Shown here: positions 1-64,000 of the stretch, one piece after another
Position numbering within the stretch: the stretch's first letter is position 1
Layout of the letters: every line of letters begins with the position of its first letter
Assembly: GCF_000006405.1 (NCBI RefSeq)
Contig: NW_003205208.1
Location: 72,551 to 136,550 of the forward strand
DNA from: Perkinsus marinus ATCC 50983
Lineage: Eukaryota > Perkinsozoa > Perkinsida > Perkinsidae
Reading direction: 5' to 3'
Length of the DNA: 64,000 nucleotides
The notes under the pieces: generated by a model
Database searches by the model: none
What the model saw: the letters and a program-made list of their open reading frames with translations, nothing else
Told to the model about the DNA's origin: nothing
Program-made: the position numbers and the translations under genes

Positions 1-109
1 CAGCCGTCGTTGCTCACATCCGTAAAAGCGAGTTGTTGACGTTCTGCTGGCTATATAATAGAATAAGATGAGAAAGCAAAACAGATGCACTCCACATCAC
101 CAATAATCA

Positions 110-970
110 TCACTTCTTCGATACCTTCGGCAAGTGTATCAGAACCACGCTGGGCTTTGATTTATTGTTAGGGACGAATTCCACCGTGTTGTCGTACGAG
201 AAGTAGAACCACTGTGCAGGGACGTTAACGAACTGCTTCGTCTTGTAGAAATTGTCGAGCTGTATAAGCTCTCCACAACGTGCCTTACTCAACTTCATGG
301 GGCCAGTGCCTGAGTTATATATTGCGGAACTCTGACCTAGCGGACTGCGCCAGTCTCTAAAAGAAATGCGCGCCAGTGAATCTTTCGCTCTGAAATAAGT
401 GCTGACATCATGTGGCCCGATCCGGTTGTCATATAACCCTGTAGGCGTCTCCTCGTCCGATGTGAGGGAACCGTCGGGAGCCGACACTGCATAAGGGATG
501 GCGACACAAGCGGCATCGTATTTTTTCGGATTCTCGCAGGCCGTCATTGTTAGATTGTGAACATAATCACCCTTCTTAGAGACCATCTGGACAACTTCGG
601 CCGACCCCGGTGGCACCTTCAGATCGAAGCCAACTTCGTAGTAAGGATATATCTCAGGACCCTCACTACGTCCAAAACGTTTCAAGATGAAAGTGTTGTC
701 CTTGATAACGGCGCTATCGTACCGAAAAGCGTAATAATGGATTCCGAAATAGTTGTAACCCACGATAGCCTCCCCAGGAGAGTCGTATTGGAAGAACATG
801 CACCCCCTGAGCATCATTCCAGGTGTAGGACTAAACACATCTTGGTAGGCGCAGTATTTCCCAGGCTTGAGAGAGGCATCAACACCGGTGACGACACCAT
901 AACCAGCTAACACTGCCATAGTGACCAACGCGGTGGCAGCAGACAGCATTTGATTCGAGGAAAGACTCAA
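110..970 (-). CDS. Secreted protein of unknown function
   Basis: This is an intronless 286-residue reading frame. The N-terminus (residues 1 to about 32) looks like a signal peptide: a short polar start, then a hydrophobic stretch around LSAATALVTMAVLAGYG, then a plausible cleavage site after GVDA. The mature part is rich in Tyr, Phe and Gly and has a few Cys residues (CAYQD, GCMFF, TACENPKK, DAACVA, ARCGE), which suggests an extracellular disulphide-bonded fold. I do not recognise a domain. Small secreted proteins of this kind recur in the window (10063-10832, 33228-36166), consistent with a large secretome. There is no intron, unlike nearly all other genes here. Confident that it is coding; function unknown. 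Confidence 0.7.
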   Translation of the reverse strand: MSLSSNQMLSAATALVTMAVLAGYGVVTGVDASLKPGKYCAYQDVFSPTPGMMLRGCMFFQYDSPGEAIVGYNYFGIHYYAFRYDSAVIKDNTFILKRFGRSEGPEIYPYYEVGFDLKVPPGSAEVVQMVSKKGDYVHNLTMTACENPKKYDAACVAIPYAVSAPDGSLTSDEETPTGLYDNRIGPHDVSTYFRAKDSLARISFRDWRSPLGQSSAIYNSGTGPMKLSKARCGELIQLDNFYKTKQFVNVPAQWFYFSYDNTVEFVPNNKSKPSVVLIHLPKVSKK

Positions 971-3532
971 AAGACTGAGAGCATTTCGTATCGCGAACCT
1001 TCAAGATTGAGTGAAGATAAGACTCCGTCATCAAAGCCCTGCGTAGCATCTTCTTGAGTATTAAGCCAATCACCACTGGTGAATAGTAACCCCAAACTGA
1101 CTGGTAACATCTTCCTTAGAAGATGTGCTAGTTACTATTATCAAGGGCCGGAAGAAAGGATCCCACAAGTACCCCTCATTCGGGAGTCTTTCTCATTCAT
1201 CAACATCGATCAACTCTCGTAATTCACGTTAAACGCTACCAATGAACAAACTTCCGCACAGCCTTGTGCAGCATAGCCCTCCAACACTGGACAAAACAAC
1301 ACGAGAAGACCATCTACCAGAGAGTGTGAACAAGTAACAAGAGAGAGAGGATGTTGAAGTTCTCACTCCTGAAATTATCGTCAACCATCTTTACTTGGGT
1401 CTTACGTTCTGTGAAACGTTACTGTTGGATGATGATGCATAATAACACAAGCGTGAATCACGTTGCGTGATATGCTAAGTCCAAACATGTACTGCTATCA
1501 GTGATTTCACTTGGAGAGAGCTTATCACCAAGTGCAGCTGTTTTAAAACCGTTCGGGGAGCAGCTGCTACGCATCTGATAATTACAAGTGACTCTAGTCG
1601 CTGTTACTCTCAGCCTGTGAGGTTTTCATTCTCATCACGCATGTATTGCGCGGCGCTTATGTGAGCGGTATTTGGCGACTGACCTTGACTGACTAAAAAA
1701 CGCAGCTAACTCGTTATACGGAGTATTCTCCTGGAGAAGGTCAGTGAGACGAATGTGCCGGCGCACCACGACGGTGTGGATCCTATTGACAATCAAATCA
1801 ATACGATCAAGATAGGCCTGCTGCTAGAAGAGTAAGAAAATCGTCCTCAGTCCGGAAGTTTCATTCACTCATTAGTAATCAATTAACATACGATATGCTT
1901 CATCAGACACACTATTTCAAACCTCTCTAGTGAGGCTCACAGCGTAACAACGTAGCCGAAAGGCAGCTAATGATGAATATTCGCGGTCCGCGGGTCACGG
2001 GTCTAAGGATGGTTTCGTGAGGGGAAATGAAGACGGTTTTCGCGAGCTATGTGGCTCGGACGAAAACCTCAATAGGAGATTCACTTCAACCGTAGAAATG
2101 TGGACTCCGATACGAATATATTTCACAACCAAAGATCTTGAGAATCTCCAGACTGGAGACTCCAGTGAAGATGTGCTTCCGACGATGCATCGCACTATGT
2201 TAATTGAGGGTGTTGATGTAGCGTATTGCCATCTCATACGTCATTTCCCACACTGCGAACGCGACCCATATGAGCTGAGCAGAACCAATAGATATCCTGA
2301 TTATTGGACAACATGCTCAATGATAGTGTAACTCATAACGATCGAGCCATATATTCAACTCGTGCCATCTACAACACGTCAACATGACGCAGCAGCACCA
2401 CGTGAATTCGAACATTTCAAGACCAATCTCTGGTCACATAATTTCAGTTACAGCCATACCATTTAAAATTTACCTTTTTATTTTAGAGCCCTATACTGTA
2501 GGCAGGTCACACCTGCGTGATGTGCATAAAAGGTTTGGGCGCGCCCTCCCAGAGGGCCACACCTCTGGCGCGTTTATGCCATATGGCATGTGTTGAAGCT
2601 TCGGGCAAAGCAGGTGCCAAGCACCAAGAGCAGCAGAATCAGCAGCTTCGGACAAAGTTTATCGTGAAAGGTGAGGTTAATGGACGCGTAGCAACTTTCG
2701 TTCATCTGCTCGCTGCTCTTCTAAACGAGAGAATCGCTTCGCTCTGCCATTTTCCCCTGCTTTCACAACAGTCAGAATTCCTGCCAGCCAGATGAGACGA
2801 CTTTCAGACCACGCATTCCTACAGACGACTCGCGACACGTGAGCCAAGCAGTCGAGATAGATGCACTGATTGAACGTCTTCATAAGATACCACTCCCTTT
2901 AGGGCTGGTCCATGAGCATCCTTCAAGCACACAAGGAGTAATACTGCAGCCACACACGTGCTGGACAAGAGATGGTATGAAGTACACAAAACCACAGGGA
3001 TACTGCTGAGACCGTCTCCGTGCGTAATGCTTTGCCACCATCTCCAACTATTGGAGACCACATGCACGCTGATGTTAGTAGCAGTCTTGTAGCTGAATCA
3101 GCTAAGCTGATCCTGGCTCGTCGGTCCGCAGCACTTAGACCGACGCTTTATATCGTGAGGAGCATACTCCTGCACTTGCTCACCAATATCATGACCACAA
3201 CCAGCTTTGTCGTTTCAGGCTCATCCGAGTTCCCTCATATTCTGATCGACTGCTTAAAAGAAACGTAGATGCTCCTAGTATACATCCACAGAGTTGAATA
3301 ACTGCATCGCTACATATCTCAACACACAAAGGCGTCAACAGTGACATGACAAAACTGAAAATTCAAGTATTGATAGTAATAAAATTGATTATAAAAAATT
3401 CATCCCGAATTTCGCTGAAGAATATTAACCAACACAGAGCCACTTTTTTCCGTAAAAATCCAACCATCACTTTTGCGAAGGCTTCATTGCCAACGCTGTG
3501 CTCATTGATCATATGAAAAAAAAACTATGATA
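971..3532. other. Gene-poor stretch
   Basis: I see no gene I can support here. A 104-codon frame at 2017-2331 (+) is the best candidate for an exon or gene fragment but has no recognisable domain and no clear splice context. A CG-rich patch with short palindromes lies near 2520-2600. The final 150 bp are A/T-rich and lead into the 3' end of the MPP gene. Confidence 0.5.
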
Positions 3533-6500
3533 TTAATATCTCCACCACCAAGTTTGTCTCCTGAGATCCCACAGTTGAAGTAAACCGTGTAAGGGGCCGA
3601 CACCAGTCATAGTGATCTCAGCATCGTGTAGGCGATTCCAAGCAACACGTTGGACCTCCTCTGAACCACACCAAACGTAACGAAGTATACCATCGTAGTG
3701 TTGGAGAAACAAATAATTACTCTTTTCTGCGGAGCCCAGGCATTTTCCCACAAAATTGGAATATAAATTTCGATAAAAGTGTACAAAAATCAATGAAAAT
3801 TTCCTCAGAATTTTCATATTCTCACCAACACATGTAGTCGAAATATGCAAATTTTCCCACACTGTACCCCAATCTTACGGGAATCTATTTGATCCAACCT
3901 CTCAACAAATTCCGCGGGAGAGAGTCTTCGGCCATATGCCAAAATTTGCCGACCAATATCCTCAGCAACTCCTGAAAAAACCAAAGAAAACAAATCTCGT
4001 GCGAAAAAATTTACATATCCATAAATAAATTAATACGAAAGTGACGTGATATAATGAGCAATAATTTATACAGTTTAGGAAAAAATACAACTCGAAAATA
4101 CGGAAAGTTTTCCAAAAAAATAACGGAAAATTTTACCACTACGGTTATCCATAGAAAAATAAATGTGGAATTGAATAAAATTCTGTTTTGAGGAGGAAAA
4201 AATTTCCTGTGAGTGAATAGTAAAAAAATGGAAAAAATATAAATAATAAATTAATGTGGTATTGACTTGATGTAATAAACAATAATTTATATAATTTACG
4301 AAAAAATGCAACTCGAAAATTTCCAAAAAAATACCAAAAAATAATTTACCTGTAGTGTTATCCAGTCCCGAGAAGAAATTGGTCTTGAGTTCTCTCTTAG
4401 CCTTCATAACTTCCTCCTCAGTCAGCGAATACGAAAAGCTCGTCACCCCGAACATAAGGTCACCTGAAATTTAGAAAAAAATAATAATTTCCATATTGTC
4501 GTTCATATTTTTCCACACTAACTTCAATTCTCTGAGGAGATTTCCACACGAATTATGGTACAAAATTCAACGAAAATTCGCAAAGTATTTTTAACTCACC
4601 GACTGCGTGCTCAACCGCGACTTCATCCGTAGCAATATAGAATCCAAACAAGCCCGTATCCTTATATGCGATGTTAAAACCGGTATAATAATCTGATCGA
4701 AAAATTTAACCAAAATTTACCTCACATAAATTAACTCACCAAAACACCCAACGTCCATTCTAGTGGCGCCAGTCTGTGTGATGCGATTCGCTGATTGCAG
4801 ACCCGGAACCAAACCTGTAGGGACAAAAATAGGGAAAAATATACGTACTAATTCGAGAAAATATAAAGAGTGGTATGATATACTCGGCGCGATAATAACG
4901 ATAATAATAACGAATATATGTTCGCTATCCTCACTAGTTGTGAAAAGTTCATATATACGAATTCGAGTAGAAATGTACAGAAACCAATAAGAATTTCCCA
5001 AAATTTCCTCAAAAATTTCACATTTTCCCACACTGGAGAAAATTGTCTAAATTAGTTCACGGAGATTCCCATTTCACCACGCGTTAATCACATAGAAAAA
5101 TATAAAAAAAATGACGATTTTCCATCAGAAAAATTATACAAATTTCCATAAATTCTACGAATCACAACAAAATCACAAAATTGATGAAAATTTTCACAAT
5201 TTTTTTCACAAATTTCCATTTTTTTACCTTCATTTTTCTTATCATAGCTACCAATAATCGCATTCATCAACATAAACGTGATGTAGTCGGGACTTCTCCA
5301 GGGCACTCCTTCATAAGCGATCGCAATGTGAGCCGTAGGACCCATATCATCATTTCTAACAGCATGAAAAAACGTCACGCGCCACAAAATTATTTCCCTA
5401 CCTATACACCAATTCCGATGCGCAAAAATATGGTTTTTCCTCCAACATACGCGGCCCTGCAGTCGGTCGAATATTTGCAAACTTTTTTTCCGCCTAAAAC
5501 ACCAAAAATGCCAAACATTCCACGCTTCGCTCCGCCTACTTCCTTCACAATTTGAGCGTGATCAACAGGCCCAACAGCAACAAGAACCATTCGATCAGCG
5601 GTGAAGTTATTATAGAGGTAATTCACCATATGGTCGCGCTTGATCGTCGCCACATTTTCTTCGGGACCAATGACAGTTTGCCTGAAAAAAGAACTGCGGA
5701 TAAAATATGGAGTCTCACCCTAGTGACATGAAAAACATGAGTTCTGCACAGAGTATTACACCACTTCACGTAAAGCGAGTGAAACTCCATTACATGAAAT
5801 ATTAACGATGAAATAACAAAATTTCATCCGAAAATACAAGAAAAATCTCAATCGAAATCTCGTCGAGAAAACAAAAAAAATAATATAGTAAAAATAACCG
5901 ATAAAATCACTACCCTAGCGAGCAATCTCTATAACAGGCTGTGTGGACTTTATCGTAAAGTAGTTCTTCATAAGATTGATTCACAGCTTGAAGATCTTGT
6001 GTAATACGAACCCGTTCCTGAGATTAACCAGCAGTGTTGGGGTAAAAATATATTTATTCGCTTTCCTCAGCTGAGCTCAGGAGTTTACATACAAATTTAG
6101 GTAGAAGTGATTACAGAAACTAATGAGAATTTCCTCACAAATTTCATATTGTCACCAACAACATGTGCATATTTTCAGAAACCAATGAGAATTTCCTCAG
6201 AAATTCTTCATAGTCATTAACAACATGTGCATATTTTCCCACACGGAAAACGAAACACACTTACTTTTTCAATTTCATCACCGTCTAGTTTAGGGTTGAG
6301 AATGCAGTCCGCCAAAATGTCAATACATGGCAAAATACCATCTTTAGTCGTTTTAGCATAAAATCTGAAGAAAAAAAATCACAAAAAATTCCCAGAAAAC
6401 CTACGCTGTTTGTTCGCGACCAGTGTAGGAATTCAAATTAGCGCCAAGATTTTCAACCTCTGTTTCCAGCTGATCGCGCGATCTGTTCTTGGTGCCCTTG

Positions 6501-6850
6501 TAAAGAACTCTCTCCAAAAAATGAGCAGTTCCTGAGGAAAAAAAAATTTTTTTCCGAAAAAAAAATAATTTTACCGTTAGACTCTTTAGTTTCATATCTA
6601 GCACCGGCGTCAATCCACAAACCAACTGTCGCGGAATCCGTATAAGAAAATTGAGTGGCGACTCTCATACCATTCGGAAGTCTCGTAACCTGACATGAAA
6701 TGAATCTTACCAAGGCGAACCTCAAGATACCTGGGTTGGTGACACGTTGTGCATCTCAGTGGTGACAGTGGAGCCCCAGTAGTAGCTCCTCCTCGACTGA
6801 GTCCACAAACCATAAAGAGGACGACGGCAAAGGCAGCGGGTAGCCAACAT
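3533..6850 (-). CDS. Mitochondrial processing peptidase beta subunit (M16 family), 13 exons
   Basis: MPP-beta removes targeting peptides from imported mitochondrial precursors, and in many eukaryotes it is also a core subunit of complex III. The start at 6850 follows an in-frame stop and gives a basic targeting peptide ([14 protein letters not shown]). I place exons at 6850-6731, 6689-6575, 6531-6405, 6364-6265, 6017-5914, 5681-5540, 5493-5408, 5355-5228, 4814-4740, 4692-4600, 4463-4350, 3971-3879 and 3660-3533. Together they total 1425 nt (474 residues), the usual family length. Recognisable blocks are [50 protein letters not shown] and a family-typical C-terminus ending RRQTWWWRY. The zinc motif reads HFLER where HxxEH is expected, so one histidine ligand is Arg. 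Its twelve introns include members of five shared intron families. Confidence 0.93.
3696..3864. mobile_element. MITE-2 copy in MPP intron 12
   Basis: The copy begins TAGTGTTGGAG and ends TTTTCCCACACTG, with the internal AATTTCCTCAGAATTTTC and CACCAACACATGTAG blocks. It forms most of the 218-nt intron 3878-3661. Confidence 0.65.
4907..5036. mobile_element. MITE-2 copy in MPP intron 8
   Basis: This partial copy has ATATGTTCGC, AGAAATGTACAGAAACCAAT, AATTTCCTCAAAAATTTC and a terminal TTTTCCCACACTG. Confidence 0.6.
5356..5407 (-). mobile_element. GTGGCGCGTGACG-type intron, 52 nt (MPP intron 7)
   Basis: The intron contains TTTTGTGGCGCGTGACG followed by a T-run. Nearly the same block occurs in introns at 35313-35354 and just upstream of the exon starting at 49815, and in reverse orientation at 22182-22233. 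The flanking exons join as [13 protein letters not shown]. Confidence 0.75.
5494..5539 (-). mobile_element. GCGGAGCGAAGC-type intron, 46 nt (MPP intron 6)
   Basis: The intron begins GTAGGCGGAGCGAAGCG, and removing it joins KE to AEKKFAN in frame. The same GCGGAGCGAAGC core, in reverse orientation, sits near the 5' end of introns at 22461-22504 and 46396-46445. Confidence 0.7.
5712..5793 (-). mobile_element. TGGAGTTTCACC element (MITE-1), within MPP intron 5
   Basis: The copy runs from a CTCACCCTAG end to GAGTGAAACTCCA and carries the shared ACTTCACGTAAA and internal GAGTATTAC blocks. It makes up much of a 232-nt intron, while the non-element introns of the same gene are about 40 nt. Confidence 0.65.
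6019..6246. mobile_element. CAGTGTTGG element (MITE-2), fills MPP intron 4
   Basis: One end reads CAGTGTTGGGG with the shared CTCAGCTGAGCTCAGGAG core. The other carries ACATGTGCATATTTTCCCACAC. The central ACAGAAACCAATGAGAATTTCC block appears twice, suggesting an internal duplication. The element accounts for nearly all of the 247-nt intron 6264-6018. Confidence 0.7.
6690..6730 (-). mobile_element. Hairpin-type introner, 41 nt (MPP intron 1)
   Basis: The intron separates exons encoding NVSPTQ and VTRLPNGM. It opens with GTATCTTGAGGT and contains GTAAGATTC, the inverted arms shared with introns at 10.3, 30.4, 34.0-35.0, 45.4 and 48.0 kb. Relative to the 34.0-35.0 kb copies it is in reverse orientation. 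Confidence 0.75.
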
Positions 6851-6987
6851 TCAATAATAATAACAACAACACCGTCACAATATCTTTATCTTGCTCTTGA
6901 ACGCCTTGGTAAAAAGCGCGCGCCATTCTAATCGATTTCACAAGATTTTCTTCATAACGCGATACACACCATTACAGAAACTTCAAC

Positions 6988-9188
6988 TCATGCAGTAGTA
7001 GCTGTCCTCTGACGTAGGAATTCCCTTATGGTTGGCTCGAGCCAATTTTGAAGGGTAAGGTCGGGGACTAGGCGTTCGAGAGTACGTAACACTGCCAAGC
7101 ATCGAAGTAGATCTTCCTCAGTGAAATGCAACATCCATCTGACCAATTCTCTCGAACAAGCCAACGCTATACGACGACATCGATCATCACGTTTTAACAC
7201 GGGTAAAAACGTCACAGGTTGTTGGTATAAACATTGTAAGCTCTCAATTAACGCAGTAAGAGTTGGTGGATCGCAATAACGGCAACTGTAAAGTGTATGA
7301 GAGAGAACACGATCGAGCCAAATCTCCACGACTTCGCTCGGAGGTTGCCGAATTCCGTATCTGATCTCAGCGAAATAATCACACACGCATGTTATTAATC
7401 GTTTTACTTCAGTGTGGTCACCAAATGGACCACAGGCCAGTCCACCATCGCTCTATCTGTGCAGTATGCGGTCACGAGATCGATCAACCTATCGTTACTA
7501 AGTTGAAAATGCGCCATCACAAACGCAAGGTCGGGCACGCTGTGGCTGTCCCATGCGAGACCCTCATGCTCAGTTATGGTTTCTGCCAGATTCCCCAACG
7601 CTTTCACAACAACTTCTTCAACACGTTCAGACTGAGTAAGTTGACCAGCGATAGTAGCAAGTGTGAGGCCCTTCAGCATTCGCATAATCGCCGCTGGAGG
7701 GACCAACGAGGTCGCCTCTTGCATCTCGTGGTGTTCGAAAATACTCGCTGTTTTAGTGAACAGATCTGGCCAACGATTATAGGAGTATCCATAGGAAGCC
7801 AACTCGCCCATGCCAATGAGAAGATGCGAGAGTGCTATATACGGCACCTAAAACCCAACATTCAAAATACTCCAACGGTAGAGCACCCAACTCTCCACCA
7901 AAAGGTCCCTGGTTCAAATCCCCCCTTACATATTCAAACCCATCTATGCACTGGTCAGCAATTAAATCAAATAACTCCTTATTAATCAAGCCAGCCTTCG
8001 AAGCCGCTGTAATAACGTAAACACTGGAATTATAAAAAGTGCAATTCGCCATCGCCAAGTCGTTTCCGATGCAGCCACGATATGATTCCAAAATAGTTCT
8101 CATTAACTCGTGGAATAAAGGCTCATACCTGATCCACCATTATTTATCGAATTATGATTTAGTCGAAAACACCAACATAATGTTATCCAATTTAGCCAAG
8201 GCGTTCAACAATTGAACTCTTTCTGTGACCAACATGTGCGCCGTTCTGCCCTGTAGCCGATTCAGAATCCTTCCTATAAGTTCGTCTCGTATTTTTATCA
8301 ACTCCACTTGGTCAACATCACAATTCATCACCTTATTACGATTCACACAAATTGACAATGCATACCTGCGGGACACTACAGCACACAATAAATCTGCACG
8401 CATGCGCACGTACATTATCGAACCCAGGTCCTCCACCCGATCCAAGTTCCTCCTGATAAATAGCAGGAGGTCTTTCGCCAACGCGCCGTCCATAGGGCGA
8501 TGTCCAGCATGAAGCCTCGCCAACGTTCGGAAGCCCTCCACGACGAGATTCACATCATCATAGGATCGCCATTGACGCTTAAACTAAACAGCAAGATCAA
8601 TACAAACATAAACTCAATTCTCAACACTAGAAGAAGAATTTCCACGAGAGCAAATCTAATGTACTAAATAGCTGAAAATTTTCACCAAGAAAATGTCCTT
8701 GGCCCTGTCATCAGTGTTGGAGTAGAAATATATTTTTCGCTTTCCTCGGCTGAGCTCGGGAGTTTCCATACGAATTATGGTAGAAGTGTACAGAAACCAA
8801 TGAGAATTTCCTCAGAAATTACTTATTGTCACCGACACGTGCATGTTTTCTCACTCAATTTTTAGTAACTTTTTCATCAATTTTTTTGACAAAAAATGAA
8901 AATGACAAAATAAATTTTTACCACTCGTTCCTCCCCACTTCCTACTCTAGCAGTCATCTCCTGCACTTTACCAAAATCCGCCTTTTCCCCATGAAATAAA
9001 TTTGGTACCATTCTCCGCATATCTTGTAGCAATTTCGCATCTTCTAATTTAACCGGTGACAACACTGAGCGTATCCGCCGTGAATTCGGTGCACTCGAAT
9101 GGTCCTGTTGCATGCGAGATGATATACTGCGAATATTGATCATCGCGACTCGACCAACTGCATATGAAGACGCTCGTGTAGATAGCAT
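6988..9188 (-). CDS. Mitochondrial helical-repeat protein of unknown function
   Basis: The predicted N-terminus (MLSTRASSYAVGRVAMINIR) is Arg/Ser-rich without acids, as in a mitochondrial targeting peptide. A first exon (9188 to about 8920) joins, across an intron holding a MITE-2 copy, to FKRQWRSYDDVNLVVEG at about 8585. Further exons run about 8585-8156, 8108-7932 and 7849-6988. The protein is almost all helix, with repeated Leu/Ala-rich segments of about 35-40 residues that resemble FASTK/RAP-type or other organellar RNA-binding helical repeats. I see no RAP domain at the C-terminus, so the family is not settled. The frame changes by one near 7395-7410 without a normal intron: either a very short intron or a one-base assembly error. 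Its neighbour MPP-beta is also mitochondrial. Confidence 0.7.
7850..7931 (+). mobile_element. tRNA-like sequence forming an 82-nt intron (antisense to the gene)
   Basis: On the minus strand this is a GT-AG intron that restores frame (FEY to VPYIALSHLL). On the plus strand it reads like a tRNA: an A-box/D-arm TACTCCAACGGTAGAGCA and a B-box GGTTCAAATCC. The acceptor and T stems pair poorly, so it looks like a tRNA relic rather than a working tRNA. Confidence 0.6.
8712..8860. mobile_element. MITE-2 copy in an intron
   Basis: It starts CAGTGTTGGAGTAG, carries TTCGCTTTCCTCGGCTGAGC and CAGAAACCAATGAGAATTTC, and ends near GTGCATGTTTTC. Confidence 0.6.
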
Positions 9189-10062
9189 GAGAAAAAGTAA
9201 CTTGCTAAAATATGCGTAAACTTTTTTTTTCCAAAATTATCATAAACTCAGGAAATTAGGAATAGTAACAAATACGTTTATAAAAGTCGAATCGTAAATT
9301 ATTATTTTAAGGAATGGAAGTGTGAGAAAAAGATATGCACATGATCAACTACATGTGTTGATGAAAATATGAGAAAAATTTTGGGAAATCCTTATCGATT
9401 TTTCTGCACTTCTACCCTAGTAATTCGAGGAAAGGAAGCACTTAGCAGTTGAGAGTTGATAAAAACTAGCTGCCCGCGTCGCTTCGCTCCGGGGAATCTC
9501 TAGCTCTTACGGAGGGGGGTTATAGTGCATTTCCTGCATGGTTTTTGCACTTGGTTTGTTATGAAAGTAAAGTGTGGACTCCACAGTGTGGAGTAATAGT
9601 TGAAGGTTTCGTTTGGGTGGAAGAGTACTCACATACGATCGCCAAATGGTTGCAAATTTGCACGAACTGCGTGAGTACACAAATTGTCTAACTGCAAGAA
9701 GTGCAAGAAAACTTGATGAAATTACGCACGATGTAGAATTGGGAATGCGTTGAGAAGAGTAGAATTGTACTGTTGGGAGGCTTTTAGAATTATTAAATAT
9801 AAATCAACTCATAAGAGGGACACTTGCTGAGAGTATAAGAGCAAGTAATGAGAATTTGTGGAAGAAATTTGAAAATGTGAGATTTTGACGCACGATTATA
9901 GCCGAGTAGCATAAAAGTATTAATAAAATGATCTGAAAAAAGGCGGAGCGAAGTTTTGTCAAACAGCGGAGCGAAACGATTCAGGAGTACATTTTTTGTC
10001 AATTCAGTGCCGCTACTACTAAGCTTCTACATCAGTTACATTACTGTTCTTTTACTTCCTCT
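9189..10062. other. Intergenic, no supported gene
   Basis: The stretch is A/T-rich. GCTTCGCTCCG-type motifs occur at about 9481, 9942 and 9966, the same core seen in one intron family. I see nothing else. Confidence 0.5.
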
Positions 10063-10832
10063 TTGAAGACAATGACCAAGTTGGTCGTAGTCGTTCTACC
10101 TCTTATCTGCTCGTTACTTGTTATATTCCAAGGATGTGCGTCAACTCGGTCCAACTTCGTACCGGTTACTCCTGACACTTCCTCTCCAAATCATATTACC
10201 ACTACGGCAAGTCCATGGAGTGCTACTCCTGGTGAGACTACGACTACATCGCCGGGCTCTCCTAGTGATGATACCAGCAGTAGTAGTCCGACTACACGGA
10301 CGACTCCGACGACTGACAGTAGGACCTATTCTGTATCTTATTATCGTGAACCTAAGATCCTCTTAGATACGCCCTATACGTGTGATTCTGCGACGGCCGC
10401 TATTGTCGGCACTTACCGAGGCTCCTTCGACGGTAGCAGCACCCAAGGGGTTTCCCTTCAATTTGCCCAGTTCAAGAAAATCGGCGTCATGGCTGGTAAG
10501 TCCTCTATTAGAAATCTTGTTCTTTTCCTGCTGTAAATTTTCCATCATTTTTTTCGTATTAGCGAGGTGAGTTCAACAGAGTGGAGCGGCTATATCACTC
10601 TTATATATGTGGGAACACAACCAACTTAACAAGGTGCAATACTAGTGCCACGAATTTCGCATCCACATTAGACAGGAGGAATAATTCCGCCGAAGTTACT
10701 CTGACGAAATTTTTTGGAGGAAAGACGCAGTACATCCAAGGAGCATTGCCTATGGCCCATAGGACAATACTCATTCACAGGGACAAGCTACACGTCAGAT
10801 GTGCTTCTAACAATATAGTTCATCGAAACTAG
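10063..10832 (+). CDS. Secreted Ser/Thr-rich (mucin-like) protein, 3 exons
   Basis: The N-terminus (LVVVVLPLICSLLVIFQGCAS) is a clear signal peptide. It is followed by about 60 residues rich in Thr, Ser and Pro, a likely O-glycosylated stalk, and then a Cys-containing region with no known domain. Exons are 10063-10318, 10367-10495 and 10566-10832. The first intron (10319-10366, 48 nt) is a hairpin-type introner whose length is a multiple of three and which has no stop, so the unspliced form would also translate. The second intron ends at GCGAG, giving AGEFNRVERLYH. Targeting and composition suggest a surface or secreted protein. I do not recognise a family. Confidence 0.7.
10319..10366 (+). 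mobile_element. Hairpin-type introner, 48 nt, in frame and stop-free
   Basis: It opens GTAGGACCTATTCTGTATCT and carries the second arm GAACCTAAGATCC before CTCTTAG. The arms GTATCTTA and CCTAAGAT are the shared inverted repeat. If kept in the mRNA it would add 16 residues. Confidence 0.65.
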
Positions 10833-10928
10833 AGTACCGCCTTGATAACAACGATTTCCACACTTCTTCGATATTGGAGTTGTTGATTTCGTCGCCGGTA
10901 CAGCCGTATCTTTATTGGTGAGCTGTAT

Positions 10929-11267
10929 CTTAAGGTGACATATGGCATAGCTGCCCCATTAGAAATATTGATTCTGGGTGGCATAGTTGCCTCACTGGGG
11001 ATATTTCTTGTGGGTGGCATAGCTGCCCCATCACTTGAGACTCACCCCGCTTGGGCACATCATGTGATGGTGGCATAGCGGCCCCATCACTTGAGACTCA
11101 CCCCCCTTTGGCACATCATGTGATGGTGGCATAGCTGCCCCACCCCCCTTTGGCACATCATGTGATGGTGGCATAGCTGCCCCACCCCCCTTGGGCACAT
11201 CATGTGATGGTGGCATAGCTGCCCCACCCCCCTTTGGCACATCATGTGATGGTGGCATAGCGGCCCC
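10929..11267. repeat. GGCATAGCNGCCCC tandem repeat, locus 1
   Basis: Units of about 54 bp give way to units of 42 bp. Each has GGTGGCATAGCTGCCCCA and, in the later ones, GGCACATCATGTGATGG. The array runs into an assembly gap, so its true length is unknown. The 14-residue periodic frame on the minus strand follows from the 42-bp unit and is probably not a protein. Confidence 0.8.
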
Positions 11268-11367
11268 NNNNNNNNNNNNNNNNNNNNNNNNNNNNNNNNN
11301 NNNNNNNNNNNNNNNNNNNNNNNNNNNNNNNNNNNNNNNNNNNNNNNNNNNNNNNNNNNNNNNNNNN
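11268..11367. other. Assembly gap (100 N)
   Basis: A run of exactly 100 N, presumably of arbitrary length, where a tandem repeat could not be assembled. Confidence 0.99.
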
Positions 11368-11504
11368 CTAATTAAGTTAACTTAATTAGTGATTTCGTCG
11401 GTTTCACCGTGGAAGCGTCAGTTGAAAAAAATTCGCCTATCGATACGTGGCGAGCATCAATTTTGTTACGAATTCCCCGGCGTCCTCTTGTTGGTAGTTG
11501 AATT

Positions 11505-12583
11505 CAGTGTTGGAATATATGTTCGCTTTCCGTAGGAGTTTCCTCACTGATTATAGAAGTTTACATACAAATTCGCGTAGAAGTGTACCGAAACCAATGA
11601 GAGTTTCCTAAATTTCCCTCAGAATTTTCTCGAATGTCCCCTACACATGTAGTTGACCATGTGCGTATTTTACCGTACCGGTTGTGTCTTTTATGAAGTT
11701 ATTGCGTTATGTTTAGTTCAGTGTGGACGAAGAATACTCACATATGTTGGTGGTGACAATATGAAAATTCTGAGCAAATTCCTACCCGGATTCGTATAGT
11801 GAGTGAGGAAACTCCTCTAGGTTCAGCTGAGGAAAGCGATTACATATATTCCTACTCCAACACTGTGGATGAAAATCATGGTTGTTCACAATAAAGTGTA
11901 GGGCAACATGCTCAGTGGTGTTTACTGCTCCACCAGTTACAATTCCCATGATAGTGTTCGCTCGCTTGTTTTTTTTCGGTCAATGTTGCGTTTAGTTTTG
12001 TCGATACCAACAAGGACTTGTCTTATAGATTTTCTTGAGGCCAGTAATGGCATCCAGGCTAGTCCTCGTCCCCACCTAGATAGCAATGGATAGCTATCAA
12101 CAACAACAGCAAGAAGAAACCACAGCGAGTGGGCCGCTTCCTGAGCTCAGCGTGATGACTACTATGCAACTGCGGAGGTGATAAGACACCAGCGTGGGAA
12201 TATGTGTTCGCTTAGTATAGAAGTTTCAATATGAATTCGGGTAGAAATATATAAGAATTTTCCAAAATTTTCCTCAGAAATTTCATTTTTCACCAGTTGA
12301 CCATTTGCATATTGTCCTCAACTGAGCTCGTGAGTTTCCCCTTAGCATTATGAAGGTTCTGGGTAGAAATATACAAAAATTATAATTTCCTCAGACATGT
12401 AGTTGATCATGTACATATATTCCCCAGTGTGGTGGGAATATATACGCACATGGTCAGCTACATGTGTTGTTAGGAATATGGAAATTTTGAGAAAACTACC
12501 CAAACTCGTGTAACTTTTTTTCAAAGTATAGTGGGAAAATTTACGAGCTCAGTTGAGGAAACCTAACATATATTCCCACAGTG
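11505..12583. mobile_element. Cluster of MITE-2 copies in both orientations
   Basis: Copies run at about 11505-11680 (forward), 11719-11865 (reverse, from CAGTGTGGACGAAG to CCAACACTG), fragments at 12198-12400, and 12425-12583 (reverse). I see no gene in this stretch. Confidence 0.6.
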
Positions 12584-12961
12584 GAAAAGGCATTATGTTG
12601 GCGTTTTAGGTTCGCTCAGTGCATGCAGTTGGAGAAGTTGGATTTGCAGAATGAGTTCGATATTTGCCGCGAAAAGTAGTGTTTCGGAGAGAACCGCGAA
12701 GGGGTTACACAGTGCGTGTTGATTTGCTGTGTGAATTTTGGAGGAAAAATTATAGTGAACAAGTTTTCGCCTTCCTTTTATAGTCTCTTGCTCTAGTTGA
12801 TCTCGGGAAATCAAAGTCACTGGTGAGGACACCATCATGAATTTTGTGATATGAAAAACATATTTCTCGACTGCTGCATATCGCCGAGTTTTACAGCGCC
12901 ACTTCACGTGAAACGGGTCGCTTTCGAGACGAAAATTTCCGCAGTAGGAGACGCAGTCGTG

Positions 12962-15900
12962 ATGATGTTGAGTAACATCAGGTACGAAACAGATGTAGAG
13001 AAGCTGGTGGAAAAAATAAGATCGCAAGAAATTCTCCTGGCATCTGTACGAACATCAGCATCAAATTCTTCTAAGGAAGTGGAACGGCTCACAGCAGAGA
13101 ACAGCGCTTTAGCAGACCGAGCTCAGGTGGTTTCGGGTGGTGGTTTTTATTGGTGCTCAAGCGAAGTATAGGTTCTAGAGGGCGAGGTTAGAAGTGTTAA
13201 TGCAACTAACGAGGAAATGAAAATTGAAATCAAAACTGTTCACGGTGAGTCCATATGTGGGAAAATATGCACATGTTGGTGATGTTTTTCCGTGATTTTT
13301 CCGTTTTTTTCGAGTAATATTAACAAATACGTTTTCTTGAATTTTCATCCAGCGTGGGAAGTAGGCGCATGCACGACAGCGTGTGGTGACGCTAACATGC
13401 CAGAAACAAATTTACTGAAAATTTCGGAAATTTCCCTATAAGAAAGTTTTTTTCCAGCAAGTGAGTAATATTAACAAATACGAATTTTCATGTAGTGAGG
13501 GAAAATATGCGCATGTGTTAGTGACAATCTGGAAATTCCGGGGAAATTCTGGGAGAGTATTGTAAATTCCTGTACATTTTAACACGAATTCGTATGTCAA
13601 TTTGTATACTAGTGAGAAAATTCCTGAGCTCAGCAGCTGAGGAAAGCGATTACATATATTCCTACTCCAACACTGTATAGGAAACTCCTGAGCTCAGCAG
13701 CTGAGGAAAGCGATTACATATATTCCTACTCCAACACTGTATAGGAAACCTCTGAGCTCAGCAGCTGAGGAAAGCGATTACATATATTCCTACTCCAACA
13801 CTGTATAGGAGCTCCACCCGTTTGACGTGAAGTGGCGAAGTATTCATTGTAAATCACAAGACAGATTTCACAAATGTTTTTCTCCACGAAGTGAATGTGA
13901 AATATGTTTTCCACTGGTGTTGTTGTTTTTTCATATCGCTAGGGTGAAATCTACAGAGTGTTGTATGCTGTAGATCTACAGAAGCGAGTGGAGCACCTCA
14001 CAAGTAGATGCCAAGAGCTAGAGGACGAATGCGATTCACTTCGCACGACGAGATCAATGCAAAATAACGAGAGGACCGTCCAAAGGTTTGATATGTGGAA
14101 AAATGGTATTAGTTCATACCACTTTTTTCAGTCCTCCTAAAAAGGAAGCTGCTGTTCAGGTCGGTATCGAATCACTTGGAATTAGTGTTTAAAAATATGC
14201 ACATGTGTTGGTGACAATATGGGAAATTGTTTGATGGAGTTTCACGACTCGTTTTACGTGAAGTGGCGTCGTAAAACTCGGTGAAAAAGGCGGTGATATG
14301 CAGTAGTCGTGAAATATGTTTTTCATATCACTAGGGTTGTGAAACTCTGTAGCATTTTGAGATTATATTATTACATCTAGTTTACTATGATTTTATATAT
14401 CGGAGTTTCACGACCGCCCGTTTTACGTGAAGTGGCGTCGTAATACTCTGTGAAAAACTGGACATTCGCGGTGATATGCAGTAGTCGTGAAATATGTTTT
14501 TTTCATATCACTAGGGTGGTGGTGAAACTCCACTGTACACTTCATCATTGTTTGAGAATTCCCGGTTTTGATGAGATCGGTAAAAGAGCTCGCTTCTCGA
14601 ATCGGTGAACCAGGGAGGCAAAATTCTTAACAAGGAACTTACGCAGTTAGAATCGATTTATGACGTCCGTATGTGAGCTCCTGAGCTTAGCTGAGGAAAG
14701 CGAGATGATATATTCATACGTATTAGCAGTGTTGAAATATATGTAATCGCTTTCCTCAGTTGAGTTCAGAAGTTTCTCACTAATTGTAGAAGTTCACAAT
14801 CAATTCCGTCTAAATTTACAGAAACCAATGAGAATTTCCTAAAATTTCCTTATGATATTCGCATCGCCACCAACATATGTGGTTGACCATGTGCATATTT
14901 CTCCACACTGCATATTAGTGTGATTTCAGAGGAGTTCTGAAGCTGGAGTAACATCTGCGGTGGCGGCGGCCAGTCCGAGCGAAATCGAAGAGCTCGTTGC
15001 GTTGTTGGAAAAGTCAACGGGAGAGGTTGAAAGGCTGCAGGATCAAGTGGCCTTGTGGAGGAGACGTGGGGAGGAGGCGGAAAAAGAAGTGGAAAAATTA
15101 AAATTATCTTTAGAGGAAAATTATGGTCATTACGTTGAAGGTAAGAATGCGAGGTATGGGAGTAGAACCGGCGTTAGTGACAATATGAAAATTCTGGGAG
15201 GAAATTTTTGTTGGTTTTTGTAAATTCCTATCTGAGTTTCTGTGTGAACTCCCATAAGGAGGAGAGCAAATATATATTCCAACACTGAGGCTTTGTGTAG
15301 ATGGGAATTCTCAACCGAGTTTTACGGCAAGTACCACACCAGAGTCAACAGCGATGTTCGCAACTTCAGCAGAAGCAGATGTGGGGTCTAGTCTGCGGGG
15401 CTCTATGGACTCGCATACGGCCGAGCGGGCTGAAAACGAACTGCTGCATTTCCTGTTGGAGGGCGCTGCGAACTCGCAGGAAATCGAATCGATTCGAGAA
15501 GAGTTTCTAGCGACGAGCTCGGCAACTAGGAGGAGGTGGCCTTCATCGGTGGTCAATGAAGTGAGCAGGTTGAGATCAGCTTTGGAGGCTGCGGAGACTA
15601 ACAGTAAAGTTTTAAGGGAAAGAGTAAAGGAACTCCAGCAAGAGCTAAAACAAAAAGTTGAAATTGAGATGACATTGGAATCGGCACTCAGCGGTGAGGA
15701 GGAGAAATCTAAGACGGTTTTGGTAACGCAAAGTAGCGGTGGAGTGAAGACTAGTCCAGTGGGAAGGCCGGAAGTGGCGGAAATCGGTGAGCTGAGGATT
15801 TTGGGAAGTTTTTGATCAGTTTTGCAGTGGGAAAGTTTCCGGCTGAAATGTGAAAAAAATAATAAAGTTTCCGAAGAATTCTCATATAATGGAGTTTCAT

Positions 15901-16664
15901 GTGTTGAAGTGGTGTAATACTATATCAGACTTTACCAAAAATACAACTGTTTTTTCTGTGAAATATTGCTAGCTACGTCGTAGGAAGAGGGGAAGAAAGC
16001 ATACGTAGATACTGTACACATATATTAGTATTATAGCCATAGCTTAGCTGAATGATACTACAGTGTGAATAGCAGGGGACAGATATTGTGTTTTCTTCAT
16101 ATCATTAGGGTGAAACTCTATTGTCACTTTTCAGGAACTAGTCCGGTGAAGAAATTGCCGAATCGAATCGAAGGGAGTTGTCAAACTTATCCTCCTCGAG
16201 CTGAGGAAAAAGGAGAGGACAGTGGCGATGACAATACGGTTTGCTCTGCTGAGGATGTGAAGTGGCTAAAACGCGAAGTAGGGGGGAAATTCTGAGCGTG
16301 GCGGAATTTTACGGTTTTTCTATCAGGTTTGCCGGTTAAAACAAGAAGCTGTGGAGTCGGCTAAGTGCGCTACTAATAAGTTGAGGAGCGCGAGAGATCA
16401 ACTGTCGGCTCGGGAGGTTGATTTGGCGCGTGCCCAGCGAGCTGGAGAAATGGCGGAAATTCGTATTGGAGAAATTGATAGGGAACTGAGGGAAGCAGTG
16501 GAGAAATTACGGGAGGAAATGGCGATTAATGAAAGGCTCGAAACGAAATTGAAAATGATGGTGGCGCAGTTGTCTTTGGCGAGAAGTGAGAGTTCGGGAT
16601 TGCGTGATGAAGTAGTGAGAAGACGCAGAATGATGGAGAAAATGGACGAACGAGAGGCTAGGGT

Positions 16665-16739
<75 letters not shown>

Positions 16740-16742
16740 TAT

Positions 16743-16819
<77 letters not shown>

Positions 16820-19800
16820 ATGTTTTAGAGCGTTGCGAGTCTGGAAAGGAGTGGTATGGCCTTGGCCGATACCGAGGGGCTCTTGCTGAAAATGGAGGAG
16901 CAAACAGCCAATCTGGCGGAGGACACCGAAAGATTTTTGGAAGAGTAAAAATTTTTTTTGTTTTTTTCCATTTTCCCGCAGCAGATACGCCCGAGTGTGT
17001 CTAAATGAGGAGCGCGAGAGGATGATCAGTAACGATCTGTATGGTCATTCAGTCCGAGTCGAGGAGCGTCGAAAGGACCTTCAGCGTGTGGCTGGGACCG
17101 ATGTGAATAGGGAGGAGAGCCGGCAAGTGAGAGTATTGGAGTTTCACCCGTTTTACGTGAAGTGGTGAGAAACGCGATATTCGCGGTGATATGTATTTCA
17201 TATCACTAGGGTGAAACTCCATTGTTCAGTTCGTTTATTGTTATTATAGTAGTAGTCGGTGTTGGAAGAATATATGTTTGCTTTCTTCAGCTGTTCTCTG
17301 ATGGGTAGAAGTGTTCATAAACTCACAAAAAATCCTATCATGAAATTCCCCAATGACGTAGAGGATGAGATGGATAGATGTAGCTGACTGGCCAAGATAA
17401 CTAGGGCAAAGCAGATTGCGTTGCCCATAGTAGGATTGGTGTGGTCCATAGGTCACAGTCTGTGACACAAGTGCAACTCACGACGAGCTGCCAGACAAGT
17501 CGAACCACAAGGCGGTGGTCGCTGTGGACTCACCACACTCCAGTCAGCGTCATCTATTAGGGTTGAGAATGTTTTACAACGAATACAATCTAAATATCTC
17601 AGCGGACTCACCTTGAAAAAGACAAACTCTAACCCTACCTCTACAGCGAGGGATTGGGCTGGGATGGGTATTAAAGTTAGCCAAGCTCTGGTGATGATCA
17701 CCAGACAACCAATATCATACTTAAATCATCAGCACCGCTGGAAGAGGTGCACTAGCTTCAAGCTAGTAACTCCAGCTATGCGGAAGATGCCTCAATAGCT
17801 TATCACAAATCACACAACTACCCTCTTTTGCGTTGTGCAGGAGTAGGAACTTCCTCTACTACTAGAATTTCACTTTCGTCGATCAGCCGTAGTCGATCAC
17901 TGCCAGAATTTCAATACCCTCACGCCACATGTAGTTGACCATGTTTATATTCTCCCACACTGCTAGTGATGGCCTTCAAAGAGATCTTATGTGTTTCAAT
18001 GGTTTAGATTGTCGAATGCAGTGAAGTGGAGTTGCACAGCTCTCGAGAGGAGGTGGAAGGACGGCCGCAGGATGTTGTGATTCTCCAGGTAGGAGCTCGG
18101 GCGTATGCAGAAAGGCCTGAGAAATTTCAGAGGTTCAAATGTCGGAAATAAAAACTGGTCAAGGCTTCGCTCACTTCCACAGTGAAGAATCGGACATTAT
18201 AGACTCCTTCTTGTAGTAGGAGTGCATGCGATGTAAAAAAGAGGCACAGCGTGTCAGCTGTAACTTCTCTGCAGAGTTCCGATACACATTTGAACGGGTT
18301 TAGCTGCTCGGAAGCGACCGACTTGATAAGAATATAAAATTCAAAGGCCTTCACGGTCGTTGTAGGAGAGAGTAAAGGAGTAAAAACAAGTATGAATACA
18401 ATTGTTCGGAATAGGGAATCACTACTCAGCTTAGCTTCAGCTCATCGATATCTTGTCGTCACGACACAGCGCACAATCCTATATCATTCTCTCACAGCCT
18501 AGCCCTCCTGGATAGACATCGTTTTAACATTGATATCAAGCGGTTGCTATATGCAGTTCCTCGGCAGAGACTGAGAGGTCAGCTACAAGGTCTATTGCTG
18601 ATCATTTCCAATTCACAAAGGCTAGGACTCAGCGAAAGAGAGATCATTCGAACAACAATCAACAGTGGAAGAGTCGTTCTTGGAGAACTGTCCTTTGCTG
18701 TGTGGAGGAGAATCGTTGATGTTGAAAACGAATACGTTGGTATCATTTTGAGCTGCAACGCAATGCAGTTTGCTGGCTCATTTAGAGTTCCCTACAGAGT
18801 GACAAGACGCTATTTCTTGCACTCTTTATCGAGTTGAAATCGTAGACATTTTACGCGAGGCTCTCGTTCGGAGCTGAAGTTGGTCAGTGAGCAATCACTT
18901 ATCTTTTTGTGGGCTCACGTGAGTGCATTGTGAATTCATTAGACTTTTCTCAGAGTCAGGCCAGGCTCAGCGGGGTGGCCGACAGCATTGACTTCGGTAG
19001 TGATCAGATGAGGGCTCTCACTGAGTACGTGGAAAGGATGTCTGCTGAGTGAGCTCGATGTCCTGCGGGAATTGCAGGATCTCATTGGCTTCATCGAGCA
19101 GATACGCCCGAGTGTGCCTAAATGAGGAGCGTGAGAGGATGATCAGTAACGACCTGTATGGTCATTTAGTCCGAATCGAGGAGCGTCGGAAGGACCTTCA
19201 GCGTGTGGCTGGGGACGTTGCTGCTAAGACTGATGTGGTGCTGATGAAGGAAGCATGGAACAGGGAGAGGAGGGAGATGATGCGAGAGGATCGCGAAGGC
19301 CATTTGGAGGCACTCGTGGAGGCTCTAGTAGATCTCCAGGCTTCTCGAGAGATCAAAGCAGTTGAACATTCTACCACTAGATTGCTGAGTGTTGGAGTGC
19401 AGACTATGCGAGTGGCGCGATGGAACTCAGTTGTGCAAGCGTCCCCCCGAGTCGCTGAGGTTGGCGTACAGAGTCGTATTGAGACGTCTACGGTGGAGTC
19501 CCAAACTAGTGGCGTGGGGAAGAGGAATAGGAGCATCTCGAGATTGACGCAGACTGCTGCTGCTGCTGCTGACTCTGATGATGATCGAGTGATGGTTCAT
19601 CCGGTTGATGCCGAACATAAAGCAGCTATACGGGAAGAGGCGATAAGGGAGATCAAGGCACATATGGAGGAGCAAGTGAGGATCACCAGATGCAACGGTC
19701 AGGTGAGAATACTGCTGTGTGTCGCTGCTCAGCAGGGCCTTTCAGCAGGTTCGACTGCGAGCTCGAGAGGAATCATATCGAGCTGAAGTAGAAAGACTAG

Positions 19801-20213
19801 GCCGAGAACATCAACGTGCTACCGCGGAGCTCGAGCGTCGTCATGCTGAGGATCTACGAGTGCAGCGTCTACGGTTGGAAAGGCAGTGGCAAGTGAGACG
19901 ATCGATGGCGGAGATGTCGAAGAAAAAGGAGACTCGGGAGGCAGCTGTGGTACCTCAGCCATTGAGGATAGATGAGGACATGATTGTAACACCGCGAGAT
20001 GAGGTCAGTCCTTCAATTCTATCTGTTGGTAGAGAGACACAGCCCTTACGATGTATTTTTCAGATTCGTTCGTCTTCATCATTCAACATGCATCAAGTGT
20101 TCGATGAGCGCCCAGGTCCAAATGCTATCCGCCGAGCAAGTGCTGCTCGAGTGGTCGAATCGGTCAGGAGTGGCAGAAGGAGAGTGATCGAGAGAACACT
20201 CAGGCCTAAATAA
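12962..20213 (+). CDS. Long coiled-coil protein, multi-exon
   Basis: Exons with matching phases can be chained at 12962-13125, 13171-13250, 13943-14095, 14132-14159, 14935-15140, 15300-15784, 16134-16281, 16330-16662, 16829-16944, 16984-17126, 18009-18090, 18959-19048, 19103-19700, 19745-20002 and 20064-20213. A further small exon is probably missing between 13250 and 13943. Nearly all the product is heptad-like and rich in Glu, Arg, Leu and Ala (RELREAVEKLREEMAINERL, RATAELERRHAEDLRVQRLR), so it should form extended coiled coil. It may be a cytoskeletal, centrosomal or basal-body protein, but I cannot name a family. One exon (YARVCLNEERERMISNDLYG) is present twice, at about 16984 and 19103. 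Several introns are MITE-1 or MITE-2 copies and one is a (AGT)n microsatellite. The start codon is tentative. Confidence 0.75.
13612..13810 (-). repeat. Three copies of a 64-bp unit derived from the MITE-2 end
   Basis: The unit, read on the minus strand, runs from CAGTGTTGGAGTAGG to GAGTTTCCTATA. It is the same unit as the eight-copy array in the BBS5 intron at 22730-23242. Confidence 0.8.
14235..14532 (+). mobile_element. Two adjacent MITE-1 copies in an intron
   Basis: The copies run about 14235-14350 and 14401-14532. Each begins GGAGTTTCACG, has TTTTACGTGAAGTGGCGTCG, and ends TCATATCACTAGGG with GTGAAACTC. Confidence 0.75.
14733..14915. mobile_element. MITE-2 copy ending just before an exon
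   Basis: The copy runs from about AGTGTTGAAATATATG to CATATTTCTCCACACTG. The next exon starts only about 20 bp downstream. Confidence 0.65.
16663..16828 (+). repeat. (AGT)n microsatellite filling a 166-nt intron
   Basis: The donor GTAAGTAGTAGT grades straight into about 50 AGT units, with a few AGG/ATT interruptions, and the acceptor is AATGTTTTAG. Removing 166 nt restores the coiled-coil frame (REAR to SVASLERSG). Read through, it would only give a poly-Ser tract. Confidence 0.85.
17137..17222 (+). mobile_element. Short MITE-1 copy (86 bp)
   Basis: It runs from TGGAGTTTCACCCGTTTTAC to GGGTGAAACTCCA and lacks the middle third of the consensus. Confidence 0.75.
17223..18008. other. Long intron of the coiled-coil gene, no gene seen
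   Basis: It contains partial MITE-2 pieces at about 17260-17330 and 17930-17962. The next intron (18091-18958) likewise contains no recognisable gene. Confidence 0.5.
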
Positions 20214-21094
20214 TTAGTATTGAAAAGTATATAAGTTGCTCTCATGCTACTGCCCTATTGTTTACTATTTCATAAGAGCTTCATTCAAGTGGTGTTGATT
20301 TATGTAGTTCTCAGTGATGATAGCGAGACGCTCGTTAGAAGGAGACAAGGTTGTGGCATCCTTCTGACTACTGACATGCATGAATAATCTGCTGGAACGC
20401 GCTGATCGAAAAACTAGCTAATCACCGCGATAATTTAAGATAATGACGATGATGTTGACGATGGCATGATTATGCCTGCGCGATGTAGGATTAATTTCCT
20501 CAACCAGTCGAACACGTTATTTGTTAGCTGAAACGGTTATGCATCGCTGGGTTCTTTCACGCCTAGTCCGAGATAACTCGGCTGCCCATACGTCACTAAT
20601 TAATCATGATTGGTGTTTAAGCCGGTTTTTGGACGTCGACTGTGATTGCAGATTAGTCTAGTGGGTAACTCCCTCCAGCGCAGGAGGAGAACAGGACCGT
20701 CCTCTTGCTGGCGAAATTTCAATCGGTCATCTTTGATGTGGATTTTTCTGCGGTCTTGGCGGCACAAAAACGCGCTGTGATGGGCGAGGACATTTGTAGC
20801 GAAATCCATTTTGGTCTATTAGGACCCCTTCTGAGGTTGTGTTTAGTGTTGGAGATGTTCGCCTTAGCATCATTACTGTCGTCTCACATTAGCCTCGTGA
20901 GAACGGTGGAATATGAGTTGGATGGATTTCGAATGGGTAGTGTAGCATTAGGGCGGTTAAGTGGTAGAGGTGGGACGAGACGGGTTGGGTTAGTTCCAGA
21001 TGATCTGCGTGCAATAGAGGAGGAACTACTACACGAGAGAATGTTGACCGAAGGGGGTTGGAGTGGCAGATGACTTTGTGGGATAAGAAGATAT
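20214..21094. other. Intergenic; a 122-codon frame at 20705-21073 is unproven
   Basis: The frame (+) ends in a Glu/Arg-rich stretch (DDLRAIEEELLHERML) that could be an exon, but it has no partner exons, domain or convincing start. I see nothing else. Confidence 0.35.
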
Positions 21095-21176
21095 CGACAG
21101 CGGCAGGATTCGAACCTGCGCGGGCAGAGCCCAGTGGATTTCTAGTCCACCTCCTTAACCACTCGGACACGCTGTC
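21095..21176 (-). tRNA. tRNA-Ser (AGA)
   Basis: Read on the minus strand, acceptor arms GACAGCG and CGCTGTC pair over 7 bp with a G discriminator. The D-arm is TCCGAGTGGTTAAGGA. The anticodon stem GTGGA/TCCAC holds the loop CTAGAAA, so the anticodon is AGA. A long variable arm (TGGGCTCTGCCCG) marks a class II serine tRNA. The T-arm is CGCAGGTTCGAATCCTGCG. CCA is not encoded. Confidence 0.95.
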
Positions 21177-21338
21177 TACTGTGATATATAAGATTCGAGC
21201 TCCTTCGATACACTTTCTTCGAATTCTCAGTCGTGTCAGCTATCTACGACCAATTTTTTGTGATCGGCAAGCGTACAAGTGACTTCCACTAAATGAAGCG
21301 AGTAAGTGTTTGGGGAATATTTTCGCGGGGAAGGACAT

Positions 21339-21425
21339 CGACGCCGACAGCAATCATACTTGCGCGAGTAAAGTCCAGAGGTTTCCGAGCCCACCTCCTC
21401 CTTGACCATTCGGACACACCATCTG
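21339..21425 (-). pseudogene. Decayed tRNA-Ser copy
   Basis: It lies 160 bp from the intact tRNA-Ser and keeps GTGTCCGAATGGTCAAGGAG and a similar anticodon-arm region. The B-box is lost (GTATGATTGC in place of GTTCGAATC), and the arms no longer pair. Confidence 0.65.
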
Positions 21426-21883
21426 ATGCCCCGAACGGGATCTCAGGTCTTCCGATGTACGTTGGAATGATCTATTACTATTCCTCTACGTCACTCCACC
21501 ATAACGTCACTCTGGTCATAACGTTTAATGCCATTTACTGCCCAACCCGACACCCCATATAAATGAAATCGTCGAGCACATCATCACGTGCATGTGCGTC
21601 GACAGTCACCCCACAACCCTCAGACAACAGGGTCATCCGAAATTGTCCACAAACTGGAATAAGGCGGCTAGCAAACACTCCACTGGTACTGTCTTCGACA
21701 TGGTGCTGCTTCCTTACCCTGAATGTCCAACCTCCTTATGACAGAGCTCATAAGAAGCCTTATAACAGGAACATTCGCATTAACTCCACCTGGTCTCAGA
21801 ATCGAGCTCCGAGGTGGTTCACATGAACAACAGCTACAGAGAAATCCCACAGTCCTCAACTATACAACCAAAACCACCACCAA

Positions 21884-24800
21884 TCACACAAGATTCCACA
21901 AAGCATCAATCGTGTCACCATCGCGTAACCGCGCCACCGCCAGGCCCAACTCGGGACTATACACAGGCTCCCTGGCAGCTTCCAATCACCCACGTGCGCA
22001 CAGCGAAGATTTCTCCCTACCTATACCCGTCGAGCTCGCCATCAGGATGATACAGCATACTAGGATCGCCCTCTTGCTCGGGCGCCGACCCAACGCGATC
22101 AAGGAGCTTCTCAAAACCAATCTCCTCGTCGATTTCCACGTCTTCTTCGAACCGTTGTAGCGGCGCTGGGGTCGCTAGCAGCTGAAATTAGTTGTTTTGT
22201 GGCGCGTGACAGATTCCCAAGAAATGCTCTCACCTGGCCAGCACCTGAGAATGTGAAATGTTCACCCGAGGCAATGGAAAGATTCACATGAGGTCCACAG
22301 TGAAAAGATTCACATTAGGTCCACAGTACAAAGATTCACATGAGGTTCACCGGATAAAGATACACAAGAGGTCCACAGAGTGACCATCCTCACCTCCATG
22401 ATTAACATTCTGTCCTCCAATTGGCTTTTCAATCGACACTTCGACTCCGAAAATCGGCGACTGCATATCAAATGTCTAGCGGAGCGAAGCAGATTCCCAC
22501 CAACCTCTGCAAAAAGCTGATGAATCTTTTCAAGTTGTTGATGCATTCTTTTGAGTTCTTCTATGGGGTCCAGACGGAAACCCAAGACATACGCTCCAGC
22601 TGAAATCAATTGAACATGGTAAAGTTGCATAAAATTGTGTTACCGCAATTTATACAACAACAAGCGTTTCACCCCTTTCCATCAAGTCGGATGTGGATTT
22701 CGTCTCATGTCGCGCTGGAATAGTCGGTTCAGTGTTGGAGTAGGAATATATGTAATCGCTTTCCTCAGCTGCTGAGCTCAGGAGTTTCCTATACAGTGTT
22801 GGAGTAGGAATATATATAATCGCTTTCCTCAGCTGCTGAGCTCAGGAGTTTCCTATACAGTATTGGAGTAGGAATATATATAATCGCTTTCCTCAGCTGC
22901 TGAGCTCAGGAGTTTCCTATACAGTGTTGGAGTAGGAATATATGTAATCGCTTTCCTCAGCTGCTGAGCTCAGGAGTTTCCTATACAGTGTTGGAGTAGG
23001 AATATATGTAATCGCTTCCCTCAGCTGCTGAGCTCAGGAGTTTCCTATACAGTGTTGGAGTAGGAATATATGTAATCGCTCTCCTCAGCTGCTGAGCTCA
23101 GGAGTTTCCTATACAGTGTTGGAGTAGGAATATATGTATTCGCTTTCCTCAGCTGCTGAGCTCAGGAGTTTCCTATACAGTGTTGGAGTAGGAATATATG
23201 TATTCGCTTTCCTCAACTGAGCTCAGGAGTTTATATAAGGATTAGCGTAGGAATGTACAGTGAAAACCAATGAGAGTTTCCTTAAAATTTTCATATCGTC
23301 GGCCACACATGTAGTTCGCCATGTGCGTATTTTTCCACACTGATTCGGATTCGCAACAGATTCACTCGAGGATTAAAATAAATACAGCAGTTGTTGCATG
23401 CTGTAATAATTGAAAAATAGTAAAAAGTAATAAATGCAAAATTGCATAATTTTGTAATCATTCAACGAAAAAAACTTCTTCGAGATGGATGGGGTACACG
23501 AGTATACCATAAATTTGCCAAATATCGTTCCTTCGCCCACGCACACCCTCGAGAATCGGCATAAAGGCACTATACGACTACACAGGGTGCCGAGTTGAGG
23601 AGAAGCTATCATATACCCTTAGAAAGCCCTCTTCGGGATCTACATCTTATTCATCGAATGTAATGGTGCAGAGGCGTCGGTGACACCCTGTAGATGTGTA
23701 TGATATAGGCAAACATGAATACATATAGTTCGCTTACCTCCTCGAAAGGTATTCACAACCAATGCCTTGCCGAATTTAGAGTTTTTCAACGACACCGAGC
23801 GCTGAAAATCCACAATCATGGTAATCTCATGAATGAGCATTACGATCTGTATATAGGGCATCGATACGTTGAATGACTCGGCCAAAGCGGCGTACCACAC
23901 CGCGCGCACCTTCATCCGAATTCGATGATCACACACCATAGACTTACATTAGTGATGACCATGGTGCCGAGGTTGCCTTGATCAGTTGAGAGGTTCCACA
24001 CTCCGGCAATTGTGTCGTACATTTTTTCGCCCGGCAGCAGAACGAGTTCTTGCTCGCGCACGATGGAGGCTCTTGAGTTGAACTCAGTGTGACGAGAAAA
24101 TATGAAAATTGTGAGGAAATTTTCAGATATCATTGTTGTTGATTTCTTTATGTTCCTTGATACGAATTTCTTTGATTAGTGAGGAAACTCCTCTAAGCTC
24201 AGCTGAGGAAAGCGAACACATATTTCTACTCCAACATCGGTCACTCGTTTGCGAGTCATCACCTTAGAGTGAGCTCTCGATAGAGGCGTGACGTGTCGTA
24301 CGCTTTATACACAGATTGAATCGTGGTGAAAATACGAGGTGAATAATAAACCAACGAAGTGAAGATAAACTCAAACCTCTGCCCGGCGTACCTGACTTGG
24401 GAGAAATAGTCTGCCCAGTGTTGGAATATATTTTCATAACACACGATTAAGAGTAGAAGTGAATAGAAACCAGCAAGAATTTCCCAGAATTTTCATATTT
24501 CGATAACAATAATTATAGTGAAATATATAAAAATATAAATGAAAATTAGGAGTTCGAGAAAAATATAACAAATAAATAGCCGACGCATTCATCAAGGGGA
24601 GGGGGGGTCTGGGGGCCCACTTCTTCACCGTCGATACAGCGGAAGATCGCGGCAAATCGCACTAGGTAGTGACATTCACGGGTGGTGAATCCCAGGCTAT
24701 ACCATAATAATGGCAACTACGCCTGGTTCGAAGGGTGCCGCTCCAGAAGAAGAAGATATAGTCGACGGAATAGAATCAGTGAAACACAACTATGATATGA

Positions 24801-26271
24801 AATTAAATGAATCTATATATAATAAATATCACCAACACACATAGTTAATCACGTGCATATTTTCCCACACTGGTTAAGTGCAATTCTATTCGGACTAATA
24901 GGAGTTCCGAGATTCGGTGATTTAACTACGTCGAGACCTCACTAAATAGAGGTATAGGATGCCCTGGTCTATCATTAAGACTTAGAAAACATACTATGGT
25001 TACACCTTAATTCGATTCACTATGTTTTAACATAGTTTATCGATTCGCATCGTTGCAGAACTACATATTGCATTTCCGGTGTGCATGCGTGCATTGCATG
25101 ACAAAGTTCGATGAATGTAGTTTCACCCGTTTTACGTGAAGTGGCGTCGTAAAACTCGGTGAAAAACGCGATATTCACACTATGCAGTAGTCGTGAAATA
25201 TGTTTCCCACTAGAGTGGTGAAACTCCAATACATATCGTTAATCCTGATACTCTCAAAAACGACAGCGATTCGCCTCAACCCTCTGAAGAACTTACTTCG
25301 TCATTATGAACACCGCTTGGGTATCACCCCGCAACTTGCTGTTGACCATCTTGACGTTAATGTCTTGCACACACTTCCAACCGATAGAGAGGTTTGCTCT
25401 AACAAAAGAGCTCGTGTTAGAAGATGTCTTCACCGAGATGATATCACCGAGATTTATTTTTTGCGGTCACCCACATTACTCTCAAGTTGGTCACAATCAT
25501 CACGCCGCGATCGCCGTTATTTCCCTGAAAATTTCAAGTCGCTGAGAAACGGTATATTTTACTCCGTGGAAATCAAGCCATGGCTTGCTAAAACTATTGC
25601 AGTTGAAAACTTATTTCACAATTCTCTTCGCGGAAAACAATTGTGTTATCGGTGGTCGCGGAAATATATTTACAAGTCGTATCACGCCACTTCACGTTAA
25701 ACGGGTGAAACTGCATTCATACTAGTCTAATAGTAAACATGAGATTCACATATTCGTATTACTTGGAGTTTCACCACCCTATTGATACTAAAAAACACTA
25801 TGACATATCACCGCGAATATCGCGTTTTTCGCCGAGTTTTACGACGCCACTTCACGTTAAACGGGTGAAACTGCATTTATATTAGTTTAAGAGTAAACAT
25901 GAGATTTACATATTTGCATTCAATGGAGTTTCACCACCCTAGCGATATTAAAAAAATACTAATGAAACATATATTTCACGACTACTGCATATCACCACGA
26001 ATATCGCGTTTTTCACCGAGTAGAACGGGTGAAACTCCAATAATATGATTATACTCACTTTAGTGTCTTCAACAGCGTTAATCGTATCGATCTCGTGCTC
26101 ACCCCTGAGGTAATATTCACAACTGTTTTGAATCTCATAATTTCACCTTCTTAGTTTTAACGCGCCACTGGACAGATCGAATCGGATCTCGGCGTCTTGC
26201 CAAATTGAGCTCGTGGTTTCTACTGTTGATGAAGACCTCCTTCTGGGTGGCTCCATAACAGTATCGGACAT
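21884..26271 (-). CDS. BBS5: BBS5, BBSome subunit, 13 exons
   Basis: BBS5 is a phosphoinositide-binding PH-like subunit of the BBSome, which moves membrane proteins in cilia, so this organism has or had a flagellum. Exons are 26271-26147, 26104-26059, 25524-25448, 25398-25297, 24391-24263, 24071-23948, 23909-23844, 23801-23738, 22599-22505, 22460-22394, 22244-22234, 22181-22021 and 21956-21884. They total 1140 nt (379 residues) with all phases matching. Diagnostic blocks are IWQDAEIRFDLSSGALK, GNNGDRGVMIVTNLRVMW, QRFEFIFTSLV, GVWNLSTDQGNLGTMVITN, AYVLGFRLDPIEEL, SPIFGVEVSIEKP and ELGLAVARLRDGDTIDALW. One exon is only 11 nt. The introns hold a 64-bp tandem array, MITE-1 and MITE-2 copies, and several shared-family introns. 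Human BBS5 is slightly shorter. Confidence 0.95.
22182..22233 (-). mobile_element. GTGGCGCGTGACG-type intron, reverse orientation, 52 nt
   Basis: It contains TGTCACGCGCCACAAAACAA in the coding direction, the reverse complement of the block in MPP intron 7. It lies between the 11-nt exon and exon 12. Confidence 0.7.
22245..22393 (-). repeat. BBS5 intron made of tandem hairpin-introner-like units
   Basis: In the coding direction, units of about 30 nt of the form GTGGACCTCATGTGAATCTT repeat four times. The unit resembles the 5' half of the hairpin introner (GTGGACCTGTTTCGTATCTT). Confidence 0.65.
22461..22504 (-). mobile_element. GCGGAGCGAAGC-type intron, reverse orientation, 44 nt
   Basis: It contains TGCTTCGCTCCGCTAGACAT and ends ATATGCAG. 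Splicing gives LFAE-SPIFGVEV, matching BBS5. The intron at 46396-46445 has TTGCTTCGCTCCGCTAGAAT. Confidence 0.7.
22730..23242 (+). repeat. Eight-copy 64-bp tandem array of the MITE-2 end
   Basis: Units start at about 22731, 22795, 22859, 22923, 22987, 23051, 23115 and 23179, exactly 64 bp apart. Each has CAGTGTTGGAGTAGG, a CTCAGCTGCTGAGCTCAG palindrome and a GAGTTTCCTATA end. The last copy continues into the rest of a MITE-2 element, which ends with CCACACTG at about 23341. Confidence 0.9.
24075..24238. mobile_element. MITE-2 copy forming most of BBS5 intron 5
   Basis: It runs from CAGTGTGACGAGAAAATATG to TTCTACTCCAACA, reverse orientation on the plus strand. The following exon begins within a few bases of its CACACTGAG end. 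Confidence 0.65.
25116..26040. mobile_element. Several MITE-1 copies in BBS5 introns
   Basis: Copies or pieces run at about 25116-25230, 25676-25712, 25763-25872 and 25923-26040. All show GTTTCACC ends, TTTTACG/CGTTAAAACGGG blocks and ACCCTAGTGATAT- or ATATCACTAG-like edges. Confidence 0.7.
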
Positions 26272-26709
26272 TATCAGTGCTCAGTTTCCTCTCTAACTAT
26301 CCGCACGTAAAAGTGTAGTGAAAAAATGAACAAAAATTTTCATATTGTTAAGCTCTCAGTGTTGGGGGAATATATGTTCGCTTTCCTCAGCTGAGCTCAG
26401 AAATTTTACGAAAATCAAAAATAATTTCCACATTGTCACTTAGTTAGACATGCGCGTATTTCCAACACTAATTTCAACTCTCAATTTCGGGAGTACGTCA
26501 TTTTTCTGTACAGAAATCCGAAAATTGACGCGGTAGCTCAACTCGACCAAAAAACGCTAGTCCACACGAAACAGCAAATATATCAGCAGTAATGACAGCA
26601 GACTCCGAAACTTGACAAAGGCCGTTTCTGTCGCCAACAACAACCCCAATAGAATCAAAACCACTTCGTTACGGTAGACAACAGAGTGCAATAGGAAACC
26701 AATATGGCG
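26272..26709. other. Short intergenic stretch with a MITE-2 copy
   Basis: Between the V-ATPase C stop and the BBS5 start, a MITE-2 copy lies at about 26358-26470, with TTCGCTTTCCTCAGCTGAGC and a terminal CCAACACTA. Confidence 0.5.
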
Positions 26710-28678
26710 CTATCGAGTTGAATAACATTCCAGTGCTCTAAGCGCTGGTATTCTTGGTAGAAAGAAGCGGAGCGAAACTCAGCGACACATAGGGATAATA
26801 TTCACCGCTGCCTTCCTCCTGAGACAAACCACAAATCAGCAACAATACAGTTTCGCTTCACGTAAAACGAGTTTAATTTCACTTACATCAGTAGCAGCGC
26901 TTCCCTGCTGTTTCTCAGCCTTTGCACCAGAGAGGTAGTTCTTGCCAAACAAGCCACTACTCGAAAAGACGTCCATGAGCTCACTGCGGAGCTTCATAGG
27001 CTTCGCCTGAGATTTCTTCCCGACCACTGCGATGAATGCCGCGAAATTCGGTGGCACTCCAAAGCGGAGAACAGCTTCCACAAAAGTTCGCATCGCTTTC
27101 AGATGCATCCACCCAACGATAGTGTCGGAAAACGCAGCAGCACATACCCTAACACGATTTCGCTTAAAACTCAGAGTTAATCTATTATCTTACCTCTTGA
27201 GAAAAGCCTCTTGCTTCTTCACTTCGCTTTCCATATGGGCCTTGGCGTTCTGCAGCTCGTCGTACTTGGTAGCATCGTAGGTGAAATCACGGCAGTTGAA
27301 GCGAGCGTGTCGCATGTTGTTGGCGAACTCCTCGACACTGTTTTTGAAAACCACCACTCTGTACAGCTTGGCACCATCTTTATCAGTAGGCAAGTTCAGA
27401 GGCGAGGCCGATTGAGGCACCACTTTAGTAGCAGCCGATTCGTATTTACTCAAAAAGTCCTGGTCCTGTCCGCGGGGAACAACCACGACGACAGTAGTGA
27501 GATGCTCGGTCTCAACGAAATCGCCTTCGCGCACACTGTTGGGGGTAATGACATCTGTCAAGTCGCGCTGAGCATACGAGCCGGATTCCTGAGGAAAATA
27601 TATATGTGAAATTTCAGAAGAAAATGAGACCAGGGGGAGAATAAAAAATCGAAAAAAGAAAAGAACAAAAAAATAAAAACTGAGAGAAAATGAAAAACCT
27701 AAGGAAAAAATAAAATGAATATAAGATGAAGAGGAAATAGGAGAATAAAAATAAGAAAAGAGAAGAAATTAAAACTGAGAAAGAGTAGAGAGAAAATGAC
27801 AAAAAAATAAAAACATCTGAGAAAAATATAAAATGAATATAAGATAAAGAGAAAATAGGAGAATAAAAAGCGCGAAAAAAACAAAAAACAGAAAAAAATA
27901 AAAAGTTTTTATTGAAAACTGAGAAAGAATAAAGAGAGGAAAATGAGAAAAAATAAAAAAACTTGAGGAAAAATAAAATTAATACAAGATAAAGAGGAAA
28001 TAGAAAAGCGAAAAAATACAAAAAATACAAAAAAAATACAAAATAAAAAATAAAAAATAAAAAAATAAAGAAGAAAAGAGACAGAGATGTATATAAACTT
28101 ACTTTCTTGCTCATTTGAGAGTACTGTGTCTTGAGGTCCGAATAAGCTTGGCTCTTCGACTTCACCTCCTCATCGAGCTTTTGAATACTCGTCAACAACA
28201 GACTGAGGTTGTCCTGAATGTTCCTGGTGCGGGGGAACTTGGCGTCATCCCAGTGGAATTTGGTGATGTACTCCTCTGCAGATAGTGACGCTCTCTGAGA
28301 GACGACCTTGAACTCAGTGTTGGGGTCGAGCTCGAGCAGCTGCCTCTCGATACGGCGAAGGACGGCTTCTACCTGAGGGGAAATTAGGGAGTTGATGATG
28401 ATGATAGTTGCCTTACTTGAGAGTCTTGTTTGGAAAGGTCATCTACTAGTCTGATGAGAGAATCAAAGGAGCCGAATTTGAGGTTCTCGGGCACGTCAAA
28501 CCTGTGGAATAATTGCAGTGGTAAAAGTTGCATAAACTTCTTCTCACTTGTAAACAGCATCACAATACTTGTTCTTCTCACACACTCTAGACTGCAAAAC
28601 AGTGTGGATGAGCTCCTTGGGCTCGTCAGCCGATGAACAGGCCAAGATGAGATATGGTTGAATCGTGGAAGACGACAT
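26710..28678 (-). CDS. V-type ATPase V1 subunit C, 6 exons
   Basis: Subunit C joins the V1 and V0 parts of the proton pump that acidifies vacuoles and endosomes. Exons are 28678-28548, 28501-28417, 28372-28103, 27588-27194, 27148-26887 and 26820-26710: 1254 nt, 417 residues, near the family length. Family blocks are KFGSFDSLIRLVDDLSKQDS, EYITKFHWDDAKFP, RVVVFKNSVEEFANNMRHAR, FNCRDFTYD, WMHLKAMRTFVEAVLRFGVP and GLFGKNYLSGAKAE. The product ends after GEYYPYVSLSFAPL with a 15-residue tail (SLPRIPALRALECYS and two more). Intron 3 is a purine-rich repeat. Confidence 0.95.
27600..28095. repeat. Purine-rich repetitive intron
   Basis: Almost 500 bp of the plus strand is A and G, with a loose repeat of about 130 bp: AATATAAGATGAAGAGGAAA, AATATAAGATAAAGAGAAAA and AATACAAGATAAAGAGGAAA. 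The coding strand is therefore pyrimidine-rich throughout the intron. Confidence 0.8.
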
Positions 28679-29202
28679 TTTAATGCACTACAACGACAAT
28701 AACAGTCTAATAGCAGCGACGAGCTTAAGAGCCATGCTCAGCAACTTAGTCTTCACTTCGCGCGCGCCCATCTAATCGATAAGAAAACTCACCAAAGATT
28801 CTATCGAACGGAGTAATAGTATGGGAATCTGCGCAGCTTGTCTAGCAAACGAGATAGAAGATTCATGCAATCCTACTATTCTTCCTCACAAGCACCCCTC
28901 GTGCCGAAGTCGACTTGAGACTGATGAACTCTCCTCGACGTTTATACCCGAGTAAAAACGTTGCTGAAACGATTTTGTCTCGGAGGTGGTGCCAGCAAAC
29001 GACCACAGAGGGATTGAAAACTCGCCCTTTTTAATGGTGTATTCTATTGTTGATTATTCAACTCGCACTCATTAAAGTACTTCACTGGGAAAATAATGTT
29101 GTGCATTTAGGTCAATTCTATTGTGGAGTTTTTCGTGCATCTCGTTGGTGGTCGGATGGAGAGAAAGTAAGGTGGTTTGGGCGGAGGAGGAGGAGGGATA
29201 GT

Positions 29203-29248
29203 ATCTTGAGGTTGAGCATGCAAGATTCAAAATAGGTCCGGATAGGGT
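29203..29248 (+). mobile_element. Hairpin-type introner upstream of the PDZ-like gene
   Basis: It reads GTATCTTGAGGTTGAGCATG, then AAGATTCAAAATAGGTCC, and ends GGATAG. This is the full element in reverse orientation with GT and AG at its ends, probably a 5' UTR intron. Confidence 0.6.
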
Positions 29249-29298
29249 ACATCGACCGATTATCGATCAACAGCTCATATTGTTAACAACTTTTACAA

Positions 29299-30691
29299 AT
29301 GGGAAACACACTCGCGTCTATCGAGTCCGACCCGAGGGTCTCCAGGCTAGAGACTTTCAGTAGCAACATGTTCGACCAGTGCTGCCGACGACCCGACTCT
29401 TCCGAGTGGCTTAATGAAGTTACAGTAGTGGCAGACAATGGTAATGATATTCATACCACACCAAAGGCAACTCCTACGATCGTCGCTACGCCAAGTACTC
29501 CCTCTATCATTGGAAAGCAGGAGGAAGGTAATACATAAGCAAAGACCTCCAACCGGTAGTGCTGATCTCAGGTCGATCAGTAGGTGGAGTAGAAGACAGG
29601 GAAGTAACGCAAACTGTAGAGGTAGGCCCTTTCGAAACAGACGTCTACGTCCACTGCCTCTTGCTTACTTCATTTCTCCGTAAAAATTATCTGAGGAGCT
29701 CGGGTGTTTCAGAGGTCGCATTATGCATGTGTTTGTGGCGAGAGGACAAATCTGAGGAAATTTTATGAAATTCTTGCTGGTTATTTGTACACTAATTCTA
29801 CTTTAATTTGCCGACTTCTGTAATGAGCTCTAGAAACTCCTGATCTTGGCTGAGGAAAGTGAACATACATTCCCACACTGCTTCTGTGCTGAAGAGGAAA
29901 CCCGAACGAATCTCACAAGATGTCTCGGCTCGAAAATTATTATCAAAATAAACGGCATTCGAAGTGAATTGAAGTTGAGTTGATGATGGAGTTTTACTCT
30001 TTGATCGATTGGGTTATGAAACGAAACTGTCAATGACTGGAATTATCAATTTCTTGTCAGTGTTGAAGTATATGTTTGGTTTTCTGAGCTGACTTCAGGA
30101 GTTTCTGCATTACCATGAAAATTCACACACGGTTTAGGTTAGAAGTGTACAACTTGTTATCATTGTTGTACAAATTGCTTTGCTATTGATTACTCCTATA
30201 CTAGAAAAACCGGCAGTAATTTCCTGTTGCATAAGCGACAATTTGTTTTACATTATCAGATCACAGCGTTCGAAGGTGTGTTAGAGGAAGACCATGATGA
30301 CGATGTAGCGGATGAGCGAGAAGGGGCTGCCGACGAGGACATAGAAGCGGACTGTTTCAAGATTGACATCCAGGTAGTATCTTATGTTCACCTGAGTAAG
30401 ATATAAAATAGGTCCGCTTTTTGTCAGAGGATACCTGGTGTTCGTCTCGGTATAGATGTGGACCATAGCGATCCTCGATGGTTGGTGGTGGATCGAGTTA
30501 CGCCGGAGGGATCTATTGATCTTTGGAATAGAAAAGCTCCTCCGGGACAGAAACTTCAGAAAGGCGACATTATTGTACGTGTGAATGACGTGCGAATGGA
30601 CGCGATGCGCATGGTAGAACAATGTCAAGCATCTAGTGTACTCCATATGTGGGCTAAACGACCTAAGCTCATCCGTTCCTTATCGAATTGA
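29299..30691 (+). CDS. Putative N-myristoylated PDZ-like protein, 4 exons
   Basis: The start MGNTLASIES fits an N-myristoylation signal (Gly2, Ser/Thr at position 6-7). A low-complexity Thr/Pro stretch and an acidic stretch (LEEDHDDDVADEREGAADED) follow. The last exon encodes a PDZ-like unit: IPGVRLGIDVDHSDPRWLVV, then VTPEGSID, then LQKGDIIVRVNDVRM. Exons are about 29299-29527, 29567-29601, 30261-30373 and 30428-30691; the junctions at 30373/30428 are firm. A membrane-attached scaffold is the natural reading, but the partner is unknown. The intron at 30374-30427 is a hairpin introner. Confidence 0.7.
30374..30427 (+). mobile_element. Hairpin-type introner, reverse orientation, 54 nt
   Basis: It opens GTAGTATCTTATGTTCACCT, has the second arm AGTAAGATATAAAATAGGTCC, and ends TTTTTGTCAG. 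The flanking frames join as KIDIQ-RIPGVRLG. Confidence 0.8.
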
Positions 30692-30993
30692 TGGTAGTGG
30701 GCATTTTTCATGCTACAACATTATTATCAATTTCTCGGATTTGCGACCCACAATTTTCTCTAAGTACATGTTGCTAATGACTGCTGATCTATTTTCCAAT
30801 ACTTGATATCATACTAATCGCCTTGCGACCCACTCTTGGCATTGTCCATTGAATCGGAGTGTTGCTGATCGTCCCCATTTATATTCTCTGTATAACTAAT
30901 GTCTAGTTATTGACAATAGTAATATATTACCCCTCATAAACACTATTCTTGTGTTGGTTTAATATCAATACAGTGTGGACCAGAAAGGATAAT

Positions 30994-33133
30994 AATGTTC
31001 TCAACAGATGGAGACGACGCAGGAGAGGATCTTTATGCTGATCTCACACCCGATGCTGATGAAAATAGCGGAGTAGAGGAGGGAAAGGTAATATGGACTT
31101 TGGCTTGAATCGCTAGGTGAACGAACCTTCTCGTGTGTAGATGATAATCATGTAACGTTGTCCGTTTATGAATATAAGCATTATGATATAGACCTCAGGC
31201 ATAGCGGCCCCATTCACCAAATAGATCCCTCAGTGTTTTAGACCTTGGGCATAATGACCCCATTCGTCAAGTAGATTTCTCAAAGGTATAGATCTTGGGC
31301 ATGGTGACCCCATTAGTCAAGTCGATTCCTTAATGGTATAGACCTTGGGCATAGTGACCCCATTCGCCAAATAGATTTCTCAATGTTATAGACCTTTGGC
31401 ATAGTGACCCCATTCGTCAAGTAGATTCCTCAAAGGCATACATCTCGGGCATAGTGACCCCATTCGTCAAGTAGATTTCTCTATGGTATAGACCTTGGGC
31501 ATAGTGACCCCATTGTAATCACCCGCAGGCGCCCTATGCAATATATCACTAAAATTGGAACTGTAAATCTCCTCACATCTACGGTATTAGAAAATACGGA
31601 TAATATCGAATATTCTCCTCCACATCTGCACATCACTGTGTATGAATCTCTGTATCTTAATGGTATAGACCTCGAGCATAGCGGCCCTTTTCAGGCATAG
31701 CGGCCCCATTGCCATGACATAAGAAATTTACTTACCGTACATCACATCGACGGTATAAGAAAATACAGATATATTCGGATATTTCTCCTTCCCTATATAA
31801 ACACGTCACTGTGTATGAGTCTCTGTATCTTCATGGTATAGACCTCGGGCATAGCGGCCCCTCTCGGGCATAGCGGCCCCTCTCGAGCATAGCGGCCCCT
31901 CCATTGTAACGAATATCCCCCATTATACCCACTATATGTCGGCACTATAGTGATATTCATATAATCACATAGTATATTTTTATCTTATTGAAGGTATAGG
32001 GAAAATTAGAATTAATTGTATAGATATATTCCATAACTATATACGGATAATACCATTGATTAAATATCATCATTATACATATTGTGCATTATGTAAGCAC
32101 TATTAGGTGCCCTCGTCATCGCCCACATCATCAGCAGCAGCATTACCGCATATATTCGACCCTCTCTTTAAGGAGGTATTTGTATTGAGTAAAATAGCGG
32201 ATTCTATCATCACACCATCGACACCGAGTACGGTGAGGAAGAAGAAGAGGAGGATTACTAACTATACTCCAACTGCTGGGGAGGGGGAAGATGAGAATGA
32301 CGAGGAAGAGATTCTATTGAGTGAGTTCCATACCGACTGCTTCGTGGTTGATGTTTTTTCGATCAAAAGCTAAAGGATATAGTGGTGAGAATACCAAGCT
32401 CAGCTGCGAAAAGCAAACGCAAATTTCAAATTCGATCAGTTGTTCTCGAAAAAGTTTTTTGAAATTGAAGACTCTTAATCTTCTTAACAGTGGTTATGAT
32501 ATCCTCATTATGCAATTGCTATATAAATCGTTTCGGAACAGGGCGATTATACCTCGTATTAACTGGAATAATCTATGCACGATTATGTCGATTCGCAACA
32601 ATTGCTCAGATCGGCCCATTTTCGTCGGAATTCCCAGTGCGGTTGGTGATCTCCACGATCATGATATAGCGCGAGTTCGGGTTGTCATCAATCTCCCCAA
32701 ATCGACTACGGAAGCATCGCTTCGCTCGAAGTTTCACACCACTGCGGGCCCGACCAAATCCATACGAATGGTCGTTGGCGATTTTGAGACGGGCGAATTT
32801 GGTGGTTCTGCTGTTGTTGAATTCACCCAGGCGAAAGATGCTGAGAAACTTAGCGGAGCGAAGCTCGATGATGGCATTATTGTAAGACGACCAACAGCGA
32901 AGGAATGGGTCGCTCTCGGTGAGGGAGATTGGCCTGGGCTTTCCTATGGGCGAATCGATCCCGAAATACAAAAAAGTAATACTTTTCTACGGTGTTCTTA
33001 TTTGATTGCGTTTATTTCAGGTTTGTGTTCACCGAGTCCGGAATCACAGAAAAGTTCGGTTCGTCCTTCTGAAGGGTCTTGGGCGAGCGTTTTTGCCGGA
33101 CAAAATTCAGCGCGATGGTCACAACGCGTTTAA
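30994..33133 (+). CDS. RRM-domain RNA-binding protein, 4 exons
   Basis: The first exon (30994-31088) encodes an acidic start with DLYADLTPDADENSG. The second (32108-32320) ends in acidic residues after a basic KKKRR patch. The third (32607-32974) holds one RRM: VRVVINLP matches RNP2 and GSAVVEFTQAKDAEKLSG covers RNP1 and the last helix. The fourth (33021-33133) is Ser-rich. The product is about 260 residues, probably nuclear and involved in mRNA processing. The acidic N-terminus followed by one RRM recalls CPSF6-like proteins, but that is only resemblance. The first intron is about 1 kb and contains the GGCATAGYGRCCCC repeat. The final exon is less certain, as another frame is partly open there. 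Confidence 0.7.
31195..31915 (+). repeat. GGCATAGYGRCCCC tandem repeat, locus 2 (intronic)
   Basis: At least seven units of about 50 bp share GGGCATAGTGACCCCATTCG and TGGTATAGACCTT, followed by looser copies to 31915. The core matches the repeats at 10.9-11.3 kb and 61.0-61.5 kb. Confidence 0.9.
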
Positions 33134-33227
33134 TAATTTTGTGTACGATTCTACTGACGTTTCTACGCTGATTTTGTGTTGGCTTCTGAGTCGTTATAAA
33201 CTGAAGGGAAAGATTTCGTTCATTTTC

Positions 33228-36166
33228 ATGTTACTATTGCGACTGCAATTGTTTTTCTACAGCCTGGCATGTGCAGCTGTGGTCAATGATGAAAGCAAAG
33301 CTCTTAAGTTGATCTCACAGACAGCTCACTCCGGCCAGTCGGTTCGAGAGGTGGTGACACCAGAGGAAATGGAGAAGTGGATCAAACAGCAATGGTGACA
33401 CCGCTATCACCATTCGCTGTGCTCGTTTGACAAGTCGAGATTTATGATATATGGGGGTCTATTAGAAGCTCAAGCTTAATGGACTCGAATTGAGCTAGTA
33501 CTGTCCAATCGAATCGTATCAAACATTATACGGTACAGTTGTCTAATACTGCTTGTAGTAACTAGCGTTCGAGAACTGTTCCCCATTGTAGGATGTACTA
33601 TTTTTCAAAACACTATTCGCATAACTCAGCTCGATTGTTCAGGTGGGATGCTGCCTTAGCCGCTATTAAATTGGATCACGAACAACAACAGCAATCTAGA
33701 GGAAGCGGCGGGAAGCGAGTTGATTATTTTGGGCCACCTGTGCGGAAGGCCGTACGGGAGATCAAAGCGCGAGGGGAGGAGCTGGTCAGGAGTCTCGACC
33801 AGAATTACTTTAAGCCACAGAGGGTCGCTCCGGCGTTCCAGTGGGCTCAGAATGATACCGCGGTATTTGTCAATGTTAAATTTACGAGGAGATGGAACGC
33901 GCCGGGAGCACTCGATATTAAAGATCCGCAAGTTAATATAACAAGGAGTAAAATCGAAGTGAAGGCTATAGGAGAACATTCTGGTAAGGTCTAGAAGTGG
34001 ACCTGTTTCGTATCTTACGCTTGGGACCTCAAGATTCTCAGGCAAAAAACACGAGTATATACTGAAACTGAGTTTTTTCGACGAGGTTGATCCGACGGCG
34101 AGCAAATGGGCGATGGCTTCGGTGGGGAAGCTCTCAGCTACTCTTGTTAAAGCGAATCGGAGAAGTATGTGAATCTTGAGGTTGACTTTAAAAGATTCGG
34201 ATGTGGTCAGGTAAATGGCCACGACTGTTAGTGTCGAAGGAAAAGAAAGTGAATAACATGCACTACTGGATGGACTTTGCTGAAATTCATGAGGAGAGTC
34301 TTAAAGCTTTGCCGACTCCTAAAAATAGTGTCGTCACATGCCGTAGTGTGAAGAAGGCTTATTGCCTCAGGGAAGATAAATGTGTTAAGAGCTGCGCTGA
34401 CGACTGTGAAGGTGAGAAGATAAGTATTATTTTATCGTATCGAATTAGTGGCGCGGTTAGGGCACGTGTTTATTAACCTAAATATCCGAAGTTCGATTCC
34501 TGGTAGAGACATTTCATCGGCAGGTAAAATGCTTACTGGACCAGATGGGAGATGTTTTGGCAAGCCACAAGAAGAGGTCTCCGGTATCAACTTCACGGAC
34601 GTAGATCCTACACAAGGGTATGTCAGCGGAATCGTGGAGGTACCCAACCTGTTTTGTATCTTACTCGCTTGGACCTAAGATATTTTCCGAATCAGGTCAA
34701 CTCCACTGCCACTTTCGGTGATGCCGAATTTTTCTTAATATATTTTCTCAACATGGACAATCAGAAGCTCTCCGGCGAGCCCATACTGAAAATAAAAAAC
34801 CCCAAAAACCTCGGGACGCAACTATTCGGGAAGTTACCAGAGTCGACGCCCATTCCTGAAAATGCCAGCAAAATAATTGCAATAGCGGCAAATTTGGCTT
34901 TTGGTGAAGCAGAAGAACGAGGAGAGTTCGATACCATCCCTCTATTAGATTTGGCAATACCTATGCACGCACCAACAGTGAGGGAGAAATTTGGCATACA
35001 AGTGAACCTGGTTTGTATCTTAGGCGGTCGACCTCCAAGATATTTCCCCAGAGGTTGGCCAGTTAGGAGGCGATGTGGAGATATCTTTTGCGCACGCTAA
35101 AGATTCTTCGTCTTCTCCCTCTGTGGATTTCTATAATCTCTATTGGGGAAAGAGCACAGCGACTTGTGAGCGCCTTGCTGGCGATAAAAGTTTAATCGCG
35201 CGCGTGCGTGCTAATGGTGCCGACATTCAAAAATATCACATCGAAAACTCCATCGTCATAGAGAAGGGAGCTCAAAGTATTCTAGCCTTCAGTGAGCATG
35301 AGAACACTCAAGGTGAGTTAATTTCGTGGCGCGTGACGGAAATATAATATTCAGGTCACCATCCTAGCAAAGGGGAGCTGATCAGCTTGTGTGGTATCTG
35401 GCCAATCAAAGATCGGCACTTCCCAAGGACCTCCCCCGAAAGTCTTTCAGTCAACAACACGACTTTTCTCGGTGGTCAGTTCACAGGCGAGGTCGTCCTC
35501 AGTAGAGCTCCACGGGAAAATGAAATCGAGGAAGAGGCCACAGCGTACACTCTATGGTGGGCTGATAAAAATTACAATAAACTCAGTAAGGGCTCGGAGG
35601 CTCCGCGTTGGAGGTATATATCAATGTCAGGTCTATTGGACTCTGGTGATATAGAAGATATGAAGGTTGCCACAGAACTCAGGTGAGCAACAGCTTGAAA
35701 ATCATACTACATCTATTCAATCGAAATAGTATCATGAACAATCTTGTCGGCTTTCCTTGCAATTCGAGTGAATTTCCTCCGTATTCCTGAATGAGAGCTT
35801 CTGATTGTACTCGCAAACAGTGTTGGAATGTATGTTTGCTTCCCACACTACTCCATGCCTCAAGAAGGAGTACACAAGAAATTCCTCCAGGATACTCTTT
35901 CTTGTTGTCAGCAAGTGTAATTGACCATATGCATATTTTCCCACACAGCTCGGAAGTCACTACTGACTTTAGATTTTCCTACGACCGAATACAAGCTCCC
36001 GAGGGTGTGGCAAAGATATGCGCTTTCATGAGAAATGATCTCGGAGAAGGTCGAAGAGTAAGTTCAAGTTCATAAATTCGCACTAATTCTAAGGACTTGT
36101 GTTGTTCAGGGCGCTTGCGCGGCGATTGTGCAGGAAGAAACAGAAACACATAATTCTGAGCTCTAA
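33228..36166 (+). CDS. Secreted/ER protein with a CS (p23-like) domain, 10 exons
   Basis: Exon 1 gives a signal peptide (MLLLRLQLFFYSLACAA). Exons are 33228-33394, 33643-33983, 34042-34164, 34211-34411, 34524-34639, 34696-35001, 35054-35312, 35355-35682, 35949-36059 and about 36110-36166. A CS-like beta-sandwich spans FQWAQNDTAVFVNVKFTRRW through ITRSKIEVKAIGEH to ALDIKDPQV and KWPRLLVSKE, about residues 90-230. A Cys-rich linker (CRSVKKAYCLREDKCVKSC) follows, then a 500-residue region of unknown fold, probably more beta domains. p23/CS domains usually act as Hsp90 co-chaperones in the cytosol, so one behind a signal peptide is unusual. Six of its introns belong to shared families: four hairpin, one tRNA-like and one GTGGCGCGTGACG. 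Confidence 0.75.
33984..34041 (+). mobile_element. Hairpin-type introner, forward
   Basis: After the donor comes GTGGACCTGTTTCGTATCTT and then GGACCTCAAGATTC, ending CTCAG. Frames join as GEHSG-KKHEYILK. Confidence 0.85.
34165..34210 (+). mobile_element. Hairpin-type introner, reverse, 46 nt
   Basis: It contains GAATCTTGAGGTTGAC and AAAGATTCGG. Frames join as KANRRS-KWPRLLV. Confidence 0.8.
34412..34523 (+). mobile_element. tRNA-like sequence inside an intron (sense)
   Basis: The intron holds an A-box/D-arm (TAGTGGCGCGGTTAGGGC), an anticodon-like stem GTTTA/TAAAT, and a B-box (AGTTCGATTCC) followed by TGGTAGAGACATTT. It ends TCGGCAG. The intron at about 40.56 kb ends with the closely similar GTTCAATTCCTGGCAGAGGC. 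Confidence 0.65.
34640..34695 (+). mobile_element. Hairpin-type introner, forward, 56 nt
   Basis: It reads GTACCCAACCTGTTTTGTAT through TTGGACCTAAGATATT to AATCAG. Frames join as VSGIVE-VNSTATFG. Confidence 0.85.
35002..35053 (+). mobile_element. Hairpin-type introner, forward, 52 nt
   Basis: It reads GTGAACCTGGTTTGTATCTT through CGACCTCCAAGATATT to CCCAGAG. Frames join as KFGIQ-VGQLGGDV. Confidence 0.85.
35313..35354 (+). mobile_element. GTGGCGCGTGACG-type intron, forward, 42 nt
   Basis: It reads GTGAGTTAATTTCGTGGCGC, then GTGACGG, and ends ATATTCAG. Frames join as SEHENTQ-GHHPSKG. Confidence 0.85.
35817..35948. mobile_element. MITE-2 copy whose end is the splice acceptor
   Basis: It runs from CAGTGTTGGAATGTATG to GCATATTTTCCCACACAG. 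The final CACACAG is also the 3' splice site of the following exon (SEVTTDFRFSY). Confidence 0.7.
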
Positions 36167-37065
36167 TGGCACTCGGTTGTTTTCACTGCGCGGTGTTTGC
36201 GTTACTTGTCAAATCAACAACGTTTTCTAATATAAACATCATCTATATGTACGAGTTAACATCATCCTAACAACGCTCCACACGCCAGGCAGGACATTAG
36301 CATATATTCCGTGTGATGACGATGAGAACATGAATTGTTAAATGCCTGACAGCCTCCTCTTGGAATGAACGCCGTATTCGGCCAGTTGTGGTATAGGATC
36401 TCCACTCTCATCATATATATGAAAAGCTCAGCAGAGTTCAGACGAGACACATCCACGATGATCCCACCAGTTTCACTACGGGATCAATATCACTTTTGCC
36501 GCGGACCTTAACTGAGTCCTTACTTATGAGACGTTATGCTCACAAAGGAGTGAGGGAATGCATCTGCAGTTTTGGAGAAGCCTTCAATCATTTATCTCTA
36601 CCAACGGTTTTTTTCTCTCAAGGCCCTTTGATTCTCGGCGGCAACGCGTGGCGCACACCCGCGATGCAAAACATCATAGGGGCGATCAGCCTTCAACGAG
36701 ACCTCTTAGGAACGCTCGAAAGGCAGAGTGCTTGTCAGAGTGGCTGCGTCCAAGTCTGATACCATTCCCTCACTAGATCATCATCATCTTTATTTGCTTA
36801 TTCGTTGCCATGATGCCGAGGGAACGAGATCCGCGCCTTCGAGTTTCCAGTGATTATTAGGCGAACGGGATTGACATGCGCTCGAATCAGTGTGAGTGTC
36901 GATTTCCTTGTCGCGCTCCAGAACTTACTTCACGGATAACTATCCCAGACATCGCCGCCAATAGCATCGGTATCATAGTCGATTTCGACCAGGACTTGTG
37001 CCTTTTCTGTTCGCATCGAACCACGGCTCACGTGTTTGTCGAGTGTATTCTCCCCTCACTTCTCC
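36167..37065. other. Intergenic, no supported gene
   Basis: An 88-codon frame at 36496-36759 (+) lacks a domain and splice support. I see nothing else firm. Confidence 0.4.
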
Positions 37066-37932
37066 ATGTCTATAGCAGCGCTAACCCGAGTCCTACGTCT
37101 CGGAGGTAAAAAGGAGCCAACCCCGACAGTCGCGAAACCATCCCGGGCAAGCACTGTTTCTGAATTGGAGATTTTCTGTCAATACAATAAGGTTTCCCAC
37201 ACTTGCATTGTCGAAAGTTATACTGTCCCGATATATGCTTTCGAATACAGTGCAACGCCTAGTGAAACTCCTGGTTTAGTACCGGAGTCTATGACACGTG
37301 GGTGCAAGTTGAATCTTATACCAAATACGATGGAAAGATTGGACGACTTCACAGAAGTTCGACAATTAAAACCTGAGTATTATGCTGATGATCAAGCTCG
37401 TAGAGAAAGGGGGCCGCCAGCGATTTGTCAGCACAACTTCGAGTATGCTCAAATCGAGAGCGATTCCCGAGTGAAGGACCGCGATCTTTACGGAGGACGA
37501 TTCGAAAGGATTCAATTGCTGAACGGGAAGGAAATTCGCGAGTTGCTCATGGGTACGGTTTACCACTACTTTTCCCACATACCTCGCATGGATGTTCTTC
37601 TCTCGGAGGGAGACAAATATCAAATTTATCTCAATGGTACTCGCTTTGGCCCCTATCGCGAATTACCAAGGGAAACGAATAGTGTGTACAAGATCCCCAT
37701 TGATAAAGATCACTATGCTGTTTTCTTTCACTACTATATGCTCGTTATCAATGCTAATACGAAAGAAACTACTGTTTTGCGCATGTAAGTGTCTCTGCGG
37801 TAACTCATGTAATGCATCTCAAATCAGGAACGGGCTGAGCCAAGATCCTCCCATACGACTGTAAGTCAGTAGCTCTTCCTAGCATACTAGTGTATCGATG
37901 TTTTCCAGGTACTTGGAGAACTTAATGACTGG
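37066..37932 (+). CDS. Unknown protein, paralogue A of a tandem pair (3' end unresolved)
   Basis: The main exon (to 37784) gives about 240 residues, including ELLMGTVYHYFSHIPRMDVL, SEGDKYQIYLNGTRFGPYRE and DKDHYAVFFHYYMLVINANT. Two very short exons follow, 37828-37860 and 37909-37932, encoding NGLSQDPPIRLYLENLMTG. The next gene downstream (38280-39658) has the same design: one long exon ending in a hydrophobic VFF...YFMI strand, then tiny exons leading to an MTG sequence. I infer a tandem duplication of an unrecognised family. The start at ATG 37066 is tentative, and exons beyond 37932 are not resolved. Confidence 0.6.
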
Positions 37933-37984
37933 GTGAGCAGCGAACGCTTAACAACCATGCATCATATCTTGCGTGTATCCAGCG

Positions 37985-38130
37985 CAGTGCTGGAAGAATA
38001 TATGTTCGCTTTCCTCAGCTGAGCTCCGGAGTTTCCTCACTAATTTTACAAATTTACATATAAATTTGGGCAGAAGTGTACAGAAACCAACAATAATTCC
38101 CCAAAATTTCCTCATAATTTTCATATGACA
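37985..38130. mobile_element. MITE-2 copy
   Basis: It begins CAGTGCTGGAAGAATATATG, has TTCGCTTTCCTCAGCTGAGC and ACAGAAACCAACAATAATTC, and lies in an intron or just 3' of paralogue A. Confidence 0.6.
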
Positions 38131-38279
38131 ATTTTTCATCATCACCGCAAATTCTCGCAACAGAGGGTATGTTATACTTGAAGCTCAGCTGTACTTTCCT
38201 AATCCGCATACAGCGATATCGTGGCATTTGAATACTTCAGGCTCAGCCCATTATCCAGAATCGGTGGGAAAGTCAAGGA

Positions 38280-39658
38280 ATGCTGCCCTGCGTAGGTCTG
38301 GTTCTGCTTTACTTTGTCATAACTCGTATCGTTTCAGTTACGACGCAAGTCAGCTTTTCCACGCGCAGCGCTGTCATAGGCCTCGATGCGTCGAAGAAGG
38401 AATCACCGCCTTCTAGTAGCAAGGGTCAGCCAAGCGGATTCAATGATGTTGTTGTTGTTGTTATGATAGTTATTGTTGAATTACGATAGGAACCGGGAGA
38501 TTTTCTTAACAGTACCAGATTTCGCAGCTCTTGTCTACTTGTATGCACTGGTTCACTCAGCCGATCATTTCTTATCTATTGGTATTGGTGGTTCGTGGAG
38601 GCAATATCATGTCGATGGACCCGACACTCTATTGTCGTCCAACACTACGTGAAGCTTTAACTGATATCTGTAGTTTGGGGTATAAGAATCATTTTCTATA
38701 CTATATGTTCACCTTAAACTGGGCACCTCTCGATAATCCCAATGACGAGGTTCTCTCTAATTTGGTGATCATAGAGAGGACACCCGCAGAAACTCGAAAG
38801 CCCAGGGCCGCCCCTGACGACCCGTTCACGTACGTTAGAGATATTGTTATACCCGATACGTGTCCTATCGCTGAATTGGAAGCAGGAAATGCAGAAAATT
38901 ATATCATCGTTGATGACAGAAGGAGGCTGTTGGGCTGGAATCCGAAAATACAAAATATGATGCATGAAAAAGAAAAGTTGAAGCGATCGAGAATGCGCGA
39001 AATAAGCCAAGACAAGGTCCTACACTACTATCAACCTGGACGTGAACAATTTGGTTTTATCGTCAAGAATGGCGCTGTGACTCGATTGGACCTATCCGAC
39101 GGGTCAATCGAGGAGGGGCCGGAATTCGAGTGGCATGACAAACTGTCGACTGCTACACATGTCAGAGTCGACGGCAAAGTCGATATCGTTTTCTTCATGC
39201 CATATTTCATGATTCACGTAATAGCAGAGGAAGAAGGAGTAATCCGGCAGATAGATGCTTATAAATGGTGAACGACCCAAGACAGTATAACGATGTATTA
39301 TTCTTCCTTTGCTCAGGGGTGGACCACGTCAAACCAGCAGATGGCCAAAACCGTAAGTCCGAAATCTCCGTATTGTTGGTCGATTATCATTTTTTTCAGT
39401 TACTTTCCCACATTAAAGTAAGTGCAGTGGTCCTGATACGCTGATATTTCCACCTTCGCTCCTATAGGATGACTGGGAACTCTGAAGAAGTTGACGGCAT
39501 TATGGATCCTCCGCCCAGGTAAGCGATGAGTGCTCGAGTCATATGATGCTCCTGAGCTCAGCTATGAGGAAGCCATAAGGGCTAGTGCCCCTCAACCTCC
39601 GCGGAGTAGAGGCCGACTACCTTTACAACCACTTGAAACCATGGGCACCCTGGTATGA
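38280..39658 (+). CDS. Unknown protein with C-terminal PPxY motif, paralogue B
   Basis: An upstream ATG gives a signal-like start (MLPCVGLVLLYFVITRIVS), and the link to the main exon is not fully resolved. The main exon, to 39267, encodes about 220 residues, including REQFGFIVKNGAVTRLDLSD and KVDIVFFMPYFMIHVIAEEE. Short exons follow at 39317-39352, 39400-39417, 39468-39518 and 39562-39658. The last junction creates DPPPSYEEAIRAS, a classic PPxY motif bound by WW domains of NEDD4-type ubiquitin ligases. The 43-nt intron 39519-39561 must be removed to make it. The product probably interacts with the ubiquitin machinery at membranes, as arrestin-domain proteins with the same motif do. Confidence 0.6.
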
Positions 39659-40445
39659 AGGCTTCTCACTGTATTTCAAGAGGCTAAAACATGCATGTTG
39701 TTTGTCATGATGTATTCTTGTCGTTGTATCGTGTTGTGCGAGTCGCACTGTGAATGGGCTGGAGGGAGCGTTTGCGTACACGCATCGTAGCTTTCAATGC
39801 AGACAATCGCTTTTATGTTTCTTTTCTTCTGGGCAAGGGAAGACTGAACCCTTCTCGAGGTGCAATCTCTCGGCAACTCGGCACACTTTGCCGNNNNNNN
39901 NNNNNNNNNNNNNNNNNNNNNNNNNNNNNNNNNNNNNNNNNNNNNNNNNNNNNNNNNNNNNNNNNNNNNNNNNNNNNNNNNNNNNNNNNNNNNTCCGTTT
40001 CCATTCAGGACTCGAACAGAACTTTCGTGCCGTTGTATGTACACGCTTTCTCTCTTGTTCTACAATGAGATTTCGAAATCCCATACTGTGAATATGCACA
40101 ATGCAACAGTGAGTTCTCCAGATTGACTATGGAGACAAAAAACCAGACTCAAGTGCAGTCGTTTAAGAGGGTTTTTTTCGTATATATAAATTGGTCGCGC
40201 GAATGCTCGAGGACCCGCCGGTCGGTCCAATACACCTTTTCTATGTTATCAACTACCCATACTCACCTTAGGGCCAATTCGAAGAGCGAGTCGATGTAGG
40301 AACTTCTTCCTGAAAGTGCAACCAATTAGTGAGTTCGAAATAAGATCTCCTACTTTATCCGTTGCGTGGACTTCTCCTTTGTGTAATCATCCCAATTGTT
40401 GTGAGAATTGAATACTCAACGCAAGGTGAGAACGAGTGATAATTT
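39659..40445. other. Intergenic with an assembly gap (N at 39894-39993)
   Basis: A 100-N gap lies in the middle. I see no gene on either side of it. Confidence 0.7.
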
Positions 40446-42000
40446 CTATTCACTTTTATAAGCCCCTTCGGGGTCTTCATAAAACACAACTTCGCTCGTA
40501 GGTTTCTCTTTCTCCACAGCAGGCTGTTTCTCAAGAAAGGAAATTAGCTGCCGAGCTGCATTAAACTTCGCCTCCTGATAAATAAATGCCTCTGCCAGGA
40601 ATTGAACCCGGGACTGTTGTTCTCACTTTCCCATCTGCTGCTATTCCTATAAACTGTTGACCATCTAGACAGTCAGTGCACAGCATCGCTCTGAAGATCA
40701 GCGGACTCTCGCCCTGACAGTGAGGCCATTCCTTGACATGAGATGATAACACCGTACTGCGATGGTTTCGATCCGCCAGTGAAATTTTCCGGGGGATTTT
40801 CCGAAAAATTTTTGCAATTTTGTATTGGCCTCGCCTATTGGGTTGTCCCGGCTTGCAAGAATCGACTTCTCCATCTTTTCCCCTGAAAAAAACTTTCTGA
40901 CTGCTGAAAATAATTTTCTCTCTTACTATCGTTCGATGGTAAATGCGTCTCAATATTCTCTAAAGCGTATTTAGCGCAAGCTCGTTGTGCATCTTTTTTC
41001 CGAGTCACCCAGGGACCTCGAAAACTCCTCTCTACACCATTCAGAGGGAATGTTGCCGATGCCGAAAACTAAGATGGGAAAAAATATCCGCGTAATTTTT
41101 ATGAAGAGCTCACTAGAGTGCGAGGGAGTTCTCGAGGCTTCATCTCGAGAAATTGCCAAGTTATTCGTCTTGAGTCTTCGTCATTTGTACCTCCGTAAGT
41201 TTCAACCGTCCTGACCGGAACGATTATGCTAATTTTTCCTGGGCGATTTCACCGTTGTAAAATTTGTAGATGAGCGATGTTGTTCTCAGATTGCCATTCG
41301 ATCACTTCCTCCTTATGTGTTCCCACAGTAACGAATTGTTTCTTCCCACTTGTGTTATAAGGTTCCGATTTCGGAGCCTTTTCCGAACTTGAAGCTCTCA
41401 CAGGTCCAATAGCCTAATAGATAAACACTTTGATTATGAATGCAAAGGACGCAGGTTCTATTCCGGGCAAGACCATTAGTTACCTACAGTAGGAACAACG
41501 TCGTTATCGCCCTTATTCAAATCCTTCTCCACCTAAGATGATGATGAAAAATCTGTCTCCGATGATCAATATTCATATAATCATATGACCAACAAAGAGA
41601 TTTATATCATACGATTACGGAAAGTTGTTCGCGAGAGTCACTAACGCCTCCTATAATTTTTCGCTGTCATATCGTTTAAATCTCCGTTGAGTAATCCCGC
41701 ATATGGAGGACAATGAACTACTCTTCTTAGGTGAGTCTTATCAGGTTCACATGAGGTCGCATAACATTTCATGTTGATTGTCAAACACGCGATATGAAAA
41801 GAATTGGAAACACTTGGTGAGTTACAATCTATCACCAGATCACGTGACTTGAATACCAACAAAGTAGTTCTCACCTGCATCATCAAACCAACGGGTAAGC
41901 CCAGAGATATCCAAAGTCTATAATCCGAGGATAGCAGTGCTTCCCGAGACGACAAAGCGTTGGCGACTAGGATGTCGACGATCTGAAGGGAAAAGAGCAT
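40446..42000 (-). CDS. Double-stranded RNA-binding domain protein (two dsRBD-like units)
   Basis: The C-terminal exon (40446 to about 40566) encodes EAKFNAARQLISFLEKQPAV. It joins upstream to LIFRAMLCTDCLDGQQFIGI, making a dsRBD whose last helix is EAKFNAARQLISFLE. Further upstream, NIAHLQILQR, FRGPWVTRKKDAQRACAKYA and LENIETHLPS make a second dsRBD with the basic KKDAQ start of its last helix. Exons lie at about 41491-41530, 41417-41300, 41200-41110, 41065-40940, 40700-40620 and 40566-40446. The 5' part (MLFSLQIVDILVANALSSRE) is provisional. The gene probably binds structured RNA. Two introns carry tRNA-like sequence. Another dsRBD gene lies 4 kb away. Confidence 0.65.
40566..40620 (-). mobile_element. 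tRNA 3'-half-like intron (sense), about 52 nt
   Basis: It reads GTGAGAACAACAGTCCCGGG, then a B-box (GGTTCAATTCC), then TGGCAGAGGCATTTATTTATCAG in two overlapping parts. Removing it joins GIAADGK to EAKFNAARQ, exactly the dsRBD consensus spacing. Confidence 0.65.
41404..41491 (+). mobile_element. tRNA-like sequence forming a 74-nt intron (antisense to the gene)
   Basis: On the plus strand: a D-arm TAGCCTAATAGATAAAC, an anticodon-type stem CTTTG/CAAAG, and a B-box GGTTCTATTCC. On the minus strand it is an intron from GTAGGTAACT to TCTATTAG joining NDVVPT to AIGPVRASS. Confidence 0.55.
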
Positions 42001-42219
42001 TCGATTCCTATCAACCTAGTAAATGGTAGTATGATCTCCTAGTTTAAACTAGCAAAACCTAGCGTCTACCGGTTCTCACCAGGGCTCAGATAGTGACTGA
42101 GCCTGCAGTTATCCCTCTATACTAGCTATTACTCGCCTGGTCGAAGGCGTGCTGCGCAAGAAGAGAAAGAAGATCTCCTAGTATTCCTTACCGAATATTC
42201 TTCGATAAAATAGATACAG

Positions 42220-42720
42220 TGGAGTTTCATCCGTGACATGAAAAACACGGGTGAAAACAATTCACTCGGAGGGAAACGATTGTGTTATCGGTCGCAGAAA
42301 CATATACGTCTTACAATTTACACGGAGTATTACGCCACTTCATGTTAAACGGGTGAAACTCCAGCAAATTCGAAGCCTATACGGTGATCTTTCAGCCTAG
42401 TTTTGGAAAACATAGAGATATACTTCGAATACTGTACATATCATTCTAGAAAGGTAGCTCAACCATCACTGGTTTTCTCGAGCTGGGAGAAGGCCACATG
42501 CCTTTCACGGTAGTATAGTATAATATGATAATATTGTCTATGGCTATTTGTATCATATTAATGTCTATTTTAATAATATTGGAGTTTCACCCGCTTTTCG
42601 TGGAGTGGCGATATACTCGGTGAAAAACCCGATATTCGCGGTGATAAGCAGTGCATTGTGAAGTATTTTTCTCACTAGTGTTTTTCGTATCACCAGGGTT
42701 GAACTCCATTGATACTATAG
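42220..42720. mobile_element. MITE-1 copies
   Basis: One copy runs at about 42220-42362 (reverse) and another at about 42582-42711, followed at once by a third that is split (see next entries). Confidence 0.7.
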
Positions 42721-42934
42721 TGGAGTTTTACCCGTTTTACGTGAAGTGGCGTAAAACTCGGTGAGAAACGCGATATCGCGGCCTGTAGTAGTCGTGAGTG
42801 AAGGTCTCCCAAGAGAGCAAGTTCACGGATAGCCGAAAGACAGATGACGGAATTTCAAGAGAAAAGCAAGACGTCAAGTCGTTGCTAAAGCAGTGATCCA
42901 GTCTCTCACCTGATTCTGATCACCTTCGGAACAT

Positions 42935-43056
42935 ACACCCAAGAACAGAGAAAGTTCCCCCAGAGTGCTTGAGAATTCCTGTTGGAAACCCTCAAGCACT
43001 CTTAGTTAGGCATCAGACGAGCTATCTTGGGTGTGACGGTGTTTAGATTTTTTTTT
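42935..43056 (+). ncRNA. Candidate structured RNA ending in a T-run
   Basis: An outer 10-bp stem pairs ACACCCAAGA (42935) with TCTTGGGTGT (43025-43034). An inner perfect 11-bp stem pairs GAGTGCTTGAG (42963) with CTCAAGCACTC (42991). A run of nine T follows at 43048-43056, as at RNA polymerase III terminators. I cannot assign a family. Confidence 0.45.
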
Positions 43057-43079
43057 CTATCTGAGATGGGGGGCATTCA

Positions 43080-43195
43080 CCCGGGATCTGCACGGTGGCT
43101 GATTGGTATAGCCGTGTTTTATCCCGGGCACTGAATGCGTCACGGACGTGGACTGCTTCCCACATGGGTTTGTGAGATCCACCCTCGTCCGTGAC
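43080..43195 (+). ncRNA. Candidate structured RNA, two nested hairpins
   Basis: CCCGGGAT (43080) pairs with ATCCCGGG (43121) around an inner CACGG/CCGTG stem. GTCACGGACG (43139) pairs with CGTCCGTGAC (43186) and is extended by GTGGA/TCCAC. The loop GTGGCTGATTGGTATAGCC resembles a tRNA D-arm/A-box. Confidence 0.4.
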
Positions 43196-43295
43196 ATATT
43201 GCCAAAACTCCCATCACAGAACCTCCATCAACTGCGAACGGCATGACGTGAGACTCGTTTTTCACTAGTGTTTTTCATATCACGGGTGAAAGTCC

Positions 43296-44885
43296 ATTGT
43301 ATGAATTATTATATACTTATACGTTATACGTTATCATAATACTCCACGGATGAATACTATGCAGGAGTATACGATATTTGCTAAGCCTCACCACAGTTTT
43401 AGCGTTTTTCACCCACTCACATGCGATATTTCTTCATCCGATCGTCCCCGTATCTTCATCCTAGAAGTAACAGCACTAATCACCTCGCCAACTTCGGGCT
43501 GTGGTTGCTGGGATGACATCGAAACTCACTGTAGAATTCCGTGCAGTAAAATCATCACGTGTTCTAATGGAATAAGGGGCGCTTCTTACGTGAGTTGAGA
43601 TTCATATGTCAGAGATTAACAATCACAGAAATAGTTTTAATTTTTTAGCAGCCATTTTTGTATCGCATGGCCAACCATCCCGATCTCCAGGCTACTCGAA
43701 ACTCAAGACGAGGAGTAATCGCATGGACCTAGTGATGTGTCAAACACGATGGAAACATTCATAATAAGGAGTGAAGAGCCGAGCCCGGTTCGATCGTTAT
43801 CATTCGGAAATAACGCATTATAATGAGCGTTATCATTTGTAAGGGCTTGTAGTGAGAGACGTCTGTTCTCCATATCAAAGCACACACTCGTAAGTAATAC
43901 AGTATTCATAGAATGAAGTTGGTAACTTTACGAAGGTCCACACGAAAGTGCCTGCTCATACTCCAGAGGAGAATAGGCAATGTGTAACAACGATTCTAGG
44001 TCTTCCTCTCAGCTGCCTTCATGACTTACTGCTTGGTAATCAAGCACAGCATTGCAGCTCCTGTCATACGCTACGCATCCGTTCAAGAGAAATGAGCAAC
44101 TGTGATCAATTAGAAGTTCTCTGAGATAAGCAAAAGATGACCGAAGATACCATCCTGTCATGGGAGCTTAACCTTACCTGATCATTTCGAAGTGATGCTT
44201 CTCAACTTCCCAAGTCTCGTGTTCTCACAACAATGACATTGATGCAATACGGTCCTGATCCTGATGAATCTCCTCGAGAGTAGTTCCGCAGCGCCATCCA
44301 TATCCATGCAGACTAGCTCAAGTAGTCCTACAAAATCTCTGTCGATCGTGATGTGTCATACATCGTGCATTAGGCATGATGCATGATGCATATCATACAC
44401 CAGCCCAATAATCGGATGAGGAGTGCGAGCTCAAACTCAAACATTATTCAAGTTTTAGTCCAGGAGACTCAAAGCAACACAAGAGTCTTGAGAACCATCT
44501 AAGTCACTATTTCCCATTTGAAATAATTTCTCCTTATTTGAATACCCAATCTGCATCTCAGGGAATCACAAACACATAAGTCTTCCAAACTGTTGTCTGT
44601 CATTGTTGGAATATATGTTTTGTTTCCCGAATTCAGAAGTTTCCGAAGCTACATAAGCTACAGTAATTTCACACCCGACTTGTGAATATTTTCCTATACC
44701 GTGCCAAGGATCAAACCCTCGCCATGCTTTACAGTAAGAAAAGAAAAAAATTATATTATCTTTTTTTTTCTATAAGAAAAGATCATTGCATAATGTACTT
44801 CACAGTAAACTATAAATTAATATTTTCATAATTCCACAAACACAACCGAACATAATCGATGGCAGAAAAATACAACTTCTCTTTA
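43296..44885. other. Gene-poor stretch
   Basis: Short frames at 43350-43598 (+) and 43703-43909 (-) lack domains or splice support. A MITE-2 fragment lies near 44600-44650. Confidence 0.45.
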
Positions 44886-45781
44886 TCAATAATAGGGCCG
44901 AGACGGATAGCTTCCCTGAAATTGATGTCCTGCAAAGCCGTGAGGAGTATATCTGAAAGCACATGATATCCAAATCGATCACGTGATCGATTTCACTCAC
45001 CCCGAAGGTTGGTTTTGTATTTCATAGGGGTCCTGTCTACCCGCGCCAATAACATAACGACTTATCTGAGTCGGTTGATACGCCGGTTGGTACCTAGCGA
45101 AACCATCTTGCAATTTTCAGTGAACTGATTTAAACTCATTTATGGAAAATATGTATATCGTTTACACACCAGTACAGACACATTCAAAGAGTAATATTCA
45201 CAAATTTTACACTTGTTTAATAATAATTTTCATCCAACAAAAACATTGGAGTTTCACTTGTAATGCATAAAGTACACTCTCTCACCGACTCCAAATCTCG
45301 TCGATATAGAATGCGAGTTTCACATTCGCTCTAATACTAACATAATGCATAAAATTATCTATTTTCGTGGAAACCCCCTAAAATGTCGGAATTCACACTG
45401 CTTGTTAAATAATTTCATTACCGTTCAAATTTTCGTCACTAAAAGTGACACCAACCGGACCTATTCCGTATCTTCTTACCCATAACCTGCAGATATCTCT
45501 CCTTCCTGCCAACTCGCGGGTGGTGGAGGCCTCGGTGCTTCCAAGCGCATCCCTCCACTTGGTGCATAATTGTATTCAGCCGGCCGCATCATATACCTTC
45601 CCATTCTTTCATCAGCTCCCGGATACGTATTCATCACTCTAGTCGGAACATATTGAACTCCATCGAAATAATTCATCGGAATTCTCTCAAAATTTCCACC
45701 CGAAAATCTCCGATTTTTCGCTCCTTCTCTGTCGTATGGTCCTCCTGTAAATCGAGAAGACCCTTTTTTCCGACCTGACAT
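44886..45781 (-). CDS. Pro/Tyr/Gly-rich protein of unknown function
   Basis: The start at 45781 gives MSGRKKGSSRFTGGPYDREG, a basic Gly/Ser-rich N-terminus. Later parts are rich in Pro, Tyr, Gln and Gly (EYNYAPSGGMRLEAPRPPPP; YQPAYQPTQISRYVIGAGRQ; GYTPHGFAGHQFQGSYPSRP). Such low-complexity composition is common in RNA-binding or condensate-forming proteins, but no folded domain is visible. Exons are about 45781-45480, 45438-45422, 45100-45006 and 44955-44886. The intron at 45439-45479 is a hairpin introner. The upstream and downstream genes on the same strand both encode dsRBD proteins, so an RNA-related role is a reasonable guess only. Confidence 0.6.
45439..45479 (-). mobile_element. Hairpin-type introner, reverse, 41 nt
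   Basis: It reads GTAAGAAGATACGGAATAGG, then TCCGG, and ends CACTTTTAG. Frames join as EISAGYG-DENLNG. Confidence 0.7.
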
Positions 45782-46010
45782 CACCACACATTTTCCAAAA
45801 ATTTTCAAAAATTCCCAAAATTTTTTCCACTTAACTCGGCCAATAATGAAAAACAAAACTGTCATTTTCCGAGCAAATAACCCCAAACCATAAGTTGCCC
45901 AATTTTCACAATAATTGCGATTTTTTTCATAAAAATTCGAAGTTACACAAAAATAATGAAGTAAACTCAGCCACAGATGAAAAAAAGGATTGTTTTTCCA
46001 TGGTATTCAC

Positions 46011-46125
46011 TGGAGTTTCACCCGTTTCACGTGAAGTGGCGTCGTAAAACTTGGTGAAAAACCCGATATTCGCGGTGATATGCAGTAGTGGTGAAATACG
46101 TTTTTATTTTACGGGCGAAACTCCA
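46011..46125 (+). mobile_element. MITE-1 copy
   Basis: It runs from TGGAGTTTCACCCGTTTCAC to GGGCGAAACTCCA, with GTGAAGTGGCGTCGTAAAAC inside. It lies between two minus-strand genes. Confidence 0.8.
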
Positions 46126-46272
46126 TTGTTTTCCGCAAACTCGATAAATACTATTCAATTCCCTCGCAATTTTTCCGCGAATTTCCCCAAAATTTTCCCA
46201 ACACATACCCTACTTAACTTTATACAACTTGTACGATGAAAATAAAAGTATCATTTTTCCCAAAAATTTTCC

Positions 46273-49200
46273 TCAACTTTTTCCTTTACTACCACTCTCG
46301 CTGCTCTTCCGTCGTGCCGGATTCTCATTAGCTTGGGGAACTCCAATACTATCCAGAAACGCCGCCAATTTGAAACAAGCGTCATTTTGGGAATCCTACG
46401 CAAAAAGAAACATGCAAACAAATTCTAGCGGAGCGAAGCAACTACTTTTTTGCAATTTTTCCAATCTGATGTGAATTCCTTTTGTAATTGCGGCACCGTC
46501 ACGGTTGATTGCCAAAGACCAATTTCATCTTCCGGCCGTACCCCAGCATTTCCCAATCCTTCACTATTGAATTCTTCCGTTTTTACCGTCGAATCATTCG
46601 GACTCTCCTCTTCCTGAAAAAAACGGAGTTTCACCACCCGTTTTACGTGAAGTGGCGTAAAACTCGGTGAAAAGCGCGATATTTTCGCTACGCAATAGTC
46701 GTGAAATATATTTTTCACTAGTATTTTTCATATCACTAGGGTGGAACTGGAAAATCCGAGAAAACATCACATATCAATTTATATTCGCTCATTATAAGTT
46801 GAGTAACGATAAACATAACCGAATGAGAATTTGCCAAAAATTTCCTCAAAGTTTTCATATATATTCTCCAACGTAATCCCACAACCACATATAATACATT
46901 GCAGGTGTTTAAAATGAACGAAAATATTCAAGAATTGGTTTTTTCATAAAGTTTTCAACCTGAACCCTCAAAAAAATTCACAATTATATCAACCCTATGT
47001 GGTTTCCCATGTAGATGAGAAAATCGGGTTTCACCCGTGAAATGAAAAACACTAGTGAAAAAACATATTTTACAATTCACTTCGCGGAAAACAATCGTAT
47101 TTTCGGTCGCGGAAACATATTTTCAATACCACAACTTTCCCAAGATGCCCGTTTTATTACAATCTTGCTGCATATATGTTTCCACTCCATCACAGTAGCG
47201 CCCGCCCTATGAAGTCTTTGTCCGAAGAACCGTTGTAAGCGAATGTGAACCGATTGCAGAATATTCGCGTTCGGGTCGCCACCTGAGTGGTAAAATTTCA
47301 TGGAAAAAATATCGCGGAAAAAATCACAAAATTGAAGTTTTTTGACAAATTTCCAACTTTTCACAGGAAAAAGTACTTTGGAGGAAGAACTACTTCACGG
47401 AGAAAATCTGCTCTGCTCCAGAATTGAATATTACACTCGATTTCAATTTTCCGCGAGATTTTCGATCATATACGGAAATTTTCCGAGAATTTCCAGGAAA
47501 TTTTCCACCCACAAAATTCATTTCCACGACGAAAAAACCCGTTTTTACTACAATTTTTACACAAATTCCCACTCCCGAAAAATCTCATACGATGTCTCAG
47601 AAGATACGAATACCAACGTTACGTTTAATCCCAAATCCTTTTTTTCTCTACTACACAAATGTATCGGAAAATTTGTCGGGAATCTCTCATAAAATCATAT
47701 CCCCAAGAAATTTTCCGCCCAAAAAAAATCTCGGAAATTTTTTTTTCCGAGAAATCATCCATTCCCATTTACCATGTCGTGCTATCAAATCATCAACATC
47801 TAGTTTCAGCGTTTCAATAGCGTTCCGGGCAGCTTCGCGTTGACTGACTTTCCTCGTCGGATGCCAACATCCGATGAATTTCATAAGTCGATTATAATAC
47901 CCAACGCCGCCGTTTGCTTCCGGTATGTCCACCCGGAAGGAGACTGTGGCTCGATACTGAACATCGATCGGGCCTATTCCGTATCTTACTCACTTGAACC
48001 TAAGATACTACCTCCAACTTCTCCCCGCCAACTCCAGCTGATCGGGTTTCATATTCCCAATCGAAAAGTCCAACCCCAGGCGCGGTATTCTTATTCGTCA
48101 ACCTCTGAACTGCTCTGAAAAAAAATCACAATAATTTCGTAACTGGCGCGCGGTAATTATCTCCTACTCTTGTAAAACTGCCACCCAAGACACATGAGAA
48201 TCTCCCAGGCGTTTCAGCGCGTACGGTACAACTTCCACAGAATCAATACGTTTTTCCGCACTGCCGGGATCGAACCCACGACCATTCCCAGCAGAAACCG
48301 CCTGCTCCCCCAACTGAACTGTTCGCTTCTCTTCTCCCCTTCTAGCAGCTTCCTGTCGCCTCCTTTCCCACTCCTAACAACATAATCGATCACTCGGGCG
48401 AGCGCGATCGGCCAAGCACCTCTGTGGTCATTGTTGGCTGTACAGATGAACTTGCTTCTTGAGACTGCCAATCGTCCGACGCCTGGGAATCCAAACACCC
48501 AAGTTCGATCCTCACACATCACATTTTAAACGACGATTTTTCTCAATAGAGCTTCACCCTAGTGATATAAAAAACATATTTCACGACTACTGCATATCAC
48601 TGCGAATATCGCCTTTTTCACAGAGTATTACGCCACAGGTGAAACTCCAATATTTTTAGATCTACAAAACTAATTCTCAGGAAAATAGGATGAAAAAATT
48701 TTCCCTCCAAGAAGAAAATTTTCCAGGAATCCGAAAAATTTTCTTTTCCCCTACAAAAGCCAACTTTATTGAATTCGGAAACAGGTGAATACAAACTCGA
48801 GATAAAACAGTAAAAAATTCTGAAAATTCCCCTAAACTGCGTAAAAATTTCCCAATCGGAATTTTTCACCCCTGCCGTTTACAACCTTATCAATTTTCTA
48901 ACTCCGATTATCCATCCTAATTTTTTATCACAGCTAACGTTTCGAGGGAAATTTGCATTCCTAAAAGTTCCCCTAAACTGCGTGAAGATTTTACAATCGG
49001 AATTTTTCACCCAGCCGTTTATAACCTTATCGACTCCTCGATCTTCCATCGTGATTTCTCTCATCACAGCTTCCATAACGTTTTGAGGGAGGCAAAGCGC
49101 ATCCCAAATATCTGGCGTTGTAGTAGCGAATGATTCTGCAGTGTCGAAGTAATTTTCCTCCAAAATTCTGTTAACCTAGAGGGAAAAAATTTTTCTGAAA

Positions 49201-49815
49201 TTTCGTAGAAATTTCACGAAAATTTCACGTAAAAATTACGCATAAAATTTCGCATCGCGGTTAGCAATCGAAATGGAAAGAATTCAGAAATCTTTATGAA
49301 AAATCATGAAAATTCCAGAAAGTCGTAAAAAATGATAATTTTATGATTGAGAAAAGTTTATATTTTTTCACAAATCGTGTTGAAGGAATATATGTTCGCT
49401 TTTTTCAGCTGAGCCCAGAAGTTTACTCAATGGAGTTTCACCCGTTTTACGTGAACTGGTGTAAAACTTCGTGAAAACGCGATATTCACACTACACAGTA
49501 GCCGTGAAATATGTTTTTCATATCACTAGGGTGGTGAAACTCCATAGATTATGGGAGTTTACACACTCCCAAAGTAGAAGTGTACAGAATTTCCCGAAAT
49601 TTCCTCAAATTTTCCATATTATCACCAACACGAATAAATTTTTCCACGCTGATTTTATGTAAAAACCAGTTAGATTGAAATCATGTCCACTACTACTCTT
49701 ATTATTTCCACATCTGGTTCGCCTAAGTCCCTCATATTCTCGAAAACGACTTCCATGAAGTTCATCCCGTTGCCGTCCACATTCTGTCCTCTTATGGGAG
49801 GCATTGGATGATCAA
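46273..49815 (-). CDS. Double-stranded RNA-binding domain protein, multi-exon, 5' end unresolved
   Basis: Supported exons begin at 49815 (IDHPMPPIRGQNVDGNG), 49178 (NRILEENYFDTAESF), about 48484 (ASDDWQSQEASSSVQP), about 48374 (EEWERRRQEAARRGEEK), 48122, 47956, about 47287, 46613 and 46395. One dsRBD runs from WVAVLQEAVQRLTNKNTAPG through EYRATVSFRVDIPEANGG to KVSQREAARNAIETL. A second ends CKKDSQNDACFKLAAFLDS, just before the Ser-rich tail and stop. It therefore pairs in type with the dsRBD gene at 40446-42000. Introns include a hairpin introner (47957-48011), a GCGGAGCGAAGC type (46396-46445) and a GTGGCGCGTGACG type upstream of 49815, plus four MITE-1 copies. A possible first exon (MESKQRLRRKHQ, 50452) does not yet splice in frame. 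Confidence 0.65.
46396..46445 (-). mobile_element. GCGGAGCGAAGC-type intron, reverse, 50 nt
   Basis: It opens GTAGTTGCTTCGCTCCGCTA and ends TTTTTGCGTAG. Frames join as KNCKK-DSQNDACF across the dsRBD helix. Confidence 0.75.
46623..46747 (+). mobile_element. MITE-1 copy filling an intron
   Basis: It runs from CGGAGTTTCACCACCCGTTT to CATATCACTAGGGTGGAACT. It directly abuts the exon starting at 46613. Confidence 0.75.
47957..48011 (-). mobile_element. Hairpin-type introner, reverse, 55 nt
   Basis: It opens GTAGTATCTTAGGTTCAAGT, has GTAAGATACGGAATAGGCC, and ends ATGTTCAG. Frames join as GGEKLE-YRATVSF inside the dsRBD. Confidence 0.85.
48547..48652 (-). mobile_element. MITE-1 copy
   Basis: It runs from AGCTTCACCCTAGTGATATA to CAGGTGAAACTCCA, with CACGACTACTGCATATCACT inside. 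Confidence 0.75.
49375..49655. mobile_element. MITE-2 interrupted by a nested MITE-1
   Basis: The outer element starts TGTTGAAGGAATATATGTTC and resumes after the insert with GGGAGTTTACACACTCCC, ending TTTTTCCACGCTG. The insert (49433-49544) is a complete MITE-1, from TGGAGTTTCACCCGTTTTAC to GGTGGTGAAACTCCA, flanked by AT on both sides. Confidence 0.85.
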
Positions 49816-50439
49816 CTATGAGAGAAAAAACGTCACGCGCCACAAAATTATTCATAAGGAAAAATATTTTTTCTGATGGTAAAAAATATTCAAACTGGCC
49901 TGAACGATAGAAAGGATATAATTTTTTTTCGGTGGAAAAAATAATTTCTTTGGCTTTTTCGATAAGAATTACGGAAAAATTTCTCAAAAATTTCTTTTAC
50001 TCTCAAAAATTTCCCAACTTCCTAATTAAGTGAAATTGATTTTTCCCCCAGTATTTTTTCATCCAACCTAAAATCACCGAAAAAAAGTATCCACAACATT
50101 TTCTTCACCGATTTTTTTCTAAAATATCTGTTATTTTTCCACCTTCAAAAAATTCTCCCCCAAAAATATTCAATCGATTCCTTTTGCCCTCACGCTCTTT
50201 GGAGCCGCAAGAAAATTCAATTTTTTCTGCGAAATTTAGTATATCTTACCATTTACTGCCGAAAAAAATGAAAATTCGCATACCGTTGGTTGAACAGATC
50301 TTTACCAAAAAAAACAACATACCGTAAATCCTCGATTTCAGCTAACAAACGCTGAAAATCATAAATTCGCCTAAAAATTATTTTCTGAAAATTTTCGATT
50401 CATTAAAAAATTAGAATACTGATGTTTTCTCCGAAGCCG

Positions 50440-50763
50440 TTGTTTTGACTCCATTTCGTAGCATATACCATGATTGTGAACCTGTTTTGCATCTTACGTG
50501 GTCAACCTCAAGATACGCCGGCATTTTTGCGATTTCTCCCTTTACGAGATTCGAAACCCCAAAATATTCGATGATTCATTGCCGCAACTTAGCGCGCGCC
50601 CAAAAATTACTGAAAGTCGATGCAGTCCCAAGGTAGAGCTCCACATTTCGTCACACTCACTCGGAAGTATCTTAGGTTCTACGTAGTAAGATTCAAAGTA
50701 GGTCCACTGAGGGGACACTTTTACCAAATCGATCAACAGTTGTTATCTGTTCTTTATATCCTC
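50440..50763 (+). other. 5' region of adenosine deaminase with two hairpin elements and an exon-start duplicate
   Basis: A forward hairpin element lies at about 50474-50520 (GTGAACCTGTTTTGCATCTT...CCTCAAGATACG) and a reverse one at about 50665-50706 (AGTATCTTAGGTTC...AAGTAGGTCC). The 20-bp string CCCAAGGTAGAGCTCCACAT occurs at 50627 and again at 50797 inside the ADA exon. Confidence 0.7.
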
Positions 50764-51990
50764 ATGTCCAATTCATACAACTTCTTCTACTCAGCCCCCA
50801 AGGTAGAGCTCCACATCCACTTCGATGGTGCCTTCGACATGGACTTCCTCTACCAAATCGCCAAGCGCGACCTCGACCAGCTGCCCGAGTCCGTCCCCGC
50901 CCCTTGGAACGGTCCTGATGCTACCGTTACCGTCCGGTCTGCTATCGCGGCTTGCAAGTGCAAGGAGGATTTCGAGAAGATTACCTGCCTTGGTCCCGAG
51001 ACTGTTGTTGCTAAGCGACTTCAGAACGGCGGCCAGAAGGGTGCTGGGCTGGCTTGTATGCTCGACTGCTTCGCTGTGTTCACTCCTGTCGTACAAGGCA
51101 AGAGGGACGTTATCGAGGAGATGGCCTTTAAGGTCTGCGAACGTCAGTACCGTGAGAACGTCGTCTATACTGAACTCCGTTACAACCCCCATGTCCTCAC
51201 TAAGGAGGGTTCTTCTCTACCCGACGCCCGAAGCGTCGTTGAGGCTGTTACTGCTGGTATCGAGCACGGCAAGGAGGTCTTTGGTATCGACATGAATCAG
51301 ATCCTTTGTTGTATGAATCTGATGCCTGAGGTCAGTGATGAGGTCGCCGATCTCGCTATTGAGTTCAAGTCCAAGGGTGTTGTCGCTATTGACGTCGCTG
51401 CTGGCGAGACGCACTTCGAGAATGAGGACCTCAAGAAGGCTCACGTAGCCGCCTGCTTGAAAGCTGAGAAGGCCGGTCTTCGTGTCACCGTCCACGGCGC
51501 TGAGGACGGCTCGTCGACGAACTTCTGTTGTGCTGTTCGAGAGTACCATGCTGAACGCGTGGGTCACGCCTACAAGATCGCTGCCGATTCTGCGATGTAT
51601 AAGATGGCTGAGGAAACTCACACGCACATTGAGGCCTGTCCTACTTCTAGTATCTGCACGGAGGCTGTCTGTCTACCCCAAGTGCATCCAGAGAAGCCAA
51701 TTCTCGACAGTTTAGACTGGAACAAGCATCCCATCAAGAAGTTCATCGAGGATGGTCTTAGTGTGAGCATCAGCACTGACGATCCGACGGTGTTTTTGAC
51801 ACACATCACTGACGAGTTGACTATTCTTGCTGATCGGTTTGGTTTCGATGCCCATAAGGTTGGTTTGGCGGTTACTATGAATGCTATAGATAGCTGTTGG
51901 GCTTCGGTGAAAGAGAAATCCCATTATCGCGAGGTGACTTTGAAGTATTATGAAGGAGAGGCGTCCACGGTTGAAGAGAATAGCGATTGA
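50764..51990 (+). CDS. Adenosine deaminase
   Basis: ADA converts adenosine to inosine in purine salvage. The product is 408 residues and a single exon. Zinc and catalytic residues are visible: VELHIHFDGA (the HxH pair), VTVHGAED (third His plus the neighbouring catalytic Glu region; most ADAs read HAGE), the VGHAYKI and ACPTSSICT blocks, and SISTDDPTVF with the metal-binding and catalytic Asp pair. I chose ATG 50764 because MSNSYNFFYSAPKVELHIHF matches the usual distance from start to the HxH motif. An upstream in-frame ATG at 50620 would add a hairpin element and unlikely sequence. Codons strongly favour C- and G-ending forms compared with neighbours, suggesting high expression. The lack of introns is unusual for this window. 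Confidence 0.95.
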   Translation: MSNSYNFFYSAPKVELHIHFDGAFDMDFLYQIAKRDLDQLPESVPAPWNGPDATVTVRSAIAACKCKEDFEKITCLGPETVVAKRLQNGGQKGAGLACMLDCFAVFTPVVQGKRDVIEEMAFKVCERQYRENVVYTELRYNPHVLTKEGSSLPDARSVVEAVTAGIEHGKEVFGIDMNQILCCMNLMPEVSDEVADLAIEFKSKGVVAIDVAAGETHFENEDLKKAHVAACLKAEKAGLRVTVHGAEDGSSTNFCCAVREYHAERVGHAYKIAADSAMYKMAEETHTHIEACPTSSICTEAVCLPQVHPEKPILDSLDWNKHPIKKFIEDGLSVSISTDDPTVFLTHITDELTILADRFGFDAHKVGLAVTMNAIDSCWASVKEKSHYREVTLKYYEGEASTVEENSD

Positions 51991-52816
51991 GTTTATTACA
52001 TATTCCTACTTGGAGGGAATTTCTGTTCATACGAGTTGCTGAGTTTATCGAAAATTATATATGTTTTTGAGTTAGTTTAGGTCAATGCTTCTGGAGGGAA
52101 CAGTAGTGGAGTAAATTGATTCCGCCAAATGTTCTCATTCATCTGCGATTTACGATGAATCGTCTAATCGTGCCTCTTGGGTGGTTTTAGAGTTCCACAG
52201 CATCCTTTTGAGGACTTGAATTCGACCACACTGTATGTCTCATTGGTTGTATTCACGAGCTCCTTACACTCACGTTATTGTGACTCAATTTTTCTTCTCA
52301 TCGTATCTCTGTGGTTCGCGTTGTGGGTAGACATTGCTAAAATGCAGTTGTTTCGACTCAGTTCATGCTCCCTAGCGGATCGGCAAAAACGAACACCGAA
52401 AGGCTCCGATTTCGCGCAATAGATCATGTAGGTTGCCGTTGAGAGCACTTCCTCACGATTTCTCTAAGGCTCGAACGAAACCCAAGAAGATAAGAGATCT
52501 ATGCTTCGACCATCTGGCCGAGAATTACCTCGATCTGACAAAGGGAGGAGGTAGTTGAACAAATATGCACATGTTGAAAGTTTTTGGAAATTCTCGTTGG
52601 GGCTTCTACATTTCTAATTGCACTCTGCGGAAGGAAGCGAACATATACGTTTTTCACAGTAGCAACGATTACATTGTATGTGCGAAGTATCAGAGCGATT
52701 ATCATTAATTTCAAGAAAAAAAACGCATTTATCGCGTCTGCATGTCGAATTGGCACGCACTGTATTCCTACTCCAACACCGCCTCGGACGATCCCGAAGT
52801 TGATCGTTCATAGATA
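51991..52816. other. Intergenic, no supported gene
   Basis: A MITE-2-like piece lies at about 52556-52780 (AAATATGCACATG to CCTACTCCAACACCG). An 81-codon frame at 52177-52422 has no support. Confidence 0.45.
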
Positions 52817-55299
52817 ATGGAGGTCCTTGGGAGCAGCTCTCGTCTGCAGAGATGGATGAGGTCAGCGTTGCAGTAGATCCTATCAGGAGGACTTTTCTCA
52901 GGTCTATGCGCGTCTGAGTTTGGATATTCCTATTCTTGATGCAATTCGGTATATACATGACGAAAGCTACTGGTATCGCCGACTTCAAGTAAGGCTCCAC
53001 TCAGTGTTGGGTGTAGTAGCGGCTTCAGGAGCAGCTGTCGAAGCAGCCGTCTATCGGTAGTAATGTATGTTAACGGTTGCCTCGAATAGTATTGGAGTAG
53101 GAATATACGTCTGCTTTCCTTAGCTGAGCTCAGGAATCAGTATACAGAAACCAATGAGAATTTCCGTGAAGTTGACCGTGTGCATGCTTGGCTCAAGATT
53201 CCTCGTCGAGTAACGTGCTTGGCACAGCAGTAGTATCATATTTGAAAGCTCTGGGGCCCACCACGGGCATTGACATCGACGAAGACGCAGTAGGGTCTGT
53301 GGTGGGCCAGAAAGTGGCTGTTGGTGTTAACCTACTTGACCATGGTGGCAGTTGGAAGCAAGCGTAAACTTCTATCGGATGGCAACTCTGATCACTTCGT
53401 GAAGGTTCATCGAGATTTGGGTCGCTCGGGAAATATCCAAACTCCCTTCAGAGACAACAACAGAACAACTGGAGGAGCTTATACTTGTAAAAATGCAGTT
53501 GCGTGGATTCGAACTCACGCCCTTTAGGTGCTCAAGTCGACTTCCGACTTTATATTCCGTCTAGACCTCGAGGAGCTTCCCTCCTCTCTAGACATGGCAT
53601 TGCTAGTGGCCAGGCTCCCTTGTCTCTGCTCTCTCCGAGTCACTTACGGTCGCCGTAGAAAAATGGGTAGTAAGTTTGCTCCTCACGATGGCACCAAGTT
53701 GTCCATAGGGATGATCTACGACCGAGCCCAGTTCGGCATGAAGATGGTTGATGTCTCTAACGTGGCTCGAGCCATGAGGTCATCAGAATTTCATCGTTTC
53801 TAAGACCGGTGTGTGTTTCGGCAGATTCACGCAGACCTTGCACAGTCTCGCATTACCGCATAACCTCATTGACGATCAGCTCGCTAAGGTAGTCCCTTTT
53901 TTGAAAGAAAATTAAATTTTTTTCGAAGGTCCTTGCTGTGGGCCTGCGATCTTGTCATGTTCTCACTGATTTGGATCTATCTCATAATAAAATCAGCGAC
54001 AAAGTAACACTAGGGGTCTGTAGGGTGACGGAGTTTTCATGTATATAGGGCGCCCGAAAAATCGCTACATTATTGTCACCTGCAGAAGAGGTTAGATTGA
54101 GTAAACTCTTTCTTGAGGATAATGATATCCACGCGAATGGTGTGATGCATATCGGCCGTTACTTGGCTGAGAACGACAGTCTACAGGTGAGAACTTATTG
54201 TGTAACTTCGATCATCAACTGCTTTGTATAGTTGTCCTCTTGATATACATATAATCTCCGCTTGCTGATAGTGAATCATGAGAATAAACTCGCCTCTCGA
54301 GTAGCATACTACTGTTCAGAAGCTCTCATTGAGACTTAACCGCAGCGAAGACAATGGTGCTTCACATTTGCTACACAGTTTGGTAGCCAACTCCACCCTA
54401 CTCGAACTGGACCTATCCAGCAACGACATCACGAGTCGCACTATACCGTACGGTCCTCTACCCTTATATCTGTCGTTCATTCTGGGTACAGTTACCTCAC
54501 CTCTTGCCTCGCCGAGAATAACACTTTGGGTGTGATCGATCTCTCGGGCAACCCGTTGTACACGGACCCTGAGGAACCGACGATGGCAAAATCGGGTGAA
54601 ATTGGGATGAAGGCTATCGGTGAACCAACTCCAATCCGAATAAATCAACACTTCTTTGTAGTGTCCGACTGTAAAGCTCGGCACGGCAATGTGGGGGGAA
54701 TATATGCATATTGTCAACCACATGCGTTGTTGACAACATGAAAATTCTCACTGGTTTCCCTACACTCCCATTGGAAACTTATAAGATTAGTGAGTAAACT
54801 TCTGAGCTCAGCTGAGGAAAGCAAACATACATTCCTCCAGCACTGGTTATGATATTACCAAGTGGAGAAGCAAGCTTCGTATTATACACTCGAGGCGCCT
54901 TTTTTCAGACGGGTTCCTGCGGAATCGCCCGTTGAAAGATAAGGGGAAGATTATCAAGATGAAACCCGTATACATCAAAGCAGAAGTAGTGCGACTTTCA
55001 TAGATCAACAACATCATCCTCGTCTGCTAGGGATTCGAGGACCTCCAAATTGAGGACCAAAGTTTGATAGGAGTCTTCCTCAAATGCCTCGTGGAGAGAA
55101 ACTCCGGCCTTAAATGCTTACGCCTCCGCTCCTGCAAGTGAGTTATACCAGATCGTTTCACTTGCTCTGGTCATTCACAGGTTTCCGGTTGTATTGGAAG
55201 AGCGAATTACGAGGTTCGTTAGGAGACGAGATCTGATCACACGTGGCTTGAATGTGGACGCGTATGAAGCGGCGGAACTTGTGAAGTACCTCGCGTGAG
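52817..55299 (+). CDS. Leucine-rich-repeat protein, multi-exon
   Basis: Ribonuclease-inhibitor-type LRRs recur across exons: HVLTDLDLSHNKISD (about 53930), RLSKLFLEDNDIHANGVMHI (about 54090), STLLELDLSSNDITS (about 54390), NNTLGVIDLSGNPL (about 54520) and GLKCLRLRSCK (about 55115). The N-terminal part includes ILDAIRYIHDESYWYRRLQ. One firm junction joins HGGSWKQA to FIEIWVAREISKLPSE (a 41-nt intron near 53366). The intron at 53488-53528 joins LEELIL to VLKSTSDFIFRLDLEELP. The last exon ends EAAELVKYLA. The role is unknown; LRRs of this type bind proteins. The first two exons are provisional. Confidence 0.7.
53488..53528 (-). mobile_element. tRNA 3'-half-like intron (antisense), 41 nt
   Basis: Read on the minus strand it gives GGGCGTGAGTTCGAATCCAC, a T-arm with a perfect B-box and a 4-bp GTG(A)/CAC-type stem. 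On the plus strand it is an intron from GTAAAAATGCAG to CCTTTAG. Confidence 0.6.
54690..54846. mobile_element. MITE-2 copy in an LRR gene intron
   Basis: It runs from AATGTGGGGGGAATATATGC through CTGAGCTCAGCTGAGGAAAG to CCTCCAGCACTGG. Confidence 0.6.
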
Positions 55300-56021
55300 G
55301 AGAAATAAAGATCTATCGCTGCTCATGGTAGATCCGACAAGTCTCAAGAAGAAGAGGAGGAAGAAGGGGAAGAGGAAGGAGTCGTTGACACTGGTGAGCT
55401 GAGGGCATCATTTATATCCTAGTTGTACAGACTCGTGTGTGGACTTCCTAAGTAGCAGATAATTCCGTCAATCCCCCGCCGACAGAATCGATCTAAGCTG
55501 GACACTTTTTCACACTCTCTAACGACCCATGTAGCGCCCACGAGAATGTTGAAGTGAAAATCGATGGGAATTTGCGTTAAGGGATGTGAGGGAGGAAGTT
55601 CATACTTCGCGAAGTATAACGACAATAACATTAAAAGCATATCTAGAGGCTACATCTTCAGCCACTCAATATTCAACTCAAATCGTATATTAACCACTGG
55701 ATGCGGTGATCTCATTCACGATTTTCTGCATGACGGCTGTTATGGTCTCCATCTTCATTGAGGGGAGATCGGGCTGGACTAGTCAATCATCTCTGAAGCG
55801 TTCTTCCTCGAAATGATCCTAAACATAAAGACTTTGAGCAACCAAAGAGGGGAACGAGTCTATGGGAGAGGCCGCCCATATCTTCCTGCTCCATGGTGTC
55901 ATCAAATCCGCTTATCACGAAGATTGAGCTCTCGTGGTAGGGACGTGGTGATGAATTCAAAGCATCAAGGGGCGATAAAAACGAGGGACAATCAGAACCT
56001 CAAAGTTGACCCTTCGGCCGA
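55300..56021. other. No firm gene; a basic exon candidate at about 55327
   Basis: ATG 55327 opens MVDPTSLKKKRRKKGKRKES, followed by a possible donor GTGAGC. No downstream exon can be tied to it. Confidence 0.3.
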
Positions 56022-56348
56022 TTAAGATAGGGTCAATTGTTGATGGAGGAATTTTATCGTAGAGCGACTCCCCCTGCTCTCCACGAGCCTCCGCAGACTA
56101 ATATTCAAACAACAAGCGCCGAACATAATAATGCACATCCAAACCACCAGTGTCCATTTTGGTCTGAAACAAACTGTTTGATGGTCAATTCTTGCTCGCC
56201 TGGGAAGGTGTGATCGACCACGGAACGCTGTCAGGATAGTGCCCGGCGTTTGGGCTCGCGTACAGTTGAACATGTGCCTCCTGTCAGCCAAGGAAGCCTC
56301 AATGCTTTCAGTGTAGTCGCGTCTAGGTTGGGAAGAATTCTGGCCCAA
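56022..56348 (-). CDS. Small putative myristoylated membrane protein
   Basis: The frame gives 108 residues. MGQNSSQPRR fits an N-myristoylation signal, and WTLVVWMCIIMFGACCLNIS is a likely membrane segment near the C-terminus. It has no domain or intron, and I cannot exclude a chance frame. Confidence 0.35.
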   Translation of the reverse strand: MGQNSSQPRRDYTESIEASLADRRHMFNCTRAQTPGTILTAFRGRSHLPRRARIDHQTVCFRPKWTLVVWMCIIMFGACCLNISLRRLVESRGSRSTIKFLHQQLTLS

Positions 56349-56998
56349 ATTGTTTACGCTTAGTGAGAAGACTTGGTATCATCCGCTAAGTCCTTATCTT
56401 CCTGTTACTTCACCGTCTTCTTCATACACTCTTGTCCTTTATCGAATAAGTCCCAAAGTATGATGGCTCAGACCTGATCACTTGAAACTCGATGGAATCC
56501 ATGACAACCTTGAGTGTAAACTATTCCACTTGTAGTCTTGTCCACGTAACATCCCTCGGATCTCACCCTAGTTGGGACTTACAGCTATATGTGCCCGAGA
56601 CAATCATGATTGTCTGACACTCTTTGATCACAGTGTTATAAGGTTCCACAGTTTACGGTACCACACGTTTTTGGATCACATGAGTGTACTCATATGAGTC
56701 AATTCACCCGGGCCTGTTGTGAATATCAAGATTAATGAGATCAATGGTATGGTCCGCAGGCATAGCGGAGGTGTCGTTCGAGCTACACTCCACTTGCATA
56801 GACAGGTCTTGAGACAAGACACTTACGCATCCCTCCCACAGATAACTATCGAGGATACACGAGGGATTTTCGCTTCACGGGTGGCGCCGCGCTGTAGTAA
56901 CATCAAGGTGCGATCTGTCCAATCGTATCATACTCTGCCCATTGATAGTGGCGGTAGTCTCTCACAGCACTTAACAACGCAACATGACCACCCTCCGC
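56349..56998. other. Intergenic, no supported gene
   Basis: I see no gene, repeat or structured RNA here. Confidence 0.5.
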
Positions 56999-57776
56999 TC
57001 AAGGAAATGCGGCATAATCATTGGTGTTATCGATACATCCATCTTCCACTGGAGCACCTGCTGTGACATGTTCGTCACCTGAAAGGGTCGGCCGCCATGA
57101 TGAACAAGTCTCCCAAACATCTTCAGAATTCACGTCGCTCACTATCTCATCGTAACTTGACATACCATCAGAGCGTGTGATGGCCTCGAGGACATCTCCA
57201 CAGGAGGAGCCTCGTCGCCTCTTCGTGGGTAAAAACGCATCATCAAACCTGTTATCACTCCGAGGCAGGCTCATATCCAACGCCAACGTACTGGCCGTCA
57301 TCGTATCAACTATCTAACAAGACACTATCCCCACTATCACTAACACTATGTCGACTTACTCCACCAGATGGGACCGTCAATGCGTCCGTGGGTAGAGTTC
57401 TCCTCGTCTTCATATGCTGTTGCACTTCATGAGACAACAACACACAGAGCAAATCCAGAGCCTAAAGACCTCATTTTCTCCCTATTATGGCAAGGCCCTA
57501 CCTCTTCCGTGTAATCCTCTACCCCGTGGCTCTTCAAAGCGCGCATCACAAGTTCTCGTCGCTTCGATTCCGCCGTCTTCAAAGTCTGTGAACAAGTAAC
57601 CCTTCCGTCGAGAATATTCATGCACGCACCTTAGCGTTGTTGATGATAGTCTTCAATGAGCCCGGCACAGAGACTAACAGGTTGCCCGCACCACCGTGAT
57701 ACCCGTGATAGTGATGGCCGGTACTTGCAGCCGCTGCCGCCGCTGCTGCCGCTGCAGTCACGTTTGCTGATGACAT
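56999..57776 (-). CDS. Nuclear-type protein with a poly-Ala tract
   Basis: ATG 57776 starts MSSANVT, followed by ten Ala (mixed GCN codons, so a real protein tract more than a simple DNA repeat), then GHHYHGYHGGAGNLL. A helix (TAESKRRELVMRALKSHG) follows in the next exon. The last exon carries a basic PTKRRRGSS motif, a possible nuclear signal, and an acidic DEIVSDVNSEDVWE stretch before the stop. Exons are about 57776-57635, 57585-57506, 57425-57365 and 57315-56999. I do not recognise a family. Confidence 0.55.
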
Positions 57777-57911
57777 CTTCAAATGAATCTTCGACCCCAC
57801 AAGGATGCCCCCCCCAGTTGAATCAAGGCACTGTGACGATGACACGCCAACAATCATTCAATAGACTTCTATTAGAATACGAAATAGATCAGCCGAGACA
57901 GCCTCGATGTC

Positions 57912-60802
57912 CTACAGGATGCCGCTTCGGACGTATTCCAGCAAAGCATAGGCGTACCCCAGCTCTTCGTCCAAGGCCTGAGCACACTCAGCATAATTTG
58001 TGGTCAGAGGGACTCTCTAGAGGAACTTACAGCGACTATCCCATCGGCGCCACTAGTGTGAAAAACTTGATGATAAACTTCGCTCCGCCGATTGTCAACA
58101 CGCCTTTGTAATCTCTCTATCTTCAGTCGACCTCTCTCGATTGCGGCATCATACGAACTGGGAAGGGCCGGTCCAGCATCTCCTCCAAGTTTAACATTCC
58201 GCAGCCGGAATACCTCCAAGGCGATTTCCTGAGTAACGTCGTCCCCGGTGAACAATCAATTACGTGAGGCTCACCTCGCACTCAGCTTCAACAGCCGTAT
58301 AGAACGCACCAGCTGCTGAGAGTTTACCACCATCAGAAGCGCCGGCTACTGTCCATAGAGCCTTCCAATACCACTCCTTTTCCACATCATGCGCGCCTGC
58401 AACACAGGCCTCTCGACGCCGCTTGATATCGAGCGCCAAGGAGGCCAGCAAAGCACACTGTTGGACTCGGCTGAGACAACCCACTGGTGGTAGCGTCTCG
58501 AATGATGGCGGCGGACAAAGCACAAAACTCTGAGAAATAACCCTTCGAGCAAGTCAACTCACTGACCCCACTACCTCAAGTTCGGGGTTTATGAGCAATG
58601 CCAACTCGCAGTCAGAAGCATCTGGGCGGTCTATGATGATCTCCAGCGGGTTACCAGGCACATGCTTCGAATCCAGCCAACAGTGAAGGTTGTCTTCATA
58701 AACCACGGATTTATGTTTCAGCCACCATATCTTCAATTTCAGGGGTATCCGCCTTGGGCTGAATCTACCATCGAACTCAGTCTCGCTTCCTTTTTCCATC
58801 CCCGTAATCCACGGCGGTCGCTTGGAAATCACACAAGGCTCCTCTAGCTGCCACAGCTTCAAAGCGTAGCCGTTTCCTAGTTCTTCTACCGCCGATTGTA
58901 CCACAGGCAAGCCCGGCTCTCGCAGCCACGTGTTCATCCAATCAGCAATCTCCCTAGCTGACCATCCGGAAGCATCTCCCATGGCACGCCACAGATCCTC
59001 TTCAGTGTAGGTGGACTGCCCATGGCTCTTCAAGAGTGACCCTGAAGACAGAAGTGTCGGCCACCTTACACTCGTCTTGAGTCGATACTTACGCAAACCT
59101 TTGATGAAGGCCTCTTCTCCAACGGCGCTTCGGAGCATCCGAAGCACGCATGCCCCCTTACCATAGGCGATGGTATCAAAGACCACTTCGGTGTCATCAG
59201 TCCCACTAGTGCTCGCCTTTGGACACTCGATCGGATGAGATCCTGACAAGATGCCTACTAGGGTCACCAGTGGATGCCTACGTACTTGCGGGTGAAGCGT
59301 CAGCCAACATCGCATCAAGTTGGACATCGGTGATGAAATGCTCCCAAATCCCTTTCCCGAGACACGAATTGAGCCTGATTTTTCAACTGCTATCTCTGAG
59401 CAGTGGTTTCTTACACATGCAGTTCCTTCGTGGAGATCCGAGCGTCTTCCGTCCAGGTCGGTAACAACTCGCACATGATGAATTCGAGCAGTCTGGCCAT
59501 ACCCTCCTTGAGCCAGAGTTGTTGAAAACTCCGCGGGGTGAGCATGTCACCAAACCACATATGGGAAACCTCGTGGCACATCAGCCGGGCGGTGCGCCGT
59601 CTACGACTAAGCAACTCCGACAGATGCTTCAATTTCGCAGCAAGAAGTGTTCCCTGACCATCCGGGTACTGCTTCTTCTCTTTTTCAATAGTACGAATCT
59701 CATTGGCAATCTTCGGCAACAAGCAATAGGTATCCTTCACCGAGATGCTACCGAAAGTTTCAAGGCCGAGACCACGATGATGAGGTAGAGCCACGATACG
59801 CAACAGGTTAGGTGGGGAAGGATAAGGCGTTACTTCACCAAACCAGAGCATCATCTGCTCTAAGGCAAACGCGGCAGCATGTCCACTCACAGCTGGTGTG
59901 AGCTCAAGGCGATCTCGACTGTGACGCTGTCGTTTGTCGAGAAGTGTGTGGTTCGCGGTGTCAGAGAAACCGTCTTCTTCACAAAAATATGCTATTCGCA
60001 CTCGATCACTCGCCACATACTCAGAGAAAGGGCCAATAAAGAGCCCTACAGAGTAGGTTGGCAGTCGAAGGTCTCCCGGGGTGTTAAACGCGACCGAACC
60101 TTCGAGTCGTCGGGCCGCACTTATAGAAGTGATCGAGTTATCACCAACGTCCCTCTCAGCTACCCTCAGTGTGAAGGAAGCCTTGAAGCGTGGGTCGTCG
60201 ACGCAGGGATAAACCCGACGTGCATGTCGGGGTTCCAAACTCGTACCAATATAAAACTCCTTCGCGGAAGTTGGGAAGTCACTGTTGTCAGCAAGCGCTT
60301 CCAAGTCGCTCACGTCGAGGCTGCTGACGTGACCTTTAGCATGAGAGTCAGCCGTGAATAATCCGCGTGGGGCGACAGTTATGGTACTGCCATCGAGGCG
60401 GCTTTTCAGAGGACCACACCTTGCCAGTTTCCCTGTGTACTCGACGAACACCTCGTGGGCTTGGCGTTTTACAGGAACTTGAATAGCGAGGATTCCCTCA
60501 GAAAGCTCATACTGAGCTGCCCGATCGTCAACTTTCAAGGCCGAGATTGTCATTCCAACAGCATGCAGGGAAATAATATCACACTGGACATCTACTGTGT
60601 GCAAGTGGATGCGGACTTCGCCGGAGAACACCCCTCTGTCCCGGTCAAAATTGCTGAGCGATATATCGTACGATATGGGTGCGAACCCCTCACCAGGCTT
60701 CTCAGCCCGAGCAAGAAGAGTGCCGCTTGGCATCGGGTCAGTACACAGCGAAGAGCAAGTTGGTGCAGCGGGGGATGCGATGGACGGTAACTTGCGCGCC
60801 AT
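57912..60802 (-). CDS. M1-family zinc aminopeptidase
   Basis: M1 enzymes trim N-terminal residues from peptides. The first exon (60802 to about 59415) carries the N-terminal beta domain and the catalytic region: CHEVSHMWFGDMLT supplies HExxH, and LWLKEGMAR supplies the third zinc ligand Glu 18 residues later. The next exons continue with HFITDVQLDAMLADAS, SHPIECP, FDTIAYGKGACVLRML and EEDLWRAMGDASGW. C-terminal helical exons run about 58526-58270, 58226-58045 and 57980-57912, ending YALLEYVRSGIL. The exopeptidase motif GxMEN is replaced by GLETFGS: the Glu is kept, but Met and Asn are lost. A basic insert (SRRRRTAR) precedes HExxH. The exon 1-2 junction near 59415 is approximate. Confidence 0.9.
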
Positions 60803-61028
60803 GAGCCTCTATGACATAAGATACTCGACAGTCAAATTTAAACTGATAACATGTGATAAAAGGGACGTTTATAGAGACAACTCATTGTCTAGCCAAATAT
60901 CACGAGCAAAGCTCCCTAGGACGTGACCCGCCGCGCTCCCTAAGAATCATCGCTACAGAGCTCGTATTTAATATCTATTGACTCTCCCACTAGTAAGATA
61001 CTTATTGACTGCGACATTGACCATACTA

Positions 61029-61500
61029 GGTGTGGCATATCGGCCCCACCCAGATTTCTTGACCCTACCGGCCTCTCATAAGCCTCTAAAATGTGACCCT
61101 TACCCTCCCTCAGCATTACCCGGACATGATAAAAATCACCCTTCCGGCGGTGCATGGGATGGGGCGGCTATGCCCATTAATCCGATTATACCGATAGAGT
61201 TAATCGCCTTTCCACGGGCAACTGCGTAATTGATTTTACTAGGCAATATCTTGGGGTGGCATACCGACCCCACCCAGACAACTTGACCCTACTGTTCTCC
61301 AAAAGCGTCTAATATGTGACCCCAACCCTCCCTCAACTCCCCTTCGGCGGTGGACGGGATGGAAAGAACAATTCCTCAAATGGGGCGGCTATGCCACATC
61401 TCGAGGTGGCATACCGACCCCACCCTATTGGTCTCCAAAAGTCTCTAAAATGTGACCTTAACCCTCCCTAAACATTACCCGCACATGATGGAGATCTCCC
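61029..61500. repeat. GGCATANCGRCCCC repeat, locus 3, with inverted copies
   Basis: Forward copies lie at about 61030, 61256 and 61405 (GTGGCATACCGACCCCACC) and inverted copies at about 61156 and 61380 (ATGGGGCGGCTATGCC). Each long unit of about 150-225 bp also shares CCCTCCCT, CATTACCCG and CTTCGGCGG. The forward and inverted ends could fold the unit back on itself. Confidence 0.8.
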
Positions 61501-61759
61501 CTTCGACTACCGCTTTTTTACCTCACACTGACCTTAGGCGTACCGCAGACAACCCAAGTTCTCCATTACGGTAAACAGGATGAGCTAAGGTGATGGGGCG
61601 TTCTGGGAATTACCAACTACGAAGCACAAGGCAGAGCAGTGTATATGATGAAAAGAGTATATTACTGTATATGGGATGATTTAGAAATTGATGCAGTGCA
61701 TGGTAATAGGAAGTGGTAATCAGCGCACATCTTTTCTGACCATGCTTACTAACATGCCT
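61501..61759. other. Short intergenic stretch 3' of ARF1
   Basis: I see nothing beyond A/T-rich sequence that may carry the ARF1 3' end. Confidence 0.4.
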
Positions 61760-62491
<732 letters not shown>

Positions 62492-62826
62492 TGCCGCCTA
62501 ACGATATCACAAACTCAAGGTGACTTACCAAAATGCGTCGAATCGTAACGATGCGAAATCAACCGCGCTCGCCCAGCGCAATTCAATTGAACACTGATCG
62601 TATCTAAATGGTTGTAGAAGTTCCCGTTCAACTCCTCATGAATTCTGATCGTGGTGTATATCATGCGAGAATCTACTTGCTCAGATTGGTATCCCCACGA
62701 TCTTATCGCATAGACTCGGATCTTTCCCAGTTCCATCATGCACTTGTTCAAAAGCGTTTTCGCTACCCTCATAGTAGAGCTTTTCACTCTACAACGTCTC
62801 GGGTCCACCCTAAGCGATGATGCTCC
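62492..62826. other. Divergent intergenic/5' region
   Basis: It lies between the ARF1 start and a plus-strand gene. I see no firm gene here. Confidence 0.4.
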
Positions 62827-63211
62827 TTGGAGAGACGGCCTCAAAGTTTCCCACCAAGTACAACGGCCCAACACCCCCCTATTGGCACTTGCCCTTCTCA
62901 GGTCGACGGTTTAATCTGCCAGCTCGAATCCACTGATTACGTACTTGCGGTCAACCTTAATACGGCTGAGATTCTCGTTGAAATCCCAGACGAACGCCCT
63001 ATAAAGTGGACTCCCTTGCAACGGTTGAAGGTGCAGTGTTTTCCTCCTCAGGACTGAGATCGCCTTTCCTGACGACTCTCCAACTGATGGTGATGAAGAA
63101 CGCTGCATTGACGCGATTAATAACCTCGAGGGCGACATTGAAGACTCAGACACCATTCAAACGGTCGTTCAGACTACTTATGCTGGTCTTACCACCACAG
63201 ACCTCCAATAG
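62827..63211 (+). CDS. Short acidic protein of unknown function (5' end unresolved)
   Basis: A good coding stretch (VDGLICQLESTDYVLAVNLN, then AEILVEIPDERPIKW) joins to an acidic C-terminal exon (DDSPTDGDEERCIDAINNLE) if a 28-nt intron at 63024-63051 is removed. That intron has GT and a pyrimidine-rich TTTTCCTCCTCAG end. Without it the frame stops at once. The stop is at 63209-63211. The beginning of the gene is not clear, and I do not recognise the family. Confidence 0.5.
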
Positions 63212-63449
63212 ATTTACCATGTCATGTTTGCTATTGTTTGGGGCCTCCACTGGGGCTGTGTTAATTGTGCCTTCTGTCGTGCTCAAGAGCTAGCGTTGTG
63301 TCAACCGTCCGTTAATACTGATGGTCTACTGTGAAATTCAAAGTGTATATCACAATCGACTATGTTGCGACAATTGCTATCATCACCCACTGTCAAACGA
63401 GATGAACCACGCTGTATTATATTGTGATGTCTCAGGGGATTGCTGAGTG

Positions 63450-64000
63450 ATGACAACCGCTCATAAGCGTCTTTTAAACCGCCGAGCCTGTCATGAGAAG
63501 CCAGTTACCTTCATAGACCTCCCCGACCTGGCACTACTGACGATATTCGCGTTGAGTGGTCAGCCTCTGGTTTGCTCACTCATCTCCAAACGAGCTCTAC
63601 AAGTATGTGATTCCTCCTCTAATAACTCGCTGTGGCGAGGGTGCCCTGGCGGTCGATTGGGGTATGCTCGACGACTCAGAGACAAACGTTCAAGTGTCGT
63701 AACAAAGCTCCGTAAAATGACTCGGAAAGACCTTCTGCCTAACTTACCACGCCAATGTGAATACCTGCATCTTTTCAAGTGGACGTTGTATGTGCGAGAA
63801 GAGGCACCGTCAGTCGACTCGGGGCCTTTCAAACACACAGCGAAAGAGTGGACGTTTGGGCTGTCCGACCCCGGCCCGTTTGTGGTGTCGGCGTCTGGCA
63901 CTGTATTTCGGCTCACCTTCTCGGCTCACCGGAAGCTCATCAGTTGGCCACTACTCCAGAACGCTACCTTTCGACTGAGTGCGCGGTCAGCGGCATTACT
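63450..64000 (+). CDS. F-box-like protein, runs off the window
   Basis: The frame from ATG 63450 is open to the window end (183 codons). FIDLPDLALLTIFALSG then QPLVCSLISKRALQ resembles an F-box (LP...L..IF....P...C...SK), which would link the protein to an SCF ubiquitin ligase. Downstream the sequence (YLHLFKWTLYVREEAP, TFGLSDPGPFVVSASG) looks beta-rich and could be a substrate-binding part. The similarity is short, so the F-box call is moderate. Confidence 0.5.
   Translation, partial: MTTAHKRLLNRRACHEKPVTFIDLPDLALLTIFALSGQPLVCSLISKRALQVCDSSSNNSLWRGCPGGRLGYARRLRDKRSSVVTKLRKMTRKDLLPNLPRQCEYLHLFKWTLYVREEAPSVDSGPFKHTAKEWTFGLSDPGPFVVSASGTVFRLTFSAHRKLISWPLLQNATFRLSARSAAL

Follow-up and report, generated by a model that had tools for sequence, protein, structure and literature searches.

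A dispersed palindromic element in short introns of Perkinsus marinus and the constraint on its arms

Why do short introns in unrelated genes of Perkinsus marinus carry the same palindrome? A preliminary description of a 64,000-nt stretch of its genome (contig NW_003205208.1, positions 72,551 to 136,550; hereafter the window) proposed a family of introner-like hairpin introns. We asked whether the family is real, whether it is spliced out, whether it has moved and what keeps its sequence.

The element family and its place in introns

The element, a ~39-bp palindrome, is carried by many short introns in one or the other orientation, with a family core of GGACCTRTTTYGNATCTTAC, ~5 free bases and RACCTMAAGATNC. 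That a palindromic family is shared by unrelated genes was upheld by genome-wide profile and pattern searches with reversed and simulated controls. In the 54.46-Mb Perkinsus genome the left-arm motif gave 811 matches (424 + 387) compared to 13 (7 + 6) for the reversed control, and the exact palindrome, GTATCTTN{11,17}AAGATAC, gave 254 sites compared to 3. Among the exact-palindrome matches listed, N14 separated the arms in 44 of the 50 sites counted. Extrapolation puts the genome at ~2,700–4,100 copies. Within the window the left-arm pattern matched 9 times (0.02 expected in shuffles), and nine copies scored above 20 bits against the profile, with weaker copies below that. Viral contigs held no match to the element, and the four single matches in prokaryote genomes were taken as chance.

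The 7-bp inverted arms, GNATCTT and AAGATNC, sit within an asymmetric conserved block, and these half-sites are 21 bp apart, which is two helical turns. A left block resembling GGACCTRTTTY was present on at least one strand at 43 of 45 arm-only sites, a count in which most loci had been fetched via the left-arm pattern and some are mutually allelic; it was also present at 11 of 12 sites in sequence not fetched by that pattern (the window, L031–L050 and L051). Loci L004, L006, L007 and L012 were dropped as overlapping, and the arrays or duplicates L005, L011, L014, L016, L017 and L024 were left out of some counts, with exclusions that vary between counts.

Protein homology supported exact removal in the genes for MPP-beta, a CS-domain protein, Ran, RPS25, SF3b p14 and NAC-alpha. 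Sense and anti elements both occurred among the introns with exact protein joins, so the proposed use of both orientations was borne out. Judged from these joins, splicing would remove the element precisely. The verified introns were canonical GT-AG, and by eye the element ended ~0–25 nt from the donor and 0–16 nt from the acceptor. After the best GT-AG removal, at least 50 open codons were left on both sides in 35 of 74 elements (at least 15 bits), compared to 18.7% of 1,170 random positions, in a test that is permissive because the best splice pair is picked. A codon test reached score 3 for 18 of 61 elements and for 11.7% of random positions, and score 0 did not differ (44/61 elements, 71% of random positions). 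In an unbiased sample 8 of 11 elements passed the codon test; two of these eight are doubtful, L047 9539 (11.3 bits) and L049 6635 (19.6 bits, in an open ABC-transporter-like frame).

The window copies are collected in Table 1. Exon frames had been said to fit exactly when the elements are removed. This held for 6690–6730, where the join is collinear with PDB 9fq7_3A (mitochondrial processing peptidase beta), for the first three CS-domain introns of the table, and for 30374–30427, whose join CFKIDIQ-RIPGVR is uninterrupted in P. chesapeaki P0123 when compared by eye. It did not hold for 35002–35053, which had been mis-drawn. Because VDLQDISPE or its equivalent, encoded by the supposed right arm, is present in Perkinsus proteins (PTAVDLQDISPEVGQ in P0121, with equivalents at this junction in P0122 and P0123), the intron is 34978–35023 and contains just the left of the two arms. 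Further copies reported at 29203, 50474 and 50665 are indeed elements, but they lie upstream of start codons, outside coding introns. Two window elements have equal spacing to ATCGATCAACAG and the start codon; a general composite upstream module was rejected because AGGTCC-N{10,40}-TCGATCAACAG was confined genome-wide to those two places and one C328 copy.

Table 1. Element copies and associated introns in the window (element orientation is given relative to the gene as sense or anti)
Position	Strand	Feature	Details
6690–6730	−	41-nt intron, MPP-beta gene	anti element; profile match on + strand, 6701–6730
10322–10360	+	element within open reading frame	proposed intron 10319–10366, 48 nt, no stop, inside ORF 9937–10536
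22290–22374	−	two adjoining degenerate left-arm units, tandem-like	weak profile matches, 8.6 and 12.2 bits
29201–29239	−	element ~60 nt upstream of PDZ-type gene start codon (29299)	profile
30374–30427	+	PDZ-type gene intron	element on − strand, 30377–30415
33984–34041	+	CS-domain gene intron, sense element	junction identical to P. marinus PMAR028302
34165–34210	+	CS-domain gene intron, degenerate anti element	junction NRR-SKWPRL exact; profile 11.2 bits
34640–34695	+	CS-domain gene intron, sense element	junction GIVE-VNSTAT exact
34978–35023	+	corrected intron, 46 nt, left arm only	ends TTAG/GCG; following GCGGTCGACCTCCAAGATATTTCC coding
45439–45479	−	proposed intron, left arm only	profile 14.1 bits
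47957–48011	−	proposed intron, 55 nt	element on + strand, 47970–48008; frame would continue as KLE-YRATVSF; putative GT-AG
50478–50516	+	element ~250 nt upstream of adenosine deaminase start (50764)	profile, C328 comparison
50667–50705	−	element ~60 nt upstream of adenosine deaminase start (50764)	profile

Tests of mobility

The literature treats introners as one origin of new introns, and mostly as young insertions. A classic introner would here be a non-autonomous DNA transposon whose insertion into exons makes introns, and its copies would be alike because they stem from a fairly recent burst. The dispersal of the family in introns of unrelated genes would fit such an origin, as would the element ends near both splice sites of verified introns (by eye) and the RPS25 duplicates, in which the intron measures 52 nt where it has the element and 48 nt where it has none, much as though the element made up the intron instead of being added to it. 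The GT described at both arms, which would also fit, was present, but in verified sense-oriented introns the donor lay upstream of the element.

Target-site duplications, raised in the preliminary description, did not stand out: no consistent duplication was seen in 36 full copies scanned for 2–8 bp repeats at offsets 0–24 on both sides. Over 625 offset pairs per length, the best 4-mer offset reached 3/36 (0.14 expected) and the best 2-mer 8/36 (1.9 expected). Among the 40 matches listed, 9 of 10 joined junctions had a second copy, each of which kept an intron-sized gap, and the tenth (p14) had a paralog with intron and element, so that no intronless copy was found. A search with 41 of 54 pieces gave 18 with a second copy over both flanks, none of them having lost the intron or element stretch in full; in one of these 18 (RPS25, C217) the intron was present and the element absent. 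The pieces left out were the second and third of L018, those of L019, L028 and L029, the three of L049 and window 29106, 30282, 33903, 34551 and 34909; the L049 pieces were covered in a separate search and the five window pieces partly elsewhere. The 19 close pairs compared showed no presence/absence difference, the element being common to all. A difference between C52 and C69, considered as an empty site, proved non-homologous, and a real 49-nt allelic difference was a local inverted duplication, not a family element.

Sharing of sites by relatives, which had been named as a sign of old introns, was found in part, within one genome: allele-like copies and several diverged duplicates carry the elements in common. 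This sharing counts against a classic introner, as do the results on target-site duplications and intronless copies and a loop that varies even among copies with perfect arms; we regard such an origin as unlikely, if by no means negligible. What stands of the introner reading is that many canonical GT-AG introns of unrelated genes consist in large part of a short palindromic element, dispersed and bidirectional; recent mobility and intron creation were not borne out.

Diverged duplicates of p14, of the PDZ gene and of the first L022 element have a changed loop between preserved arms. The C2 paralog of the PDZ-type gene keeps the equivalent of intron 30374–30427 with its element, and its counterpart of 29201–29239 is partly degenerate. 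For the second L022 element, 36 of 39 positions are unchanged, compared to 12/20 and 9/20 in the sequence on its two sides. When the 8 diverged pairs are taken together, the arms (left 109/152, right 79/104) were about as conserved as neighbouring, mostly exonic sequence (327/440 and 298/393, figures lowered by misaligned stretches). The arms were lost and the intron kept in RPS25 on C217, in the second WD40 intron on C243 and in Ran on C217 and C142.

Constraint on the arms

In 19 pairs of allele-like or duplicate copies taken together, differences fell at 1 of 608 arm positions and 6 of 133 loop positions, compared to 23/945 in the near flanks and 71/2082 in the outer flanks (~3% for the flanks); gap columns, of which there were none in arms or loop and 5 and 14 in the flanks, were not counted. 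One of these pairs is a tandem duplicate and 11 come from a single pair of contigs; each was selected on the profile score of one of its copies. The pair at window 50668 was excluded because the C328 copy is disrupted, diverging just upstream of 50667–50705; its misalignment had added 14 arm mismatches. When the arm mask was slid over the flanks, the mean difference was 3.07%, and none of 95 shifts gave fewer than 11 differences. The Poisson probability of the arm constraint was 1.6e-7, or 9e-4 with the expectation halved to allow for the choice of copies by their score in one allele. With the two pairs removed in which the element overlaps coding sequence, the arms differed at 1/544 (halved P 1.2e-3). 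Arms and loop differed from each other by Fisher's test (P = 1.8e-4). In the window, arms and loop of the 6690–6730 element were identical in the C328 copy, as were those of 29201–29239 despite flank differences of 6/45 and 11/110; the 10322–10360 element differed at 1 of 32 arm positions. Sense copies had 0/192 and anti copies 0/224 arm differences, where some sense or anti labels depend on how we read the strand of the gene. The sense set alone was not significant with halved expectation (P 0.07).

The arms might be conserved at the RNA level for splicing, serving a class of short introns as donor, branch-site or hairpin signals. Such a role would suit the positions of the element, which are intronic or, at some genes, just upstream of the start codon. 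In the anti orientation the donor is often at the arm or 3 nt before it (GTATCTT, GTAGTATCTT), and the left arm contains CTTAC, which we take to be a plausible branch-site motif. The arms also pair in the best predicted fold of 6 of 8 introns. However, the fold of these 8 introns was no better than that of shuffles (z-scores +0.6 to −1.2), and the one clearly variable stem pair showed no covariation (p 0.33). Half of the introns in the CS-domain gene (4/8) carry no element, duplicates can do without much or all of it, and the arms are free of differences in either orientation though the two RNAs differ. A splicing signal seems to us quite improbable. An old MITE that inserted in pre-existing introns and decays neutrally would account for the decayed duplicates (the second WD40 intron, Ran), but near-invariant arms with a free loop, 1/608 against ~3% in the flanks, are not predicted for a neutrally decaying element, and this explanation is close to refuted.

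The explanation we hold best, and to which we give somewhat less than an even chance, is an old ~39-bp palindromic family that spread by copying and in which selection maintains the arms, probably as a site in double-stranded DNA. The copying would have been an introner- or MITE-like dispersal. In either orientation, the element is now found within short canonical spliceosomal introns and close to the starts of some genes. Between allele-like copies of this genome its arms hardly vary, whereas the loop drifts. The basis of selection would most likely be a putative protein that binds double-stranded DNA at this sequence, since the 11 bases that adjoin the stem on one of its sides had 0/209 differences, sense and anti copies were both unchanged, the RNA fold was no better than that of shuffled sequence and the half-sites are 21 bp apart. 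We know of no DNA-binding protein for the element motif, and several copies per gene are unusual for a regulatory site. Further observations weigh on the other side: neither an empty site nor a target-site duplication turned up as direct proof of past mobility, some duplicates lost the arms but not the intron, arms and neighbouring sequence are about equally conserved over the diverged pairs, and the arm pairing in predicted folds is what an RNA role would need.

It is possible, though doubtful, that a transposon-like palindrome colonised thousands of introns and was then domesticated, whichever way round it lay, as a genome-wide intragenic DNA-binding site, for instance in chromatin organisation or transcription. 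The 32 arm bases would then be more constrained than the surrounding exons, and the loop of 6–7 bases free.

Relation to known elements

An introner-like family whose arms hardly vary among allele-like copies suggests that a function can lead to the retention of intron-forming elements. It also warns that intron similarity and inverted repeats alone are not evidence of recent mobility. Bacterial REP/BIME palindromes and the GC clusters of yeast mitochondria are, like the Perkinsus element, short dispersed palindromes with conserved arms and a variable loop; they are non-intronic and belong to other hosts, and no homology is claimed. The Micromonas and Aureococcus introners of Huff et al. 2016 are reportedly short, non-autonomous, intron-forming elements like the one described here, and are said to differ from it in being longer and having target-site duplications.

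The family fits the working definition of introners in the main text of PMC9860276 (Gozashti et al. 2022), which does not name Perkinsus. Shared features are similar introns in unrelated genes, similarity that extends almost to the splice site at either end, the inverted repeats of some families, the absence of target-site duplications from many families and an aquatic protist host. Unlike the introners of that text, the Perkinsus element occurs in both orientations and also upstream of genes, its arms are strongly constrained and intron gain is not seen for it.

Searches of the literature, for introner work naming Perkinsus and for a palindromic intron element of Perkinsus, found no relevant main text other than the work on Amoebophrya, and supplementary tables may hold mentions. 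The introner elements of Amoebophrya, as presented in PMC7789003, are likewise repeated introns in a related alveolate lineage. They have non-canonical splice sites and direct repeats of 3–5 nt at their borders, whereas the verified Perkinsus introns are GT-AG, and the element copies show no consistent direct repeat. In both, inverted repeats give predicted hairpins, with repeats of 8–20 nt in Amoebophrya and 7–8 nt in Perkinsus.

Family size and core sequence

A family of ~50-nt hairpin introns had been proposed for the window in the preliminary description, and profile and pattern searches of genomic sequence showed that the family is real. Its core consists of GGACCTRTTTYGNATCTTAC, ~5 free bases and RACCTMAAGATNC, and nine copies scored above 20 bits in the window, which is part of contig C227. 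In genome-wide searches (54.46 Mb in 347 contigs), the left arm with ≤3 mismatches gave 811 matches compared to 13 for the reversed pattern, and GTATCTTN{11,17}AAGATAC gave 254 sites compared to 3 in the control. Among the matches listed, the arms were N14 apart at 44 of 50 sites, a few of which are alleles of each other. A sample of 200 kb chosen independently of the element contained 16 profile matches of ≥6 bits at 15 places (one palindrome scored on both strands), compared to one reversed and none simulated. Extrapolation gives ~4,100 copies, or ~2,700 if only the 10 matches scoring >11 bits are used; at least one of these 10 is in coding sequence and could be a chance match. A 39-bp sequence at such a frequency must have originated by copying; how the copies spread we can only infer. 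Tandem arrays of units are present, so the element can be amplified locally. One locus on contig C251 (L005:1264-1685, ~547.7-548.1 kb) carries eight left-arm elements with a ~55-bp period.

Element-bearing introns and their orientation

The introns in the table are all GT-AG, and judging from the joins listed there, the elements are in real introns. Use in both orientations, as first described, was upheld, with the element sense to the host gene in five introns and anti in five.

Element-bearing introns, element orientation relative to the host gene, and basis of the join
Gene	Intron (window positions)	Element	Basis
MPP-beta	6690-6730	anti	joined peptide collinear with PDB chain 9fq7_3A
CS-domain	33984-34041	sense	joins exactly as PMAR028302
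CS-domain	34165-34210	anti	joins exactly as PMAR028302
CS-domain	34640-34695	sense	joins exactly as PMAR028302
Ran		sense	gap-free at a conserved position
SF3b p14		sense	gap-free at a conserved position
NAC-alpha		sense	gap-free at a conserved position
RPS25		anti	gap-free at a conserved position
PDZ		anti	matches P. chesapeaki protein P0123 (compared by eye)
WD40-type		anti	reading frame and duplicate only

The exact exon joins originally claimed were recovered for the MPP-beta, PDZ and three CS-domain introns. The intron proposed at 35002-35053 is wrong, because its right half codes for VDLQDISPE, found in P. marinus and, as an equivalent sequence, in P. olseni and P. chesapeaki. The apparent right arm in RPS25 is likewise coding, a second such case. 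P. marinus introns reportedly span 39-1622 bp and are mostly <100 bp (PMC3101222). In NAC-alpha, the intron is made up of 25-nt left-arm units in tandem, with a length of 185 nt in one gene copy and 96 nt in a further two. These copies are at loci L011, L016 and L017 (contigs C294 and C346), with a fourth at C294:71.9 kb; every unit supplies one more possible acceptor.

Constraint on the arms

Pairs of contig regions with ~95–98% allele-like identity were found (e.g. C227/C328, C52/C69, C105/C206 and C2/C281); some regions appear to have been assembled twice, the allele-like copies probably being haplotypes. Contig C328 holds a near-identical copy of the window CS-domain gene (33-36 kb). Among the alignments listed, its exons match PMAR028302, a protein of P. 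marinus ATCC 50983, without mismatch except at exon ends, and a secondary match differs by one residue. The adenosine deaminase encoded in the window shares 88% identity with a P. olseni protein; upstream of its gene, locus L064 (C328:139650-140080) diverges abruptly from the window, as if another insertion were there.

Of 20 allele-like or duplicate pairs, one was set aside because its C328 copy is disrupted; the other 19 were compared over 32 arm positions, 7 loop positions, the 25 bases next to the element on either side and the 55 beyond, with gap columns left uncounted. Differences numbered 1/608 in the arms, 6/133 in the loop, 23/945 in the adjacent 25 bases and 71/2082 in the next 55. 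The same mask shifted over the flanks gave a mean of 3.07% differences and a minimum of 11 over 95 positions. The chance of ≤1 arm difference was 1.6e-7, or 9e-4 with the expectation halved to allow for the selection of copies by their score in one allele. Without the two pairs that overlap coding sequence (35005 and L049 6635) the count was 1/544 (halved P 1.2e-3), and omitting also 10322 and the tandem duplicate it was 0/480. By orientation, arm differences were 0/192 for sense and 0/224 for anti; the sense set alone gave P 0.07 with halved expectation, so that the case for orientation independence comes mostly from the pooled data. Arms were also unchanged in copies 29202 and 50479, outside coding introns. 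On these sequence comparisons, we consider that the arms are constrained. Counting against constraint, the arms of eight diverged duplicate pairs, when pooled, were no better conserved than neighbouring, mostly exonic sequence, because three of the pairs had lost much or all of the arms.

Arms pair in the best RNA fold of six of eight introns. The folds of the eight were no better than those of shuffled sequence, covariation was absent at the one clearly variable stem pair, and a GGACCTRTTTY block outside the stem was as invariant as the stem (0/209 differences). An RNA hairpin is therefore unlikely to be the sole target of selection. A double-stranded site fits better, because the inverted half-sites keep a fixed 21-bp repeat distance, equal to two helical turns, and conservation holds in both orientations. 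Such a site may be bound by a protein.

Age of the family and other repeats

Recent insertion, which the first description implied, is not visible. Searching the genome with 10 spliced junctions yielded, among 40 matches, a second copy for nine, in five cases only the allele-like copy on C328. The PDZ junction is one of these five, and diverged PDZ paralogs matched one side only. No intronless copy of the 10 junctions was found, every two-sided second copy keeping an intron-sized gap; for the tenth junction, p14, a diverged paralog has both intron and element. In searches with 41 of 54 pieces, flanks included, a second genomic copy spanned both flanks for 18 pieces and one flank for one more. 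A whole intron or element stretch was missing in none of these copies, all but one of which were aligned, the remaining one being 100% identical. Diverged duplicates keep the element in the PDZ gene, the first WD40 intron, p14 and both elements of locus L022, and have a degenerate or partial one in the second WD40 intron and Ran, whose paralog on contig C142 has just an oppositely oriented right-arm-like stretch. RPS25 on contig C217 has an intron of similar length without the element. No target-site duplication stood out across 36 copies. As far as these sequences tell, the family is not visibly recent.

Under the working definition of PMC9860276, the family is similar to introners, and it has inverted repeats in common with the introner elements of Amoebophrya, a related lineage (PMC7789003). 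It differs from these systems in its canonical splice sites, arm constraint, lack of border repeats and lack of any shown intron gain. The introner claim thus stands in part, and we would call the family introner-like rather than file it as a proven introner.

After each of two upstream elements (window 29201-29301 and 50667-50766), a 22-nt interval leads to ATCGATCAACAG, whose end is 24-25 nt short of the start codon; genome-wide, this pair occurs only at these two sites and in one C328 copy. TCGATCAACAG was found 10-40 nt from an ATG 38 times genome-wide, compared to 5 for the reversed control. On contig C69, a ~207-bp repeat (L049:2842-3048) has the look of an active or recent MITE; it gives 20 more matches at 75-91% identity, and the C52 copy is without a ~480-nt stretch that includes it. 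L047:9443-9664 (C69) and L058 (C52:243040-243400) differ allelically by 49 nt, an inverted copy of adjoining sequence that makes a long palindrome, again with GTATCTT/AAGATAC. The 112-nt intron at window 34412-34523 contains a tRNA-like stretch (GGTTAGGGCACGTG...GTTCGATTCC), possibly a tRNA-derived SINE, for which Rfam and ARAGORN made no call. Repeats ~64 bp apart at window 22730-23271 are a second dispersed repeat family, whose unit also matches the window at ~6.0, 8.7, 11.8, 13.7, 24.2, 26.4 and 38.0 kb and other loci.
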